A DNA stretch of 64,000 bases. Source: Alphaproteobacteria bacterium. GTDB taxonomy: Bacteria > Pseudomonadota > Alphaproteobacteria > Rhodospirillales > Casp-alpha2. The DNA is taken from NCBI GenBank assembly GCA_024279135.1, contig JAJRRU010000032.1:124001-188000 (forward strand), in the 5' to 3' direction. This document shows, in pieces, positions 1 to 64,000 of the stretch (positions are counted from its first letter, which is position 1; every line of letters starts with the position of its first letter). The translations under genes and the position numbers were made by a program. Below the pieces are notes generated by a model. The model did no database searches. It was not told the origin of the DNA and saw nothing but the letters and a program-made list of their open reading frames with translations.

Positions 1-127
1 ATTGCGCTTTACAGTCCAATGATGAACCTCGCGACGGGCGGATAATACGCACCGCGTCGCGCATTGCAAGACTGAACTTGCTTCCAGACAACCTTTTTTT
101 AAATATTTTAATGCCGCACGACAAGAC

Positions 128-157
128 TTGAGGCAGCGTAGGTGAATGTTCTAGTAT
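128..157 (+). promoter_or_regulatory. Candidate promoter of the prolyl-tRNA editing gene
   Basis: TTGAGG at 128-133 and TAGTAT at 152-157 are separated by 18 bases. The ATG of the next gene is at 164, so a start point about 7 bases after the -10 box would give a leaderless or nearly leaderless message. No Shine-Dalgarno-like sequence is visible before that ATG, which fits. This is inference from motif spacing only. Confidence 0.4.
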
Positions 158-163
158 CCGACC

Positions 164-703
164 ATGAAAAATACACAGACAAATACACTGGCAGATGCCC
201 AGGCAGATACGACGGTACATACACGAGCCGAACTGTTTGAGCGGCTTGATAGCCTCGAGGTGCAAACAAGTACGCGCAACCACCCGCCGGTATTTACCGT
301 AGAGGAAGCCCGCGAACATTATGGGGACTTGCCCGGCGCACACTGCAAGAACTTGTTTTTAAAGGATAAAAAAGGCGTTTTATGGCTAATCGTCACACTG
401 GATGACCGTGTCTTGAACATGAAGGAGCTGCGCACTATCATCGGCTCGCACCATCTGTCATTCGCCAAACCGGAACTGTTGATGGCGGTGCTCGGTGTGG
501 AACCCGGATCAGTGACGCCTTTTGCCTTGATCAATGATAGGCAAAACCGCGCAAATGTCGTGTTGGACCGCGAAATGATGGACTTTGAGCTGGTCAATTA
601 TCACCCCTTGCAGAACGGTGCCACAACTACCATCGCGCCGGAAGATTTATTACGCTTCATCCATTCTTGCGGTCATGAGCCACGCATTATCAGCCTGGGG
701 TAA
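164..703 (+). CDS. YbaK/ProX-type aminoacyl-tRNA deacylase
   Basis: A 179-residue protein with a YbaK/ProRS-INS editing domain from about residue 40 to 170. Visible family features are the conserved lysine in the CKNLFLKDKK stretch (K62), the central DRVLNMKEL segment, and the FELVNYHPLQN histidine region near residue 147. The family hydrolyses mischarged tRNA, typically Ala-tRNA(Pro), in the cytoplasm. The length and absence of a synthetase domain make it the free-standing ProX/PrdX type rather than YbaK. It stands about 100 bases before the CnoX gene and has its own putative promoter. The exact tRNA substrate cannot be told from sequence. Confidence 0.85.
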   Translation: MKNTQTNTLADAQADTTVHTRAELFERLDSLEVQTSTRNHPPVFTVEEAREHYGDLPGAHCKNLFLKDKKGVLWLIVTLDDRVLNMKELRTIIGSHHLSFAKPELLMAVLGVEPGSVTPFALINDRQNRANVVLDREMMDFELVNYHPLQNGATTTIAPEDLLRFIHSCGHEPRIISLG

Positions 704-741
704 CGCAGGCCTTGCATATCGGCTCTTACACAGCCATCTTA

Positions 742-773
742 TTGACAGATTTGACACACGAAATCGCTATATT
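742..773 (+). promoter_or_regulatory. Candidate promoter before cnoX
   Basis: Two TTGACA hexamers lie nine bases apart (742-747 and 751-756), followed by CTATATT around 767-773. The first TTGACA has a spacer of about 19 bases to CTATAT, a little long for a sigma-70 promoter. It would drive the cnoX-lon-trm112-DUF971 run. Motif-based guess. Confidence 0.35.
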
Positions 774-803
774 CCCAGCGTTTAAATTAAAGGTAATCCA
801 ACC

Positions 804-1823
804 ATGGCCAACCTTGTTGACCCAAACTCCAAAAGACCGCCCCTAAACGGAAATGAGCCCGCACAAAGTGCCGCCCCGCAAGCCCTCATCGGTGGCTTGG
901 GGCCTGACCATGCCACACCCGCCCGACCAGTCAGCGCTGCGGGCTTGCAGGCCTCTGAGGATGTGGTCAAAGACGGCTCGCAGGATACCTTTGCTCTCGA
1001 CGTCATCGAAGCCTCACAGAGTGTGCCGATCATCGTTTATTTTACAGCCCCCTGGTGCGAGCCTTGTAAAAAACTCGGTCCGGCAATGGACAAACAGGTC
1101 CGCAAGGCTGGCGGAACGGTACGCATGGTTAAAATCAATGTGGACAATAACCAGACCCTTGCCAGCCAGTTACGGGTTCAATCAGTTCCCATGGTCATTG
1201 CCTTTTCCAAAGGCCGTCCGGTTGACGGTTTCCAGGGCGCGGTACCCGACAGCCAGATTAATCAATTCATCAAACGCCTGATCGGTGATGCCAAACCGCC
1301 CATCGAGGCCGCTCTGGAACAGGCCGCCGAATTGCTTGCGGCCGGTGATCCCGATGGTGCCCACGAAATCTATATCCAGATTATGGATGCTGATACGGAT
1401 AATGCCGTGGCGGTTGGCGGACTGATCCGCTGTGCCGTGGCGACCAAGGAGTTCGAAACAGCCCATGAAATCATCGCAGGCCTGACCCCGGAATTATTAC
1501 GCCATCCGGACCTGTCGGCGGCTGTTTCCGCACTGGAACTGGCCGAGACATCAAGCACGCCGGACGATGTGGCACCCTTGCAAGCCCAATTGGAGGAAAA
1601 CCCTGACGACCATCAGGCCCGCTATGATCTGGCGATGGCTTATTACGGTGCAGGCCAGAACCAGCCTGCCATAGACGCACTACTTGAAATTATCCGCCGT
1701 GAGCGTTCCTGGAATGACGAAGCCGCGAGACTGCAGTTATTGAAAATTTTCGAAGCCATCGGTCACGCCCACCCCATAACCATTGACAGTCGACGCCAAC
1801 TTTCAACGATCCTGTTTTCATGA
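804..1823 (+). CDS. cnoX: Thioredoxin-TPR co-chaperone (CnoX/YbbN family)
   Basis: A 339-residue protein: a disordered N-terminus (about 55 residues), a thioredoxin fold at about 60-165 with an intact WCEPC active site (C85 and C88), and a C-terminal TPR-like helical half. E. coli CnoX has lost the first cysteine, whereas this one keeps both, as in Caulobacter, so it may also have redox activity. The family holds unfolded, oxidised proteins and passes them to GroEL or DnaK. The stop codon overlaps the start of the next gene (ATGA), indicating an operon with the Lon N-domain, Trm112 and DUF971 genes. Confidence 0.88.
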   Translation: MANLVDPNSKRPPLNGNEPAQSAAPQALIGGLGPDHATPARPVSAAGLQASEDVVKDGSQDTFALDVIEASQSVPIIVYFTAPWCEPCKKLGPAMDKQVRKAGGTVRMVKINVDNNQTLASQLRVQSVPMVIAFSKGRPVDGFQGAVPDSQINQFIKRLIGDAKPPIEAALEQAAELLAAGDPDGAHEIYIQIMDADTDNAVAVGGLIRCAVATKEFETAHEIIAGLTPELLRHPDLSAAVSALELAETSSTPDDVAPLQAQLEENPDDHQARYDLAMAYYGAGQNQPAIDALLEIIRRERSWNDEAARLQLLKIFEAIGHAHPITIDSRRQLSTILFS

Positions 1824-2590
1824 GCACGCCTAAATACACCCTTACGGCCAGACATACAGAACCGGATACAATTGCGGATAAATACCCCGCAATCATTCCG
1901 ATTTTTCCCCTCGCCAATGTATTAATGCTGCCATACTCAAAACTGGCATTGAATATCTTTGAGCCCCGTTATCTGGAAATGATCGAATACGCGCTCGCCC
2001 ATAACCGGGCAATCGGCATGGTCCAGACGCGTATCGTCCCACACGAAACAGATACCGAGATTACATCCGATGCGGTCAGTAAAGTCATGGGCAATGTATT
2101 GGATGATGTGCTGGATAATGTTTTGGACGACAGGCCTGCGGTTTATAAAACCGGCTGCCTTGGGCGCATTATTTCATTTGAAGAAACCGGCGATGGCCGG
2201 TTTAGCATCACCCTCATGGGAGTTTGCCGTTTCACCATCACCGAAGAACGACCCCAAAGCCATAACTTCAGACTGGTCCATGCGGATTATGAAATACCCA
2301 CCGAAGATATTAATGACGCCACCATCAGCCCGCCTCAGCGCGCCAATCTTATGAACACAGTCAAGGCTTACCTGGTGGCCAAGGAAATTGATGCCGACTG
2401 GTCATCCATCGAACGGGCGGCCGATCTGGATCTGGTAACCTCGCTTGCCATGCTTTGCCCGTTTAATGCCGGTGAAAAACAGGCCCTGCTGGAATGTGAT
2501 GACATCCTAGAAAGAAGTCGTCTGTTAACCAATTTGATGACACTGTCATTACATGCCGACAATACCGGCGAAAAACCTATTATTCACTAA
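1820..2590 (+). CDS. Lon N-terminal (LON substrate-binding) domain protein
   Basis: 256 residues matching the stand-alone LON domain: the start IFPLANVLMLPYSKLALNIFE and the FEPRYLEMIEYAL segment are typical, as is the CLGRIISFEETGDGRFSI stretch. There is no AAA+ ATPase or protease domain, so it is not Lon itself. The biochemical role of these proteins is not settled; they may be substrate-recognition adaptors. The start overlaps the cnoX stop by four bases and Trm112 follows after 30 bases, an order I know from many alphaproteobacteria. A local Asp-rich repeat (DDVLDNVLDD) around residue 95 is a small insertion. Confidence 0.85.
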   Translation: MSTPKYTLTARHTEPDTIADKYPAIIPIFPLANVLMLPYSKLALNIFEPRYLEMIEYALAHNRAIGMVQTRIVPHETDTEITSDAVSKVMGNVLDDVLDNVLDDRPAVYKTGCLGRIISFEETGDGRFSITLMGVCRFTITEERPQSHNFRLVHADYEIPTEDINDATISPPQRANLMNTVKAYLVAKEIDADWSSIERAADLDLVTSLAMLCPFNAGEKQALLECDDILERSRLLTNLMTLSLHADNTGEKPIIH

Positions 2591-2620
2591 GCTGGAATTA
2601 TTGAAGGAGACACAGGTCTT

Positions 2621-2830
2621 ATGAGCCACCGTAAAGCTGACCCCAAATTACTCGAAATACTGGTTTGCCCACTCACAAAGTCCGCCCTCGAATACGATGC
2701 GGACACCCAGGAACTGATCAGCCGCCGGGCCGGGCTGGCTTACCCCATCCGTGATGGTATCCCCATCATGTTACCCGATGAGGCCCGCCAGCTCGACAGC
2801 ACGCCCGCTCCACACCTGGTGGATGATTGA
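2621..2830 (+). CDS. Trm112 family protein (YcaR-like)
   Basis: A 69-residue protein with the Trm112 signature [17 protein letters not shown], then [21 protein letters not shown]. Small Trm112 proteins activate methyltransferases in eukaryotes and archaea; the bacterial partner is less clear. Only one cysteine of the zinc-type set is present (VCPL), which is common in bacterial forms. A good Shine-Dalgarno (GAAGGAGA) lies upstream of the ATG. The stop codon overlaps the ATG of the DUF971 gene by one base. Confidence 0.9.
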
Positions 2831-3204
2831 TGAGTAGCTTTGGCACCCGCATTCAGCCCCTGGAAATCCGTCTTAAACGAGAAGAAAGAGTACTGGAAGT
2901 AGATTTCAAGGACGGACAGTGTTTCAGGTTTCCGGCAGAATTCTTGCGTGTCGAAAGCCCTTCTGCCGAGGTACAAGGCCACAGCCCTTCACAAAAAACC
3001 CTGGTTGCCGGACGTCGGCATGTGGCCATCACATCCCTGGAGCCGGTTGGCAACTACGCCATTCGGATAAAATTCGACGACAACCATGACAGTGGTATTT
3101 TTACCTGGGACCTGCTCTATCAGTACGGTCAGGAGCAGGAGGAACGCTGGCAAACTTATATAGAATCCATCAAGGAAAGCGGACTGAGCCGGGATCCGAA
3201 ATAA
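2830..3204 (+). CDS. DUF971 / gamma-butyrobetaine hydroxylase N-terminal-like protein
   Basis: A 124-residue protein with the DUF971 pattern: VDFKDGQCFRFPAEFLRVESPSAEV, then VAITSLEPVGNYAIRIKFDD and HDSGIFTWDLLYQYG. In eukaryotes this fold forms the N-terminal zinc domain of gamma-butyrobetaine hydroxylase; in bacteria the free-standing form is linked to iron-sulphur assembly (ApbC/Mrp context). I chose the ATG at 2830 overlapping the Trm112 stop (TGATG); an in-frame TTG lies one codon earlier. It is the last gene of the cnoX operon and converges on the ubiH-like gene, with 32 bases between them. Confidence 0.85.
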   Translation: MSSFGTRIQPLEIRLKREERVLEVDFKDGQCFRFPAEFLRVESPSAEVQGHSPSQKTLVAGRRHVAITSLEPVGNYAIRIKFDDNHDSGIFTWDLLYQYGQEQEERWQTYIESIKESGLSRDPK

Positions 3205-3236
3205 TAGTCCTTCGTACTATGCGGCATGATACAAGG

Positions 3237-4478
3237 TTAAATCGGCTGACCACGCATGAGCTTGGGCAGGTCTCCGCTCAATCCCATGGCCTGTAGCATA
3301 AACTGCTTTTTAAGCGGCGGTATGACATCGACCACCGCCAGACCTAAAACCCGGGCTAACCGCAAAGGCTCGATGGAGTTCGAAAACACCGCGTTAATCA
3401 TATGGGTCGCCCCCATCATCAAGCCGTTATCGAACCGGCGCCAGCGTTGATATCGATCCAGTACGCTGTGACGACCAACATCCAGACCCAGCCTGTGGGC
3501 ATCAATCAGCACTTCACCCAAAGCAGCCGCATCGCGCAGACCCATATTCAGGCCTTGCCCGGCCAGCGGGTGCATCCCGTGACACGCGTCCCCGGCCAGC
3601 ACCAGTCGATTATCGATGCTATACCCGGTATATTGCAGGGACAAAGGATAACACCACCGCGGACCGGTCGGTGTGACGGTGCCCAGGAAACTACCGAACC
3701 GTCTAGCCAGTTCTTCCTGAAACTCCCTATCAGACAAGCTCATGATATGATCGGCCAGATCAGTTTTTTCAGCCCACACAATAGAGGACCGGTTGCCCAG
3801 CAAAGGCAGAATGGCAAAAGGCCCGGTGGCCAGAAATCGCTCATAGGCAACCTGTTGGTGGGGGTGTTCATGGTCAACGGTACAGACAATACCCGACTGG
3901 CCGTAGTCATGACGGGTCAACGCAATGCCAGCCAACCTGCGAATGATCGAGCCTCGCCCGTCACTGCCGACAACCAGATCGGCGGTGATAACACGGCCAC
4001 TGTCGAGTGTCGCGCTGACTTTATGGCTGTCGCGTTCTATGGCGACCACCTGACCGGGTGCCAACACTGTCAGATTTTTTAGTTTTTCAATAGCCCGGGC
4101 CAGGGCAACCCGGAAATGTCTGTTCTCGACCATGAATCCCAGCGGGTTGCCGGATCCATCCCCGTCATTGTTTGGAGTGACAGCAAAATCACGGTGGTCA
4201 TAGTGCAGCGATAAGGGCGACTGCTGGTCGGAAACCCGAATATCGAGGATCGGCGAAGCCACCTCATGGAGAAACTCCCACAAACCCGCACCGTCCAGTA
4301 CCCGTTGTGATCCAAGCGCGATGGCCGATGCCCGGCCATCATAACTGTCTGCCACCTGTACAGAGGGAGCCTCGCGATCGAGCACCACGACCCGCATACC
4401 TGAGGCCGCAAGAATGCAGGCGATGGTCCCACCCACCATCCCGGCCCCATTGATCAGCACATCATAATCGTTCTGCAT
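3237..4478 (-). CDS. UbiH/UbiF/COQ6-family FAD-dependent hydroxylase
   Basis: A 413-residue flavoprotein mono-oxygenase. The N-terminal dinucleotide-binding motif GAGMVGGTIACILAASG, the mid-protein GSDGRGS motif and the C-terminal GDACHGMHPLAGQGLNMGLRD flavin motif are all present. The family hydroxylates the ubiquinone ring at the membrane; which ring position cannot be told from sequence because alphaproteobacteria use UbiL, UbiM or UbiH-type enzymes of varied specificity. Transcribed alone, divergently from amtB across a 272-base AT-rich gap. Confidence 0.85.
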   Translation of the reverse strand: MQNDYDVLINGAGMVGGTIACILAASGMRVVVLDREAPSVQVADSYDGRASAIALGSQRVLDGAGLWEFLHEVASPILDIRVSDQQSPLSLHYDHRDFAVTPNNDGDGSGNPLGFMVENRHFRVALARAIEKLKNLTVLAPGQVVAIERDSHKVSATLDSGRVITADLVVGSDGRGSIIRRLAGIALTRHDYGQSGIVCTVDHEHPHQQVAYERFLATGPFAILPLLGNRSSIVWAEKTDLADHIMSLSDREFQEELARRFGSFLGTVTPTGPRWCYPLSLQYTGYSIDNRLVLAGDACHGMHPLAGQGLNMGLRDAAALGEVLIDAHRLGLDVGRHSVLDRYQRWRRFDNGLMMGATHMINAVFSNSIEPLRLARVLGLAVVDVIPPLKKQFMLQAMGLSGDLPKLMRGQPI

Positions 4479-4680
4479 GGCACACCTGAAATCCGTTCTT
4501 CAAAAACAAATGGTATGCCTTAAATAGGCGATTTTCGGTGCAATCTCCAGAAAAGTCTGTTTCTTAGGCATAAAACTGTAATTGCATAAAAAATAGGCAA
4601 TTTTACCACGATTCAATGCAGCATCATAAATAACCCCAGACAAGCTGTTGAAAACAAACAATAAATACTATCAAAAAAAC

Positions 4681-4696
4681 TGGCATACTCCTTGAA
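4681..4696 (+). promoter_or_regulatory. Sigma-54-like promoter of amtB (imperfect)
   Basis: TGGCATACTCCTTGAA has the -24 GG and the spacing of a sigma-54 promoter, but the -12 GC is GA here. A half-site like GGTGCA lies upstream near 4534. The amtB ATG is about 55 bases downstream. NtrC-sigma-54 control of amtB is well known in proteobacteria; the imperfect -12 keeps confidence low. Confidence 0.4.
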
Positions 4697-4750
4697 AAGG
4701 AATCACCAACAAGGAATCCCCGTCATTTAATTTAAACCAAGGAAACCCCC

Positions 4751-6001
4751 ATGCCCGTATCCCCGGAAACCAGTTATATTCTGAACAGTTTTTCTTTTCT
4801 CATTCACGGCGTCCTGGTCATGTTCATGGCCTGTGGTTTTGCCATGCTGGAAGCCGGGCTGGTGCGGACGAAAAACGTTGCCACCATCTGCCTGAAAAAC
4901 ATTGCCCTCTATTCACTGGCTGGCGTGATGTTCTGGATTTCTGGTTATAATCTGATGTACCTGAACGTGGATGGCGGATTGCTGGGCACCCTGTTGCCCT
5001 GGGTTGGCGATACCAGTGCCCTGCAAAGCGCTGATTATGTTGATGGCGGCGGCTATACCGCACATTCTGACTGGTTTTTTCAAATGGTCTTCGTGGCAAC
5101 CACCGCTTCAATTATTTCCGGTACGGTCGCCGAACGTATCAGGTTATGGCCATTCTTGTTATTTGTCGCCGTTCTCGCCGGGGTTCTGTATCCCATTCAG
5201 GGTGCCTGGCACTGGGGTGGCGGTTGGTTGGCCGAGATGGGGTTTGCCGATTTCGCGGGCTCGACACTGGTCCATTCCGCCGGAGGCTGGGCGGCGCTTG
5301 CCGGGGTGATGATCATCGGTGCCCGCAAGGGAAAATATACTAAAACCGGACAGGTTTCTCCCATGCCGGGTTCATCTCTACCGCTGGCTACACTGGGAAC
5401 CTTTATATTGTGGTTCGGCTGGTTCGGCTTTAACGGTGGCTCACAACTGGCCCTGGGCAGCGCCGCCGATGTCACCGCCATGTCAATTATTTATGTCAAT
5501 ACAAATATGGCCGCGGCGGGTGGTGTGCTGGCCGTTATGGTGTTGACCCAGATTATTTATGGCAAGGTTGATCTGTCCATGGTGCTCAATGGAGCCCTGG
5601 CGGGACTGGTTTCCATTACCGCCGGGCCCGATACCCCAGAAATCTGGCAAGCTATCCTGATCGGTGGTGTGGGTGGCATGATCGTCATCATTACCGTTCC
5701 CTTGCTGGATCGCTTGAAACTGGACGATGTGGTCGGTGCCATTCCGGTTCACCTGTGCGCCGGTATTTGGGGCACCCTGGCCGTGCCACTAACCAATGCT
5801 GATGCCAGTTTTATCACCCAGCTAACCGGGGTGGTCAGCATTGGCTTGTTTATGTTCTTCGGCTCATTGATCGTGTGGTATGGTATCGACAAGCTGTTCG
5901 GTGTCCGGGTCAGTGTGGAAGAAGAATTTGAAGGCCTGGATAAAATGGAACTGGGGCTGGAAGCCTATCCGGAGTTTGGCATGGGATCCCATAAAATCTA
6001 G
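4751..6001 (+). CDS. amtB: Ammonium channel AmtB
   Basis: A 416-residue polytopic membrane protein of the Amt/Rh family. It has the start segment LNSFSFLIHGVLVMFMACGFAMLEAGLVRTKN, the first channel histidine in STLVHSAGGWAALAG and the second in DDVVGAIPVHLCAGIWG, together the twin-His pore. It conducts ammonium across the inner membrane. Unlike most proteobacterial amtB genes, no glnK lies beside it; it stands between ubiH and dapC with a strong terminator after it. Its annotation start has no cleavable signal peptide, consistent with many alphaproteobacterial forms. Confidence 0.93.
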   Translation: MPVSPETSYILNSFSFLIHGVLVMFMACGFAMLEAGLVRTKNVATICLKNIALYSLAGVMFWISGYNLMYLNVDGGLLGTLLPWVGDTSALQSADYVDGGGYTAHSDWFFQMVFVATTASIISGTVAERIRLWPFLLFVAVLAGVLYPIQGAWHWGGGWLAEMGFADFAGSTLVHSAGGWAALAGVMIIGARKGKYTKTGQVSPMPGSSLPLATLGTFILWFGWFGFNGGSQLALGSAADVTAMSIIYVNTNMAAAGGVLAVMVLTQIIYGKVDLSMVLNGALAGLVSITAGPDTPEIWQAILIGGVGGMIVIITVPLLDRLKLDDVVGAIPVHLCAGIWGTLAVPLTNADASFITQLTGVVSIGLFMFFGSLIVWYGIDKLFGVRVSVEEEFEGLDKMELGLEAYPEFGMGSHKI

Positions 6002-6032
6002 CACGATGCAAATCAAAACAACCACAACTCAG

Positions 6033-6085
6033 GCCCGCTGAAAAAATACTGACAACAGTATAATTTCAGCGGGCATAACTTTTTT
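6033..6085 (+). terminator. Rho-independent terminator after amtB
   Basis: An 11-bp stem GCCCGCTGAAA (6033-6043) pairs with TTTCAGCGGGC (6064-6074). An inner ATACTG/CAGTAT helix fills the loop, and a tail TAACTTTTTT follows. It ends amtB transcription 32 bases after the stop codon. Confidence 0.85.
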
Positions 6086-6123
6086 CACTTGCAGAACACA
6101 ATCAAACCAAACATTGTTCGGCA

Positions 6124-7326
6124 ATGAATATCAATCCCAGGTTATCCACATTACCCGATTACCCATTTGACAAACTCCGGACCCTGTTAACGGGCATCGA
6201 GCCGTGCGAAGGTGTGTCACCCATAATACTGTCGGTTGGCGAACCGCAACGGCCCGTTCCGGGTTGGGTGCGCGACATTATCAGCGATAACTTCCATACC
6301 TGGAATAAATACCCATCCTATAAAGGCAGCCCTCAATTGCGCCAGGCCATCGCCGGGTGGCTTCAGCGTCGCTACGGCCTGAACGTGCATGACGTGGACC
6401 CGCAGCGACATGTATTGGCGTGCTGTGGAACCCGCGAGGCACTTTATTTATTGCCAACCTGGCTGGTGCCCGAACACAAAAATGCTCAACGTCCACTGGT
6501 CGCCCTGCCAAACCCTTTTTATCACGTTTATGGCACAGCCGCTCAGGCCAGCGGGGCGCAATGTCACTATATGCCGGCCACAGCTGAAACCGGCTTTCTG
6601 CCGGATCTGGCGACCCTGGACCTCGAAACTTTGAGCCGGTTATCTTTGCTGTTTTTGTGCACCCCGTCCAATCCACAAGGCACACTGGCCGATACCGCTT
6701 ACCTGAAAAAGGCCATCTCATTAGCCCGCGACCATGATTTTATCCTGTGTGTGGATGAATGTTATGCCGACGTCTATGACAAAATAGCACCGGCTGGCGC
6801 CCTGCAGGTTTGCCGCGAGATGGACGGAAGCGGGACCGATTATAAAAATGTGATTGTTTTCCATTCCCTTTCCAAACGATCCAACGGCGCGGGCCTGCGT
6901 TCCGGTTTTTTTGCCGGAGACGCAGAGATTATCAAACATCATGGCCGGTTCCGCAGCTATATTGCGGCCTCCATGCCCTTGCCCATCGACGCTGCGTCAA
7001 CCGCCCTGTGGAACGATGATGCCCACACCAATGATATCAGGGCCTTTTACAGCCGCAATTTCCAGGTAGCAGAAAATATTCTGGGCAAGCGGTTCGGGTT
7101 CTTCCGTCCGGCTGGTGGTTTTTTCCTGTGGCTCCATGTGGGCGATGGCGAAAAAGCTTGTCAGACCCTGTGGCGCGAAGCCGCCATCAAGGTGCTGCCC
7201 GGGGCTTATATGGCCCATACGGATCGCGGCGGCTTCAATCCCGGTGCGCCCTATATCAGGCTCGCTCTGGTCGATGATGAAAACATCATTGGTGAGGCTT
7301 GCGAGCGACTTGTTAAGGTCTTGTAA
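6124..7326 (+). CDS. dapC: Succinyldiaminopimelate aminotransferase (DapC type)
   Basis: A 400-residue fold-type I PLP aminotransferase. The start YPFDKLRTLLTGIEP with LSVGEPQRPVPGWV is characteristic of DapC-like enzymes of lysine and peptidoglycan (diaminopimelate) synthesis. The PLP lysine is in HSLSKRSNGAGLRSGFFAGD, the CDECYAD motif binds the cofactor, and a C-terminal arginine lies in PYIRLALV. It converts N-succinyl-2-amino-6-ketopimelate with glutamate. It is followed 24 bases later by ftsK. Another class I/II aminotransferase activity cannot be excluded. Confidence 0.82.
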   Translation: MNINPRLSTLPDYPFDKLRTLLTGIEPCEGVSPIILSVGEPQRPVPGWVRDIISDNFHTWNKYPSYKGSPQLRQAIAGWLQRRYGLNVHDVDPQRHVLACCGTREALYLLPTWLVPEHKNAQRPLVALPNPFYHVYGTAAQASGAQCHYMPATAETGFLPDLATLDLETLSRLSLLFLCTPSNPQGTLADTAYLKKAISLARDHDFILCVDECYADVYDKIAPAGALQVCREMDGSGTDYKNVIVFHSLSKRSNGAGLRSGFFAGDAEIIKHHGRFRSYIAASMPLPIDAASTALWNDDAHTNDIRAFYSRNFQVAENILGKRFGFFRPAGGFFLWLHVGDGEKACQTLWREAAIKVLPGAYMAHTDRGGFNPGAPYIRLALVDDENIIGEACERLVKVL

Positions 7327-7350
7327 ACGGGCATTTTGTACTATGGCGGG

Positions 7351-9705
7351 ATGACAAAAACTCTAACATCCACGCAACCATCCCTCGTCACAGCCTGGCT
7401 GCCAGCGGGACTGACAAAATTTCTCAAACACCGGGCCTGTGAAAGTGCCGGTTTGTTGCTGACGGCTATGGGCTTTACCCTTGTCACGGCCCTGCTCAGT
7501 TATACCTCGAGTGATCCGTCCCTGAACAACGCAACGGATATGCCGACCCAGAATATACTTGGCACCCCGGGTGCCGTCTTTGCCGATATGAGCCTGCAAA
7601 CCTTTGGCGTCGCCGCGATCCTGCCCGCCATCGCCCTGATCACCTGGGGTTTACGATTATTTACCAAACAGCCCGTTACTCACCTGGGAGTCCGTCTGAT
7701 TTTATTAATGTGCGCCATGATCCTGGCCGCTATTTCTGCCCACGTATTATCCACGCCCGGTAACTGGCCGCTGATCACCGGATTGGGTGGGTTTACCGGC
7801 CAGGCCCTCTATGGCCAGATCGCTCCGTTGGTAATGATGCTGGAAACCAATTACGGCCCGGCTATGATCTCATTTTTGTGTGGCGCTACGGCATTAGCAT
7901 TATTGGTATATGTTTTCGGCTGGTCGCTGCGTGACTGGCGAACCGTTGGTGAGGCTTTCCAGATGACCTTCCAGGGCCTGGCCCAAGGGTTGTCAGCTTT
8001 GCGACGTGTGGTCGGTTTTCTGCTGCCCCGCAAAGTCCTGATGCTCGATCTGGAGACCAGCCCGGCAGATATTCTTCAGGCAAAAGAGCCCAAGCTCGCC
8101 AAACCTAATAAAACGGACAAGGCCAAGACCGTGGTTGCGGCCAAAAAATCTCACGTTAAAACCGGCCGCAAAGATGCCCGCGAACGCCAGAGCAAGCTCG
8201 ATCTGGGTGACGCGCCGGACTATCATTTCCCGCCTTTATCCCTGTTGAAAGAAATCATCAGGTCGTCCGCCCATTCCAAACTTAACAAAGAGTCCCTGGA
8301 ACAAAATGCCTCATTCCTGTCATCGACCCTGGAAGATTTCGGCATTCGTGGCAATATCGTCAAGGTGCGACCCGGACCGGTTGTTACCCTGTACGAACTG
8401 GATCCTGCGCCGGGCACAAAAACATCCCGGGTGGTGGGGCTATCCGATGATGTTGCCCGTTCCATGTCGGCTATTTCGGTTCGAGTTGCCGTGGTACCGG
8501 GGCGCAGCGTGATCGGCATTGAGCTGCCTAATGCCACGCGTGAGATGGTCGGCCTACGCGAGTTGCTGGCATCGGACGTGTTTGAAAAAGCACCGGGCAA
8601 TCTACCCATGATCCTGGGCAAGGATATCGGCGGGCAACCCATCTGTGTCGATCTGGCGCGGATGCCGCATTTGTTGATTGCCGGAACCACGGGGTCCGGT
8701 AAATCCGTCGGCATGAATTCCATGATCCTGTCATTGCTCTACCGTATGCATCCCGATGAATGTAAATTTATCATGATTGACCCCAAAATGCTGGAACTGT
8801 CCGTCTACGACGGCATTCCCCACCTGTTAAGCCCGGTCGTCACCGATCCCTCGAAAGCCGTCATGGCGTTAAAGTGGACCGTGCGGGAAATGGAAGATCG
8901 CTATCGGTGCATGTCCCATCTGGGTGTCCGCAATATCGGCGGTTTTAATGCCCGTTTGGCCCAAGCCCGCAAAAAGGGCGAGACCCTGACACGCCGGGTC
9001 CAGACGGGGTTTGATACCGAGGGCAAGCCAGTTTACGAAGACCAGCCCATTCCCAACGACGCCCTGCCTTATATTGTGGTTGTTGTCGACGAAATGGCCG
9101 ATCTGATGCTGGTCGCAGGTAAGGATGTAGAAGCCGCCATTCAACGACTGGCACAAATGGCGCGCGCGGCAGGCATTCACATCATCATGGCCACACAACG
9201 GCCATCTGTCGATGTTATCACCGGTACCATCAAGGCTAACTTCCCGACCCGGATCAGTTTCCAGGTAACCTCTAAAATCGATAGCCGCACCATCCTGGGT
9301 GAGCAGGGTGCTGAAAACCTGCTCGGTCAGGGTGATATGCTGTATATGGCTGGCGGTGGACGGATCAGCCGCATCCACGGGCCTTTTGTTTCCGATGATG
9401 AAGTCGAGCAAATCGTCTCCCACTTATCCGCTCAGGGTGAACCGAGCTATCTGGAGGCCGTGACACAAACCGACGATGACCCGTTCGCCGAGACAACCGG
9501 GCCGTCTTCCAGCTCTGACGAACTATACGATAAAGCCGTTGCCATTATTGCCCGCGAAGGCAAAGCCTCGACAAGTTTCATTCAGCGTCACTTGCAAATT
9601 GGTTATAACCGGGCCGCTCGGATTATCGAACAGATGGAAAAAGAAGGCGTCGTCAGCCCGGCCAACCGTGTGGGCCGTCGCGAAGTCTTGATCGGCAATC
9701 ATTAA
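7351..9705 (+). CDS. ftsK: DNA translocase FtsK
   Basis: A 784-residue protein with about four N-terminal membrane segments (residues 30-190), a short Lys/Ala-rich linker, the RecA-like motor with Walker A GTTGSGKS and Walker B YIVVVVDEMADLM, and a C-terminal winged-helix gamma domain (from about residue 715) that reads polar KOPS sequences. It couples cell division to chromosome dimer resolution at the septum. I chose the ATG at 7351; an in-frame TTG at 7336 has no better ribosome site. ftsK followed by lolA is a common alphaproteobacterial order. Confidence 0.95.
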   Translation: MTKTLTSTQPSLVTAWLPAGLTKFLKHRACESAGLLLTAMGFTLVTALLSYTSSDPSLNNATDMPTQNILGTPGAVFADMSLQTFGVAAILPAIALITWGLRLFTKQPVTHLGVRLILLMCAMILAAISAHVLSTPGNWPLITGLGGFTGQALYGQIAPLVMMLETNYGPAMISFLCGATALALLVYVFGWSLRDWRTVGEAFQMTFQGLAQGLSALRRVVGFLLPRKVLMLDLETSPADILQAKEPKLAKPNKTDKAKTVVAAKKSHVKTGRKDARERQSKLDLGDAPDYHFPPLSLLKEIIRSSAHSKLNKESLEQNASFLSSTLEDFGIRGNIVKVRPGPVVTLYELDPAPGTKTSRVVGLSDDVARSMSAISVRVAVVPGRSVIGIELPNATREMVGLRELLASDVFEKAPGNLPMILGKDIGGQPICVDLARMPHLLIAGTTGSGKSVGMNSMILSLLYRMHPDECKFIMIDPKMLELSVYDGIPHLLSPVVTDPSKAVMALKWTVREMEDRYRCMSHLGVRNIGGFNARLAQARKKGETLTRRVQTGFDTEGKPVYEDQPIPNDALPYIVVVVDEMADLMLVAGKDVEAAIQRLAQMARAAGIHIIMATQRPSVDVITGTIKANFPTRISFQVTSKIDSRTILGEQGAENLLGQGDMLYMAGGGRISRIHGPFVSDDEVEQIVSHLSAQGEPSYLEAVTQTDDDPFAETTGPSSSSDELYDKAVAIIAREGKASTSFIQRHLQIGYNRAARIIEQMEKEGVVSPANRVGRREVLIGNH

Positions 9706-9800
9706 ACCTGTTATACGAAGGTAACGAATTATCAGATTTGACAAATGACAGGTCACCATTTGCAACATCTGGTATTACCCCTCAATTCACGGTACCTGAT

Positions 9801-10460
9801 ATGTCTCAATGCCTGAACTTTACCATAAAATTCGCTGTTATACTGTGTATCAGCTTTGCTACGCTGGTCATGCCTGCCGCCGCCCAGAGCGTTCTAGAGC
9901 CGCTTATATTGAATACCCAGGACAGGGCAGACATCAAACGCATAGAAAATTACCTGAATTCCATCGAAACCCTTAAATCGCGGTTTATCCAGATGACCTC
10001 TCAGGGCGATACATCACAAGGCGAGTTTTACCTGTCACGTCCGGGCAAATTGAGAATTGCGTACGATCCGCCGGTTCCGGTATTGATTATCTCCAATGGT
10101 ATTTTTCTGCTTTATAAGGATACCAAGCTCGATCAATCCAGTTACACGACCCTCAGCAGCACCCCGGCATCGGTTTTGGTCAAAGAAAATATCAGACTGA
10201 ATAAAGACGGGCTGATCATTACCAAAATAGACCGCGATGCCAATACATTCCGCATATCCCTGAAACAGGGCGACGACCCCTATAGCGGCGCCATCACCCT
10301 TATATTCTCCGATAAGCCATTAATGTTACGGCAATGGACCGTTCTGGATGCGCAGGGCATCACCGTTGAATTTGCCCTGATAGAGCCAAGATTTGGCCTC
10401 GATCTGGACCCGGAATTATTCAAATTTTCCATGATGCCGAAGAATAGACGGGAAAACTAA
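9801..10460 (+). CDS. lolA: Outer-membrane lipoprotein carrier LolA
   Basis: 219 residues from the ATG at 9801. That start gives a proper signal peptide (hydrophobic FAVILCISFATLVMPAAAQS), whereas the upstream TTG at 9738 would add a polar stretch before it. The mature part shows the LolA fold: IENYLNSIETLKSRFIQ, GEFYLSRPGKLRIAYDPP and the LSSTPASVL segment. LolA ferries lipoproteins through the periplasm from LolCDE to the outer membrane. It lies directly after ftsK and is followed by a strong terminator at 10642. Confidence 0.9.
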   Translation: MSQCLNFTIKFAVILCISFATLVMPAAAQSVLEPLILNTQDRADIKRIENYLNSIETLKSRFIQMTSQGDTSQGEFYLSRPGKLRIAYDPPVPVLIISNGIFLLYKDTKLDQSSYTTLSSTPASVLVKENIRLNKDGLIITKIDRDANTFRISLKQGDDPYSGAITLIFSDKPLMLRQWTVLDAQGITVEFALIEPRFGLDLDPELFKFSMMPKNRREN

Positions 10461-10641
10461 ACCTTTGAATATTTATAAATGACGGCATGATGCGATGAAA
10501 ATAAAAATAGTTTCATTTTTATCTTTATTATAATTTAAATGAGCCTATATTAATAATTAGACTGATTACAGACGTAGTCATGTCAATGATAAAGGGCTGG
10601 TACCCCCCTACCACCCTTAGGTTTCTTTTTAGAACCGATAT

Positions 10642-10676
10642 GCGCCCGGTTCCCCCCAACCGGGCGCTTTTCGTTT
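10642..10676 (+). terminator. Rho-independent terminator downstream of lolA
   Basis: Ten-base-pair stem GCGCCCGGTT / AACCGGGCGC with a six-C loop, followed by TTTTCGTTT. It sits about 180 bases after the lolA stop, so it may end either a long lolA 3' UTR or a separate small transcript. Confidence 0.85.
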
Positions 10677-10712
10677 ATCTGTATCATGCAATATATTTGT
10701 GAGAGTTGGCCG

Positions 10713-11402
10713 TCAGGGTATCAACCGGTAGCCGCCCGGCTCGGTGACCAGGATCTTGGCATTGGACGGGTCCTCTTCAATTTTTTGCCGCAACCGGTAT
10801 ACATGGGTCTCAAGTGTATGGGTAGTAACACCGGTATTGTAGCCCCAGACCTCATCAAGCAACACATCGCGGCTGACAATGCGTTCACCGGTGCGGTACA
10901 TATATTTCAAAATAGCGCCTTCTTTGTCGGTCAGCCGGACTTTCTGGCCGGTTTCATCATGAACCAGCATTTTTGCCCCCGGCTGGAATGTATAGGGACC
11001 AATAGTGAACATGGCATCATCGCTGCGTTCATGTTGGCGGATATGAGCACGCAGCCGGGCCAGCAGGACACCCAGACGGAACGGCTTAGTAATATAATCA
11101 TTGGCCCCCGCATCCAGACCGAGGATCGTGTCAGCGTCCGTATCGGCACCGGTCAACATGATGATCGGTGAGCGCACCGCGTTGCGGCGCATGACCCTGC
11201 ACAGTTCCCGCCCATCCATATCGGGCAGGCCCACATCCAGGATAATCACATCATAATAATCTGATTTAACCAGATTGAGAGCATCCATAGCGCTCTCAGC
11301 CGTGGTGATGACAAATTCTTCATGAAGCTGAAGTTGTTCTATCAACATCTCAACTAGCGTTGTATCATCATCGACGAGTAAAACGCGCTTACCAGTGCTC
11401 AT
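10713..11402 (-). CDS. OmpR/PhoB-family response regulator (orphan)
   Basis: 229 residues. The receiver domain has the acidic pocket DDD (D11-D13), the phospho-acceptor D56 in IILDVGLPD, the switch threonine in MLTGAD and the lysine in YITKPF. The C-terminal winged helix ends TEPGGYRLIP, with the recognition region TLETHVYRLRQKI. No histidine kinase gene is next to it. Response regulators of this type near ftsK-lolA recur in alphaproteobacteria, but I cannot name its target. It diverges from ribA over a 180-base gap. Confidence 0.88.
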   Translation of the reverse strand: MSTGKRVLLVDDDTTLVEMLIEQLQLHEEFVITTAESAMDALNLVKSDYYDVIILDVGLPDMDGRELCRVMRRNAVRSPIIMLTGADTDADTILGLDAGANDYITKPFRLGVLLARLRAHIRQHERSDDAMFTIGPYTFQPGAKMLVHDETGQKVRLTDKEGAILKYMYRTGERIVSRDVLLDEVWGYNTGVTTHTLETHVYRLRQKIEEDPSNAKILVTEPGGYRLIP

Positions 11403-11582
11403 ATTAGTACAACCCCTTTGTCAGGTTTTTGATTTACAGCCCGTGATGTAATTGCAAAAACACCTGAAGAAAATTATTATTATGTAATATAAAAACACAT
11501 TTTATTTGTAAAAGCTTACACTTTATATGATAACCAAGCACTTTTAACCGGGTTTAAATACAATTTACCAGAGTCAATCCAC

Positions 11583-12815
11583 ATGACACGCCGTTTTGAG
11601 CTTGTACAGATGCCAGCCTCCCGCGAACCGATGTCTTTATTATCGGTAGACCGGAGCGTGTCTGAGCTACGACGCGGTCGGATTATTGCAATCCGGGGCC
11701 ACGAAGGCCGTTCTACCTTGATACTGGCCGCCGAAGCCGTCACCGATGAAGGTTTGCAAAATCTGGCAAAAACCGCGCAAGGATTAACCGACGAAGCCAC
11801 TGACAACACCGACAACACTGACAGCGCCCACAAAAACGCCTTGAATAGTGTTTTAAGCCTGGCAGTGACCGCACGACGGGCAACCGTCCTTGGGCTGAGT
11901 TCAAATGAGGAACTGGCTACGATCCTGTCTTTTGAGAATAATCTTGTATTGACGGCGGACTTGATCGCTCAGTTCTCTGACCCCTTATCAATGGCCGGAG
12001 AAAACCTGCCGCTGAAAGATTTTGAATCCATCCGGGCTGACGAAAGCGCGACCTTCAGCAACGAAACCGCCGCCATTGCGCTGGCCAAGGTCGCCCGACT
12101 GCTGCCGGCCTGCGTTGTTGCACCCATCAGCGATCCCATGGCCGAAGATCTGGATGCCTGGGTAAAGCGGCACGACCTGTTCCTCTGTGATGCGGGGGAT
12201 GTTTTCCAGTATGACAACACACAAGCCCGCTCCCTGTCCATTGTCAGTCAGGCACGGGTGCCACTGGCCGGTGCCGAAGACACCCATATTATTGCCTTCC
12301 GCCCAGCCGATGGCGGGTTGGAGCATCTGGCAATTGTCATTGGCCAGCCCTCATCCGAACAGCCTGTTCTGGTCCGTCTGCATTCTGAATGTTTTACCGG
12401 CGACTTGTTATCCAGTCTGAAGTGTGATTGTGGAGACCAGTTGCGCGGGGCCGTTGAAGAGATTTCCCGCAAAGGCCATGGTATCCTGCTTTATCTGGCT
12501 CAGGAAGGTCGAGGCATCGGGCTGGTCAACAAGCTCAGGGCATACGAATTACAAGAACGCGGGTTTGATACCCTGGATGCCAACGAACAACTTGGTTTCG
12601 ATGCCGATGAGCGCATCTACCTGCCCGCCGCTCAAATGCTGCACACCCTGGGTTTTAATCAGATCCGGCTCATGACAAACAATCCGGACAAGGTGGCTTC
12701 GCTGTCTGCTTGCGGCATGGACGTTGTTGAACGTGTCACCCACACCTTCCCGACCAACAAACATAATGAACACTATCTGGCCACCAAGGCCCGGCGCAGC
12801 GGCCACTTTTCCTGA
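11583..12815 (+). CDS. ribA: GTP cyclohydrolase II with degenerate DHBP-synthase-like N-terminus
   Basis: 410 residues. The C-terminal half is a GTP cyclohydrolase II: the zinc cysteines in HSECFTGDLLSSLKCDCGD, the catalytic LAQEGRGIGLVNKLRAYELQ and the TNNPDKV motif are intact. The N-terminal about 200 residues resemble the RibB (3,4-dihydroxybutanone-4-phosphate synthase) fold, but I do not see the EDREDEGD catalytic loop, so that half is probably inactive. RibA opens GTP for riboflavin synthesis. There is no FMN riboswitch in front. Confidence 0.85.
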   Translation: MTRRFELVQMPASREPMSLLSVDRSVSELRRGRIIAIRGHEGRSTLILAAEAVTDEGLQNLAKTAQGLTDEATDNTDNTDSAHKNALNSVLSLAVTARRATVLGLSSNEELATILSFENNLVLTADLIAQFSDPLSMAGENLPLKDFESIRADESATFSNETAAIALAKVARLLPACVVAPISDPMAEDLDAWVKRHDLFLCDAGDVFQYDNTQARSLSIVSQARVPLAGAEDTHIIAFRPADGGLEHLAIVIGQPSSEQPVLVRLHSECFTGDLLSSLKCDCGDQLRGAVEEISRKGHGILLYLAQEGRGIGLVNKLRAYELQERGFDTLDANEQLGFDADERIYLPAAQMLHTLGFNQIRLMTNNPDKVASLSACGMDVVERVTHTFPTNKHNEHYLATKARRSGHFS

Positions 12816-12842
12816 AAAACCTGCATTTGGGGGCGGCAATAT

Positions 12843-12867
12843 TGTCTCTGCTGACAGGCAGTTTTTT
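12843..12867 (+). terminator. Probable terminator after ribA
   Basis: A short GC stem (CTGC / GCAG at 12848-12851 and 12858-12861, with an alternative TGTC/GACA pairing) is followed by a run of six T at 12862-12867, about 30 bases after the ribA stop. The stem is weak. Confidence 0.5.
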
Positions 12868-12929
12868 CCCTGATCCTACATTTTTCCCATATGACGCCGA
12901 CTAACATATTGTAATTAAATAATTTTATC

Positions 12930-12945
12930 TGGCACACCATTTGCA
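12930..12945 (+). promoter_or_regulatory. Consensus sigma-54 (-24/-12) promoter
   Basis: TGGCACACCATTTGCA matches the sigma-54 consensus TGGCAC-N5-TTGCA at every fixed position, with GG and GC exactly ten bases apart. The start point would be near 12957 and the ATG of the next gene is at 12977, with AAGGAAAG as ribosome site. No activator gene is adjacent and no upstream activator site was recognised with confidence. Confidence 0.75.
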
Positions 12946-12976
12946 GATCATTCCTCAACACAAGGAAAGCTTGTAA

Positions 12977-13969
12977 ATGATGAATGACATTACGCACCTT
13001 CAGGCAGGCGCCAGCCATGCCAATAATCAAGCCGTCATGCAAACCGTAGCCAGCCTTTCTGTGCAAGCACAGCAATCGGGTGATGCGCCCAGACCAGCGG
13101 GTGAAACAAAGGGTAACACAGAAGATCAGGGTCTGACTTTTTTTGACTTTCTGGATATTATCAATCCCCTGCAACACATCCCGATTATATCAAATATATA
13201 CCGGGCGATTACCGGCGATGAAATGTCATCTACTGCCCGGTTTATCGGTGACAGCTTGTATATGGGACCCATCGGGGCGGCGTCGTCGATTATTAATATC
13301 GCCCTGGAAGAATCGACCGGCGATGACATTGTCGGACATGTAGCCTCCTTGTTCTTTGAAGACCAGGATGATGCAGAACCTAGCTCGATTGTTGCCGAGA
13401 ACCAACCCGCCCAATCCAATCAAACCGTCGTTCAGGCGCAATTAGGCAACCAGACCCAGGCAATGAATGCGCCCCTCAACCCCGGCGCTGTTTTCACGTT
13501 CCCTCAAGCCCCGGTAGGCCAGCCAAATGCCGGACTGAGCGCCCCCCCCATGCCCGCACAAACTTCCCATATGCAAGGGGTTCAAGATACTGCCGAGGCA
13601 ACATTACAGCCTGCCGCCGCATCAAACCTGGAATCGACTTCTCTAACAAGTTTCAACGCCACCTCGCAACCCGTCGCCCTGGAATATCTGCCTGCCGATA
13701 TTCTGGCTGCCCTTTATAGCGGTGCTCCGCTCAACACTGGCTTAAAACCATTATCAGCCCATACAAATGAGACACCCGACATGCAACCGCGTTGGAACCT
13801 GTGGAACAATCTGGAACAGCAAACAGAGCGTCCCGAGAAGACCGCTGCGCAAGAATCTATCCCCCTGCCCCTGTACCCAAATGCCATCGTCGGGGTCTTG
13901 AACAGCTACGAAAATTCTGCCAATCTGGGCAGACAGACACAGAAGACCTTTATCAACCTTTATCAATAG
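12977..13969 (+). CDS. Conserved hypothetical protein under sigma-54 control
   Basis: 330 residues, not recognised as any named family. Residues about 48-135 form an ordered, conserved-looking domain: FFDFLDIINPLQHIP, then a Tyr-Arg-Ala-Ile-Thr-Gly-Asp-Glu stretch, a Gly/Ala-rich hydrophobic GPIGAASSIINIALEE and GDDIVGHVASLFFED. The rest is low-complexity, rich in Ala, Pro, Gln and Asn, and looks disordered. There is no signal peptide or clear transmembrane segment, though the domain has amphipathic or hydrophobic stretches. A perfect sigma-54 promoter lies 32 bases upstream. The L,D-transpeptidase gene follows nine bases after the stop. Nitrogen or flagellar regulation is possible; function unknown. 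Confidence 0.75.
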   Translation: MMNDITHLQAGASHANNQAVMQTVASLSVQAQQSGDAPRPAGETKGNTEDQGLTFFDFLDIINPLQHIPIISNIYRAITGDEMSSTARFIGDSLYMGPIGAASSIINIALEESTGDDIVGHVASLFFEDQDDAEPSSIVAENQPAQSNQTVVQAQLGNQTQAMNAPLNPGAVFTFPQAPVGQPNAGLSAPPMPAQTSHMQGVQDTAEATLQPAAASNLESTSLTSFNATSQPVALEYLPADILAALYSGAPLNTGLKPLSAHTNETPDMQPRWNLWNNLEQQTERPEKTAAQESIPLPLYPNAIVGVLNSYENSANLGRQTQKTFINLYQ

Positions 13970-13978
13970 TGACCCTGC

Positions 13979-14500
13979 ATGACAAATCTGGTGCCTTATA
14001 TTGACGTATACGCACCGGGCAGGCTCCTGTTACAGGGCCACCAGATGGTCTGTGCCCTTGGCCCAAACGGTATCGCGCCCGATAAAAAAGAAGGCGATGG
14101 CATAACCCCGGCTGGAAGCTTTGCCTTGCGGCGGGTGTTTTATCGCCCCGATCGCATAGACCCGCCCCAGACCGGACTATCGGTACAAGCCCTGCAGCCC
14201 GCCGATGGCTGGTGTGATGACCCCGCAAGAGCCGAATACAACCGGTTTGTCATCCTGCCGTTCACCGGCTCCTTTGAGGCCTTATGGCGCGAAGACCACC
14301 TGTACGATATCATCGTCGAGATCGGGTATAACGACAATCCGCCCATCGCAAACCTGGGCAGTGCCATCTTCATGCATGTGGCACGCGAAAATTACCAGCC
14401 AACACAGGGCTGCGTCGCCCTTGCCATAGACGACATGCTGACCATGTTACGGTCCTGTCACCAGGAAACCCGATTACGCATTAATCCAACGACGGTTTAA
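13979..14500 (+). CDS. YkuD-family L,D-transpeptidase-like protein
   Basis: 173 residues with the YkuD catalytic core: the GDGITPAGSFALRRVFYRPD substrate-loop region and the FMHVARENYQPTQGCVAL motif, which supplies the catalytic His and Cys. No signal peptide is visible, unusual for an enzyme acting on periplasmic peptidoglycan; small alphaproteobacterial YkuD proteins of this length are often leaderless, and their real substrate is unclear. It starts nine bases after the sigma-54 controlled hypothetical gene, so the two are probably co-transcribed. Its 3' end overlaps the convergent yggS by 20 bases. Confidence 0.85.
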   Translation: MTNLVPYIDVYAPGRLLLQGHQMVCALGPNGIAPDKKEGDGITPAGSFALRRVFYRPDRIDPPQTGLSVQALQPADGWCDDPARAEYNRFVILPFTGSFEALWREDHLYDIIVEIGYNDNPPIANLGSAIFMHVARENYQPTQGCVALAIDDMLTMLRSCHQETRLRINPTTV

Positions 14501-15191
14501 GCGGCGGGCGGCTGCCGAATATTGCTGTGCCAACCCGTACATGGGTTGCGCCAAATTCAATGGCAATGTCAAAGTCCGCACTCATGCCCATACTCAATTT
14601 TGCCAAGCCATTGCGGCGAGCAATTTTTCTCAACAGGGTAAAATGAAGCGACGGTTCCTCATCGGCTGGTGGAATACACATCAAGCCGATCACTGGCAAG
14701 TCCAGCTCATCACGGCACAATTTGACAAATTCGTCACACTCATCCGGCAGGACCCCGGCTTTTTGCGCTTCTTCCCCGGTGTTGACCTGAATAAACAAAT
14801 CTGGCCGGGCACCTGTCTCCTCCATCAGCAAGGCCAGCCTGCGAGCCAGCTTGGGCCGGTCGAGGGTCTCGATCACATCAAACAAACCGAGCGCGACCCG
14901 GACTTTGTTGGTTTGCAAGGGACCGATAAGATGGAGCATGATATCATCCGTCTGCGCCTTCAGGTCCGGCCATTTAGCCTCGGCTTCCTGAACCCGGTTT
15001 TCACCAAACACCCGGTGACCGGCAGCGATCACCGGCTCAATCCCGGCGCCCTGGATGGTTTTGCTGACGGCTACCAGTGTCACATCAGCCACAGACCGGT
15101 CACACGATTGCGCGCTTTGAGATATGCGACGTTTGATATTTGCAAGATTATCGCGCGACTGTATGATTGCGCTCTGGCTATCGGCTACCAT
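14481..15191 (-). CDS. yggS: PLP-binding homeostasis protein (YggS/PLPBP)
   Basis: 236 residues of the alanine-racemase N-domain fold. The PLP lysine is K44 in VAVSKT; FGENRVQEAEAKW, HLIGPLQTNK, the IQVNTGEE stretch and GLMCIPP, LSMGMSADFD and VRVGTAIFG follow in the family order. It has no catalytic activity; it maintains free PLP and amino-acid balance. The last 20 bases overlap the convergent transpeptidase gene. It diverges from the ThiE-like gene. Confidence 0.92.
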   Translation of the reverse strand: MVADSQSAIIQSRDNLANIKRRISQSAQSCDRSVADVTLVAVSKTIQGAGIEPVIAAGHRVFGENRVQEAEAKWPDLKAQTDDIMLHLIGPLQTNKVRVALGLFDVIETLDRPKLARRLALLMEETGARPDLFIQVNTGEEAQKAGVLPDECDEFVKLCRDELDLPVIGLMCIPPADEEPSLHFTLLRKIARRNGLAKLSMGMSADFDIAIEFGATHVRVGTAIFGSRPPLKPSLD

Positions 15192-15272
15192 GTATGCTGG
15201 CCCCTATAAGAAAACGTATGAAGACGTAAAACGACAGACATCAATGTAAAACATTAAATTATCCGAGATTGT

Positions 15273-15935
15273 ATGACGACAAATCTATCAGACCTGAAGC
15301 GAACACTCAATTTAGTCTGTATTAATAATCGGCTTGATTATAGGTTACCGGACTTTTTTTTACTGAGTGATGATCAGCGCCTGGCCGATCCGCTTAAAAC
15401 GGTGGCCAGAATGCCCCGTGGCAGCGCTATTATCGTGCGCCACCGCCATAAAGGCGAACGCAGGCGGCTGGCATTTGCCCTGAAACCGGTATGTCGTCGC
15501 CGGGAAATCATGCTCTTTATTGCCAATGATATTGACCTGGCCATAGGGTGTGGGGCGGACGGTATTCATTTTTCTGAAGCCGCCATATGGCGCAACGCCA
15601 CGCGGCTGCGAACCGTTGCAAGCAGGCATAGCTGTCATAATGGCCACCACCGGCCTTTCTTAATCAGTGCGGCGGCCCATTGTCTCAACAGTGCCTTGCG
15701 GGCGGGGCGGGGCGGGGCGGATGTCATCTTGTTATCACCGGTATTTGCAACCCGCAGCCATCCAGAGGCCCGCACCCTGGGGGTTTTGCGCATCACGGCA
15801 ATTACCCGGGACCTTTCAACACCCATTTATGGCCTCGGCGGCATCACAGGACCGAACCTTAAACGACTTAAAAATACCGGGCTGGCGGGGCTGGCGGGCA
15901 TTGAATATTTTGCCAAACTCCTAAATAAGGCCTGA
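15273..15935 (+). CDS. Thiamine-phosphate-synthase-like protein (ThiE/TenI family)
   Basis: 220 residues of a TIM-barrel related to ThiE: the INDDIDLAIGCGADGIHFSE-like segment (here AND-IDLA), LISAAAHCLNSALRAG, GADVILLSPVFATRSHP and YGLGGITGPNLKRL are the recognisable pieces. The N-terminal half is divergent and Arg-rich, so true thiamine phosphate synthase activity is doubtful; TenI-like or accessory role is possible. The coding region contains a tandem GGGGC tract (about 15700-15719) that could slip. No TPP riboswitch is visible. leuS follows after 83 bases. Confidence 0.72.
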   Translation: MTTNLSDLKRTLNLVCINNRLDYRLPDFFLLSDDQRLADPLKTVARMPRGSAIIVRHRHKGERRRLAFALKPVCRRREIMLFIANDIDLAIGCGADGIHFSEAAIWRNATRLRTVASRHSCHNGHHRPFLISAAAHCLNSALRAGRGGADVILLSPVFATRSHPEARTLGVLRITAITRDLSTPIYGLGGITGPNLKRLKNTGLAGLAGIEYFAKLLNKA

Positions 15936-16018
15936 GGCGTTTGCCTTCCTGAATTTTTGGTTTAAAAAGTAAAAACCTTATCCGTATTTTTCCACCCATA
16001 TCAAGGGATCGTCATTCC

Positions 16019-18601
16019 GTGTCGCCACTCAACACACCATCACGTTATAACGTGAAAGAAAACGAACAGAAATGGCAGGCTGCCTGGGCAGAAAACGGCT
16101 GTTTTAATGTTGACGAGCAATCCAGCCTGCCTAAATATTATGTGCTGGAGATGTTTCCCTATCCATCGGGCCGCATCCACATGGGTCATGTACGTAATTA
16201 TACCCTTGGCGATGTTGTGGCGCGGTATAAAAAAGCCTGTGGATTTAATGTCTTGCACCCTATGGGTTGGGATGCTTTCGGGCTACCTGCGGAAAATGCC
16301 GCCATCGAAAACAACACCCATCCGGCCAAATGGACCACCGAGAATATCGCCACCATGCGCACCCAGCTCAAATCCATGGGGCTGTCCTATGACTGGTCAC
16401 GCGAGCTTACCACCTGTGATCCCGAGTATTATCAGCACGAGCAAAAAATGTTTCTCGATTTCCTGCAGGCCGGTTTGGTCTACCGCAAGGAATCCTGGGT
16501 TAACTGGGACCCGATGGAAAATACAGTGCTCGCCAATGAACAAGTCATCGACGGTCGCGGATGGCGCTCCGGCGAGCTGATCGAAAAACGAAAATTATCC
16601 CAGTGGTTCCTTAAAATCACCGCCTTTGCCGATGACATGCTCGAGGAACTTGCCAATCTGGAACGCTGGCCTGAGCGGGTTCGCCTGATGCAGGAAAACT
16701 GGATTGGCCGGTCCGAAGGTGCCCATGTGAGCTTTGAAATTCAGGGCCGCAACGACCGTCTTGAGGTCTATACCACCAGACCGGATACCCTGTTCGGTGC
16801 ATCATTTTGTGCCATTGCGGCCAATCATCCACTGGCCGTGGAACTGGCCCGGGACAATGGCGAGCTGCAAACATTTATCGACGAATGCAACCGCATGGGC
16901 ACCAGCGAAGCAGCAATTGAGACCGCCGAAAAGAATGGTTTCCATACGAGCCTGTCGGTCCTTCATCCTTTTGAAAACGGAAAGACGCTGCCGATTTATG
17001 TGGCCAACTTTGTTTTAATGGATTACGGCACGGGGGCGATTTTTGGTTGTCCGGCTCACGACCAGCGCGATCTGGACTTTGCCCGCAAATACGAACTGCC
17101 TGTGACCCCCGTGGTGGCCCCGCCAGAGGCCGATGCGGCCACCTTTGCGGTGGCTGATGAGGCTTATGTGGGCGACGGACGGCTGATCAATTCAGGGTTC
17201 CTCGATGGCATGTCTGTCGACCAGGCCAAATCTGCTGCCATCAAAAGCCTTGAAGGCCAGGGGGCCGGAGCCGGTGCAATTAATTACCGACTGCGCGACT
17301 GGGGCGTATCGCGTCAACGCTACTGGGGCTGCCCCATACCGATTATTCACTGCGATGACTGCGACATTGTACCAGTTCCCGCTCAGGAGCTACCGGTGAT
17401 CCTGCCACAAGACGTTGACCTGACCCAGGCAGGTAACCCGTTGGTCCATCATGCAACATGGAAACACACCACCTGTCCCCAGTGCGGCAAACCGGCAGTA
17501 CGTGAAACCGACACCTTTGATACGTTTTTTGAATCTTCGTGGTATTTTGCCCGCTTCACGTCCAACGGTGATCATGAAAACGGGTTTGGCAAATCTGACG
17601 CAGATGACTGGCTACCGGTGGATCAATACATTGGCGGCATCGAACATGCGGTTTTGCACTTGTTGTATTCCCGGTTTTTTACCCGCGCCCTGAAACAGTG
17701 CGGATACCTGAACGTCAAGGAACCATTTGCCGGATTAATGACACAAGGCATGGTCTGCCATCAAACCTTCCGTACAGAAAACGGCAACTGGGTTTTACCC
17801 GAACTGGTAGAACAACGCGGCGACGGACTGGTTCACATAAAAACTGGAGAGCCGATTACAGCCGGGCGGACCGAAAAAATGAGCAAATCCAAACGTAACG
17901 TCGTCGACCCGGAAGCCATTATCGGCACCTATGGCGCCGACACCGCGCGCCTGTTCATGCTTTCTGACAGCCCACCGGACCGGGACCTGGACTGGACCGA
18001 TTCCGGTATTGAAGGTGCCTGGCGCTATGTTAACCGCACCTGGCGCAGTGTATTTGGCGACGACAATTCATTAGCCGACTGTACCAGCCCGCAACCCGAA
18101 ACCATGAGCACCGACGCCCAGGCCCTGTACCGGGTGTGCCACAAAACCATAGCCAATGTTACCTTCGATCTCGACCGCTTTCATTTCAATAAAGCAGTTG
18201 CCCGCATTCGCGAAATGACCAATGCCATTGAAGGTTTAAGCGAACCTGGCGACGGTCATGACTGGACACGGCTTTTCGCCTGGCAGACATTTTGCAAACT
18301 GATCGGGCCCATGATGCCACACCTTGCCGAGGAGCTTTGGCATGGTCTGGGCCACACCACACTTTTGGTCAATGAAGCATGGCCAGTTGCAGACCCGGCG
18401 CTTCTGGTAGAAGATACGGTTAAAGTTGCCATTCAGGTCAATGGCAAGCTGCGCGGGACTGTAAACCTGCCCAAGGACTGTGATCAGGCCACGGCAGAAC
18501 AGGCCGCTTTTGATGTGGAAGGCTTGAAGAATGCCATCGAGGGCAAGTCCGTGCGTAAAATTATTTTTGTAGTCAACAGGATCATTAATGTCGTTGTCTA
18601 G
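16019..18601 (+). CDS. leuS: Leucyl-tRNA synthetase
   Basis: 860 residues, normal for the family. The HIGH-type motif is in [18 protein letters not shown] (near residue 50) and the KMSKS motif in [10 protein letters not shown] (near residue 620). Between them is the CP1 editing domain containing the TTRPDTLFG threonine-rich patch. It charges tRNA-Leu and clears wrong amino acids. The start is GTG. The 3' end overlaps lptE by 14 bases and holA follows, an order conserved in alphaproteobacteria. Confidence 0.97.
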
Positions 18602-19103
18602 ATTTACCGCTTTAACGATTGCCCTTGTTGCACTTCTCGGCCTGAGCGCCTGTGGCTTTGAGCCAATTTATGCCTACCAAAAACACGACCTTATCAGAAC
18701 GCAGCTTGCACAGGTCCGGGTATCACCGATCGCTGAACGGATCGGCCAGGAGCTGCGCAACAACCTGTTCGATATCCTGACGCCGCGCGGAAAACCGGAC
18801 AGCCCGCTCTGGGACGTCACGATAACTCTGTCTGAATCTGAACAACATATATCCCTGGAGCAAACCTCATTCTCGACCCGTATCAATCTTAATGTTAGTG
18901 CCCAGTATAATTTTAACTATTTAGGCAGCGATAAATCCTATGCCTTCAGCGGTGCCTCCAAATCCATCAGCAGCTACAATATTCTCGATTCAGATTATGC
19001 CAATCTGATTGCCAAGCGGGATGCTCGCTCGCGGGCCGCCAAGAACCTCAGCATTGATATCGCCCGCCAGCTTGCCCTTTGGATGCGCGAACTGGATGAA
19101 TGA
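18588..19103 (+). CDS. lptE: LPS-assembly lipoprotein LptE
   Basis: 171 residues. A short hydrophobic signal ends in a lipobox LSAC, with C22 the lipidated residue, followed by the typical CGFEPIY start of LptE. It plugs the LptD barrel and helps insert lipopolysaccharide in the outer membrane. The start lies within the leuS 3' end (14-base overlap), so the two are translationally linked. Confidence 0.88.
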
Positions 19104-19151
19104 TCCAGGGCGCAATAATGCAAAGAACAATGATGCAAGGAACATTGATGC

Positions 19152-20186
19152 ATGAAGATCCAGCCCCGGGCTATCCAAGCTTTTCTGCATAAACCTGACC
19201 CGAATATTGCCGCAGTACTGATTTATGGACCCGACAGCGGGCTGGTTTCACAACGATGTAAAACCCTCGGCATGGCCATTGTCGATGATCTTTCCGACCC
19301 CTTCAGTGTACTCGACATTTCTTCTGCCAGCCTGATTGAGGATCCCGCTCGACTGAATGACGAAGCCCGTGCCATTTCCTTTGGCGGCTCCAATCGGTTA
19401 ATTCAATTGCGCGGGGCTACCGAGGCCCTGTCAAAAATTCTAACCGGATATCTGGATAATCCGGCACCCAGCATATCCAGTAACGCCGGCACGATGATTA
19501 TTGTTGACTGCCTTGAACTGACCCCGCGATCTTCTTTACGAAAACTGTTCGAAGGCCACGAGCGGGCGGCGGCTATTGCCAGTTATCCTCTGGAGGGTCA
19601 GGAACTGGCCAATACCTGTAAGACCATCCTGAACGAACACGGCGTCTCCATCGATCAGGCAGCCCTGCAATCCTTGTGTCAGGCCCTGGGGAATAATCAT
19701 GGCGTTATGCGCAGCGAGCTTGAAAAACTTGTTCTATATGTCGGGGATAAAAAATCTGTTGAGCCGCAGGATATCACTGACTGTCTTGCCGATATTGCAG
19801 AAACCTCACTCGATCAACTGGCATTCAGCGTCGGTGACGGCAATACCCCCCTGGCCGATACATACTACCGAAAAGCCATGGCCGAGGGCACGTCGGAAAT
19901 CGCCATCCTGCGGACCTTACAAAAACATTTTCAACGTCTGGACTGGATAACGGGTCAAATCGGTCAGGGCAAAAATACCGGCTCGATCATCGCTGGTTTG
20001 AGACCACCGGTATTTTTTAAACATCGTGACCGGCTGGAAAACCAGACCCGGCGATGGTCAGCGGAAAAAATCCACCACGCCCTGAATATCCTGACCCATG
20101 CAGAGATTGCCTGCAAAAGCACCGGAACGCCGACCCAGTTGGTGTGCGGCCGGGCTATCATTGCCATTGGACGAAGTGTGAAATAA
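19152..20186 (+). CDS. holA: DNA polymerase III subunit delta
   Basis: 344 residues with the delta-subunit pattern: AVLIYGPDSGLVSQRCKTLG near the start, LRKLFE in the middle and DITDCLADIAETSLDQLAFSVGDG in the collar region. Delta opens the beta clamp as part of the clamp loader. It follows lptE after 48 bases in the leuS-lptE-holA order and converges on parB with only 17 bases between stop codons. Confidence 0.9.
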   Translation: MKIQPRAIQAFLHKPDPNIAAVLIYGPDSGLVSQRCKTLGMAIVDDLSDPFSVLDISSASLIEDPARLNDEARAISFGGSNRLIQLRGATEALSKILTGYLDNPAPSISSNAGTMIIVDCLELTPRSSLRKLFEGHERAAAIASYPLEGQELANTCKTILNEHGVSIDQAALQSLCQALGNNHGVMRSELEKLVLYVGDKKSVEPQDITDCLADIAETSLDQLAFSVGDGNTPLADTYYRKAMAEGTSEIAILRTLQKHFQRLDWITGQIGQGKNTGSIIAGLRPPVFFKHRDRLENQTRRWSAEKIHHALNILTHAEIACKSTGTPTQLVCGRAIIAIGRSVK

Positions 20187-20203
20187 TTTTCTACTGCGCG
20201 GGC

Positions 20204-21481
20204 TTAGGTCTTATCACCCAACAGGGGCTCGTCCATTTCAGCCATGAGTTTATCCAGATCATCGACCGCACCAACCTGTTCGGGATCGACCAGAGCGGTC
20301 GAATCAGTCGAGTCAGTCGGATCAGTCGGATCAACCGCATTCGGATCATCGGTATGAACTGGATCATCCGGCTCGCCTGACACGTCTGCCAGTCCCGGTT
20401 CAACGGGCGCAACGGGTTCCATCTCGGCGACCGGCGGTTCATCCATGAGCGTCTGATCAGGGGTTGATTGTGAGGACTGACCTCCTTCTTTAGGATCATC
20501 GGACTGAACCTGGACCTCGCCATCCTCTTCGAAAATATCCTGCAAGTCAGACATATCCTCAGAAAACGATATATCGTCGGCATCGGCTGGAATGGAAGAT
20601 GCCCCGCGTGGGCCGTTGCTCAGACGATGCAGAACATCATCCAGTTGATCTAATGTTTTATAGTGGATGGTTAACACACCCCCGGTCGCCCGGGTTGCGA
20701 TATCGACCTGCAGCCCCAGAAGGGCCGTCATATTACGCTCCAGCGCCAGGGTATCGGCATCCTTGGACGGTATCGATGACGGGCCTGACTTGCGGGCTGA
20801 CTTCCCGGCCTTGTTGGCCAGCAGTTCGGCCTGGCGCACATTCAGACCTGATGCGACGATTTTGCGGGCCAGTACCAGCGGTTGTTCACTGCCAATCAGA
20901 GTACGGGCATGACCGGCGGTGAGCTTGCCGGCTTCCACCATAGCCCTGACATCTTCGGGAAGTTTCAACAATCGCAAAGTGTTGGCGATATGGCTGCGGC
21001 TCTTACCGACCACCTGGGCCATAATTTCCTGGGTATGTTTAAACTCATCCATCAGGCGTTGATAGCCATCGGCCTCCTCGATAGGCGACAGATCCTGGCG
21101 TTGCAGATTTTCAACCAGCCCCACCTCCAGGGCCTCGGCGTCACTGAACTCTTTCACAATAACCGGCACTTCATGCAATTGTGCCTGCTGGGAAGCCCGC
21201 CAGCGTCGCTCACCGGCGATAATTTCAAATTCCCCGGGCCGCTTACTGTGCTGGCGCACCAGCAGGGGCTGTAACACACCTTTTTGGGCAATAGAGGCAG
21301 ACAGTTCGCTAATGGTCGCAGGGTCCATCACGTGGCGGGGCTGATACTCGCCGGGGTGTAAAAATTCGATGGGTACCGTGGTAATGTCACCGTCCTGCCG
21401 GGGGGCAGTTGTGGCCGGGGTTTCTTCACCCAACAGGGCGCTCAAGCCGCGGCCAAGGGTTTTACGTTTTGATTTGCTCAT
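20204..21481 (-). CDS. parB: Chromosome partitioning protein ParB with long acidic tail
   Basis: 425 residues from the ATG at 21481, which overlaps the parA stop (ATGA) and gives the standard start SKSKRKTLGRGLSALLGEE. In order: the ParA-stimulating N-tip, the CTPase motif region with GERRWRASQQA, the HTH that reads parS (about residues 130-200) and the dimerisation segment LLGLQVDIATRATGGVLTIHY. Ordinary chromosomal ParB ends near there, around residue 300. This one runs on for about 110 acidic, low-complexity residues, including a DPTDPTDSTDST repeat. ParB binds parS and loads condensin. Confidence 0.95.
   Translation of the reverse strand: MSKSKRKTLGRGLSALLGEETPATTAPRQDGDITTVPIEFLHPGEYQPRHVMDPATISELSASIAQKGVLQPLLVRQHSKRPGEFEIIAGERRWRASQQAQLHEVPVIVKEFSDAEALEVGLVENLQRQDLSPIEEADGYQRLMDEFKHTQEIMAQVVGKSRSHIANTLRLLKLPEDVRAMVEAGKLTAGHARTLIGSEQPLVLARKIVASGLNVRQAELLANKAGKSARKSGPSSIPSKDADTLALERNMTALLGLQVDIATRATGGVLTIHYKTLDQLDDVLHRLSNGPRGASSIPADADDISFSEDMSDLQDIFEEDGEVQVQSDDPKEGGQSSQSTPDQTLMDEPPVAEMEPVAPVEPGLADVSGEPDDPVHTDDPNAVDPTDPTDSTDSTALVDPEQVGAVDDLDKLMAEMDEPLLGDKT
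20303..20338. repeat. 9-bp tandem repeat inside the parB tail
   Basis: Four consecutive nonamers, TCAGTCGAG, TCAGTCGGA, TCAGTCGGA and TCAACCGCA, encode the DPTDPTDSTDST stretch on the other strand. Because the unit is a multiple of three, copy-number change would lengthen or shorten the tail without breaking the frame. Confidence 0.7.
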
Positions 21482-22341
21482 TGTGATGCCGCCTGTCGTT
21501 CCCGGTGTATCAGTTCGCTGGCAAGGTTCAGATACGCCTGACTGCCAGCGCATTTAATATCATAAATCAGTACCGGTCGCCCATGGGACGGGGCTTCCGA
21601 GACCCGCACATTGCGGGGAATAACGGTATTATACACCGTGTCGCCAAAAAATTCCCGCACATCGGCAGCGACCATTTCCGACAGGTTATTACGCTTATCA
21701 AACATGGTCAGCACGATACCGCCAATTTCCAGCCCCGGATTAAACCGCGCCTTGATCCGCTCGATAGTCATAGTGATATGGCTGATCCCTTCCAGGGCAA
21801 AAAATTCACATTGCAAGGGGACCATGACCATATGGGCGGCAACCAGCGAATTGATGGTCAGTAAACCAAGGGCCGGCGGACAATCGATCATGATATAATC
21901 ATACTCACGCTCAATCCCGACGATGGCATCGGCGAGGCGGAATTCCCGGCGTTCCACATCGATCAGCTCAATCTCGAGCCCCGATAAATCCATCCCCGAG
22001 GTCATAATGTCCAGCCCCGGAATATCGGTCGCCAGAACGGCTTGGGCGATGCCGGCTTCCTTCATCAACACATGATAGGTGTTGACCGACCGGGCTCGGC
22101 GATCAACCCCCAGGCCTGTGCTGGCATTGCCTTGGGGGTCCATATCGATAATCAGAACACGTTTCTGGATAGCCGCCAGGGCCGTCGCCAGATTAATCGC
22201 CGTGGTTGTCTTGCCGACCCCGCCCTTCTGATTAGCTATGGCGATAACGCGAGGTTTGTGCGCGCCTGTGGCCGGCTTAATCATCGAACCATCTCTTTGT
22301 TCCCCGTCAAGCGGATCATGGGCATCAACAGACTGGGTCAT
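21478..22341 (-). CDS. parA: Chromosome partitioning ATPase ParA
   Basis: 287 residues. The deviant Walker A motif KGGVGKTTTAINLA, the DMDPQGNASTGLG switch and the DCPPALGLLTINSL Walker B region are intact. ParA binds DNA non-specifically as an ATP dimer and pulls ParB-parS complexes toward the poles. Stop and start codons overlap those of parB and rsmG (ATGA on both sides), so rsmG-parA-parB is a tightly packed operon. Confidence 0.96.
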   Translation of the reverse strand: MTQSVDAHDPLDGEQRDGSMIKPATGAHKPRVIAIANQKGGVGKTTTAINLATALAAIQKRVLIIDMDPQGNASTGLGVDRRARSVNTYHVLMKEAGIAQAVLATDIPGLDIMTSGMDLSGLEIELIDVERREFRLADAIVGIEREYDYIMIDCPPALGLLTINSLVAAHMVMVPLQCEFFALEGISHITMTIERIKARFNPGLEIGGIVLTMFDKRNNLSEMVAADVREFFGDTVYNTVIPRNVRVSEAPSHGRPVLIYDIKCAGSQAYLNLASELIHRERQAASQ

Positions 22342-22991
22342 CGTAATTCAAGGCCACCAATTTCAAGAATAACGCCGTCCGGATCACAATGACTCGGATG
22401 CACCTGAACGTCTATATGCCACATTGTGCGTGATTGCGTCAATTCATCTTGCCAGCGGCGGCCCTTCAGAAACAACAAACGCCCACGCCGCTGACACAAC
22501 CCGCTGGCAAGGCTCAATAATTTATCCAGCGGTGCACAGGCCCGCGCCGTGACAATATCGGCTTTCGGCCCGTCATAGTGCTCAATGCGGGTCCGGTGAA
22601 TGACCGCCCCCGCCCCCGTTGCGCGGATAACCTGGCGCAAAAATTCACATTTATTGGCATCACTTTCCACCAGATGCACCTGGGTCTGGCCCAACACGGA
22701 CAGGACCAGCCCGGGAAATCCGGCCCCACTGCCCATATCGACCAATACGGCGTCCCGGTCATCAATCCGCTCAAGCAATTGTGCGCTATCATAAAAATGT
22801 CGTTGTACAGACTGTTTCAGGGTAGACGGACCAACCAGATTAAACCGTTTCTGCCATTTATGCAGCAGCGCTTCATAACTGACCAAAGCCTCACACACCT
22901 GTTGATCGAAACCCAACCGGGCTTGCAAATCTTTAATGCTGGAAATTGGTGATGGTGGCATCTTCATGATAGGCATCTTAGAATAAGGCAC
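22338..22991 (-). CDS. rsmG: 16S rRNA (guanine-N7)-methyltransferase RsmG
   Basis: 217 residues. The SAM-binding motif VDMGSGAGFPGLVLSV and the KWQKRFNLVGPST region define RsmG (GidB), which methylates G527 in 16S rRNA. The first codon at 22991 is GTG behind a poly-G run; an ATG five codons later (22976) is an alternative start. Order mnmG-rsmG-parA-parB is the classic segregation block; a parS site lies between this gene and mnmG. Confidence 0.93.
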   Translation of the reverse strand: MPYSKMPIMKMPPSPISSIKDLQARLGFDQQVCEALVSYEALLHKWQKRFNLVGPSTLKQSVQRHFYDSAQLLERIDDRDAVLVDMGSGAGFPGLVLSVLGQTQVHLVESDANKCEFLRQVIRATGAGAVIHRTRIEHYDGPKADIVTARACAPLDKLLSLASGLCQRRGRLLFLKGRRWQDELTQSRTMWHIDVQVHPSHCDPDGVILEIGGLELR

Positions 22992-23010
22992 CCCCCCGCA
23001 ACAAGGTCAT

Positions 23011-23026
23011 TGTTTCACGTGAAACA
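23011..23026. promoter_or_regulatory. parS site 1 (ParB-binding palindrome)
   Basis: TGTTTCACGTGAAACA matches the canonical chromosomal parS sequence at all 16 positions. It lies between mnmG and rsmG, about 2.5 kb from parB and 11 kb from the proposed oriC, where ParB would nucleate. Confidence 0.96.
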
Positions 23027-23033
23027 ATGACCC

Positions 23034-24956
23034 TCAAACTCGCGAGTCCGTTTGTCGGGCACGGCGAATATGGGTCAGTAACACGGTCAGGGCGGCCGGT
23101 GTCATGCCTGATATGCGGGCCGCCGCCCCCAATGTGGCTGGTTTAGAGCGGGTCAGCTTATCGGTTACCTCGTTGGACAGCCCGGCGATGCCGCGAAACA
23201 CCATGTCCGGTGGAATATGCAGGGCTTCATCACGCCTGAACGCCGCAATGTCGGCGTCCTGACGGGCCAGATAACTGGCATAAAGGCCCTCGATTTCCAG
23301 TTGCCGGACAATCGAAGGTTCGATCTGTTCCAATTCAGGCCAGACGGAGACCAACCGGGCCATGGTCATACCAGGATAGCTCAACATTTCCCAAGCCGTC
23401 CGGCGAACCCCGTCCAGATTAACATCGACACCGCTTTTCTGTAATTGATTGGGCGAAGCACCGAGCTCAAGCAGCAAATCCCGGCCGTATTGTAAATGCC
23501 CCAGCTTTTCGACTAATTGTGCGGCCCTGCCCGCCCCCACACAGCCCAGGGCCATGCCAATTTCCGTCAACCGCTGGTCCGCATTGTCGGCCCGCAAGGA
23601 CAATCTGTATTCGGCGCGTGAGGTGAACATACGGTAAGGCTCACGAGTACCCAGATTAACCAGATCATCGACCATAACCCCGATGAAAGAGCTGGCCCGA
23701 TCAAGCACCAGCCTGGTGTCGCTCTGGGCGTCTTGATCATTATGGCCGGTCTGGCCGGCGCGCATGGCCGCGTTGATACCGGCCAGGATGCCCTGACCCG
23801 CGGCTTCCTCATACCCCGTAGTGCCATTAATCTGTCCGGCCAGAAACAAACCGGGTGCCACGCGGGCTTCCAGCGTGGGTTGCAGATCACGGGCATCGAT
23901 ATAATCATATTCGATGGCATAACCGGGCTGAATTATTTTAGCCTGGGCCAGGCCCGGTATAGTCTTGAGAAACGCGGCTTGCACATCCACAGGCAAGGAT
24001 GTTGATATACCGTTGGGATACACCGTGGTGTCGTTCAGTCCTTCGGGTTCGAGAAATATCTGATGGTGATCACGTTCGGCAAACCGCACCACCTTGTCTT
24101 CTATAGAGGGACAATAACGTGGCCCGGTGCCGCCAATTTGGCCGCTATACAATGGGGCACGGTCTAGATTGGCCCGGATGATGGCGTGCGTTTCCGGGGT
24201 CGTGCCGCTTAAATGACAAGAAACCTGGGGTGTATCAATGGAACTATTGAGGAAGCTGAAGGGCACTGGCGGTTTGTCGCCGGGCTGTTCCTGCAACGCC
24301 TCCCAGTCGATGGTGGTGCCATCCAGCCGGGGTGGTGTACCGGTTTTCAGCCGCCCCATGGAAAATCCAAGCCGGCGCAAGGTGTATGCCAACCCAATGG
24401 CAGGGCTATCACCGACCCGGCCCGCCGGGATCATAGCCTCGCCCACATGCACCAGCCCGCGCAGGAATGTGCCACTGGTAATCACCACGGCACCACAGGC
24501 AATGCGCTGGCCCGACTGCAACACCACACCTTCGATGCGGTTGTTTTCCGAGACGATCAAATCGTCCACCGCACCGGTCATGATGCTCAGATTATCCGTT
24601 TCGCCCAGTAAATCCTGAACCGCCTGCTTGTAAAGCCCGCGATCTGCCTGGGCACGGGGGCCATGCACGGCCGGCCCTTTACTTTTGTTGAGGATGCGAA
24701 ATTGGATGCCGGCCCGGTCAATGGCCCGGCCCATGAGGCCGTCCAGGGCGTCTATTTCGCGCACCAACTGCCCCTTAGCCAACCCGCCGATGGCCGGATT
24801 ACACGATAATTCACCAATGGTATGGAGCTTGTGGGTAATCAGCAGGGTTTTAGCACCCAGCCGCGCCGAAGCCGCCGCGGCTTCCGTACCAGCATGGCCG
24901 CCACCAATGATGATCACGTCAGCCCGGTGGGCTGGATCTGTCCTATTGGGTGTCAT
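23034..24956 (-). CDS. mnmG: tRNA uridine-5-carboxymethylaminomethyl enzyme MnmG
   Basis: 640 residues, FAD enzyme. The N-terminal dinucleotide site [40 protein letters not shown], and [11 protein letters not shown] are standard MnmG (GidA) motifs, as is the C-terminal helical region. With MnmE it builds the cmnm5 group on wobble uridine 34. It is flanked on both sides by parS sites and by its partner gene mnmE upstream. Confidence 0.96.
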
Positions 24957-24980
24957 GGTTTGTCACCATATAATAAAAAA

Positions 24981-24996
24981 TGTTTCACGTGAAACA
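24981..24996. promoter_or_regulatory. parS site 2 (ParB-binding palindrome)
   Basis: A second perfect TGTTTCACGTGAAACA, between mnmG and mnmE, 1970 bases from site 1. Two parS sites flanking mnmG form a compact centromere region. Confidence 0.96.
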
Positions 24997-25004
24997 TGGC
25001 GTTC

Positions 25005-26366
25005 TCATTTACCAATGCAAAATTCCGAAAAAATTACGTCCAGGACATCTTCCACGCCCACATGCCCAACGATGCACCCGAGTTCGCGCATGGCTAGTCT
25101 GACATCTTCCGCCCACAGCTCAGAACCCGTCACGCTGAGTGCCCGCTTCAGATGATCACCACAACAAGACAGGGCCTCGCGGTGGCGAAGTCGAGTAATA
25201 ATACCCGCTTCTGAGTTGCCGTAGTGCTCGCTCAGAGAATGTTCCAGCGCCGTCATAAAGGCCTCGATGCCCACCCCCGTTTTCACGGAAACAGCCAAAA
25301 AATCCATATGATTTAAGCGAAGCGAGGCGCCATTATCCAGTAGATCTACTTTGTTGACCAGACCTATGGAAGGGCCAGACAAAAAAGCCATGAGATCTTC
25401 ATCAATGACGGGCCAGGTTTCCCCATCAAACATGACCAGACATAAATCGGCATCTTGCGCCACATGGCGGGCCCGGCGCATACCTTCACGCTCGATCTCA
25501 TTGTCTGTGGCACAAATACCAGCCGTATCGGACAACACAACCGGGAAGCCGCCCAGATCCAGCTGAACCTCGATAATATCACGGGTGGTCCCGGCATGGC
25601 GCGACACGATGGCAGCGTCTCGTTGGGCCAAAAGATTTAACAATGATGATTTACCCGCATTGGGCGGTCCGATAATGGCCACCATAATGCCGTCTCTAAT
25701 ACATTCACCGCGTTTACCATCACGCACTGCCTGGCTGATTTCTTCACGCACCGCGTTCAGGGTCAGGCGAGCAACGTGGGACAAGGTATCGGGCAGGTCT
25801 TCATCGGAAAAATCGATGCTTGCTTCCATATGAGCCAAGGCTTCCTTCAGCCGCTCGCGCCAATCCTGACATACCTGGCCCAGTCCGCCAGCCAGCTGGC
25901 GCAGTGCCTGGCGTCGCTGGGCTTCTGTTCGAGCCGCGATCAGATCGGCCAGAGCTTCGCTCTGGACCAGATTGAACTTGCCGTTTTCATAGGCCCGGCG
26001 GGTAAATTCACCAGGCTCGGCCATACGGCAATCTTTGAGTGTGCCAAGTGCCGATAACAGAGCGGCTATGACCGCCCGCCCACCATGGATATGAAATTCT
26101 ACACAATCCTGCCCGGTAAAACTATGGGGGGCAGGAAACCACACCACCATAGCCTCGTCTATCAGGTCAACAATATCACCCGTGTTGCCTGTATCACTGT
26201 TGGGTTGAAAAATCTGTACCCTGACCAGTTTTCTGGGCGGTGGTGGCGGGCTGCCTGTTAAGGCCTCCACACAAAACCGCGCCCGGTCACCCGAGATGCG
26301 GATCACCGCCAGACCGGCTGGCGGATGCCCCGAAGACAGCGCAAATATCGTGGGTAAAGATACCAT
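25005..26366 (-). CDS. mnmE: tRNA-modifying GTPase MnmE
   Basis: 453 residues. An N-terminal tetrahydrofolate-binding domain (start TIFALSSGHPPAGLAVIRISG), a G domain with G1 GPPNAGKSSLL, the DTAG motif and the NKVDLL motif, and the conserved C-terminal CIGK. It works with MnmG on wobble uridines. It sits eight bases from parS site 2. The order mnmE-mnmG-rsmG-parA-parB is preserved. Confidence 0.95.
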   Translation of the reverse strand: MVSLPTIFALSSGHPPAGLAVIRISGDRARFCVEALTGSPPPPPRKLVRVQIFQPNSDTGNTGDIVDLIDEAMVVWFPAPHSFTGQDCVEFHIHGGRAVIAALLSALGTLKDCRMAEPGEFTRRAYENGKFNLVQSEALADLIAARTEAQRRQALRQLAGGLGQVCQDWRERLKEALAHMEASIDFSDEDLPDTLSHVARLTLNAVREEISQAVRDGKRGECIRDGIMVAIIGPPNAGKSSLLNLLAQRDAAIVSRHAGTTRDIIEVQLDLGGFPVVLSDTAGICATDNEIEREGMRRARHVAQDADLCLVMFDGETWPVIDEDLMAFLSGPSIGLVNKVDLLDNGASLRLNHMDFLAVSVKTGVGIEAFMTALEHSLSEHYGNSEAGIITRLRHREALSCCGDHLKRALSVTGSELWAEDVRLAMRELGCIVGHVGVEDVLDVIFSEFCIGK

Positions 26367-26408
26367 ATTTAGTGCAATAGTAATTATTAATAACTAAATC
26401 TGTGATTA

Positions 26409-26777
26409 TCAGTCACTGGGTGACAATTTTAAACGATCCACAATTTGGCCTTGCCCAATATGACTGGCTAATATTTCATCGATGTCGGTCTTCGAGCTAT
26501 AGGAATACCAGACACCTTCAGGATATATCACCATGACCGGCCCCAATTCACAGCGATCAAGACATCCGGCTGAATTAATCCGGATATTCTTGTGATGCTG
26601 GTTTTTAGCCTGCGCCTTCATATAGGTTCGTAACTCGATAGATTGTTTATCCTTGCAACAGCCGCGCGGATGTCCGGCGGCCCGTTCATTGGTACACATA
26701 AATACGTGCACGTCATAATACAACGAACTTTTTATTGCTTCTGACCCGGTGGACCCAACAGGCGTAGTGATAGTCAT
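26409..26777 (-). CDS. Thioredoxin-like [2Fe-2S] ferredoxin
   Basis: 122 residues from the ATG at 26777, which has a good Shine-Dalgarno (GGAGA) and gives a sensible N-terminus; an upstream in-frame start (26846) would add 23 polar residues overlapping the DUF6489 gene. Four cluster cysteines are visible: C28 (FMCTN), C40 or C41 (RGCC), C72 and C76 (AGCLDRCELGP). The domain is the thioredoxin-like ferredoxin type. Its electron partner is unknown. It is co-transcribed with the DUF6489 gene. Confidence 0.85.
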   Translation of the reverse strand: MTITTPVGSTGSEAIKSSLYYDVHVFMCTNERAAGHPRGCCKDKQSIELRTYMKAQAKNQHHKNIRINSAGCLDRCELGPVMVIYPEGVWYSYSSKTDIDEILASHIGQGQIVDRLKLSPSD

Positions 26778-26805
26778 GTTATTCTCCGGTATGTTTTTAT
26801 GAGCT

Positions 26806-27093
26806 TTATTTTTTGGGGGTTTTATTATCTGGGTCTTTTTGCACATTTGTACTCGATTGTCCCATCATTTGTGACCAAAAGGAATTTTGTAAAGCTTCGA
26901 ACCCTTTGAGTCCGGACGGCATCCCCATGGACAATACCGAAGCCATAGAGTCCGGATCCATTGATTTCATGGCATCACGCATACGTTGCTCGATTTCTTT
27001 TAACATGACATCGTGCAGCGCACTCACATCTGGTAAACCCAGAAAGGTTCGTGCCTCCTGAGGGGTACAATCGATATCGACGGTAATTTTCAT
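26806..27093 (-). CDS. DUF6489 family protein
   Basis: 95 residues, short and methionine-rich in the middle (MKSMDPDSMASVLSMGM). The start MKITVDIDCTPQEARTFLGLPDV matches a small alphaproteobacterial family of unknown function, DUF6489, often said to resemble polyhydroxyalkanoate-granule type small proteins; I do not claim that role here. The C-terminus is Lys/Asn-rich. It precedes the 2Fe-2S gene by 28 bases and diverges from yyaL. Confidence 0.75.
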   Translation of the reverse strand: MKITVDIDCTPQEARTFLGLPDVSALHDVMLKEIEQRMRDAMKSMDPDSMASVLSMGMPSGLKGFEALQNSFWSQMMGQSSTNVQKDPDNKTPKK

Positions 27094-27224
27094 GGTATGT
27101 CCTGCTCAAACATCATTTCATGGTTCGAAGGTGTTGTAACGTGATATAACAGTACCAATCTACAAACCCTCGACACTACCCTTTACAGTAAAACCCGCTC
27201 CAGCACAAAAAATAGAAATCAAAT

Positions 27225-29291
27225 ATGACAAAAAATCTTCTCGACCAGGAGACCAGCCCCTATCTTCTGCAACACAAAGATAATCCCGTCCACTGGCAAC
27301 CCTGGAGCAAACAAACCCTGGAGCGAGCCCGACAACTCAACAAGCCTATATTACTTTCGGTGGGATATTCGGCCTGTCACTGGTGCCATGTCATGGCCCA
27401 TGAAAGTTTTGAAGACCCTGTTATTGCCAGCCTGATGAACGAGTTGTTCATCAATATCAAGGTCGACCGGGAAGAGCGGCCCGACCTGGATAGTGTATTC
27501 CAGAAATCCCTCAATTTAATGGGCCAGCACGGTGGCTGGCCCTTGACCATGTTCCTGAATTCTGACGGTCAACCGTTTTGGGGTGGCACGTACTTTCCCC
27601 CACAATCCAGCTATGGGCGGCCCGGGTTCAGTCATATACTCAATCAAATATCCCATATCTATCAACAGCAGCGCGACACGGTTCACGACAATGTGTCGCG
27701 CATCATGGCCGCCTTGCAAGATCAGCAGAACAATAGCACTTCATCCAACCCGTCCACCCTGAATGACGGCGGGTTAAACAGTGATAAAATTTCCCATGCG
27801 GCGCAGGCTGCCATGTCCATGATAGATATAAAAAACGGCGGCACCCAGGGTGCACCAAAATTCCCGCAACCGGTTTTTATGAAATTTCTCTGGCAGGAAT
27901 ATTTACTTAAACCCCAGCCGGAACTGCTTCATGCGGTTTGTATTACCCTCGATAATATCTGCCAGGGCGGTATTTATGACCATCTGGGTGGCGGGCTGGC
28001 ACGCTATAGCGTCGATAATGTGTGGCTGGTACCGCATTTTGAAAAAATGCTCTATGACAACGCCCTGTTTATCGATTTGCTGGCCGAAGTCTGGAAACAG
28101 GTCCAATCCCCTTTGTATGAACAACGGGTTGTTGAGACCATCGACTGGATGGTGTCGGATTTGCGCATAGATCAGGGCGACGTGTTTGGATTGGCCAGTG
28201 CCCGTGACGCCGACAGCGAGGGTGTCGAAGGTAAGTTTTATGTCTGGGATAAATCTGATGTCGACCAGATTTTAGGCGACGATGCAGATCTTTTTTGCAA
28301 AATTTACAACATCTCCCAGCCGGGAAACTGGGAAGGCGTCAACATCGCGTTCCGCAACGTTACACCCGAAACCTTGACACAAAACGAGAAAGATATCCTG
28401 GCCCACTGTCGTGAAAAACTGCTCAATGTCCGCAAAACCCGCATCCACCCGTTGCGCGATGACAAGGTTTTGGCCGACTGGAATGGATTGAGCATTACTG
28501 CGCTGGTCCATTGTTCTGGTGTTTTTGATCAGCCCAAGTGGCAGGAGCACGGCGAAAAAATCTATGGCTTTATCAAATCCACCTTGTTTCAGAATGGCCG
28601 GTTATCTCATTGTTGGTGCAAGGGTGTTGCCAGCCAAAACGGGGTTCTCGATGATTACGCCAATATGGCACGTGCCGCCCTTGCCCTGTTTCAGGCGACC
28701 ACACAAACCAGCTATCTGGAAGATGCCTGCGAGCTTGTCGAGATCATCAATACCTGGTTCTGGGATAAGGATCATGGCGACTATTTTCTCAGCGCCGTTG
28801 ATACCGATGATATATTTTTACGGCCCAAGGTCACGTATGATAACCCCACACCCAGTGGCAACGGTGTCATGGTTGAAGTCTTGGCCCGCTTGTTTGTGTT
28901 GACCGGTAAACCCGACTATGAAAAGCGCGCCAGACAAACATTGGCCGCGCTCTGTCCCGCCACACCCCATGAGTTGATCAATCAGCCCTCTTTAAGTTTC
29001 GGTTACGAAATCCTGAGCAGCTGTGCCCAGGTTGTCATTGTGATAGATGAGAGCGAAGACCCGGCGCGCCATCCGTTATACAAATCGGCCTTGCGCACGG
29101 CCCCCATGAATTATGTCATATCGCACACAACCCCCGGACAGGCCGGGCAGGATATGGCAGCCGATCACCCGGCTTTCGCAAAAGGCCTGCATGACGGGCT
29201 GGCGGCGGCCTATGTTTGTCGCAACCGGTCATGTTCGCTGCCCATCACCGATACCGAAAAACTGGCGGACATTTTATCGACTATTGGATAG
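27225..29291 (+). CDS. YyaL-like thioredoxin-domain and six-hairpin glycosidase-like protein
   Basis: 688 residues. An N-terminal thioredoxin fold (DUF255) with SACHWCHVMAHESFED, where CHWC stands in for the redox motif, and TYFPP. A long alpha/alpha toroid follows, with LGGGLARYSVDNVWLVPHFEKMLYDNA and DDKVLADWNGL. The family (yyaL, human SPATA20) is conserved but its reaction is not known. Starts 131 bases from the divergent DUF6489 gene; ogt follows nine bases after its stop. Confidence 0.88.
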   Translation: MTKNLLDQETSPYLLQHKDNPVHWQPWSKQTLERARQLNKPILLSVGYSACHWCHVMAHESFEDPVIASLMNELFINIKVDREERPDLDSVFQKSLNLMGQHGGWPLTMFLNSDGQPFWGGTYFPPQSSYGRPGFSHILNQISHIYQQQRDTVHDNVSRIMAALQDQQNNSTSSNPSTLNDGGLNSDKISHAAQAAMSMIDIKNGGTQGAPKFPQPVFMKFLWQEYLLKPQPELLHAVCITLDNICQGGIYDHLGGGLARYSVDNVWLVPHFEKMLYDNALFIDLLAEVWKQVQSPLYEQRVVETIDWMVSDLRIDQGDVFGLASARDADSEGVEGKFYVWDKSDVDQILGDDADLFCKIYNISQPGNWEGVNIAFRNVTPETLTQNEKDILAHCREKLLNVRKTRIHPLRDDKVLADWNGLSITALVHCSGVFDQPKWQEHGEKIYGFIKSTLFQNGRLSHCWCKGVASQNGVLDDYANMARAALALFQATTQTSYLEDACELVEIINTWFWDKDHGDYFLSAVDTDDIFLRPKVTYDNPTPSGNGVMVEVLARLFVLTGKPDYEKRARQTLAALCPATPHELINQPSLSFGYEILSSCAQVVIVIDESEDPARHPLYKSALRTAPMNYVISHTTPGQAGQDMAADHPAFAKGLHDGLAAAYVCRNRSCSLPITDTEKLADILSTIG

Positions 29292-29300
29292 ACTACCTCT

Positions 29301-29753
29301 ATGGCCCATCAATCCATTAATACTCCGGTCGGAATTGTCAGTGTATTTGAGCACGGCCATAAAATTATTGCCCTCGAATGGGGCCGGGCACCCGACGGAT
29401 CGACTAGTGATCTAACCACTCTGGCCATAGAACAGTTACGAGCCTATTTCGACGGCAACCTTGAAATATTTGATCTGCCTTTAAATCCGGCCGGGTCAGA
29501 TTTTCAGAAAGCCGTCTGCACAGAAATGGCCAAAATTCCCTATGGACAGCAATGGAGTTATGGCGATCTGGGCAAACGCCTTGGCAAACCCGCCCAAGCC
29601 ATTGGCGGGGCGTGTGGCCGCAACCCTATTCCCATCATTATTCCCTGTCACCGGGTCGTCGCGGCAAACGGCTCCATGACCGGTTTTTCCGGGGGACAGG
29701 GTATCGAGACCAAAGTATGGCTGTTACGTCACGAGGGGGCGATTATCGCCTAG
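29301..29753 (+). CDS. ogt: Methylated-DNA-[protein]-cysteine S-methyltransferase
   Basis: 150 residues. The suicide active-site motif is [21 protein letters not shown], with the acceptor cysteine in PCHRV, preceded by the helix-turn-helix region with [16 protein letters not shown] and the arginine finger in [11 protein letters not shown]. It removes methyl from O6-methylguanine. Starts nine bases after yyaL, so it is probably co-transcribed. Lacks the Ada regulatory domain. Confidence 0.92.
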
Positions 29754-29793
29754 GTTCTGGACGCCAGGTTTGCTCAGGTATTCTCACGTATTC

Positions 29794-31053
29794 TCACGTA
29801 TTCATTGAATCGAAGAAATCATCATTGGATTTTGAATATTTCAGTTTATCGAGCAAGAAGTCCATGGCATCGGTGACCCCCATGGGTGTCAGGATGCGGC
29901 GCAGTACCCACATTTTCGACAAGGTGGATTTATTGACCAGCAATTCTTCCTTACGGGTTCCTGATTTGGTAATATCAATGGCAGGCCAGGTCCGTTTGTC
30001 GGAAAGTTTACGGTCCATAATGATTTCAGAGTTACCCGTACCCTTGAATTCCTCAAAAATAACCTCATCCATACGCGAACCTGTATCGATCAGAGCGGTG
30101 GCGATAATGGTTAGCGAACCGCCTTCTTCGATATTCCGCGCCGCTCCGAAAAACCGTTTGGGGCGTTGCAGGGCATTGGCATCTACACCGCCGGTCAGCA
30201 CCTTACCCGATGACGGCACTACCGTGTTATAAGCCCGCGCCAGGCGGGTGATGGAATCCAACAAAATAACCACATCACGTTTATGTTCGACCAGCCGCTT
30301 GGCTTTTTCCAGTACCATATCGGTAACCTGAACGTGGCGCGATGCCGGTTCATCAAAGGTGGAACTGATCACCTCACCCTTCACAGAACGGATCATGTCG
30401 GTTACTTCTTCGGGTCGCTCATCGATCAACAGCACAATCAGATAGCAATCAGGGTGGTTCTCGGCGATGGCGGTGGCAATATTCTGTAACATCACCGTTT
30501 TACCCGTCCGCGGTGGGGCCACGAGCAAAGCACGCTGGCCCCTGCCAATCGGACAAATCAAATCTATCACCCGGTTCGTCGGATCTTTTACTTTTGTTTG
30601 ATCCGACAATTCCATGATCAGACGATCATCGGGATAAAGTGGGGTAAGGTTATCAAAGTTTATGCGGTGGCGGACTTTTTCCGGATCCTCAAAATTAATC
30701 GTATTGACCTTCAGCAAGGCGAAATATCGTTCGCTTTCCTTGGGCGAGCGGATTTGACCCTCGACCGTATCACCGGTACGCAGGCCGAAACGTCGAACCT
30801 GACTGGGTGAGACATAAATATCATCGGGACCGGGCAGATAGTTTGCTTCCGGGCTACGCAGAAAACCAAATCCGTCTTGTAGTACCTCCAGCACACCATC
30901 GCCAAAAATAGCGGTACCGTTTTCGGCAAGATGCTTGAGAATGGCAAACATCATGTCCTGTTTGCGCAAGGAGCTGGCATTTTCGATTTCCAGTTCTTCG
31001 GCCTGGGCCAACAGATCTGCCGGTGGCTTTGTTTTGAGTTCTTTGAGATTCAT
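29794..31053 (-). CDS. rho: Transcription termination factor Rho
   Basis: 419 residues from the ATG at 31053 (an upstream GTG at 31066-31068 is in frame but less likely). N-terminal helical and cold-shock-like RNA-binding region ([27 protein letters not shown]), then the ATPase with P-loop [25 protein letters not shown]-loop and R-loop. Rho unwinds RNA to end transcription. It lies 240 bases downstream of hemJ on the same strand, an order common in alphaproteobacteria. Confidence 0.96.
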
Positions 31054-31294
31054 AACGATGGATTCCACGAATACGAATAACAGCGAATGCTGTTTTGAGA
31101 AAGGAAGGTTAAAAACACCATCAGGAATTCTGCTGTAATTTCTTTCAGCCCTGTATCAGGGGAGCAAAGTATCACTGATTTTCAGAAAATGGTGCCAGAT
31201 ATGGAATAACTGGAGAAGACATAGCCAAGATAAGAAATGAAGTCAATTGGTGTTTTGAGTATAGCACAATATTAGTAGGAAAAAATATTTAACG

Positions 31295-31759
31295 CTAAAA
31301 CGGCCTGACGATGACAAAAATAACAATCACAATCATCAATATTGTGGGAATTTCATTAATGCTACGGAAAAAAGTTTCGGTTTTTTCATTACGATCATAT
31401 ACGAAGTCCCGCCGCCATAACCACAAGGATATGTGAAAAATCACTAACACACCAACCGATGCCAGCTTGATATAGAGCCATCCCTCCTGCCAGACAGAAA
31501 CCGGCATGGCCATCAGGATGGGAACCCCAAATCCAAAAGAAGCAATTAAAGCCGGGTTCATAATGGCGTTTTGCAGGCGACGTTCCATGACTTTCAGGGT
31601 TTCAAATTGCTGTGAGCCAGGATCACACTGGGTATGATAGACAAACAATCTGGGTAAATAGAGCAAGCCCGCCATCCACGAAATAACACTGATGACATGA
31701 CCTGCCAGCAGCCAGCGTGACAGCTCGTATGAAATATCAAGTGAAAAATCAAACTCCAA
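31295..31759 (-). CDS. hemJ: Protoporphyrinogen IX oxidase HemJ
   Basis: 154 residues, four transmembrane helices. The conserved histidine and WMAGLLYLPRLFVYH segment, plus the lysine-rich KLASVGVLVIFHISLW, match HemJ (UPF0093), the haem b-containing protoporphyrinogen oxidase of most alphaproteobacteria. Overlaps the end of hemH by 11 bases, so hemE-hemH-hemJ is one unit. Confidence 0.9.
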   Translation of the reverse strand: MEFDFSLDISYELSRWLLAGHVISVISWMAGLLYLPRLFVYHTQCDPGSQQFETLKVMERRLQNAIMNPALIASFGFGVPILMAMPVSVWQEGWLYIKLASVGVLVIFHISLWLWRRDFVYDRNEKTETFFRSINEIPTILMIVIVIFVIVRPF

Positions 31760-32849
31760 TGCCGCCCCCTATTTTTGCGCATTGTGAATGTTTTTCCAGG
31801 CACTGACAATGGCTATCATGGTCAATCTGGCCTTCAGGGCCCAATACCGTGTCATGTTTCGCCATCTGCTGAACCAGTAGCGCCAGACCAGCCAGAAAAG
31901 CCGGGTGTGTCGCAACAGCCTCAACACGGTCATAGCGTGCGATTTTTAAATCCTGTGCCATGTGACGATACTGGATATCCAGCTCTACCAGGGTTTCGGA
32001 GTGCTCGGAAACAAAAGAAACAGGTACGACAATAACATCAACATGGTCTTCAGCAGCACGGTGCAATTCCTGATCCAGTGAAGGCCCGATCCATTCCAGA
32101 CGGCCGACCCGGCTTTGATAACAAATAGACCAATCAGGCGTCGAGTGATATGTGCCGCTTATCAACTTCATGATCGCATCACAAGTTTGCTCGACCTGCC
32201 ATTGATAAGGATCGCCCCGGGCAATTGTTTTGACCGGCAGACCATGAGCGGAAAATAATATCCTGTAGGGCTGTTCAACAGGCCGGTTGTCGCCAATCAT
32301 TTTGCAGATTAAATCAACCTGCGCTTCAATCCATCCTTTGTTTGCAGGATAACAGCACATAATTTGGGTTGGCTTGGTAACACCCATAGACCGGCAGGCC
32401 TGTTGCCAGGCTTTAATGGACGAACCGGTGGTGGTGGATGAATATTGCGGATACAGGGGCAACAGGATAATTCTATGAGGATCATAGGCGGTAACCTGGC
32501 GCACGACCTCCTCGGTCATGGGATGCCAATACCGCATGGAAACAAATGATTTAAAGGCTCGTGATGGTGAGGCACCGTCACGGGGCTTGTTCAAAATCAG
32601 ATCGAGGGCTGTTGCCTGTTCACGGGTTAATTCCAGCAAGGGCGATTTACCACCAATCTGATCATATATTCGGCGGGCTTTCGGGCCTCGCCGGTGGGAA
32701 ATATATTTAGCCAGCAGCCACCGAAATGATTTAGGTAAATCAATAATATCCGGATCATTAAACAGATTAAACAAAAACGGCTGGACGTTTTTTATAGCGT
32801 CAGGGCCACCCAGATTAAATAAAATAACGGCAACTTTTTCCAGTTTCAT
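31749..32849 (-). CDS. hemH: Ferrochelatase
   Basis: 366 residues from the ATG at 32849, preceded by a clear AGGGAG ribosome site; the longer open frame upstream overlaps hemE and is unlikely. Features: VAVILFNLGGPD, the MRYWHPMTEEVV segment, LPLYPQYSSTTTGSS, the catalytic histidine in FSAHGLPV, and the EHSETLVELD motif near the end. It inserts iron into protoporphyrin IX at the membrane. Confidence 0.95.
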   Translation of the reverse strand: MKLEKVAVILFNLGGPDAIKNVQPFLFNLFNDPDIIDLPKSFRWLLAKYISHRRGPKARRIYDQIGGKSPLLELTREQATALDLILNKPRDGASPSRAFKSFVSMRYWHPMTEEVVRQVTAYDPHRIILLPLYPQYSSTTTGSSIKAWQQACRSMGVTKPTQIMCCYPANKGWIEAQVDLICKMIGDNRPVEQPYRILFSAHGLPVKTIARGDPYQWQVEQTCDAIMKLISGTYHSTPDWSICYQSRVGRLEWIGPSLDQELHRAAEDHVDVIVVPVSFVSEHSETLVELDIQYRHMAQDLKIARYDRVEAVATHPAFLAGLALLVQQMAKHDTVLGPEGQIDHDSHCQCLEKHSQCAKIGGGIGV

Positions 32850-32878
32850 GGCTCCCTGCAAACTTAAATCAGGCTCGA

Positions 32879-33913
32879 TTAATAAGATCGAATGCACTCA
32901 ACAACCCGTGCCACATGTTCGGGCGGGGTCTGGGGCACAATGCCATGGCTTAAATTGAAAATAAACGGTCCCGTATTCAAGTTTGCCATAATTTTTTGTA
33001 CACCGATTTCCAACTGATCACCACCAGCCACCAATAACTGATTATCAAGGTTTCCCTGAATTGTAACACGGGGTTGTAATACATCCTTTACCCATGACAA
33101 AGGCACGTTGCAATCAAGACTGATACCGGCGACACCGGTTTTACGGACATAGTCTTCAACCAGCAATCCGCTACCTTTTGCAAACCCGATTATGGGAACA
33201 TCCGGATGAACCTTATGCACACCCTCGATAATCCGTCTGGTGGGATCAATAACCCAGCGTTCGAATTGCTCTTCGGCAAGCAAACCCGACCAGGTATCAA
33301 ACAATTGCAGAACCTCGGCACCATGATCGATCTGATTGATCAAATACTCGGTGGTGGTCTCTACCAGTAAATCGATCAGGGATGAAAATGACTGGGGATC
33401 CTGATATGCCCAGATCCGGGCTCGTTCACCTTGCGTGCCTCCACGTCCCTCGACCATATAAATCGCGACAGTCCAGGGTGCCCCGGCAAATCCGATCAGG
33501 GTTTTATCATCGGGCAGTTCTTTACGCAGACTCGAAAGAACCTCAAATACTGAGGAAAGATGGTCGAGCACCCCTTGTGAACTTAATGCCTTGATATGTT
33601 CGACGTTGCGAACAGGTTCTAAAACCGGTCCTTCACCTTCCTTGAACTGGACCTGCTGGCCCAATGCATCGGGAATGACCAGAATATCGCTGAACATAAT
33701 AGCCGCATCGAAATCATAACGGCGAATGGGTTGCAGCGTAACTTCAACAGCCAGATCGGGCGTATAACAAAAATGCAGAAAATTCCGGGCATTCTTTCGA
33801 ATTGCACGATATTCAGGTAAATATCGCCCTGCCTGTCGCATAAGCCATACAGGGGGCGTTTTAAGTGTTTCGCCATTCAAGGCGCGAACAAGAAGTTTTT
33901 TGGATGTTTTCAT
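32879..33913 (-). CDS. hemE: Uroporphyrinogen decarboxylase
   Basis: 344 residues: PPVWLMRQAGRYLPEYR near the start, FSDILVIPDALG, GFAGAPWTVAIYMVEG, and LDCNVPL, all standard. It converts uroporphyrinogen III to coproporphyrinogen III. It stands at the left edge of the replication origin, as in Caulobacter and Rickettsia, and reads away from the origin. Confidence 0.96.
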   Translation of the reverse strand: MKTSKKLLVRALNGETLKTPPVWLMRQAGRYLPEYRAIRKNARNFLHFCYTPDLAVEVTLQPIRRYDFDAAIMFSDILVIPDALGQQVQFKEGEGPVLEPVRNVEHIKALSSQGVLDHLSSVFEVLSSLRKELPDDKTLIGFAGAPWTVAIYMVEGRGGTQGERARIWAYQDPQSFSSLIDLLVETTTEYLINQIDHGAEVLQLFDTWSGLLAEEQFERWVIDPTRRIIEGVHKVHPDVPIIGFAKGSGLLVEDYVRKTGVAGISLDCNVPLSWVKDVLQPRVTIQGNLDNQLLVAGGDQLEIGVQKIMANLNTGPFIFNLSHGIVPQTPPEHVARVVECIRSY

Positions 33914-34363
33914 GTAATCTTTATGTAAATTTTGGGTGGTGTTAAAGAGAAAAAATGTCTAATCAGACGGTACAGATAATATTATAGTATATATAGATAA
34001 AAAGGTTGTTGTTGTAGTTATGGTGTGGATATCGGGGATAATTTGTTATCCACATAATTATCCAAATTACTCTATATTCCTATAAAATTCTGGATAAAAT
34101 TCGGGATAACCGGATTAAAACCAAAAAAGTTCCGCCAATTGATTATAGTTAACGCAACATTAATGATGGTGATAAGTTTTTAATCTGATCATTTGGAGTG
34201 CCTTTGTCTGATTTATCCCTATGCATGTATTTTTTTATTCATAGTCGGGATGTTTATGTATCGTGGATCAATAATATGTGAGTGATATGGCTTCGCCAAC
34301 AAACATCCGGGTTATACACAATATGTTAGGCTACTTATAAAGGGGTTATTAGATTTGCAAACC
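33914..34363. other. oriC: Probable chromosomal replication origin (oriC)
   Basis: A 450-base gap between divergent hemE and ppsR. DnaA-box-like nonamers: TTATCCACA at 34046-34054 (perfect), TTATCCAAA at 34058-34066, TTATACACA at 34312-34320 (fits TTATNCACA), TTATCCCTA at 34213-34221, and reverse-strand copies at 34024-34032 (ATATCCACA), 34033-34041, 34089-34097 (TTATCCAGA) and 34101-34109 (TTATCCCGA). An AT-rich stretch at 33970-34000 could be the unwinding element. The hemE side is the known place of the Caulobacter and Rickettsia origins, and genes on both sides read outward. Identification by motif and context only. Confidence 0.85.
34149..34163. promoter_or_regulatory. CtrA-type box in the origin
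   Basis: TTAACGCAACATTAA is an exact TTAA-N7-TTAA motif, the full CtrA consensus, in the middle of the origin gap. In Caulobacter CtrA binds such boxes in Cori and blocks initiation in swarmer cells. Chance matches of this AT-rich motif are possible. Confidence 0.5.
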
Positions 34364-35179
34364 ATGCATCTTCATTTGATTTCAGACTCTACGGGCGATA
34401 CCGTCGAACATGTGGCACGGGCATCGCTGGTTCAATTCGGCGATGCCAACTTCGAAGAACACCTGTGGTGTATGGTTCGCTCGGATCAACAGGTAAAAGA
34501 TATTCTGAAGATTATCAAACTGAAACCGGGTTTCGTGCTTTATACCCTGGTTAGTTCGCATATTCAGGATTCTCTGGAAAAGGGCTGTAAAGAACTGAAC
34601 ATACCCTGCGTATCGGTTCTGCAACCCATTATCGATCATTTACGTAATTTCCTGGGCCAGGAAGGTTTACCCCGTCCCGGTGGGCAGCATGTGCTCGATG
34701 CGGAATATTTCGATAGAATTGAAGCCATGGATTTTGTCATGGCCCATGATGATGGCCAGTCGGTCCAGACTTTAAACGATGCCGATGTAATCTTGCTGGG
34801 TGCCTCGCGTACATCTAAAACACCGACCTGTATTTATTTGGGTAACAAAGGGATCAAAGCGGCCAATGTACCGCTGATCCCCAATGTTGATATACCGTCT
34901 GAAGTATTAGCGACCGACCGACCCTTGATTATTGGCATAACCAAAGATCCCCGGCGACTGGTTGAAATCAGGCGACAGCGTCTGAAAATTCTCAAACAGG
35001 ACGAAAACACGGATTATGTTAATCTGGATGTTGTTTCCAAGGAAATAAACGATGCCCGCCGCCTGTTTAGCCGACAGGGCTGGCCCGTTATCAATGTTTC
35101 ACGAAAATCCATCGAAGAAACCGCCGCGATGATCATACAGCTCTATCACAAACGAACAGAATCCAATGTTGAAATTTGA
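34355..35179 (+). CDS. ppsR: Pyruvate,phosphate dikinase regulatory protein (kinase/pyrophosphorylase)
   Basis: 274 residues with a TTG start; AAGGGG lies about nine bases upstream of this TTG, whereas the ATG three codons on (34364) is too far from it. The first segment HLISDSTGDTVEHVARA and the ADP-binding LLGASRTSKTPTCIYLGNKG motif mark the DUF299 family, which phosphorylates and dephosphorylates PPDK or PEP synthase with ADP and Pi. Earlier called RP001 as an origin landmark. First rightward gene after oriC. Confidence 0.93.
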   Translation: MQTMHLHLISDSTGDTVEHVARASLVQFGDANFEEHLWCMVRSDQQVKDILKIIKLKPGFVLYTLVSSHIQDSLEKGCKELNIPCVSVLQPIIDHLRNFLGQEGLPRPGGQHVLDAEYFDRIEAMDFVMAHDDGQSVQTLNDADVILLGASRTSKTPTCIYLGNKGIKAANVPLIPNVDIPSEVLATDRPLIIGITKDPRRLVEIRRQRLKILKQDENTDYVNLDVVSKEINDARRLFSRQGWPVINVSRKSIEETAAMIIQLYHKRTESNVEI

Positions 35180-35209
35180 ATTCTTGCAGCCGATGGGTGA
35201 TTTAGGCCG

Positions 35210-35812
35210 TTGAAACAGTCTGGTTTGATTATTCTGGCGTCACAAAGCCGGGCGCGCCGGGCATTATTACGCGGTGCGGGTCTGGAATTTGAAACGATCG
35301 CGGCCGATCTGGACGAGGCGTCCATTCGCAGTGAGGCGAAAAAAAATGGCGATACGGTATCGCATACAGCCCTTAGCCTGGCCCAGGAGAAAGCCCGCAT
35401 TGTTTCATCAGTTCACCCGGATCATTATATTATAGGTGCCGATCAGATCCTCGATCTTGCGGGCCAGCTTTTTGAAAAACCCGGCAACCTTGATGGAGCG
35501 CGACAACAGCTCCTGCAACTTTGCGGTCGGACCCACCGGTTGCACAGTGCGATTTGTGTGGTAAAGAATAATAACATTTTATGGTCCCATGTTACCCATG
35601 CCCATATGACTATGCGTCAATTCGATGCTGATTTTCTGGAGGATTATTTGGACGCCGCCGGGTCTGAAATTTTCGACTGTGTCGGGTGTTATCAACTGGA
35701 AGGTTCAGGCGCTCATTTATTTGATGATATTGACGGTGATTATTTTTCCATACTGGGCCTTCCGTTACTGGCATTGTTATCGTTTCTACGTACAATAGAC
35801 GTCATAAATTAA
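35210..35812 (+). CDS. maf: Maf-type nucleoside triphosphate pyrophosphatase
   Basis: 200 residues, TTG start. ILASQSRARRALLRGAGLEFE, IIGADQILDLAGQLFEKPG and the later YQLEGSGAHLFDDIDGDYFSILGLP motif are Maf signatures. Maf enzymes hydrolyse non-canonical NTPs (dTTP, UTP or m7GTP depending on subgroup). Gene order ppsR-maf-aroE-coaE-dnaQ is the conserved origin flank. Confidence 0.93.
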   Translation: MKQSGLIILASQSRARRALLRGAGLEFETIAADLDEASIRSEAKKNGDTVSHTALSLAQEKARIVSSVHPDHYIIGADQILDLAGQLFEKPGNLDGARQQLLQLCGRTHRLHSAICVVKNNNILWSHVTHAHMTMRQFDADFLEDYLDAAGSEIFDCVGCYQLEGSGAHLFDDIDGDYFSILGLPLLALLSFLRTIDVIN

Positions 35813-35842
35813 CTGAAATAATTATTCTTTTAGGGCTTTAGT

Positions 35843-36718
35843 GTGTCTGGTATCAGTGGAAAAGCAAAAATTGCAGGTGTTATAGGCTGGCCCATCAGGC
35901 ACTCTCTGTCGCCCCGGCTTCATGGCTACTGGCTCGATCAATATAATATCGATGGCAGTTTTATTCCCCTGCCGGTCGAGCCATCTGATTTGGGGACAAT
36001 AATCCCGGCCCTGCCCCGCATGGGTTTTCACGGTGTTAATGTGACGCTTCCTCACAAGGAAACCGTCATGGCGCATCTGGATCATATCCATGAAACGGCC
36101 CGCAGGATAGGGGCGGTCAATACGATCATTTTTGATCAGGACGGACAAAGCACGGGCCACAACACCGATGGTTTCGGTTTTACTGAAAATATCCTGCAAA
36201 CTTTGATCCATTGGGATTTCCCTCAGGGTCCGGTCGTTGTCTTGGGCGCCGGGGGGGCGTCGCGGGCAATCTGTGTCGCCTTACTGGACGCCGGAGTGCC
36301 GGAAATCAGGTTGTTGAACCGCACCCATGAGCGCGCCCGGGTACTGGCTAGCGAGATTAATAATGTTTGCGGCCGAGGTGATAGTGGCGGGACCATTACC
36401 GTGGTGGACTGGGACCGGCGCAGTGAATGCCTGGGTGATGTGGCCATGGTTGTCAACACAACGACCCTGGGCATGACGGGCAAACCCCCGCTGGAGATTG
36501 ATATAAGCGGCTTGCCAGAACAGGCTTGCGTAACCGATATCGTTTATGCGCCACTTAAAACGGCTCTGCTTGTTCAGGCTGAACAATGTGGTTGTGCCAT
36601 CGTTGATGGATTGGGCATGTTATTGCATCAGGCCCGTCCGGGATTTGAGGCCTGGTTCGGCCCGACACCCCAGGTCACCGAGGACCTGCGCCGTCATGTT
36701 TTATCCGGTGCAGGATAA
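35843..36718 (+). CDS. aroE: Shikimate dehydrogenase
   Basis: 291 residues, GTG start. AGVIGWPIRHSLSPRLHGYWL, the catalytic lysine in NVTLPHKE, the NTDGFGF substrate loop and the NADP motif VLGAGGASRAICVAL are intact. It reduces 3-dehydroshikimate in the aromatic pathway. Follows maf by 30 bases and is followed two bases later by coaE. Confidence 0.95.
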   Translation: MSGISGKAKIAGVIGWPIRHSLSPRLHGYWLDQYNIDGSFIPLPVEPSDLGTIIPALPRMGFHGVNVTLPHKETVMAHLDHIHETARRIGAVNTIIFDQDGQSTGHNTDGFGFTENILQTLIHWDFPQGPVVVLGAGGASRAICVALLDAGVPEIRLLNRTHERARVLASEINNVCGRGDSGGTITVVDWDRRSECLGDVAMVVNTTTLGMTGKPPLEIDISGLPEQACVTDIVYAPLKTALLVQAEQCGCAIVDGLGMLLHQARPGFEAWFGPTPQVTEDLRRHVLSGAG

Positions 36719-36720
36719 GG

Positions 36721-37359
36721 ATGATGGTGATTATCGGACTGACGGGCTCAATCGGTATGGGCAAGACAAGAACCGCTGAAAAATTTTCTGCCTTGGGGGT
36801 GCCCACGTTTGATTCCGATCTGGCGGTCCACGGTTTAATGGCTCCTGGGGGTGCTGCTTATGCTCTCGTAACAGATCGCTTTCCCGCCATTACACACCAA
36901 GGATCTATTGATCGTCAAAAACTCGGCGCTGTGGTCTATCAGGATGATCAGGCTCTCCATGATCTGGAAAATATCCTGCACCCGCTGGTCCGCATGGCGC
37001 AACAGAACTTTATAAGACGCTGCGTGCTTAAAGGAATGTCCATGGTTTTACTGGATATTCCGCTGCTTTTTGAAACCGGCGGTCAAAGTCGGTGCGATGT
37101 GGTGGTGGTGGTATCCGCCCCGGCATTTCTACAGGCCCGGCGTGTGTTGAGCCGGCCCGCCATGGACGAGGAAAAATTCCGTTCCATACTGGCTCGCCAG
37201 TTACCCGATTACATCAAGCGCCAGCGGGCTGATTTTGTCATCTCTACGGGATTGTCACATGGTCATTCGTTTGAACAAATTGTGACGATTATAGATATTT
37301 TGCAAGACTATGATGGTTCGGTATGGTCGCCCGGTTGTGCACAAACCCGGAGAATATAG
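36721..37359 (+). CDS. coaE: Dephospho-CoA kinase
   Basis: 212 residues. P-loop GLTGSIGMGKTRTAEKF, the FDSDLAVHGLMAPGG substrate motif and the LLDIPLLFETGG motif are standard. It makes coenzyme A, the last step. The start ATGATG is two bases after aroE; dnaQ starts four bases after its stop. Confidence 0.95.
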   Translation: MMVIIGLTGSIGMGKTRTAEKFSALGVPTFDSDLAVHGLMAPGGAAYALVTDRFPAITHQGSIDRQKLGAVVYQDDQALHDLENILHPLVRMAQQNFIRRCVLKGMSMVLLDIPLLFETGGQSRCDVVVVVSAPAFLQARRVLSRPAMDEEKFRSILARQLPDYIKRQRADFVISTGLSHGHSFEQIVTIIDILQDYDGSVWSPGCAQTRRI

Positions 37360-37363
37360 GGAT

Positions 37364-38041
37364 ATGGAAACGACGATGCGTGAAATTGTTCTCGATACGG
37401 AAACCACCGGGCTCGATCCGCTTGGCGGTCACAAGATTGTTGAAATCGGCTGTGTTGAGTTAATCAATCACATGCCGACGGAGAATACGTTTCATCATTA
37501 TGTTAACCCACAACGCGATATGCCCGATGGTGCCTTTGCGGTGCATGGTCTGAGTGAGGAGTTTTTGTCCGGGCATGGCTTGTTTGCAGATATCGTCGAT
37601 AAATTTCTGGACTATATCAATGATGCGCCGCTGATCATTCATAATGCCAGTTTTGATATGGGGTTTTTGAATGCGGAACTGAAAGCCCTGAAGTACCCGC
37701 CTCTGGACATGAGCCGGGCCATTGATACGGTTGCCATGGCGCGTCGGAAATTCCCCGGCTCGCGGGTTAACCTGGACGCCTTGTGCCAGCGCTTCGACAT
37801 CGATAATTCTGATCGAGCACTGCATGGCGCGTTAAAAGACGCACACCTGCTTGCCGGGGTTTATCTGGAGCTGGTTGGTGGGCGACAACCTGATTTGGCC
37901 CTTAAATCGGAAAAGCGGACAGCCACTGTTGCCGTCGATCTCTCATTTCGCGAGCCCCGCCCCTATGTGATCAGCGATAAGGAAATCCAGGCTCACAAAG
38001 ACTTTGTCGCAACGCTGAAAGACCCACTCTGGAATAAATAA
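37364..38041 (+). CDS. dnaQ: DNA polymerase III epsilon subunit (3'-5' exonuclease)
   Basis: 225 residues from the ATG at 37364; a longer frame would overlap coaE. DEDDh exonuclease: motif I LDTETTGLDP, motif II with the FVHGLSEEF-like stretch (here VHGLSEEF) and HNASFDMGFLN, motif III ALHGALKDAHLL. It proofreads for the replicative polymerase. The conserved origin-proximal run ends here. Confidence 0.94.
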   Translation: METTMREIVLDTETTGLDPLGGHKIVEIGCVELINHMPTENTFHHYVNPQRDMPDGAFAVHGLSEEFLSGHGLFADIVDKFLDYINDAPLIIHNASFDMGFLNAELKALKYPPLDMSRAIDTVAMARRKFPGSRVNLDALCQRFDIDNSDRALHGALKDAHLLAGVYLELVGGRQPDLALKSEKRTATVAVDLSFREPRPYVISDKEIQAHKDFVATLKDPLWNK

Positions 38042-38055
38042 TGCTCGGTTATTAT

Positions 38056-38559
38056 TCAGGGACGATAGAATTTTAAAAAGGTAAACTTGCCGGGATATAA
38101 ATCCAGCCAGGCATTGTCGTCGCCATATAATTTAGCCAGACAACCGGGCGAGAAATCACTCAGCGCTTGTTTATAAGCCGTTGCCCCCGGCGCGTTGGCC
38201 AGTTCCAGGGTCAATGTCTGCAAGCCAGGATTGTGGCCGATGACCATGATATCTTGATGCTGTGTGGCGGATCTGGTAATCGCGGCACGGATATTTTCGG
38301 TATGGGCTTCGTAGATATTCTCTTCGAAGCGTACTTCGGGCATGTCGGACCAGACGTGTGAGATGCACTCCAGAGTCTGGCGGGTTCTGATGGCGGTTGA
38401 ACACAGGATGAAATCCGGTCGTATGGATTCAAGGCGTAATGTTTCGGCAATAATTTTACAGGATTGACGCCCCTTCTCGCTCAGTTGGCGGTCGATGTCC
38501 TGTTTGCCTGGCGGGGTTCGCTCGGCATCAGCATGTCTTAAAATATAGAGCGTGTGCAA
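38056..38559 (-). CDS. SixA-like histidine phosphatase
   Basis: 167 residues of the histidine phosphatase superfamily: the RHG motif LYILRHADAER, DRQLSEKGRQSC, CSTAIRTRQTLE and VIGHNPGLQTLTLELA. The TTG at 38559 has a GGGGGG ribosome site six bases upstream; a TTG at 38583 is the alternative start. SixA in E. coli removes phosphate from phosphohistidine on HPt or NPr domains; the target here is unknown. Convergent with dnaQ. Confidence 0.83.
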   Translation of the reverse strand: MHTLYILRHADAERTPPGKQDIDRQLSEKGRQSCKIIAETLRLESIRPDFILCSTAIRTRQTLECISHVWSDMPEVRFEENIYEAHTENIRAAITRSATQHQDIMVIGHNPGLQTLTLELANAPGATAYKQALSDFSPGCLAKLYGDDNAWLDLYPGKFTFLKFYRP

Positions 38560-38765
38560 AACAGCCCCCCATAGACGGCTCAATAATTAATCGTTATGCC
38601 AGCGTACAGCAAGCCATATAGTGGTGAAACAAGAAAGGTGAAATTCCCGGGTATAATTGCCCCAATCCCCCCAATCCCCTGAGGGTGCAACTGGGTTGTG
38701 GCTTTGATAAGGCAGCTTGCTATTATATTGCGTTGGCTACGAACTGTGTGATACATCAATCGTGT

Positions 38766-38842
38766 GCGCCCGTAGCTCAGTAGGATAGAGCACTTGATTC
38801 CTAATCAAGGGGTCGTGAGTTCGAATCTCGCCGGGCGCACCA
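38766..38842 (+). tRNA. tRNA-Arg (anticodon CCT)
   Basis: 77 bases with a seven-base-pair acceptor stem GCGCCCG / CGGGCGC, a normal D arm, anticodon stem CTTGA / TCAAG around the loop TTCCTAA giving anticodon CCT, a T arm with TTCGAATC, and an encoded CCA. It reads AGG codons. tRNA-Arg genes are frequent integration targets, and accessory genes follow at once. No repeat of its 3' end was found elsewhere in the window. Confidence 0.97.
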
Positions 38843-39226
38843 TTTAAAATGTGTTAGACGAATTTAGCTTAAATATATTTTTATAAAGTCACCAACGGGC
38901 GTCAATAATTGGCAATTTCCCCATATTTTGAATTACTAAGTACACATATCAAGTGCATTATTTTCAGGCGGGACTGTGAGCTTGTCGAAGGCCTCGTTAA
39001 CCTACGTAACCTCTCTATATAATATACTATGTAGAGAAGTTGCGTAGATTTCTAATTGCCAATTGATGGAAAAACAATGACTGCCCTACCCCCTCATACC
39101 TGACATCTTAACTGGGTGCTGATATAGTCTCATATTAGCCAACAAGAGACATCGTGGACATCACTTGACCTAACATATGCATGATGAAACAATTCCGTTC
39201 CAAATAAATGAGGATAGTTTTTTCTG
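38843..39226. other. Intergenic stretch after tRNA-Arg
   Basis: No gene supported. AT-rich and unlike the flanking core genes; holds the nested inverted repeat. An open frame on the other strand (about 39135-39323) has no recognisable content and overlaps the CHAT relic. Confidence 0.7.
38907..39064. repeat. Nested inverted repeat (possible small non-autonomous element)
   Basis: AATTGGCAATT at 38907-38917 and AATTGCCAATT at 39054-39064 are exact inverted copies 136 bases apart. Inside, 39002-39021 and 39028-39047 pair over 20 bases with three mismatches around a six-base loop (39022-39027). No target duplication or transposase was found. Structure could be a MITE-like remnant. Confidence 0.5.
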
Positions 39227-41255
39227 TTGGGGCACGAGCCGTTCTTAAACATTTTGAATAGACTTCAGCGATTGTTGATTTTGCAAAGTCGTTTTGCAGA
39301 GGCTGAACTCTTGGCGCGCTCAAAGTTCAAATATGAAAAAAATAGCTATCTAAAATATCCTGCACTCACTGTAGGGGTATTTGCAAATGCGCTTTACGTT
39401 CAAAACCGGTACGATGATGCAGCCTTTATAGCCAAAACAACAATTGGGCTTCATTATAGAAAATGCTCGGAACCAGACAGCATACCTGCCATGGAAGCTT
39501 GGCGAATTTTGTTAATGTCACTTTCCGCACAAAATAAGTGGGCAGAAATTCAAGTTGAATTGGAGTTCCTAAAACGCGATCTAAATACGCTACCGGGTCG
39601 CTTTGAAGAACTATTTGGTAAAAATCCAGACATCCTGATAGCTCGTGCTCTTGAAAAAAATGATGGAGAGTTACTCGCCGAATTGAATCGCGCTCTTAAT
39701 TCAAAAACGACCGTATCAAGTTTTAATGGCATCTTCAACTCGCTAGGCCTGGATGAGTCAGAGACTGCCAACAATACGGCGAGCCGTGACGTTCTGGAAC
39801 TTAGGCTAATTCGTGGGTTGGCTCTACAGCAGGCTGGACGCAATGCAGAGGCCTTCGCCGATTACCATAAAGTTAATAAACCCTACCTTTATGAAACGCT
39901 CACACAAAGGAGCTCAACGAAGTCAGGCGGAGGACCAAGCAGGGCGAATTTTTTCCGACAGAGTTATATGGAATCACTAACATCACCTGATGGACAACAC
40001 GCTGCCAAAGCAGCCAACATTAATGTCGCTGCAGAGCTCTTTCAGATTGCGACCATGATTCCATCTGGCAAGGTGCAGGGATCTTTTTTGGCATCGGCAT
40101 CACGCGCCGCGGCACAAGACCCAGAGCTGGCGACCTTGGTGCGCCAAGCACAGGATCTGGATGAACAGGCTCGCGACACTGCAGACGTTCTGGCATACCT
40201 GCAAACCGCACCCTCCGAACAGGTTGAACGAGCAACACTGGACGATTTGCGTCAACGTGTACCTGATCTCAACAATGCCAAGCTGACGTTAGAAAAAGAA
40301 ATCAATTCCCGTTTCCCGGCCTACGCCGATTTAATGCACCCACGCACTCCGCGCTGTTCCCTGGCTGGCGCGCAGTCACGTGGTGACCATGTTACCATCC
40401 GTTACGGCACTGCAGGCGCTTCGCTCCAGTGTTATCTCAATGGCAGAGCGCCGCCCTTTCGTCGGGTTTGGTGATCCGTATTTTACAATCATTCAGGCCG
40501 CTGAAGCGGACGCGCAAGAAAACATTCAGGTTGCCGATGCTGGCGATACACGCGGAGTTTCTCTTAATCTTCGCAGCACGCCACAGACTCGTAAAGTGGA
40601 CAGTGCCTCGCTTGCCCTATTGCCTCGTTAGCCCGACACCCGCGACGAGATCATCGCCGTGGCTAGCAGCATGCATGCAGACCTCACTCGGGATGTTTTT
40701 CTCGGTCGCGATGCCAGTGAGTATCGGGTCAAGACCATGGATTTATCCGGCTACAAAGTGTTGTCGTTTGCAACCCACGGGTTGGTCGCCGGTGATCTGG
40801 ATGGTCTGACACAGCCCGCGCTGGCTTTTTCGAACCCTAGAGTTACCGCCGAAGGTGATGAGAATGACGATGGTCTGTTGACCATGGGTGAAATCCTCTG
40901 CCTCAAGCTCAATGCGGACTGGGTTGTCTTGTCGGCGTGCAATACAGCCGCCGCCGATGGGCAGGGCGCAGAAGCCCTCTCCGGTTTGGGGCGGGCATTC
41001 TTCTACGCCGGAACCCGCGCCATAATGGCCTCAAGCTGGCCAGTACATTCGGCAGCCACCACGGAGCTCATGACCATCCTGTTTGAGAAACAGGAAAATA
41101 ATGACAAGCTTGGTCGAGCAGAAGCTTTACAACAGACACGGGTTGATTTGATCGAATCAGGGACGTTTAAGAATGCACAGGGTAAAGAACTGTTCAGTTA
41201 TGCCCACCCGATCTTCTGGGCGCCGTTTATTTTCATTGGTGATGGTGGAATTTGA
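39227..41255 (+). pseudogene. Broken CHAT-domain (caspase-like) TPR protein
   Basis: TPR-like helices occupy 39227-40340 (repeats such as AEAELLARSKFKYE, VQNRYDDAAFIAK). After RFPAYADLMHPR the reading frame changes: the family sequence resumes in another frame at about 40353 (AVPWLARSHVVTMLPSV), with roughly a hundred codons of the usual linker missing. A TAG at 40629-40631 then interrupts LLPR-PDTRDEI in the same frame. The final part (40659-41255) keeps the CHAT His in LSFATHG and Cys in VLSACNTA. The N-terminus also looks cut (TTG start, no signal peptide). So at least one frameshift-deletion and one nonsense change. Base composition of the first part is AT-rich. Confidence 0.8.
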
Positions 41256-41272
41256 AGTTTCGAATTCTCGAA

Positions 41273-42010
41273 TTATTTCGTCGTGATGAGGCGGTAGCCA
41301 ACGTCGTACTCATCAAAGTTGAGCAGCTCTGAATACTGTTGCGCCCAATTATCGGTGGCCAGGTCGCTCTCAAGTTTTCTCAGGCCCTCAGATATTTTAT
41401 CTACCACCCAGAAGGAAGACATAGCGGCCGTAATTCTGGGGTCGAGATAGGCCGAGGGCCGTCGCCAATAGGCGTACAAGAAACCATCAGAACAGTCATG
41501 CGGAATTGGAACGGCCGAAACCTCTACTGGCCCAAGCCACTCTTTAAAATCTGCTATTCTTGGCATAATCAACTCGTCTAACTTCACAAGTTCCGGAATG
41601 TAGTCCGCAAGCCAGAAACCCCGATGCGAAGGGTCGAATGTCAGTATGACGACTTTGCCCCGCGTCACGCGACGCATCTCTTTGATGCCTTTCTCTTTGT
41701 CGGTCCAATGGTGAATCGTCAGGACCGCCATCGACGCATCAAAGGAATTGTCATCGAACGGTAAATCTTCAGCATAACCCTGAATGGTAGAGGCCGCTGA
41801 GGCATTGCGCTGTCGGATCATTTCGATCGAAGGCTCGATAGCCATGACTTGCCTGTCGACAGGCTCATACGAACCCGTTCCAGCGCCAACATTCAGGACA
41901 GTTTTTGCAGACCCGAGAGCCCTTTTAATCACCTTTTCGATTCTGGCGTCAGGTTTTCTAAGGTCAGAATATTTTACGCCGATCGTATCGTAGAAAGTAT
42001 TCATAGCCAT
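41273..42010 (-). CDS. Class I SAM-dependent methyltransferase
   Basis: 245 residues of the type 11 methyltransferase fold. Motif I is VLNVGAGTGSYEP, and AIEPSIEMIRQR, AEDLPFDDNSFDASMAVLTIHHW and MRRVTRGKVVILTF follow. The substrate is unknown. The start overlaps the stop of the oxidoreductase gene (ATGA), so the two are an operon; a second ATG two codons in is also possible. Convergent with the CHAT relic, 17 bases apart. Confidence 0.85.
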   Translation of the reverse strand: MAMNTFYDTIGVKYSDLRKPDARIEKVIKRALGSAKTVLNVGAGTGSYEPVDRQVMAIEPSIEMIRQRNASAASTIQGYAEDLPFDDNSFDASMAVLTIHHWTDKEKGIKEMRRVTRGKVVILTFDPSHRGFWLADYIPELVKLDELIMPRIADFKEWLGPVEVSAVPIPHDCSDGFLYAYWRRPSAYLDPRITAAMSSFWVVDKISEGLRKLESDLATDNWAQQYSELLNFDEYDVGYRLITTK

Positions 42011-43137
42011 CAGTCACCGATAGTCAGCCATGCGCCTTGTTGCGATGATGAGACTATGCCATGGATAACACGTTCGATGTGCAGGGCGTCGTCCATATTG
42101 GGATAAAGGGTTTCCCGGCCTTCAAATCCACGCAATAAATGGGCGACCTCGATAACTTTTAAATCGTTAAATCCTAACCCATGACCCGGCGCCGGGGTGA
42201 ACTGGCCGTATGGCGGGTGTGCGGTGTTGGTCAGGATGGTCTTGAAACCCTGGTCTGCCACATCGCCCCGGTTGCGATAGATCCGCAATTCGTTCATGCG
42301 TTCCTGATCAAAGGCAATCATGCCAGTTGAGCCGTGGACTTCCCAGCACATATAACTCTTGCGTCCCCAGGCAACCCGTGAGGTGCCGATAACCCCGTGC
42401 ACACCATTGCGAAACCGGATCAGGGCGTTGGCCTGGTCCTCGTTTTCCACCGTGCCTGGCTGGCCGTTATTTTCCGGGTCAGGGCGTTGGGTGTGTACGG
42501 TTTTAATGTCGCCCATGACCTGGACGATCTCATCAATCAGATAATGGGCGACACTGATTAAATGAACGCTTAGATCGCCGAGCGCCCCCGTTCCAGCGTC
42601 TTCGGTGCGACAGCGCCAGGTGTAGGCTAAATCCGGGTCAGCCATATAGTCTTCGTCGTAGATGCCACGAAACTGGATTACCTGGCCAATGGCACCGTCC
42701 TGAATTAACTTTTTGGCATAAGCCAGTGCCGGGTTGCGTAAGTAATTGTATCCCGTCAGGGAGGCCACACCGGCTTCTCTGACCGCCTGGGCCATGGCGA
42801 TACCATCGGCCAGGGTCAGTGCCAGGGGTTTCTCGCAATACACAACCTTGCCGGCTTTGGCTACGGCCTCGGTGATTTCCCGATGCAGGCTGTTGGGCGC
42901 GGTGATGGAGACAATATGGACGCCCGGATCATTAACCACATCCCGCCAGTCTGTTGTCCAGCGCTCAAAGCCGAAGTTTTCGGCACTGCGTCGTGCATTT
43001 TCTGCATCAATGCTGCATAGAATTTCCAGTTGCGGTGTCGGTACGTCACCAAATACAGCCTTGACGGCGCCGTAAGCCATGGCATGGCATTTGCCCATAA
43101 AACCGGTGCCGATCAGGCCTATTCCCACTTGTTTCAT
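42010..43137 (-). CDS. Gfo/Idh/MocA-family NAD(P)-dependent oxidoreductase
   Basis: 375 residues from the ATG at 43137, which begins the Rossmann motif GIGLIGTGFMGKCHAMAYG; the longer frame adds an unlikely tail. The EKPLALTLADG motif carries the conserved lysine and LSVHLISVAHYLIDE holds the catalytic-site histidines. The family oxidises sugars and inositols. With the adjacent sugar ABC transporter this suggests a sugar or polyol catabolic step, substrate unknown. Confidence 0.88.
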   Translation of the reverse strand: MKQVGIGLIGTGFMGKCHAMAYGAVKAVFGDVPTPQLEILCSIDAENARRSAENFGFERWTTDWRDVVNDPGVHIVSITAPNSLHREITEAVAKAGKVVYCEKPLALTLADGIAMAQAVREAGVASLTGYNYLRNPALAYAKKLIQDGAIGQVIQFRGIYDEDYMADPDLAYTWRCRTEDAGTGALGDLSVHLISVAHYLIDEIVQVMGDIKTVHTQRPDPENNGQPGTVENEDQANALIRFRNGVHGVIGTSRVAWGRKSYMCWEVHGSTGMIAFDQERMNELRIYRNRGDVADQGFKTILTNTAHPPYGQFTPAPGHGLGFNDLKVIEVAHLLRGFEGRETLYPNMDDALHIERVIHGIVSSSQQGAWLTIGD

Positions 43138-43286
43138 CGATGTTGTTTTCCTGTTTATAAAAAAGCCGAGTTGCAAAAATGTACGCTCAGATATGCAATT
43201 AGATCACTACTAAAATCACCGGAACGACAGTATATTCAAGCATCAAATATACGAGATAACCACCCTATTAAAAAGGAAATGCAGCC

Positions 43287-43439
43287 ATGATGTTTGATAA
43301 AATTATCACCAGATATAATCGCTGGAAATCAATTCACGAGACCATCAATGAATTAAACCGACTCGACAACCGCGAGCTCAATGACCTGGGTATCAGCCGT
43401 TGGCGTATATCCGAGATAGCCCACCGCACGTCCGTTTGA
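43287..43439 (+). CDS. DUF1127 small protein
   Basis: A 50-residue, Arg/Lys/Asp-rich protein starting MMFDKIITRYNRWKSIH, with the DUF1127 core ELNRLDNRELNDLGISRWRI and a tail IAHRTSV. An AAGGAAAT ribosome site lies about nine bases upstream. DUF1127 proteins act in RNA turnover, phosphate and carbon storage, and stress regulation in alphaproteobacteria. It stands alone on this strand between the leftward oxidoreductase and ABC genes, too short for usual gene-calling length limits. Confidence 0.88.
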   Translation: MMFDKIITRYNRWKSIHETINELNRLDNRELNDLGISRWRISEIAHRTSV

Positions 43440-43454
43440 TGGTGCGTAGCAGGA

Positions 43455-43480
43455 GGGGGGCGGCATAATAACCGCCTCCT
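43455..43480. terminator. Possible terminator hairpin between convergent genes
   Basis: A nine-base-pair stem including G-T pairs (43455-43463 with 43472-43480), loop of eight bases. It sits between the DUF1127 gene and the convergent ABC ATPase stop. No T-run follows, so classic intrinsic termination is doubtful. Confidence 0.3.
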
Positions 43481-43496
43481 CCCACAGCAAGCTTGT

Positions 43497-44276
43497 TTAA
43501 ACCGTCCCGCCCAGTGAGCCTTCCAGCTTGGCAAGTTCCTGACCACCCGCCATCATGTCTTGCAGTTCTTCGGGCGTGATCTCGTCGCGTATGGCCGTAC
43601 CCAGTGTCTTGCCCCGGTTAAGCACGGTATAGCGGTCACCGACGGCCATGGCATGGCGCACGTTGTGGGTGATAAAAACCACGGCAATGCCTTCATTGCG
43701 CACCCGGTCCACCGTGGCCAGAACATTGGCGGTCTGGCGCACACCCAGTGCAGAAGTCGGCTCGTCAAGGATCAGTATCTTGGCGCCGAAATGCACGGCG
43801 CGTGCAATGGCAACCGTTTGGCGCTCACCACCAGACAGGGTGCCCACGGCCTGATCGGGGCCGCGTAAATTTATCCCCATCTTGCGCATTTCTTCCATGG
43901 TTACCCGGTTGGCAAACTCATGATCGAAGAATGAGATGCCGGCGATTTTTTTCAAAGGCTCGTTGCCCATGAAAAAATTTCGTGAAACCGACATGAGTGG
44001 TATCATGGCCAGATCCTGATAAACCGTCGCGATGCCAGCCGAGATAGCGTCTCTCGGGCGATTAAAATGCAATGGTTTTCCTTCGAAAAATATTTCACCC
44101 TTGGTGGGTTTGTGAACCCCCGACATGGTTTTGATGAAGGTTGATTTGCCGGCCCCGTTGTCTCCGAGCAGACAATGGCATTCACCGGCGACAACATCCA
44201 GGGACACACCGGCCAAGGCAATGACCGAGCCAAAGTGCTTTTCGATGTTTCTCATTTGGATGATTGGTTCGCCCAT
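43497..44276 (-). CDS. Sugar ABC transporter ATP-binding protein (FrcA type)
   Basis: 259 residues with a single nucleotide-binding domain: Walker [14 protein letters not shown]-loop VYQDLAM, signature LSGGERQTV and Walker [12 protein letters not shown]. RbsA-like proteins are double; the single-domain length is typical of rhizobial FrcA. It powers the permease encoded one base upstream. The order binding protein-permease-ATPase equals frcBCA. The sugar cannot be named from sequence. Confidence 0.88.
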
Positions 44277-44277
44277 T

Positions 44278-45408
44278 TTACTTCTCCCCCGTAATAATAC
44301 GTCGGATATAGGTGTTCAGAATAACGGCCAACAACAAGATGATGCCCAGGAACACCCGGAACAGAGAGCTTTCAACCCCGGCGAAGAACAGACCTTGCTG
44401 AACCACACCGAAGATCAGCGCACCGAGCGCGGCCCCGACCACCGAGCCATAACCGCCGGTCAGCAGCGCGCCACCGATGACCACTGAAATGATCGCCTCG
44501 AATTCTTTCAGCAAGCCGCGGTCGGCTGCGGCCGAGCCAAATTCCATAACCTGACAGGTGGCAAAAACCGTGGCACAGAAAGCGGTGAACATAAACATGG
44601 TAATTTTCACCCGGTTCACCGGAACGCCGGCGTAACGGGCCGCCTGGGCGTCACCACCGGAGGCATAAATCCAGTTGCCGAAACGGGTGCGGGTCAACAG
44701 GATATGACCGCCAATGAGCAATATTATTGCCCAGATAATGAGCATGGGTACGCCATCGACAATAGGCTGTCCTATGCGCGAGCCACGGGAAAATGTATCG
44801 ATCCAACCCAGGTCGGCAAACCACTGAAATAACCCGGTAAAAACCGTACCGCCGAATAATGGTGCTAACCAGTCGCCTTGGGCGACGTCTTTAACACCGC
44901 CGATAATGGTTTTCTGGGTGGTGAAAATAGCGCCGAAAATGGTCAAGCCCCGCAGGATATATAAAAATGCCAGGGTCACGATGAACGAAGGCAGCCCGGT
45001 TTTTATCACCAGATAGCCGTTTAATGCCCCGATTGCCATGGCCAGAATAAAGGCCGTAATGATGCTCATCCATACTGGCCAGCCCCAACTGACCGAAGTG
45101 ATGGCAATGACAATTCCGGCAAAACCGATCATGGAACCGACGGATAAATCAAATTCACCGGCGATCATTAATAAACAGGCACCCACGGCGATAATAACAA
45201 ATTGGGCAGAAACCGTGCTCCAGGTCATTATCCCTTCGGGCGAAAACATACCGGTATCACGGGCAATGCTGAGAAAAAGTAAAAAAACAAGAATAGTCCC
45301 GGCGATGGCGCCCAGTTCCGGCCTGATCATCATTTTACGAAAAGTCGATAACTCTTTAACACGCTCATCTTGAGGGGGCGCACCTGGCGCCTCTGCAGTG
45401 TTAGCCAT
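44278..45408 (-). CDS. Sugar ABC transporter permease (RbsC/FrcC family)
   Basis: 376 residues, about nine to ten transmembrane segments. [57 protein letters not shown] and [25 protein letters not shown] are the RbsC/FrcC motifs. It forms the channel for the ATPase one base downstream. The gene is separated from the binding-protein gene by a hairpin that may lower its expression relative to the binding protein. Confidence 0.9.
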
Positions 45409-45430
45409 TAGATTCTCCTAATTTGTATCA

Positions 45431-45470
45431 GGTAAAAGGCGGAAACGGGCACAAATGCCATTTCCGCCTT
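45431..45470 (-). terminator. Attenuating hairpin after the sugar-binding protein gene
   Basis: Stem AAGGCGGAAA (45436-45445) pairs with TTTCCGCCTT (45461-45470); on the transcribed strand it is followed by TTTTACC. Such hairpins between binding-protein and permease genes act as partial terminators or 3' stabilisers. Confidence 0.7.
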
Positions 45471-45482
45471 CTCAAGAGAGCC

Positions 45483-46445
45483 TTACCGGTATTTTCCGGC
45501 GTACTTCTCGACCAGTCCGATGTTGGCTTTGACCACAAATCCGGGGCCTGAATTGATGTGCCCGGAAGGCAGTACCCCGTACCGTACCAGATTGGTCAGG
45601 ATGACAACCGGCAGGTAGCCCTGCAAGTATGGTTGTTGATCGATGGCAAAGGCGATGGTATCGGCCTTGATGGCTTTGGCGATCTCACTCGATAAATCGA
45701 AAGTACCGAAGTAGATATCACCGGCACGACCAATTTCTTCGAGAGCTGCCAGTGTGGGATGGGCCGAGGTTGGGCCCAGGGTCAGGATGCCGCCGGTGTC
45801 GGGGTTTGTCCGCAGGAAGGCAATGACCTTGTTCTTGATTTCAGACGGATCCTGGCCTGAATCAATCATCGAGGGTCCGACATCTGCGCCGATGGCGTCG
45901 GCATAACCCTTGCACCGTTCGACCGATGCCGGGTTGGTGATGTAGTGGTTGACGCACAGGAATGATTTAACTCCCTGGGCCTTGGCTTTTTTTCCGGCAC
46001 CAAACCCGGCGTCATATTCAGGTTGGCCTACATGTAACAAGGCGCCCAGTTTTTCCGATTGTTCCAGGGTGCCTGAATTGATCGTAATAACCGGAATGCC
46101 CCGGTCCACGGCACTTTGTACCGGGCCGGACAGGACGTCGAAATCGGCGATGGTGACGATGATACCATCGGGGTTGGATGCGGCGGCTTGTTGAACAATG
46201 CGTGCCATATCAGCCAGGTCACCAGTTGACGGATTACGGTATTCTACCGTCACGCCCATTTGATCGGCGGCGATTTTTATGGCGTTCTTGATGGTGTTCC
46301 ACCAGGAATCAGAATCCGGGGCGTGGCTGATGAGGACGAACCGCTCACCTTCAGCCTGCGCCGGGGATGATAGGGTACCAATAGTACCCAGCGCCATAAC
46401 GGCCCCTAGCACCATGAGAGAAATTTTCTTGAATAGCGTTAACAT
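45483..46445 (-). CDS. Sugar ABC transporter substrate-binding protein
   Basis: 320 residues: signal peptide ending SSPAQAEG, then the periplasmic-binding-protein type 1 fold (FVLISHAPDSDSWWNTIKNAIKIAADQMG, NPDGIIVTIADFDVLSGPVQ, IPVITINSG, AIDQQPYLQGY). It captures a sugar and feeds the RbsC-type permease. A strong AGGAGGC ribosome site precedes the ATG. The gene is first in its operon and its promoter region carries overlapping palindromes. Confidence 0.9.
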   Translation of the reverse strand: MLTLFKKISLMVLGAVMALGTIGTLSSPAQAEGERFVLISHAPDSDSWWNTIKNAIKIAADQMGVTVEYRNPSTGDLADMARIVQQAAASNPDGIIVTIADFDVLSGPVQSAVDRGIPVITINSGTLEQSEKLGALLHVGQPEYDAGFGAGKKAKAQGVKSFLCVNHYITNPASVERCKGYADAIGADVGPSMIDSGQDPSEIKNKVIAFLRTNPDTGGILTLGPTSAHPTLAALEEIGRAGDIYFGTFDLSSEIAKAIKADTIAFAIDQQPYLQGYLPVVILTNLVRYGVLPSGHINSGPGFVVKANIGLVEKYAGKYR

Positions 46446-47073
46446 TTTTGCCTCCTGATGTGAGTTGTTCGCTCTTTGCGAGCTTTTTTACATATCAATA
46501 TCGAAAATCTTGACTTGCGCACGATAGTCTAGAAATATTATTGTAAAAACACAATAGAAAATATATTCTATTTTAGGCGGCCATCTTTTACTCTTCACAA
46601 ACCGAAAAGTCCGGGTCCCTTGAAGTAAGAGTACCACGATTATTAAAGCCTTGTTGAGGATATATAGTCAGAGTAATGGCGCACCTAATCGGGTAGATGC
46701 AGCTGGCCATCCATAATTTTGGTCGCCACACTGCCAACCTGTATGCGCTCGATGGACTGGTTTTTAAGTAATATAACTGAGTGGATCGAGCCGGGTCGGA
46801 AAACAGCCCTTAGAATTATAGAGAAATACTCATTGTTTTATTGCAGGCTTGGTCACGGCCCTGAAGCCGCAATTCGTTCTGCTCGGGCGGACGCTTTATG
46901 ACCTAGCACACCGCAAAAAATAAAATCAGCCATCATAGTAGCCATCACAGTATCTGACTCCTGTAAAAGTTCCAATGATTTGTGTGGGTATAAGCGGTTA
47001 TTATACGATGCATAAAGTTTTAGGCTGATAAATCCAACGGACTCATGTAAGCCGGGTTGTTATAAAGCCGGGT
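46446..47073. other. 628-base intergenic region with possible gene remnant
   Basis: Contains the palindromic operator candidate near its left end. On the minus strand at 46685-46829, a frame of about 47 codons, ending GSVATKIMDGQLHLPD and stop, resembles the C-terminus of a protein but has no start or upstream part, so it may be a relic; I do not recognise the family. The rest shows no clear gene. A small plus-strand open frame at 46719-46901 is antisense to the relic and looks spurious. Confidence 0.5.
46539..46572. promoter_or_regulatory. Two overlapping palindromes upstream of the sugar transport operon
   Basis: TATTGT-N6-ACAATA at 46539-46556 and AATAGAA-N6-TTCTATT at 46553-46572 are both perfect and overlap by four bases, about 95-130 bases before the binding-protein ATG. 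They look like operator sites for a dimeric repressor. No sugar repressor gene is adjacent. Confidence 0.45.
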
Positions 47074-47475
47074 TTAATAACTGGGTCCGCCCTTGTCGCC
47101 CAGTTTAAGCACACCCATGCGTCCGCGGATTTCGTTTATGACCCAATCGAGGGTGTCTTCGTCCAGTTCCTGAATGGTTTGCGACAGCATATTTGCCAAC
47201 TCTGTCGCTTTGGGACTGAGACCGCCAGTGTTGATGATGGCACGCGGATTTGAAAGGCCCGCCAGGCGTTTCAGTTCTTCGGCCTCATCCCAGATCAGAT
47301 CGAAATAGCCGCAAATCTGCATGATCATGCCCGGAGCCGGTTGGCCACGGTGACCATGTTCCAGGGCTGACAGATAGGCACTGGATACACCGAGGTCCCT
47401 GGCCATTTGTTTGAGCTGCACGGATTTGGTTTTACGTAAATTCCGGACATGGGCACCAAACGGGGTCATGGTCAA
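47074..47475 (-). CDS. XRE-family helix-turn-helix regulator
   Basis: 133 residues. An N-terminal XRE helix-turn-helix (residues about 5-70): VRNLRKTKSVQLKQMARDLGVSSAYLSALEHGHRG, followed by a helical C-terminal extension with ATELANMLSQTIQELDEDTLDWVINEIRGRM. This regulator regularly follows smr in alphaproteobacteria. Its start overlaps the smr stop (ATGA). Target unknown. Confidence 0.88.
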   Translation of the reverse strand: MTMTPFGAHVRNLRKTKSVQLKQMARDLGVSSAYLSALEHGHRGQPAPGMIMQICGYFDLIWDEAEELKRLAGLSNPRAIINTGGLSPKATELANMLSQTIQELDEDTLDWVINEIRGRMGVLKLGDKGGPSY

Positions 47476-48107
47476 CGTCTCCTTTTTAACAGGATATAAA
47501 GCGCACCCTGGCCACCATCGCGCTGGGTGGCATAACTGAACGCCAGGACTTTCGGGCGCAATAAATTATCATTAAGCCAGATGGGAACATTTTGGCGCAG
47601 TACCCCGACATCACCATCGGTTAAGCGCAGGCCCTTGCCTGTAATAACCAGCACGCATCGTTTGTCGCTCTGAAACGCAGCATTTATAAAGGCTTCCAGT
47701 GCGCGGTGCCCGGTTGCCATGGTGTGGCCGTGCATATCGAGGGTTGCTTCAATGGGTATTTGCCCCCTAATTAGGCGCAAGTTAGTGCGCTTGTCTAAGC
47801 CCGGGGCGAGTCCGTGGGTCAACTGAACGGTTCTTGGTAAGGTGGGATGTTTGAGGCCTGACGGGGGTGTTGCAAGACGGGCTGGCTTTGATCGGGCGGA
47901 TTTTGGCCTGGCGAGTGGGGGGCTGGATGGTGAGTCCGGGTCGAGCGGGTTTTGGGCGGCCTGGCCCGAATGATCTAAAATCCGGTTTTTACCCCGGGTC
48001 AGGGGTTTAACAGAGTGGGTGACACCTTGCCACAGGGTATTGCCGTTCTCCTTCCCTCCCTCTATGGATTTTTTGTCAGACCTGGGTATGTTTTTCTTGC
48101 CGGTCAT
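47472..48107 (-). CDS. Smr/MutS2-domain protein
   Basis: 211 residues with a C-terminal Smr domain: IEATLDMHGHTMATGHRALEAFINAAF, VLVITGKG, and GQGALYILLKRR near the end; the N-terminal half is Pro/Lys/Ser-rich and probably disordered. Smr domains have endonuclease-like activity on nucleic acids. It precedes the XRE regulator by overlap and follows lutC by two bases. Confidence 0.88.
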   Translation of the reverse strand: MTGKKNIPRSDKKSIEGGKENGNTLWQGVTHSVKPLTRGKNRILDHSGQAAQNPLDPDSPSSPPLARPKSARSKPARLATPPSGLKHPTLPRTVQLTHGLAPGLDKRTNLRLIRGQIPIEATLDMHGHTMATGHRALEAFINAAFQSDKRCVLVITGKGLRLTDGDVGVLRQNVPIWLNDNLLRPKVLAFSYATQRDGGQGALYILLKRRR

Positions 48108-48109
48108 GG

Positions 48110-48772
48110 TTACAGGCTGTCAATCAGCAAGATAAATAAACGCTGAGGTCCGTGGGCGCCCATGAGCAATTTCTGTTCGATATCGGCCGTGCGCGATGGT
48201 CCGGTAATGTAGGTGGCCATGCGCGGCATGTTGTCGCCAATAAGCTCAATGGTTTGCTCATAATTTCCTACCAATCGGCTGGCCGGCAATAAAACAATGT
48301 GTGACAGGGGTAATAAATTCACCATGGCCGGGGATTGTGGGGAAGATGCCATCAGCACCGTGCCGGTTTCGGCAATACCGGCCAGGGCCAGGTTCAGTCC
48401 CGTCTGATCGGTCCCCGTAGCCGGGCCAGACTGTACGGTGAGGAAGCTTTCTGCCTGCCACGGAATGGCTGACAGCAAGGGGTCTGACCCGATACGCACT
48501 AATCCATTCTGGCCATGTTGCTGCAAGTAGCCAGCCAGGGTCACCGGCACACCGCCCAGCGCGCTCAGGCAGCTCACCTGGGCACCGGCGGCCTGTGCTT
48601 CATCAATGAAGGTCTCTTTCATGATCTTATTATCAGGCCGTCCCCGGTGGGGCACAATATTGGCCCTGGTTGCCGTCAGGCGCTTGCGCACCGCGTCCGG
48701 GTTGCCTTGCCCGCGTGCCTTGGTGGCGCGCCGGATAACCTTTAATATTTGCTCCCGGTTTGGGTTGATCAT
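48110..48772 (-). CDS. lutC: Lactate utilisation protein C (LUD domain)
   Basis: 220 residues from the ATG at 48772, which overlaps the lutB stop (ATGA); a longer frame to 48946 lies inside lutB. INPNREQILKVIRRA start, GIAETGTVLMASSPQSPAM, LPLSHIVLLPASRLVGNY and TGPSRTADIEQKLLMGAHGP are LUD/LutC signatures. LutABC together oxidise L-lactate to pyruvate in the membrane-bound electron-transfer pathway. Confidence 0.93.
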   Translation of the reverse strand: MINPNREQILKVIRRATKARGQGNPDAVRKRLTATRANIVPHRGRPDNKIMKETFIDEAQAAGAQVSCLSALGGVPVTLAGYLQQHGQNGLVRIGSDPLLSAIPWQAESFLTVQSGPATGTDQTGLNLALAGIAETGTVLMASSPQSPAMVNLLPLSHIVLLPASRLVGNYEQTIELIGDNMPRMATYITGPSRTADIEQKLLMGAHGPQRLFILLIDSL

Positions 48773-50172
48773 GACCGGTCCCCGGAATTTGGGCGCGATT
48801 GTTGTTTGGCCCATTGGCTCATAAAACTGTCCCCATGTGGGGCGGGTAGGTCGGCAAACGGCCTGAGGCGGGGTTTGATAATACCAAGCAATTTCAGGGC
48901 CATGGAGGATAGAGGGTGGTAAAGCCGGGGTCTGATGGCCAGCCAAGTCCAGACAGCCAGGCCGAAGCGCTGGACTAAAGAGGTGCGTTTGTCACTAAAT
49001 TGGCGGGTTCGCCAGCGGCGCAATAAATCTGGCAATGGGATGTGTACCGGGCATACGGATTCGCAGTGCCCGCACAAGGTCGATGCATTGGGCAGGTCGT
49101 CGGCGGTGCCTGTATCCAGCAACCCGGGGCTTAATACCGCCCCCATAGGACCCGGATAGACCCAGCCATAGGCATGACCCCCGATGGTTGAATAGATCGG
49201 GCAATGATTGATGCACGCACCACAACGGATACAGCGCAACATGTCGTGGAATTCACCGCCGAGCATTTTGCTGCGCCCATTATCCAGCAGGACCACATGA
49301 AATTCATCGGGCCCGTCCAGGTCCTCCGGTCGTTTTGGTCCGGTGATAAAGGTGGTATAAACCGTCTGATCCTGTCCAGTGGCCGAGCGGGCCAGTACCC
49401 TGAGCAGGCTCCAGGCGTCTGCCAGATTGGGCACCACCTTTTCGATGGAACACAGCACGATATGGACCCTGGGCAGACCACAGGTCATATCCGCATTGCC
49501 TTCATTGCTGACAATGACCACTGAACCGCTTTCCGCCACCAGCATATTGGCACCGCTCAGGCCAACGGCAGCACCGAGAAATTTATCTCGTAATCTGGTA
49601 CGGGCCTCATCGAGCAGGGCGCGCGGGGTCTCAAGGGTTCGCTGCTTGTCCAGGTCGGGATGATTTTCGCGGAATGTTTCGGCTACCTGGGCCATGGAAA
49701 GGTGGATCGCCGGGGCGATAATGTGGCTGGGTGGTTCTTTTCGAAGCTGGATAATGTATTCGCCCAGATCGGTTTCTATGGCTTCAATGCCCTGTTCCTC
49801 CAGGTAATCATTGATGCCAATCTCTTCGCTGATCATGGATTTGCTTTTGATGACGGAACGAGCCCCTACTCGATGACAGATGTCAGAGATCACGGTGCGG
49901 GCATCGCTAGCATCGCCACACCAGTGAACGGTGCCGCCATTTTCTATAACGCGGGTTTCAAATCGCTCCAGATAAAGATCCAGGTTGTCCAGCACGTGGG
50001 CCCGGATTTCGGCGGCTTTCTGGCGCAATTGGTCAAATTCCGGCAGCCTGGCCTTGGCCTGTGCGCGCTTTTTCGGAAATCCTTGAGATAAATTACCCAG
50101 GATCTCCTGCAACGGTTTGTCTGACAGGGCTTTGCTTACATTTGCGTTAAACTGGTGGGTCTTGCTTTGCAT
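48769..50172 (-). CDS. lutB: Lactate utilisation protein B (iron-sulphur)
   Basis: 467 residues. An N-terminal LUD-like domain (GTVHWCGDASDA, GLSGANMLVAESGSVVIVSNEGNADM) and a C-terminal 4Fe-4S ferredoxin region with two clusters: CIRCGACINHCPIYS and CGHCESVCPVHIPL. It is the electron-transfer subunit of LutABC. lutA ends eight bases upstream; the start codon ATG at 50172 has no rival. Confidence 0.94.
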   Translation of the reverse strand: MQSKTHQFNANVSKALSDKPLQEILGNLSQGFPKKRAQAKARLPEFDQLRQKAAEIRAHVLDNLDLYLERFETRVIENGGTVHWCGDASDARTVISDICHRVGARSVIKSKSMISEEIGINDYLEEQGIEAIETDLGEYIIQLRKEPPSHIIAPAIHLSMAQVAETFRENHPDLDKQRTLETPRALLDEARTRLRDKFLGAAVGLSGANMLVAESGSVVIVSNEGNADMTCGLPRVHIVLCSIEKVVPNLADAWSLLRVLARSATGQDQTVYTTFITGPKRPEDLDGPDEFHVVLLDNGRSKMLGGEFHDMLRCIRCGACINHCPIYSTIGGHAYGWVYPGPMGAVLSPGLLDTGTADDLPNASTLCGHCESVCPVHIPLPDLLRRWRTRQFSDKRTSLVQRFGLAVWTWLAIRPRLYHPLSSMALKLLGIIKPRLRPFADLPAPHGDSFMSQWAKQQSRPNSGDRS

Positions 50173-50180
50173 GATAGAGT

Positions 50181-50960
50181 TTAGAGTTCTTCAGGGTTAA
50201 TGGGGGCATGGTCTGGTGACGTCAAGCCAGCCAGTATTTCGGCCACATGCCAGGTTTTTATGGGTACCTTGCGTTTGGCCAGATGACTGGCAAGTTGCAA
50301 CAGACACCCCAGATCACCAGCGATCACCGTATCGGCACCGGATTCCAGCAGATCGTCGATTTTTCGATCAACCATGACACCGGAAATGTCAGGGTATTTT
50401 ACACAAAACAAACCGCCGAAACCACAGCATGTCTCTGCCATCTGGCATTCATTAAGCTCTAGTCCGTCGATGGTGGCGAGTAGCTTGCGAGGTTGATCGC
50501 GAATATTAAGCTCGCGCAGGCCAGCGCACGAATCATGATAGGTTACCTTACCATTGTAGCCCTCTTGTTTGGGGGTGACATCCATAATATCGGATAAAAA
50601 AGTTATCAGTTCCCAGGTTCGTCCAGCAAGATCATCGGCCCGGGCGGAAAGGTCGACGTCGTCGGCAAACAATTTGGGGTAGTGGGTGGCGATCATGGAC
50701 CCGCATGAGCCGGATGGTATCACCACATAATCATAACCATCTAGTTCGTCCATGGCTTTTGTAGCAAGATCACGGGCGTGAGCTTGATCGCCAGAATTAT
50801 AGGCGGGTTGCCCGCAACAGGTTTGCATTTCGGGAATGCTGACCCGGCATCCGGCTTCGGTCAGCAATTTTACCGCGGCGAAACCCACACTGGGGCGAGA
50901 CAGGTTCACCAGGCAGGTTACATAGAGGGCTACATTGGGTGTTGCGATAGAATTTTTCAT
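50181..50960 (-). CDS. lutA: Lactate utilisation protein A (CCG domain)
   Basis: 259 residues of the CCG (cysteine-rich) family: VTCLVNLSRPSVGFAAVKLL, the first motif TCCGQPAYNSGDQA, and the second CCGFGGLFCVKYPDIS, plus HDSCAGLREL. CCG domains bind iron-sulphur or heterodisulphide-type cofactors. First gene of lutABC-smr-xre; mltA ends 33 bases upstream, so the set could share a transcript. Confidence 0.93.
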   Translation of the reverse strand: MKNSIATPNVALYVTCLVNLSRPSVGFAAVKLLTEAGCRVSIPEMQTCCGQPAYNSGDQAHARDLATKAMDELDGYDYVVIPSGSCGSMIATHYPKLFADDVDLSARADDLAGRTWELITFLSDIMDVTPKQEGYNGKVTYHDSCAGLRELNIRDQPRKLLATIDGLELNECQMAETCCGFGGLFCVKYPDISGVMVDRKIDDLLESGADTVIAGDLGCLLQLASHLAKRKVPIKTWHVAEILAGLTSPDHAPINPEEL

Positions 50961-50993
50961 GGAATATCACCTATTAAGAATACTTAAATGATC

Positions 50994-52220
50994 TTATTTC
51001 GGCAATAATAAATAATACATGCCCTGTTCATTCATGACACCGGCCACCGCTGCTGCTTCCGGTCCGGAGCCCCAATAAAGGTCACCGCGCACCGATCCCC
51101 TGATCGCACTGCCGGTATCTTGCGAGACGACCAGGCGTCGCAGTTTGGTATCGGGGTAGAGCTCTCGCGGGTCTGTTATGTCGAGCCAGATCGGTATGCC
51201 ATAGGGAATAAAGTTGTTATCAACAGCCAGGCTGTAACCCGGGCTCAATTCGATGCCCATGGCCCCGATCGGATTGGGTTCTTTCAGGATGCGAAAGAAT
51301 ATATACGACGGGTTGGTATTCATAAGCTTCAATGCGGCCACCGGATTGGCTTCCATCCAGGTCCGGATGGCCTGCATGGACATTTCGTACTGGGATATAA
51401 TTCCCTTGGCGATAAGCTCACGGCCCACGGCCACGTAACGGTGGCCGTTACGACCGGCATAACCTACCCGGATGGCGGTACCGTTATCCATGGTGATCCT
51501 GCCTGATCCCTGAATATGCAGGAAAAAAGCATCCACAGACGAATTGACCCATAACAGTTCCAATTGCTGACCGGTTAGCGCACCTTCGTTAATTTCGGCC
51601 CGGCTGAAGTAGGGTAAAAGCTTGTCATTTATATTTTGTCCGATGAGCACCGTACCGGCCAGCTCAGGCCTGAATTTACCCAGATTAACGCTGATCAGTC
51701 CCTCTGGTTTAGTATAAATCGGCTGGTTGTATAGGCTGCTAGGCTGCCATGATCCCTGCAGTTCCGCCTCGTAATAGCCGGTAAACACGCCGAGCGGATT
51801 GCCATCGTGAAAAACCCGGTAGGCTTTGAAATTGGTTTCAAAAAAATAACGTATAGCCTGTCGGTTTGGATTGATCAGGCTTGCGGCTTTGGAACACAGT
51901 TCCAGCCAGTCACTGATGGTGCCGAATTCCTTGACCAGTCCGGGGTTTTGATCCGCGGGTTTGTTTTTGAATTTGACACAGGATTTTAAAAAAACCGGTA
52001 AAAAGTTTCGCATGTCATCGCCACCCCACCCGGGTAACTGGGGGTAGGGTGTGTGACGCAGGGTAAAGCTCGCATAATTGAGATTACCCTGGGCTGACTT
52101 TAACTGGGGAACGTCGCTAGGCCCATCCAGAATATCGTATTCTGAGGTACATCCCGTCAGGGCAAGTCCAGCGAGCAGTAACCCGAAGATTATTCGGGGC
52201 GTTTTAAAACTTTTAATCAA
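50994..52220 (-). CDS. mltA: Membrane-bound lytic transglycosylase A
   Basis: 408 residues from a TTG at 52220, chosen because it begins a short lipoprotein signal (KSFKTPRIIFGLLLAGLALTGC) with lipobox LTGC; the longer frame to 52271 overlaps tim44 more. The body shows VFTGYYEAELQGS, FLHIQGSGRI, IRVGYAGRNGHRYVAVGRELI, and the 3D-domain SQDTGSAIRGSVRGDLYWGSG with the catalytic aspartate. It cleaves peptidoglycan glycan strands at the outer membrane. It overlaps the tim44 stop by eight bases. Confidence 0.9.
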   Translation of the reverse strand: MIKSFKTPRIIFGLLLAGLALTGCTSEYDILDGPSDVPQLKSAQGNLNYASFTLRHTPYPQLPGWGGDDMRNFLPVFLKSCVKFKNKPADQNPGLVKEFGTISDWLELCSKAASLINPNRQAIRYFFETNFKAYRVFHDGNPLGVFTGYYEAELQGSWQPSSLYNQPIYTKPEGLISVNLGKFRPELAGTVLIGQNINDKLLPYFSRAEINEGALTGQQLELLWVNSSVDAFFLHIQGSGRITMDNGTAIRVGYAGRNGHRYVAVGRELIAKGIISQYEMSMQAIRTWMEANPVAALKLMNTNPSYIFFRILKEPNPIGAMGIELSPGYSLAVDNNFIPYGIPIWLDITDPRELYPDTKLRRLVVSQDTGSAIRGSVRGDLYWGSGPEAAAVAGVMNEQGMYYLLLPK

Positions 52221-52965
52221 GGCTGCTGGTTGCAACCAAGGACCAGTTAGGGTCTCTTGAACGCAGATCACGAGAGAAAGTCCATATATCGGTGACGGTA
52301 ATTATTTCATTTGGACTGCCATCCACTACATCTCCGTTCTCATCGAGTGTAACGTTAACCTGGTCGCTGATAAATTTAACGGTTACAAAAGCCTGACGGG
52401 CTTCAACATAAGCTTCCAGATAATCAGCGCGTTTGATCTCAACCAGGGTATCGTCAAGAATTTCACCGGCCTGTTCACGTTCTTTGATGGCTTGGGAGAA
52501 GTTACTATAGACTTCCGGGCTGAGCAGGGTTTTCAGGGTCGCCGTATCGCCGGAAGCATACGCGTTCAGGATCATTTCAAAGGCAATGTTCGCACCATCG
52601 AGAAATTGTCCGGCATCGAAATTACGGTCTGACATCTGGATTTGCATCATGCCTTCGGCCAGGGCGTCATCGCTGTCCTGATCGCCCGCATCATGACGGG
52701 GTCTAGGTGGTGCCAGGTTTTCTTCCACATCTTCGGTTTGTTCATCCTGGTCCTGATCCTGCTGTTGGCGATCAGACAATTGCACAACGTTATCGTCTTC
52801 GTCTTCGTCATGGGGTTTGTTTTTTTGATTTTTTGATTTGAAGGGGTCATGATAATCACCTTGCTGCCCGCCATGTTTACCCAGCGTGTTGCGTAGCCGA
52901 AATACCAGAAATGCTGCGATCATTGCAAATAAGATGATATCAATAAATTGAAAGCCGTTACCCAT
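52213..52965 (-). CDS. Tim44-domain protein
   Basis: 250 residues from the ATG at 52965 (another at 52983); one N-terminal membrane anchor (FQFIDIILFAMIAAFLVFRLRN), a long acidic and Gln-rich linker with DQDQDEQTEDVEEN, then the Tim44-like domain (FDAGQFLDGANIAFEMILNAYASGD, LSPEVYSNFSQAI). In alphaproteobacteria this is the TimA-type membrane protein; its job is unclear. Operon with mltA downstream, divergent from fxsA. Confidence 0.88.
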   Translation of the reverse strand: MGNGFQFIDIILFAMIAAFLVFRLRNTLGKHGGQQGDYHDPFKSKNQKNKPHDEDEDDNVVQLSDRQQQDQDQDEQTEDVEENLAPPRPRHDAGDQDSDDALAEGMMQIQMSDRNFDAGQFLDGANIAFEMILNAYASGDTATLKTLLSPEVYSNFSQAIKEREQAGEILDDTLVEIKRADYLEAYVEARQAFVTVKFISDQVNVTLDENGDVVDGSPNEIITVTDIWTFSRDLRSRDPNWSLVATSSLD

Positions 52966-53172
52966 TACCGTCGAATTCTCCATAAGTCTGTTGCTGGACC
53001 AATGCTGCACCTTAGGTTAAACAAATAGAATCGTAGGTGTGCTCACTGGACGTTTAAGGCTGCATATATCATTAACGAAGTATCTACCTTTATCAGCAAA
53101 AGCTGATACCCTAAGAATAGCTTATCTTGTGATAAGCGCAACCGTAACCGTAACCGTAATTATAGGTCAAAC

Positions 53173-53736
53173 ATGGCTTTGGCACTGTTTATTGTATTGA
53201 TCGTGGTTCCTATCGCCGAAATCGCCGTGTTTATCCAGGCCGGTGATGTTCTTGGATTCTGGTTGACCCTTGGTATCATTATCCTGACGGCGATGATTGG
53301 AACCTTCTTTTTACGCCTGCAGGGGATCGGCGTGCTGGCCCGTATTATACAGTCAGTACAGAATAATAATCTGCCGGTTCACGACATGTTTGATGGACTT
53401 TGTCTGTTATTTGCCGGGGCATTGTTGATAACACCGGGTTTTATTACCGATGGGTTCGGGTTCGCATTATTGATCCCGGCAGTGCGACAGGTTTTGGCCG
53501 CCATGATTATAAAGTATCTTGTGCGATCGGGACGGGTGACGGCCTCGTCACCGGGCATGGCCTCCCAGGGATCGAGTAATTATCGGAACGGTGCAGATGC
53601 TGCAGGTGCCGCAAGAGGCGCGGGTCCGGTTATCGATGGTGATTTTCAGGAAATTATCGACCCGGACAAACGACTTGGGGGTGACGAGCCCGGTGATGAC
53701 ATATCTGCCAACAATCGACCGGGGCCGCCCCGCTAG
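53173..53736 (+). CDS. fxsA: FxsA-family membrane protein
   Basis: 187 residues. Three to four N-terminal hydrophobic segments (LFIVLIVVPIAEIAVFI, FWLTLGIIILTAMIGTFFL, LCLLFAGALLITPGFITDGFGFALLIP) with the FxsA signature, then a disordered Gly/Ala/Pro/Asp tail. FxsA is a cytoplasmic membrane protein linked to phage exclusion in E. coli. Divergent from tim44 and followed 99 bases later by secB, the conserved pairing. Confidence 0.88.
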   Translation: MALALFIVLIVVPIAEIAVFIQAGDVLGFWLTLGIIILTAMIGTFFLRLQGIGVLARIIQSVQNNNLPVHDMFDGLCLLFAGALLITPGFITDGFGFALLIPAVRQVLAAMIIKYLVRSGRVTASSPGMASQGSSNYRNGADAAGAARGAGPVIDGDFQEIIDPDKRLGGDEPGDDISANNRPGPPR

Positions 53737-53835
53737 CCTTATTGGGTGGTTGTTGAATGATCCGATCCATGATAGCCACCATGACGAAGATAATTTTCGA
53801 CAAACTTTTGTGACGATCAAGGAGCAAGCATCAAA

Positions 53836-54342
53836 ATGGCTGACGAAACATCGGGTAAAACATCCGAAGAAACAACCCAACCGGAAGAACAGCTTCAACC
53901 TATTGTGGTCGATGGGCAATACACCAAGGATTTATCATTCGAGGCACCGGAAACCCCTGATATTTTTGCCATTATGCATGAAGGCGCACCCGATATTAAA
54001 ATCGATGTGGATGTCCGAGCCGGTATACACGGGGAAAACAGCTATGAAGTGCTGTTAAGCATCAAGGCGCAATGTAAGATTGCCGATAAAACGGCCTTTC
54101 TTTGTGAACTGGTCTATGGCGGATTGTTTACCTTGCATTTGCCGGAAGAAACCCTGAAGCCCATGTTATTGATAGAATGTCCCAGGCTGTTATTCCCCTT
54201 TGCCCGCAATATTATTGCAGATTGCACCAGAGACGGTGGGTTTCCGCCATTGATGTTAAATCCGATTGATTTTGTCACGCTTTATCGTCAGGGCCTGGAA
54301 AATGAACAGAAAAAAGAAAAGGACGCGCCTGTCGCCCATTGA
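53836..54342 (+). CDS. secB: Protein-export chaperone SecB
   Basis: 168 residues: YTKDLSFEAPETPDIFA, DIKIDVDVRAGIH, FLCELVYGGLFTLHLPEETLKPMLLIECPRLLFPFARNIIADCTRDGGFPPLMLNPIDF, the complete SecB pattern. It keeps preproteins unfolded and delivers them to SecA. The ATG has AAGGAG about 14 bases upstream. Followed after 53 bases by the glutaryl-CoA dehydrogenase gene. Confidence 0.95.
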   Translation: MADETSGKTSEETTQPEEQLQPIVVDGQYTKDLSFEAPETPDIFAIMHEGAPDIKIDVDVRAGIHGENSYEVLLSIKAQCKIADKTAFLCELVYGGLFTLHLPEETLKPMLLIECPRLLFPFARNIIADCTRDGGFPPLMLNPIDFVTLYRQGLENEQKKEKDAPVAH

Positions 54343-54395
54343 TATTGAAACAAGACGGCCGGTTATAAATTTGCGTAGCAAGTAAGAGAAAATAT

Positions 54396-55622
54396 ATGAC
54401 AGACTCTTTAAAAACCTCGTTGAAAGCCAAGGATGCTCCGGATCTGGGTTCGTTCGTATGGGATGATGCCCTGTTGCTTGACGGCCAGATCGATGATGAG
54501 GAACGCATGATCTGCGAGGCGGCACGGTCCTATGCCCGTGAAAAACTGCAACCCCGTATCATAGACGCTTACCGTGAAGAACGCTGCGACGCAGAAATTT
54601 TTGTCGAGATGGGTGACATGGGACTGCTCGGCGTTACCCTGGATGAGCAATATGGCGGTACCGGTTCAAGCTATGTGGCTTACGGTCTGGTGGCCCGCGA
54701 AATTGAGCGTGTCGATAGCGGTTATCGATCCATGATGAGTGTGCAGGCCTCGTTGGTGATTTATCCCATCTATGCCTATGGATCAGAAATGCAGCGGGCC
54801 AAATATTTGCCCGATCTGGCGGCAGGAAAGTCTATTGGCTGCTTTGGCCTGACTGAACCGGACGCCGGATCAGATCCTGGTAGTATGAAGACGCGGGCAG
54901 AAAAAACTGCCACCGGGTATAAATTAACCGGCTCGAAAATGTGGATTTCCAACAGCCCTATCGCCGATGTGTTTGTAATTTGGGCCAAATCGCTCGCCCA
55001 TGACAACAAAATTCGCGGCTTTATCCTTGAAAAAGGTATGGCTGGGCTGAGCGCGCCTAAAATTGGCGGCAAACTGTCCTTGCGCGCCTCGGTGACCGGA
55101 GAAATCGTGATGGATGGTGTAGAGGTCGGTGAAGATGCTTTGCTGCCAAATGTTGAGGGCCTGAAAGGACCGTTCGGATGTCTCAACCGGGCCCGTTACG
55201 GTATCGCCTGGGGCGTCATGGGCGCGGCGGAATTTTGCTGGTATGCGGCCCGTCAGTATGGGTTGGATCGCAAGCAGTTTAATCGCCCGCTTGCCCAGAC
55301 CCAGCTGTTTCAGAAAAAACTGGCCGACATGCAAACCGAAATCACGCTGGGGCTGCAAGGCTGCTTGCGGGTCGGACGTTTGATGGACGAGGCAAACGCC
55401 GCACCGGAAATGATCAGCCTGATGAAGCGCAACAATTGTGGCAAGGCGCTGGATATCGCCCGGATGGCGCGCGACATGCATGGCGGTAACGGCATTTCCG
55501 AAGATTTCCAGATCATGCGCCACATGTGCAATCTGGAAACCGTCAATACCTACGAAGGCACCCACGACGTGCACGCCCTGATTTTGGGTCGCGCCCAGAC
55601 TGGCTTGCAGGCATTTTGCTGA
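54396..55622 (+). CDS. gcdH: Glutaryl-CoA dehydrogenase
   Basis: 408 residues of the acyl-CoA dehydrogenase family. [57 protein letters not shown]-type motif and the catalytic glutamate in [18 protein letters not shown] point to glutaryl-CoA dehydrogenase, which oxidises and decarboxylates glutaryl-CoA to crotonyl-CoA in lysine and tryptophan degradation. The [23 protein letters not shown] region is typical. Convergent with iadA, six bases between stops. Confidence 0.9.
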
Positions 55623-55628
55623 GACGGT

Positions 55629-56816
55629 TTATTTTGTGTCCTGGATTGTTTCATAACGACCGGGGATGACAACCCGGCTGTCGCGCACATGCCATTGACC
55701 GCGGGCCATAACGTGCTTGATGCCGTGTTTTTCATCGAGCACCACCAGGTCGCCGTCACCGCCGCAAACCAGTCGGCCTTTGCGCGGTAACCTCAGCAAA
55801 TCCGCCACATTGCAGGTAAACGGCGCCAGGGCTTCTGCCAAATCGACGCCGCGCTCGACAAGCTCTTGCACGGTTTCGATCAAGGTGGAGGACCGTCCAA
55901 CACCCATCCGCGTTAGTTGACTATCGTTATCGAAGTGAGGCAAACACCCGCCACCATCGGAACTGATGGTAAGGTGAGCGGCCGGTCCGCCTTTATCCCG
56001 GTAGCGCAAGAAGGCATCGGCCGCGCTCAGACCCTGATGATCTGATCCGTCCGGCTCTTTGGGAAAAGCGGTCAAATCAATCCGGCAACCATGGTGTGAC
56101 AGCTCAAGAGCCTCTTCAAAAAGATATGTATTGCGATTGACGTGGGTTGGATTAAATACCCGCGGCGGTATCTCGCTGGTCTCCAGAGCATCACGGATTA
56201 TGGCCAGGGCGCGCCGCCCGTCACCCATATGAATGTGCACGATGCCGGCTTTGCCGGTCATTAATCCGGCCACATGGGCCTCGCTGGCGATGCGCAGAAA
56301 TTCATCCAGGGTGGGCTGACTGGACCGGTGATCGCTGATAGCCAATTCACCAATGCCTATGATGGGATCGATAAAAACAATATCGCCGCGCACACTGCCG
56401 CTCAGGGTGGTCGGTGGCACATGATAACCGCCGGTATGGCACCAGGCGGAAATTCCCTGTTCGCGCAGCCCGTAAGCCTGGGTCACCAGGCCTTGAGTAT
56501 TGCGTGTCAGATCATCAGTACCCAGTACGCCGATCACACTGGTCACCCCGGCGCTGGTAAAGGCCGAGAGGAACACCGGTGGTACTCGGCTGGCCGGCCC
56601 GCTTTCGCCGCCACCGCCGGTAATATGGGCGTGGCCGTCGATCAGGCCGGGAATAACGCTCGCCCCTTCAACGTCGAGAACCGTAACATCGAGACAGGAA
56701 GCCAGATCGGGCAGGTCTTCACCAAGGTAAACGATGGTATCGCCTGCGGTGAGTATATGACACAATCCGAGCCGGTCGGGTGCGAAAATGTTTGCGTTTT
56801 TTATTAAATTGAACAT
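55629..56816 (-). CDS. iadA: Beta-aspartyl-peptidase (isoaspartyl dipeptidase)
   Basis: 395 residues of the amidohydrolase superfamily. The metal motif DGHAHITGGGGESG, SVIGVLGTDDLTRN, AISDHRSSQPT, HIHMGDG, NPTHVNRN and ISSDGGG are IadA features. It cleaves isoaspartyl dipeptides from damaged proteins. Stands alone on this strand. Confidence 0.9.
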   Translation of the reverse strand: MFNLIKNANIFAPDRLGLCHILTAGDTIVYLGEDLPDLASCLDVTVLDVEGASVIPGLIDGHAHITGGGGESGPASRVPPVFLSAFTSAGVTSVIGVLGTDDLTRNTQGLVTQAYGLREQGISAWCHTGGYHVPPTTLSGSVRGDIVFIDPIIGIGELAISDHRSSQPTLDEFLRIASEAHVAGLMTGKAGIVHIHMGDGRRALAIIRDALETSEIPPRVFNPTHVNRNTYLFEEALELSHHGCRIDLTAFPKEPDGSDHQGLSAADAFLRYRDKGGPAAHLTISSDGGGCLPHFDNDSQLTRMGVGRSSTLIETVQELVERGVDLAEALAPFTCNVADLLRLPRKGRLVCGGDGDLVVLDEKHGIKHVMARGQWHVRDSRVVIPGRYETIQDTK

Positions 56817-56978
56817 ATAGAATACTGTTTGTTGATGTTGTCAGGCCAATTGGAGCTTACCCAACAGGCATTGTGATTGGAAGTGTTTTTCCCTGATCTT
56901 ATTGGTATTTTGGTCTTTAAGTCGCGGTACCCTATCGTGTAATATTCTGCCTAATATACCATCATAAGGATGTTGCAT

Positions 56979-57929
56979 ATGTCGTATAATCAGCCCCTTG
57001 GGGGTAACGAGATGCCACGGTTTGCCGGCCCCGCAACCATGATGCGGCTGCCGGTCCAAGATGATGCAGCCGGTCTGGATGCCTGTTTTGTTGGCGTGCC
57101 TTTGGATATAGGCACGTCAAACCGTGCCGGTGCACGGTTTGGGCCGCGCCAGATCAGGGCAGAATCATCCATGATCCGGCCCTATAATATGTCGAGCGGC
57201 ATATCTCCTTTTGATACCATGCAAGTCGCCGATATCGGTGATGTGCCGATCAATACCTTTAATCTGTTAAAATCTGTTGATATTATCGAAGATTTTTATG
57301 ATGATATCGTGCGGCACGGCGCGGCACCATTTACCATGGGCGGCGATCATACCATCGTGCTGCCTATACTGCGCGCCCTGAAGAAAAAATATGGTCCCCT
57401 CGGCGTAGTCCATGTGGATGCCCACGCCGATGTCAATGATCATATGTTTGGCGAAAAAGTTGCTCATGGCACGCCGTTCCGCCGGGCCGTGGAAGAAAAC
57501 CTTGTAGACCCGGCGCGGGTCGTACAAATCGGCCTGCGGGCTACAGGCTATAGCGATGATGACTTTAACTGGCCCCGCGAACAGGGTATGCGCGTGGTTC
57601 AGGCCGAACAGTGCTGGCATAAATCCCTAAGCCCGCTTATGGAAGAGGTCCGGGCTCAGATGGCCGGTGGCCCGGTTTATATCAGTTTCGATATTGACGG
57701 ACTGGATCCGGCCTATGCGCCAGGCACAGGCACGGTGGAGATTGGCGGGCTAACCACCATTCAGGGGTTAGAAATTGTTCGCGGCTGTCGCGGACTGGAA
57801 ATTATTGGCGGTGATCTTGTCGAGGTTTCGCCGCCTTACGATCCATCTGGCAATACCGCGTTGCTGGGGGCCAATTTGTTGTACGAAATGTTATGTGTCC
57901 ATCCCAAAGCGACACCCAGAAATTTATAA
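56979..57929 (+). CDS. Agmatinase-family ureohydrolase
   Basis: 316 residues from the ATG at 56979, which has AAGGAT eight bases upstream; the TTG at 56970 is less likely. Manganese-site motifs: MGGDHTIVLPILRAL, VVHVDAHADV and SFDIDGLDPAYAPGTGT. Family members cleave agmatine, guanidinobutyrate or guanidinopropionate. The adjacent GabT gene 15 bases downstream suggests 4-guanidinobutyrate to GABA, rather than polyamine synthesis; that is inference. Confidence 0.88.
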   Translation: MSYNQPLGGNEMPRFAGPATMMRLPVQDDAAGLDACFVGVPLDIGTSNRAGARFGPRQIRAESSMIRPYNMSSGISPFDTMQVADIGDVPINTFNLLKSVDIIEDFYDDIVRHGAAPFTMGGDHTIVLPILRALKKKYGPLGVVHVDAHADVNDHMFGEKVAHGTPFRRAVEENLVDPARVVQIGLRATGYSDDDFNWPREQGMRVVQAEQCWHKSLSPLMEEVRAQMAGGPVYISFDIDGLDPAYAPGTGTVEIGGLTTIQGLEIVRGCRGLEIIGGDLVEVSPPYDPSGNTALLGANLLYEMLCVHPKATPRNL

Positions 57930-57944
57930 ACCAGGAGACTACCC

Positions 57945-59234
57945 ATGAAGACAAAAATGACCAATGCAGAGCTTATAACTCGTCGGGAAAACGCCATACC
58001 ACGGGGTCTGGCATCGGCCACGTCGGTCATTGTCGAGCGAGCCGAAAATGCCGAGGTCTGGGACGTGGAAGGCAATCGTTATATTGATTTCGCCGCTGGT
58101 ATTGCAGTGGTCAACACCGGTCATTGCAACCCCAAAGTTTCAGCGGCGGTCAAACAACAACTTGATAAATTCAGCCACACGGCTTTTCAGGTGCTGGCCT
58201 ATGAAAGTTATATTGCCCTGGCCGAGCGGCTGAATGCCATGGCGCCGATCAAAAATGCCAAGACCCTGTTGATGACAACAGGTGCCGAGGCCGTTGAAAA
58301 TGCCATTAAAATCGCCCGTCATTATACCAAGCGCCCGGCGGTTATTTCATTTACCGGCGGATTTCACGGACGTTCTTTGCTGACCATGGGGCTGACCGGC
58401 AAGATCGTGCCCTACAAAGCCGGTTTCGGGCCATTCCCGGCCGATATCTATCATGTGCCTTTTCCTATTGTCCATCACGGGATTACCGAAGAAGATAGTT
58501 TTACCGCCCTGGAGCGGTTGTTCAAGGGTGATGTGGACCCGGCCACTGTGGCGGCCATCATTCTAGAACCGGTACAGGGCGAAGGTGGCTTTTATATCGC
58601 CCCGCAGTCGTTCATGAAACGGTTGCGCCAGCTTTGTGATGACCACGGCATCTTGATGATTTGTGACGAAATTCAAACCGGTTTTGCCCGCACGGGCCGT
58701 GTTTTTGCTACTGAACATTATGATATTGAACCCGATATGATTACCGTTGCCAAGGCATTGGCCGGGGGATATCCGCTTTCCGGCGTGATCGGCAAACAAG
58801 CCATCATGGATAGCCCGACCCCGGGTGGATTGGGTGGAACCTATGGCGGCAGCCCGATTGGTTGTGCGGCGGCCCATGCGGTACTGGACATTATCGAAAG
58901 CGATGATCTGTGTGCCCGAAGCGTTGAAATCGGCGATCGGTTGCGCCAGCGGCTGGAAAAGATTCGTGATCGAAATGATACCGCCCCAATCGGTGATATT
59001 CGTAATCTTGGGGCGATGGTGGCGTTTGAGCTGGTCAAGCAGCGCGGTGGACATGAACCGGCACCGGAGCTGATTGGCGAGTTGATCAGTCGGGCGCAAG
59101 ATAAGGGGCTGGTGATTTTGTCATGCGGGATCTACGGCAATACAATTCGCATTTTGACCCCGTTGACGATCTCAAACGAAACCCTTGACGAGGGAATGGA
59201 TATACTTGAAAAATCACTGGTTAATCTAGGCTAG
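57945..59234 (+). CDS. gabT: 4-aminobutyrate aminotransferase
   Basis: 429 residues of class III aminotransferase. NRYIDFAAGIAVVNTGHCNPKV, SFTGGFHGRSLLTMGLTGK, the CDEIQTGFARTGRVFATEHYDIEPDM motif and the PLP lysine in TVAKALAGGYPLSGVIG are present. It turns GABA and 2-oxoglutarate into succinate semialdehyde. A good AGGAGA site lies upstream of the ATG. No succinate semialdehyde dehydrogenase is in the window. Confidence 0.9.
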   Translation: MKTKMTNAELITRRENAIPRGLASATSVIVERAENAEVWDVEGNRYIDFAAGIAVVNTGHCNPKVSAAVKQQLDKFSHTAFQVLAYESYIALAERLNAMAPIKNAKTLLMTTGAEAVENAIKIARHYTKRPAVISFTGGFHGRSLLTMGLTGKIVPYKAGFGPFPADIYHVPFPIVHHGITEEDSFTALERLFKGDVDPATVAAIILEPVQGEGGFYIAPQSFMKRLRQLCDDHGILMICDEIQTGFARTGRVFATEHYDIEPDMITVAKALAGGYPLSGVIGKQAIMDSPTPGGLGGTYGGSPIGCAAAHAVLDIIESDDLCARSVEIGDRLRQRLEKIRDRNDTAPIGDIRNLGAMVAFELVKQRGGHEPAPELIGELISRAQDKGLVILSCGIYGNTIRILTPLTISNETLDEGMDILEKSLVNLG

Positions 59235-59326
59235 ATTATAATCCTGCCAGCCATGCTACCAGATGAGACCTGTCTGACTACAATGGTCCATGGATGGCGT
59301 AATAATAAAACATGAGAGTTCGCTAA

Positions 59327-60856
59327 ATGAGCAGTTCGCAGGATCAGGATATCATTGATATTTTTGTCGTTGGTGGCGGGGTCAACGGGGTTGGCATCGC
59401 TCGCGATGCCGCAGGCCGCGGATACACCGTACACCTTGCCGAACAGAGCGATCTGGCCAGCGGCACATCATCCGGCTCGACAAAATTAATTCATGGCGGC
59501 CTGCGATACCTTGAACATTACGAGTTTATGCTGGTTCGCAAGGCCTTGATTGAGCGGGAAATTCTGTGGCAGATGGCACCGCATATTATCAAACCCATGC
59601 GGTTTATCCTGCCTCATCACAAAGGCCTTCGCCCGGCGTGGTTGTTGCGCCTCGGGCTGTTCATGTACGATCATCTGGGCGGGCGTAAGTTGTTGCCACC
59701 GACCCGCGATGTGGATTTGAAAACTGATCCTGCCGGATCACCCTTACTGCCCATGTTTACCAAGGGGTTCGAATATTCCGATTGTGCGGTCGATGATGCC
59801 CGTCTGGTCATATTAAACGCCATGGACGCACGGGCCTACGGCGCGGTCATTAATACCAGAACCCGGGTTGTCAATATTCAACAGATCGATGGCTTGTGGC
59901 ACATTCGAACCGAAAACAGCGAAACAGGTCATCAGCAAACGACTCTGGCCCGAATTTTGGTCAATGCAACGGGCCCGTGGATAGACCGGTTTTTACAAGG
60001 TCCGGTTGGGCAAACGTCGGCCCACAATGTCCGGCTGGTTATGGGCAGTCATATTATCGTTAAAAAAATGTACGACCATGACCGGTGTTATATTTTCCAA
60101 AATGCCGATGGACGAATTATTTTTGCCATTCCTTACGAGGATGATTTTACCATGATCGGCACGACCGATCATGATTTCGAGGGTGATCCAGCTGATGCAG
60201 CCATCACCGAACATGAAATCGAATATCTGTGTACTGCGGCCAGTGAGTATTTTAAACAGCCCGTCGAGCGCGATCAGGTGATCTGGCAATTTAGCGGTGT
60301 GCGACCGTTGTTTGACGATGGTGCATCGAAAGCCCAGGAAGCGACGCGAGATTATATCCTGCGTGTGGAAAACCAGACAAAACTGGGTGGATTGATTAAT
60401 ATATTCGGCGGCAAAATCACTACATACCGTTGTATGGCCAGTGCCGTACTTGAAAAAATCGAAGTCATGCTGGGGCCGAAAAAATCTGCCTGGACCAAAC
60501 GGTCAACCCTGCCGGGCGGAGACTTTGCGGTTAATTCGCTGGATACGCTGAGCGCTGGTCTGAGTGCTGAATATCCGTTTATCACATCGGCTTTGGCCGC
60601 AAGGCTGGCTCGACTTTATGGCACCCTTGCCCATGATGTTCTGAGCGGTGCTGCCAGCCTGGATGATATGGGCGTTTGTTTTGGGGCTGATTTATACAGC
60701 CGGGAAGTGGACTATCTGATGGATCGCGAGTTTGCCATGTATGCGACCGATGTGTTGTACCGGCGGACCAAGGTTGGCCTGCGGTTCGATGAACAGCAAA
60801 CCAGTTCATTGGCGGGTTATATGCGTAAGAGGTTGAACGGGGGAGGCGCAGCATGA
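59327..60856 (+). CDS. glpD: Aerobic glycerol-3-phosphate dehydrogenase
   Basis: 509 residues, FAD enzyme: the [18 protein letters not shown] dinucleotide fold, [52 protein letters not shown] and the [12 protein letters not shown] segments are characteristic. It feeds electrons from glycerol-3-phosphate to quinone at the membrane. Its stop overlaps the start of glpK (ATGA). Confidence 0.95.
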
Positions 60857-62349
60857 GTGGAGAAAAAAAATATATCCTGGCTATTGATCAGGGCACAACG
60901 TCATCACGCGCTATTGTTTTCGATGACAGCTACAAGACCGTTGCTACAGGTCAGCAGGAATTCACCCAGCATTTTCCGGACTCGGGATGGGTCGAACATG
61001 ACCCGGAAGATATCTGGCAATCGGCCATGAATAGTTGCCACGCGGCGTTGGCGGACGGTGGGGTTGAGGCCCGCGAAATTGCGGCAATTGGCATTACCAA
61101 CCAGCGCGAGACCACCCTTGTGTGGAACCGCGAAACCGGCCAGCCTGTTCACCATGCCATCGTCTGGCAGGACAGGCGGACGGCTGATGCCTGTCGGGCT
61201 TTGCGTGATGCGGGTCATGAGGCGAGGGTCACGCAAATAAGTGGTCTGTTACTGGATCCGTATTTTTCAGCCACGAAAATCGCCTGGATTTTGGACAATG
61301 TGGCTGGCGCGCGTGACGCCGCCGAGGCAGGTAAACTGGCTTTTGGTACGGTTGATACATTTCTCATATGGCGGTTAAGTGGCGGTAAGGTTCACGCGAC
61401 CGATGCCACCAATGCATCGCGCACCATGCTTTATGATATTCATTCAGGCTGCTGGTCTGATGAATTGCTGGAATTATTCAATATTCCCGTCAGCATGTTG
61501 CCATCGGTCCATGATTGTGCTGCTGATTTTGGCCACACCCAGGGCGATATATTCGGCGTTGAAATTCCCATTACCGGGGTTGCCGGGGATCAACATGCCG
61601 CACTGGTCGGCCAGGCCTGTTTTAAACCGGGCATGATGAAATCGACCTATGGAACGGGCTGCTTCGCCATGCTTAATACAGGTAAGAGCGCCGTGACGTC
61701 CCGCAGTCGCCTGTTGACGACCATAGCCTATCAAATAGCGGGCCAACCGGTTTATGCGTTGGAAGGCTCGATCTTTATCGCCGGGGCTGCGGTGCAGTGG
61801 CTGCGCGACGGGATTGGCATTATTGAAAACGCGGCCCAGTCGGGCACCCTGGCAGAACAGGCCAGCAGCACAGAGGAGGTCTATCTTGTGCCGGCTTTTG
61901 TCGGTCTCGGCGCACCCTGGTGGGACGCCGATTGTCGCGGCGCAATGTATGGTCTGACCCGTAATACCGGACCGGCAGAATTAGCCGCAGCGGCGCTGGA
62001 GGCGGTTTGTTACCAGACACATGATTTATTGCTGGCCATGCGTAATGACTGGGAACTCGCGCAGGAAACCGTTCTGCGGGTCGATGGTGGTATGGTAGCC
62101 TCAAACTGGACGATGCAGCGGCTGGCCGATATTCTAGATGCCCCGGTTGACCGGCCCGGTGTGCTGGAAACCACGGCACTGGGCGCGGCCTATCTGGCAG
62201 GAATGCATGTTGGATTTTATGCGCAACCGGAAGAATTTGCCAAGATCTGGCAACGCGAACGGCGGTTTATCCCGGCATTGCCGGATGATATTCGTCAGCG
62301 GAAACTGGCGGGCTGGAAAGATGCGGTCAGACGCACACTGTCGTCTTAA
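60853..62349 (+). CDS. glpK: Glycerol kinase
   Basis: 498 residues of the FGGY kinase family. [17 protein letters not shown], the active-site [18 protein letters not shown] and [16 protein letters not shown] are complete, with [13 protein letters not shown] in the ATP site and the [23 protein letters not shown] segment. It phosphorylates glycerol. Co-translated with glpD; no glycerol facilitator or repressor gene is near. Confidence 0.96.
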
Positions 62350-62378
62350 GGGGTAAAGAAGGCCACAAGTGTACCGGT

Positions 62379-62792
62379 TTAATCTTTATAGCGAATTTCC
62401 TGAAGGTAGCTTTTAAAATCCATATCGGCAGTGATCATATCGTCAATAAAGATGTCTTTAATCATCTTTATAGTATGAACACATTTATTGCTGCAAATTT
62501 TATGGGCGGCGTAATCCGATACTAATTTATTAAAATTCTGAGTATCATTATTGTGCTGTTTTTGGTGGTTCGCAAGATTTGGATAACCCAATTCGGCCAT
62601 TATTTTTTCTTCATTATCATAATGCTGTATTACATATTGATATATTGCCTGGTATTTCTCGAGGCAATAACAGGCTTTGTCAACAACCAGCGTATTGGCA
62701 CATTCACCGATCAGATCGGCAATCTGTTGATGTTCAGCATCAATGGCACTGTGTCCTATTAGTAAATTTTTATTTATTATCAGTGATTTCAT
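62379..62792 (-). CDS. Bacteriohemerythrin, variant iron site
   Basis: 137 residues of the hemerythrin four-helix fold. The helix-A DAEHQQI histidine, the helix-B HYDNEEKIM His and Glu, and the helix-C NHQKQH histidines are visible. In helix D, where the paralogue at 62943-63374 has HVIKED, this protein has DMITAD: the usual iron-binding histidine is replaced by Asp. It may still bind iron in an altered way or be inactive. Base composition is more AT-rich than neighbours. Confidence 0.82.
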   Translation of the reverse strand: MKSLIINKNLLIGHSAIDAEHQQIADLIGECANTLVVDKACYCLEKYQAIYQYVIQHYDNEEKIMAELGYPNLANHQKQHNNDTQNFNKLVSDYAAHKICSNKCVHTIKMIKDIFIDDMITADMDFKSYLQEIRYKD

Positions 62793-62942
62793 AACGATTA
62801 ATTTGGCTGCGCTTTCGTATCAGATATTAGTATGTATTTTGTGTTTTACGGCATATCAGGACATCACAGAGAGACTGAGCTTCACAAGATATTTGCAGTC
62901 AAGCACGATCAGATAGCCTGAAATTTAAATAGCACCTAACCA

Positions 62943-63374
62943 TTAGTGATCGGTGTTCAGGAGCTCAGAAAGTTCATCATGCCTGCCGCCTTGAATATAG
63001 GGTTTTAATTGCAGGTCTTCTTTAATGACATGGTCGATGAGCCAATGTTTGAAAAAAGCTGATATCTCTGAGATTTTTACGTGCTTGCGCTGTTTAATCT
63101 GTTCATGGAAGTCGTGTAACGCCTGGATCAATTCCTGATGCTGGGATTTGTGGTGCATGAGATGAGGATAGTGGACAGCCGCCATGAGTAGCTCCTCTCT
63201 CTCAAAATGGTATTCGGTGTAGGCACGGAATTCCGTAAATACACGGTCTATAGCATTGAGGTCCTTATCAATTATTGCTTGTTCATAGGTGTTGATAAGG
63301 GTGATTAATTTTTTATGGTCGTCGTCGATAAACTCGCCGCCCACAGCCAGTTTCGGCTGCCATTCAATGGGCAT
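62943..63374 (-). CDS. Bacteriohemerythrin
   Basis: 143 residues with the complete set of ligands: IDDDHKKL, the HFEREELLM His and Glu, HHKSQH and the helix-D HVIKED. Bacteriohemerythrins bind oxygen at a di-iron site for storage, sensing or transfer. It is 150 bases upstream of the variant copy on the same strand; the two are homologous but diverged. Confidence 0.9.
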   Translation of the reverse strand: MPIEWQPKLAVGGEFIDDDHKKLITLINTYEQAIIDKDLNAIDRVFTEFRAYTEYHFEREELLMAAVHYPHLMHHKSQHQELIQALHDFHEQIKQRKHVKISEISAFFKHWLIDHVIKEDLQLKPYIQGGRHDELSELLNTDH

Positions 63375-63504
63375 CTTAACCTCCGGGATTGTAAAAAGTT
63401 ATTATCCAAGGATATGCTTGTTTAAACATGTTGGAAACAGAATTTTTGTTTTGTAGATTATATTTTCTGTTAAACACAAACATTAGAATTCATTCAAATA
63501 TCAA

Positions 63505-63541
63505 ACACAAAAGCCAGCAGGGTGTTTCCTGCCAGCCTTTG
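63505..63541 (-). terminator. Terminator-like hairpin after the SHOCT gene
   Basis: An inner stem GCAGG/CCTGC with an outer AAAG/CTTT stem and a three-base internal loop lies at about 63509-63540. It has T-runs on both strands, so it may work for both directions. Confidence 0.5.
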
Positions 63542-63557
63542 TTTTAACTTGGAAAAA

Positions 63558-63598
63558 TGGTGGGAACGACCGGGATTGAACCAGCGATCCCTGAAACA
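63558..63598 (-). tRNA. 3' fragment of a tRNA gene (truncated)
   Basis: Reading the minus strand, a CCA end, discriminator A and acceptor half CGTTCCC are followed inward by a T arm (GCTGG-TTCAATC-CCGGT, one G-T pair) and the beginning of an anticodon-stem-like CAGGG. The 5' half is missing: the sequence continues straight into the 3' end of the SHOCT gene. This is what an attachment-site copy of a tRNA end looks like. Confidence 0.65.
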
Positions 63599-63603
63599 AT
63601 GTT

Positions 63604-63954
63604 TCACGAGGAAAGAATATGTTTGCGCTCCATATACTCATCTTTTTCAATCTTTCCCTGTGCGAAACGCTCATTCAGAACATCCAGCGCCGATTTTTCA
63701 TTTTCATAAGTGGAACGACTGGTTGAACTGCCACCAAGCCATCGAACAACAAGGCTGATAACCAGGACAAGCCCGCCAATAAACAATATCATCATCAGAA
63801 AGCCGAATAGCATGTGTCCCCACCCTCCGCCAAATCCCCCACCATATGATCCCATCATGCCGTAACTATCAGCAAAGGCTTGCTGGCTAAAAAGCGAAAT
63901 CAATAACAGAGCACTGGTTGAAGCGGTTAAAATTCTGGAAAATAGTTTATTCAT
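63604..63954 (-). CDS. SHOCT-domain membrane protein
   Basis: 116 residues. A signal-like N-terminus (LFSRILTASTSALLLISLFSQQAFAD), a Gly-rich patch, one transmembrane segment (FGFLMMILFIGGLVLVISLVVRWL) and a C-terminal SHOCT helix (ALDVLNERFAQGKIEKDEYMERKHIL). SHOCT domains are common in small membrane proteins of mobile or stress islands; function unknown. The stop codon lies within six bases of the tRNA fragment. Confidence 0.82.
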   Translation of the reverse strand: MNKLFSRILTASTSALLLISLFSQQAFADSYGMMGSYGGGFGGGWGHMLFGFLMMILFIGGLVLVISLVVRWLGGSSTSRSTYENEKSALDVLNERFAQGKIEKDEYMERKHILSS

Positions 63955-64000
63955 TTTCTTTCCTTACATTGTAAATTTCAGCTTCCATAAATATACAACT

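Follow-up and report, generated by a model that had tools for sequence, protein, structure and literature searches.

Gene X, an unnamed gene behind a conserved sigma-54 promoter, as a probable member of the flagellar regulon of Alphaproteobacteria

Introduction

In Caulobacter, FlbD together with FliX activates the sigma-54-dependent genes for rod, ring and hook (PMC3930126, PMC3096577, PMC6180460), and IHF is counted among the parts of flagellar promoters there, as far as the reference list of PMC3096577 indicates. A second described system bears on the neighbourhood of the gene discussed here: the YkuD L,D-transpeptidases include an LDTGo type, whose representative Gox1074 needs export (PMC10864386). 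Lists of alphaproteobacterial flagellar parts stem mostly from flagellar clusters; the gene that we describe, which we call X, lies outside such clusters and has no name.

A conserved promoter and its upstream elements

Gene X occupies positions 12977..13969 on the forward strand of the 64-kb stretch of DNA that was analysed (the window) and is an open reading frame with homologues both in close relatives and across the class. In front of it stands TGGCACACCATTTGCA (12930..12945, forward strand), a sigma-54 -24/-12 promoter box that is the sole exact match to TGGCAC-N5-TTGC[AT] in the window, where 0.08 would be expected by chance. The preliminary description had placed a box fitting the sigma-54 consensus at all fixed positions 32 bases before the ATG of a 330-residue protein; the match is indeed exact, the product does have 330 residues, and we count 31 bases between the end of the box and the ATG. 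Across the 3.65-Mb genome there are 6 exact boxes against 3 for the reversed control pattern, and four of the six have plausible targets, namely X, pspA, dctP and a trimethylamine-dehydrogenase-like gene, target assignments that are a reading of the sequence, with PspF confirmed by profile.

What sets the box in front of X apart is its conservation. Of 75 non-redundant X loci, 72 reach a PWM score of at least 14 in the upstream region. For seven neighbouring gene families (YkuD, RibA, YggS, ThiE, the response regulator, LolA and LeuS), none of the 34-64 loci available for each does so; this conservation rules out a chance origin. When 76 non-redundant upstream regions are aligned on the box, T-G-G-C-A-[C/T]...T-T-G-C is near-invariant. 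A first count had scored the box as absent at five loci. At four of them (L053, L059, L114 and L116) this was an artefact of the choice of start or of a strict threshold: on rescoring, L059, L114 and L116 carry a consensus box and L053 a near-consensus one, TGACATATGCCTTGCA. At the fifth, L069, the contig ends before the upstream region. Among 29 loci sampled at the level of the class, the box scores at least 14 in 20, and box and upstream palindrome (see below) are both present in 18; the remaining loci mostly have weaker boxes with good palindromes.

In relatives, the X leaders (for instance those of L066, L078, L087 and L098) hold a further element, AACGGGAA, 7-12 nt before the ATG. It is strongly over-represented (19 of 72 leaders, 0.4 in shuffles), and it is perhaps a variant ribosome-binding site or a translational control element; the leader in the window has AAGGAAAG in its place.

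Upstream of the box lies a palindrome, ACAGGCAGTTTTTTCCCTG (12854..12872, forward strand), which we read as an enhancer (UAS) of FlbD type and which is a degenerate version of the CGGCA-N5-TGCCG consensus of the family. An unbiased palindrome search recovered GGCA-N5-TGCC exactly in 46 of the 76 X upstream sequences, against 0.35 in shuffles, and the palindrome almost always stands 65-80 nt before the -24 T, about 75 nt above the box. The copy in the window keeps the position relative to -24 that is seen in relatives and scores 12.7 bits, where the best scores of 205-nt stretches of the window have a 95th percentile of 7.1; in a genome of the same genus (G001, locus L052) the palindrome is exact. 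Between UAS and box, at a fixed position, sits an IHF-like element, TAACATATTGTAA (12901..12913, forward strand), for which the family consensus is YAAN4TTGAT and from whose core the window copy deviates. The shorter form YAAN4TTGA, which we take to be the reverse of the IHF consensus, occurs at -28 to -31 from the -24 T at 36 of 76 loci, against 0.8 in shuffles. We had initially read the window palindrome as a terminator of ribA; the comparison places it at the enhancer position, and both roles are possible. Open papers yielded nothing usable on a consensus for the FlbD site.

Which regulon?

If the palindrome is an enhancer, which other genes carry it? Joining UAS and box into one pattern (UAS-N42-72-box) gives 39 matches in 20 genomes and none for the reversed pattern, and this contrast makes the pattern a simple means of listing candidate FlbD-regulon genes in other alphaproteobacteria. 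The genes that follow it are X, the hook protein gene flgE, a gene for a GGDEF protein of about 245 residues, an orphan of about 190 residues and a BTLCP peptidase gene, the last in a single genome; a few matches, such as one at a cytochrome oxidase gene, look like chance. In the flagellar cluster of the same genome as X, box and UAS stand upstream of flgF (UAS score 19.0), flgE (9.4) and flgI (14.0), and the two elements recur ahead of flgF, flgE and flgI in genome G072 and ahead of flgE and flgI in G007. No such UAS is found at pspA, at dctP or at three further sigma-54-like sites in this genome, the best score being 2.4. FlbD is encoded beside flhA (NF050807 equivalog, 751.8 bits against an NCBIfam cut-off of 750) and FliX is encoded too (PF10768, 2.6e-32); FlhA, RpoN, NtrC, NtrX, PspF and others are encoded as well. 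Because X has palindrome and box in common with flgF, flgE and flgI, in a genome that encodes FlbD and FliX, we are highly confident in assigning X to the FlbD/IHF/sigma-54 (rod-ring-hook class) flagellar regulon, and FlbD is very likely the activator of its promoter.

The other genes behind this control region are of interest in their own right. The GGDEF gene stands behind this UAS and sigma-54 promoter in several genomes (L144, L155, L157-L159) and likewise in our own (L145, C12:154422-154505), where the GGDEF signature looks degenerate; the shared control region suggests that the FlbD regulon includes a diguanylate cyclase. The orphan of about 190 residues (L164, L167-L169), several copies of which end in RRTDIFV, also has the same UAS and promoter and gave no Pfam match where it was scanned (L167); on these grounds it is a second unnamed member of the putative regulon. 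For the BTLCP (Peptidase_C93) gene, this control region is seen in a single genome (L143). Separately, the pspA-pspB/C-like genes of our genome (L032, C4:131976) have an exact sigma-54 box and a divergent pspF and look like an ordinary PspF system without an FlbD-type UAS.

Distribution and gene order

Mapping the spread and gene neighbours of X, as the preliminary description had proposed, found homologues in 82 of 100 relatives, across some 30 of the order's families. Of 385 genomes sampled from the class Alphaproteobacteria, 154 (about 40%) have X; named matches include Rhodospirillales and Micavibrio drafts. The usual order is ftsK-lolA-response regulator-ribA-X-ykuD-yggS-thiE-leuS, with the response regulator and yggS on the opposite strand. 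X also occurs in other settings: by his genes (L122), a trpS-like gene (L130) or surE/pcm (L047), and, in Micavibrio (L046, L048-L050), beside an RND efflux pair. The ribA gene of the window (11583-12815) encodes a RibA with a degraded DHBP-synthase domain ahead of GTP cyclohydrolase II, PF00926 falling below the cut-off.

X and flagella tend to occur together. In the 385 genomes, X and FliX are both present in 137, X alone in 17, FliX alone in 71 and neither in 160, an odds ratio of 18 from counts that ignore phylogeny. Among the 100 relatives, four (G042, G058, G086 and G089) are without rod-protein and FlhA matches, and X is absent from three of these four. In G042 YkuD follows ribA directly, and in G086 it faces the response regulator; neither genome has X, box or UAS, and both keep RpoN. 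The exception is G058, an 85%-complete draft in which X has both box and UAS with no rod or FlhA match; an apparent loss of the promoter in this flagella-less genome was dropped after rescoring. The co-occurrence is also incomplete in the other direction, as four flagellated genomes (G077, G093, G081 and G082) have no X match; these genomes, together with the 17 that have X without a FliX match, mean that X is not universal. Additionally, G014 (L181), which is without an FlhA match, keeps the X promoter and a weak UAS with the core domain deleted; its X is, by its sequence, a decaying copy.

The X protein

As the preliminary description had found from sequence, X resists assignment: searches of Pfam, NCBIfam and PDB sequences with X returned no match, and the same searches with 41 homologues returned isolated chance matches only, with no profile match to FlgJ, FliK, FlgD, FlgN or other known flagellar families. 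The homologues range from 139 to 543 residues (median 321). Their conserved core, FxF-DxLDIINPLQHIPxxSxxYRxxTGDEI...GGxLFGGPIG...TGKDxGxH, spans about residues 45-126 in the alignment (13106..13378, forward strand) and takes in both the NPLQHIP and the GDDIVGHV motif by which the ordered part had been recognised; N63, P64, L65, H67, P69, Y75, D81, G91, G97, G100 and G115 are invariant in 41 sequences. Behind the core, composition and alignment agree with the earlier description of a disordered tail rich in Ala, Pro and Gln, which is poorly conserved and in many homologues holds repeated DPVxxWA-type motifs. At the C terminus (13871..13966, forward strand) the alignment of 91 homologues has a helix with the family motif GGWFxxxMLxALxKYxxxxxL, which has diverged in the window; its W-F...M-L...A-L..Y pattern is present in 47 of the 91. 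A search of open papers for NPLQHIP gave nothing usable.

Structure prediction, another step that had been suggested, gave poor models. AlphaFold renders the core of some 80 residues as all-helical at low confidence (pLDDT 56; 49 for full X) and predicts a helix at 301-329 with a confidence between low and moderate (pLDDT 54-67 for the block); Foldseek searches with these low-confidence models found nothing below E 4.8.

Two further features bear on where X acts. Cysteine makes up 0.02% of 28,953 residues in the homologues and is absent from all 7,290 core residues; the comparison values are 1.3-2.7% in RibA, YggS, LeuS and YkuD and 0.07% in periplasmic LolA. A hydrophobic N terminus resembling a signal peptide is found in none of the 91 homologues.

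Proposed role of X

The full FlbD-IHF-sigma-54 region has been kept over great evolutionary distance, which argues for a selected role of X in building or using the flagellum. We consider it probable, with some reserve, that X is a flagellar accessory protein of Alphaproteobacteria that has so far gone undescribed; judged from its genomic comparisons, it very probably belongs to the flagellum-building machinery and has been overlooked there.

How might such a part work? The MS ring, C ring and export gate, as early parts, would be built before X is turned on. FlbD, under FliX control, would then bind the palindrome, some 75 bp upstream, and with IHF bending the DNA between UAS and box, sigma-54 RNA polymerase would start transcription of X from the box at 12930-12945, so that X would be made alongside the rod (flgF), hook (flgE) and P-ring (flgI) proteins, with the downstream YkuD gene expressed by read-through. 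X itself would be exported via the flagellar type III system and help hook-basal body assembly, its helical core serving as a docking part, its flexible tail and C-terminal helix forming a spacer and an arm for binding. Because X has no signal peptide and almost no cysteine, we consider a site of action outside the cytoplasm the most likely. Disordered proteins, too, are often low in cysteine, and this feature suggests export rather than proving it. Export with a role in the hook-basal body is accordingly a proposal to which we give somewhat less than even weight, and we offer still more tentatively the idea that X founds a new family of type III-exported flagellar assembly proteins in Alphaproteobacteria, a periplasmic or hook scaffold, an adaptor, or a length or timing device, with no enteric counterpart.

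The same protein can be read as staying inside the cell. X might be a cytoplasmic or polar scaffold or a regulator of the late flagellar programme, an unexported disordered hub for polarity, division or c-di-GMP signalling; the repeated DPVxxWA-type short motifs in its tail, the small GGDEF gene behind the same UAS and promoter, and the lack of a signal peptide all suit this reading, whereas near-zero cysteine even in the ordered core would be unusual for a cytoplasmic protein. We think an intracellular role possible, if on the unlikely side.

The YkuD neighbour and further alternatives

Starting nine bases after the X stop is a leaderless YkuD protein (13979..14500, forward strand; PF03734, 1.2e-11), as the preliminary description had seen. 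X and YkuD are adjacent and co-directional at 78 of 94 loci, with a gap of mostly 0-66 nt (57 loci), and YkuD is likely co-transcribed with X. The earlier proposal went further and took the two genes as a module, and one could imagine an envelope-remodelling unit in which X places the L,D-transpeptidase at the wall around the flagellum or activates it there. Adjacency, shared direction and short gaps would fit such a unit, but X with its promoter persists without YkuD at nine loci with 4 kb or more of sequence available downstream, YkuD stays where X or flagella are absent (G042 and G086), the conserved order also takes in ribA, yggS, thiE and leuS, and YkuD is leaderless with 2.7% cysteine, as if cytoplasmic. 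The two-gene module of the preliminary description finds no support in these comparisons: the X-YkuD adjacency is, on this evidence, an old and widespread gene order and not an obligate pair, and a joint role at the wall strikes us as decidedly improbable.

As for the enzyme itself, the YkuD family has about four cysteines per protein, the catalytic one included, and a leaderless protein so rich in cysteine suggests a cytoplasmic enzyme. An LDTGo-type LD1,3-transpeptidase was considered and set aside, the protein being leaderless; in a search of PDB sequences at E 0.01 it had no match, the LDTGo and YcbB structures of PMC10864386 included, and on this search we do not class it as LDTGo-like.

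The preliminary description left the signal at nitrogen, flagellar or envelope stress. Its flagellar option has held, through FlbD and the UAS common to flgF, flgE and flgI; the others have not, with this UAS missing at pspA and dctP, and on the same comparison PspF, NtrC and DctD were dropped as activators. A nitrogen or envelope-stress gene answering NtrC, NtrX, PspF or DctD, all four of which the genome encodes, would also have to be squared with the loss of X alongside flagella in G042 and G086 though RpoN stays, and we regard it as very improbable. Lastly, we give next to no credence to the notion that X merely drives or insulates YkuD expression and that its ordered domain is incidental, for although X lies between promoter and YkuD and has a poorly conserved tail, its core residues are invariant across the class and it has its own promoter in other gene contexts.

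Comparison with known systems

Set beside the YkuD L,D-transpeptidases, the LDTGo type included, the downstream protein has the same catalytic domain (PF03734), but it is leaderless and not flagellum-specific. Set beside FlgJ, FliK and other exported assembly factors, X is alike in having no signal peptide, almost no cysteine and flexible regions, and in being expressed with hook-basal-body genes, as judged from its promoter; it differs in that no sequence relation to FlgJ or FliK is detected, FlgJ (PF10135) and a FliK-like 600-aa ORF with no Pfam match both having genes of their own. The third comparison is with the FlbD/FliX class III genes of Caulobacter crescentus. Unlike these, X is not among the recognised flagellar proteins, and its place is in the ribA-ykuD-yggS-leuS region, away from the flagellar clusters; like them, it has a sigma-54 -24/-12 promoter, an upstream palindrome and an IHF-like site in a genome with FlbD and FliX, a likeness in the kind of elements.
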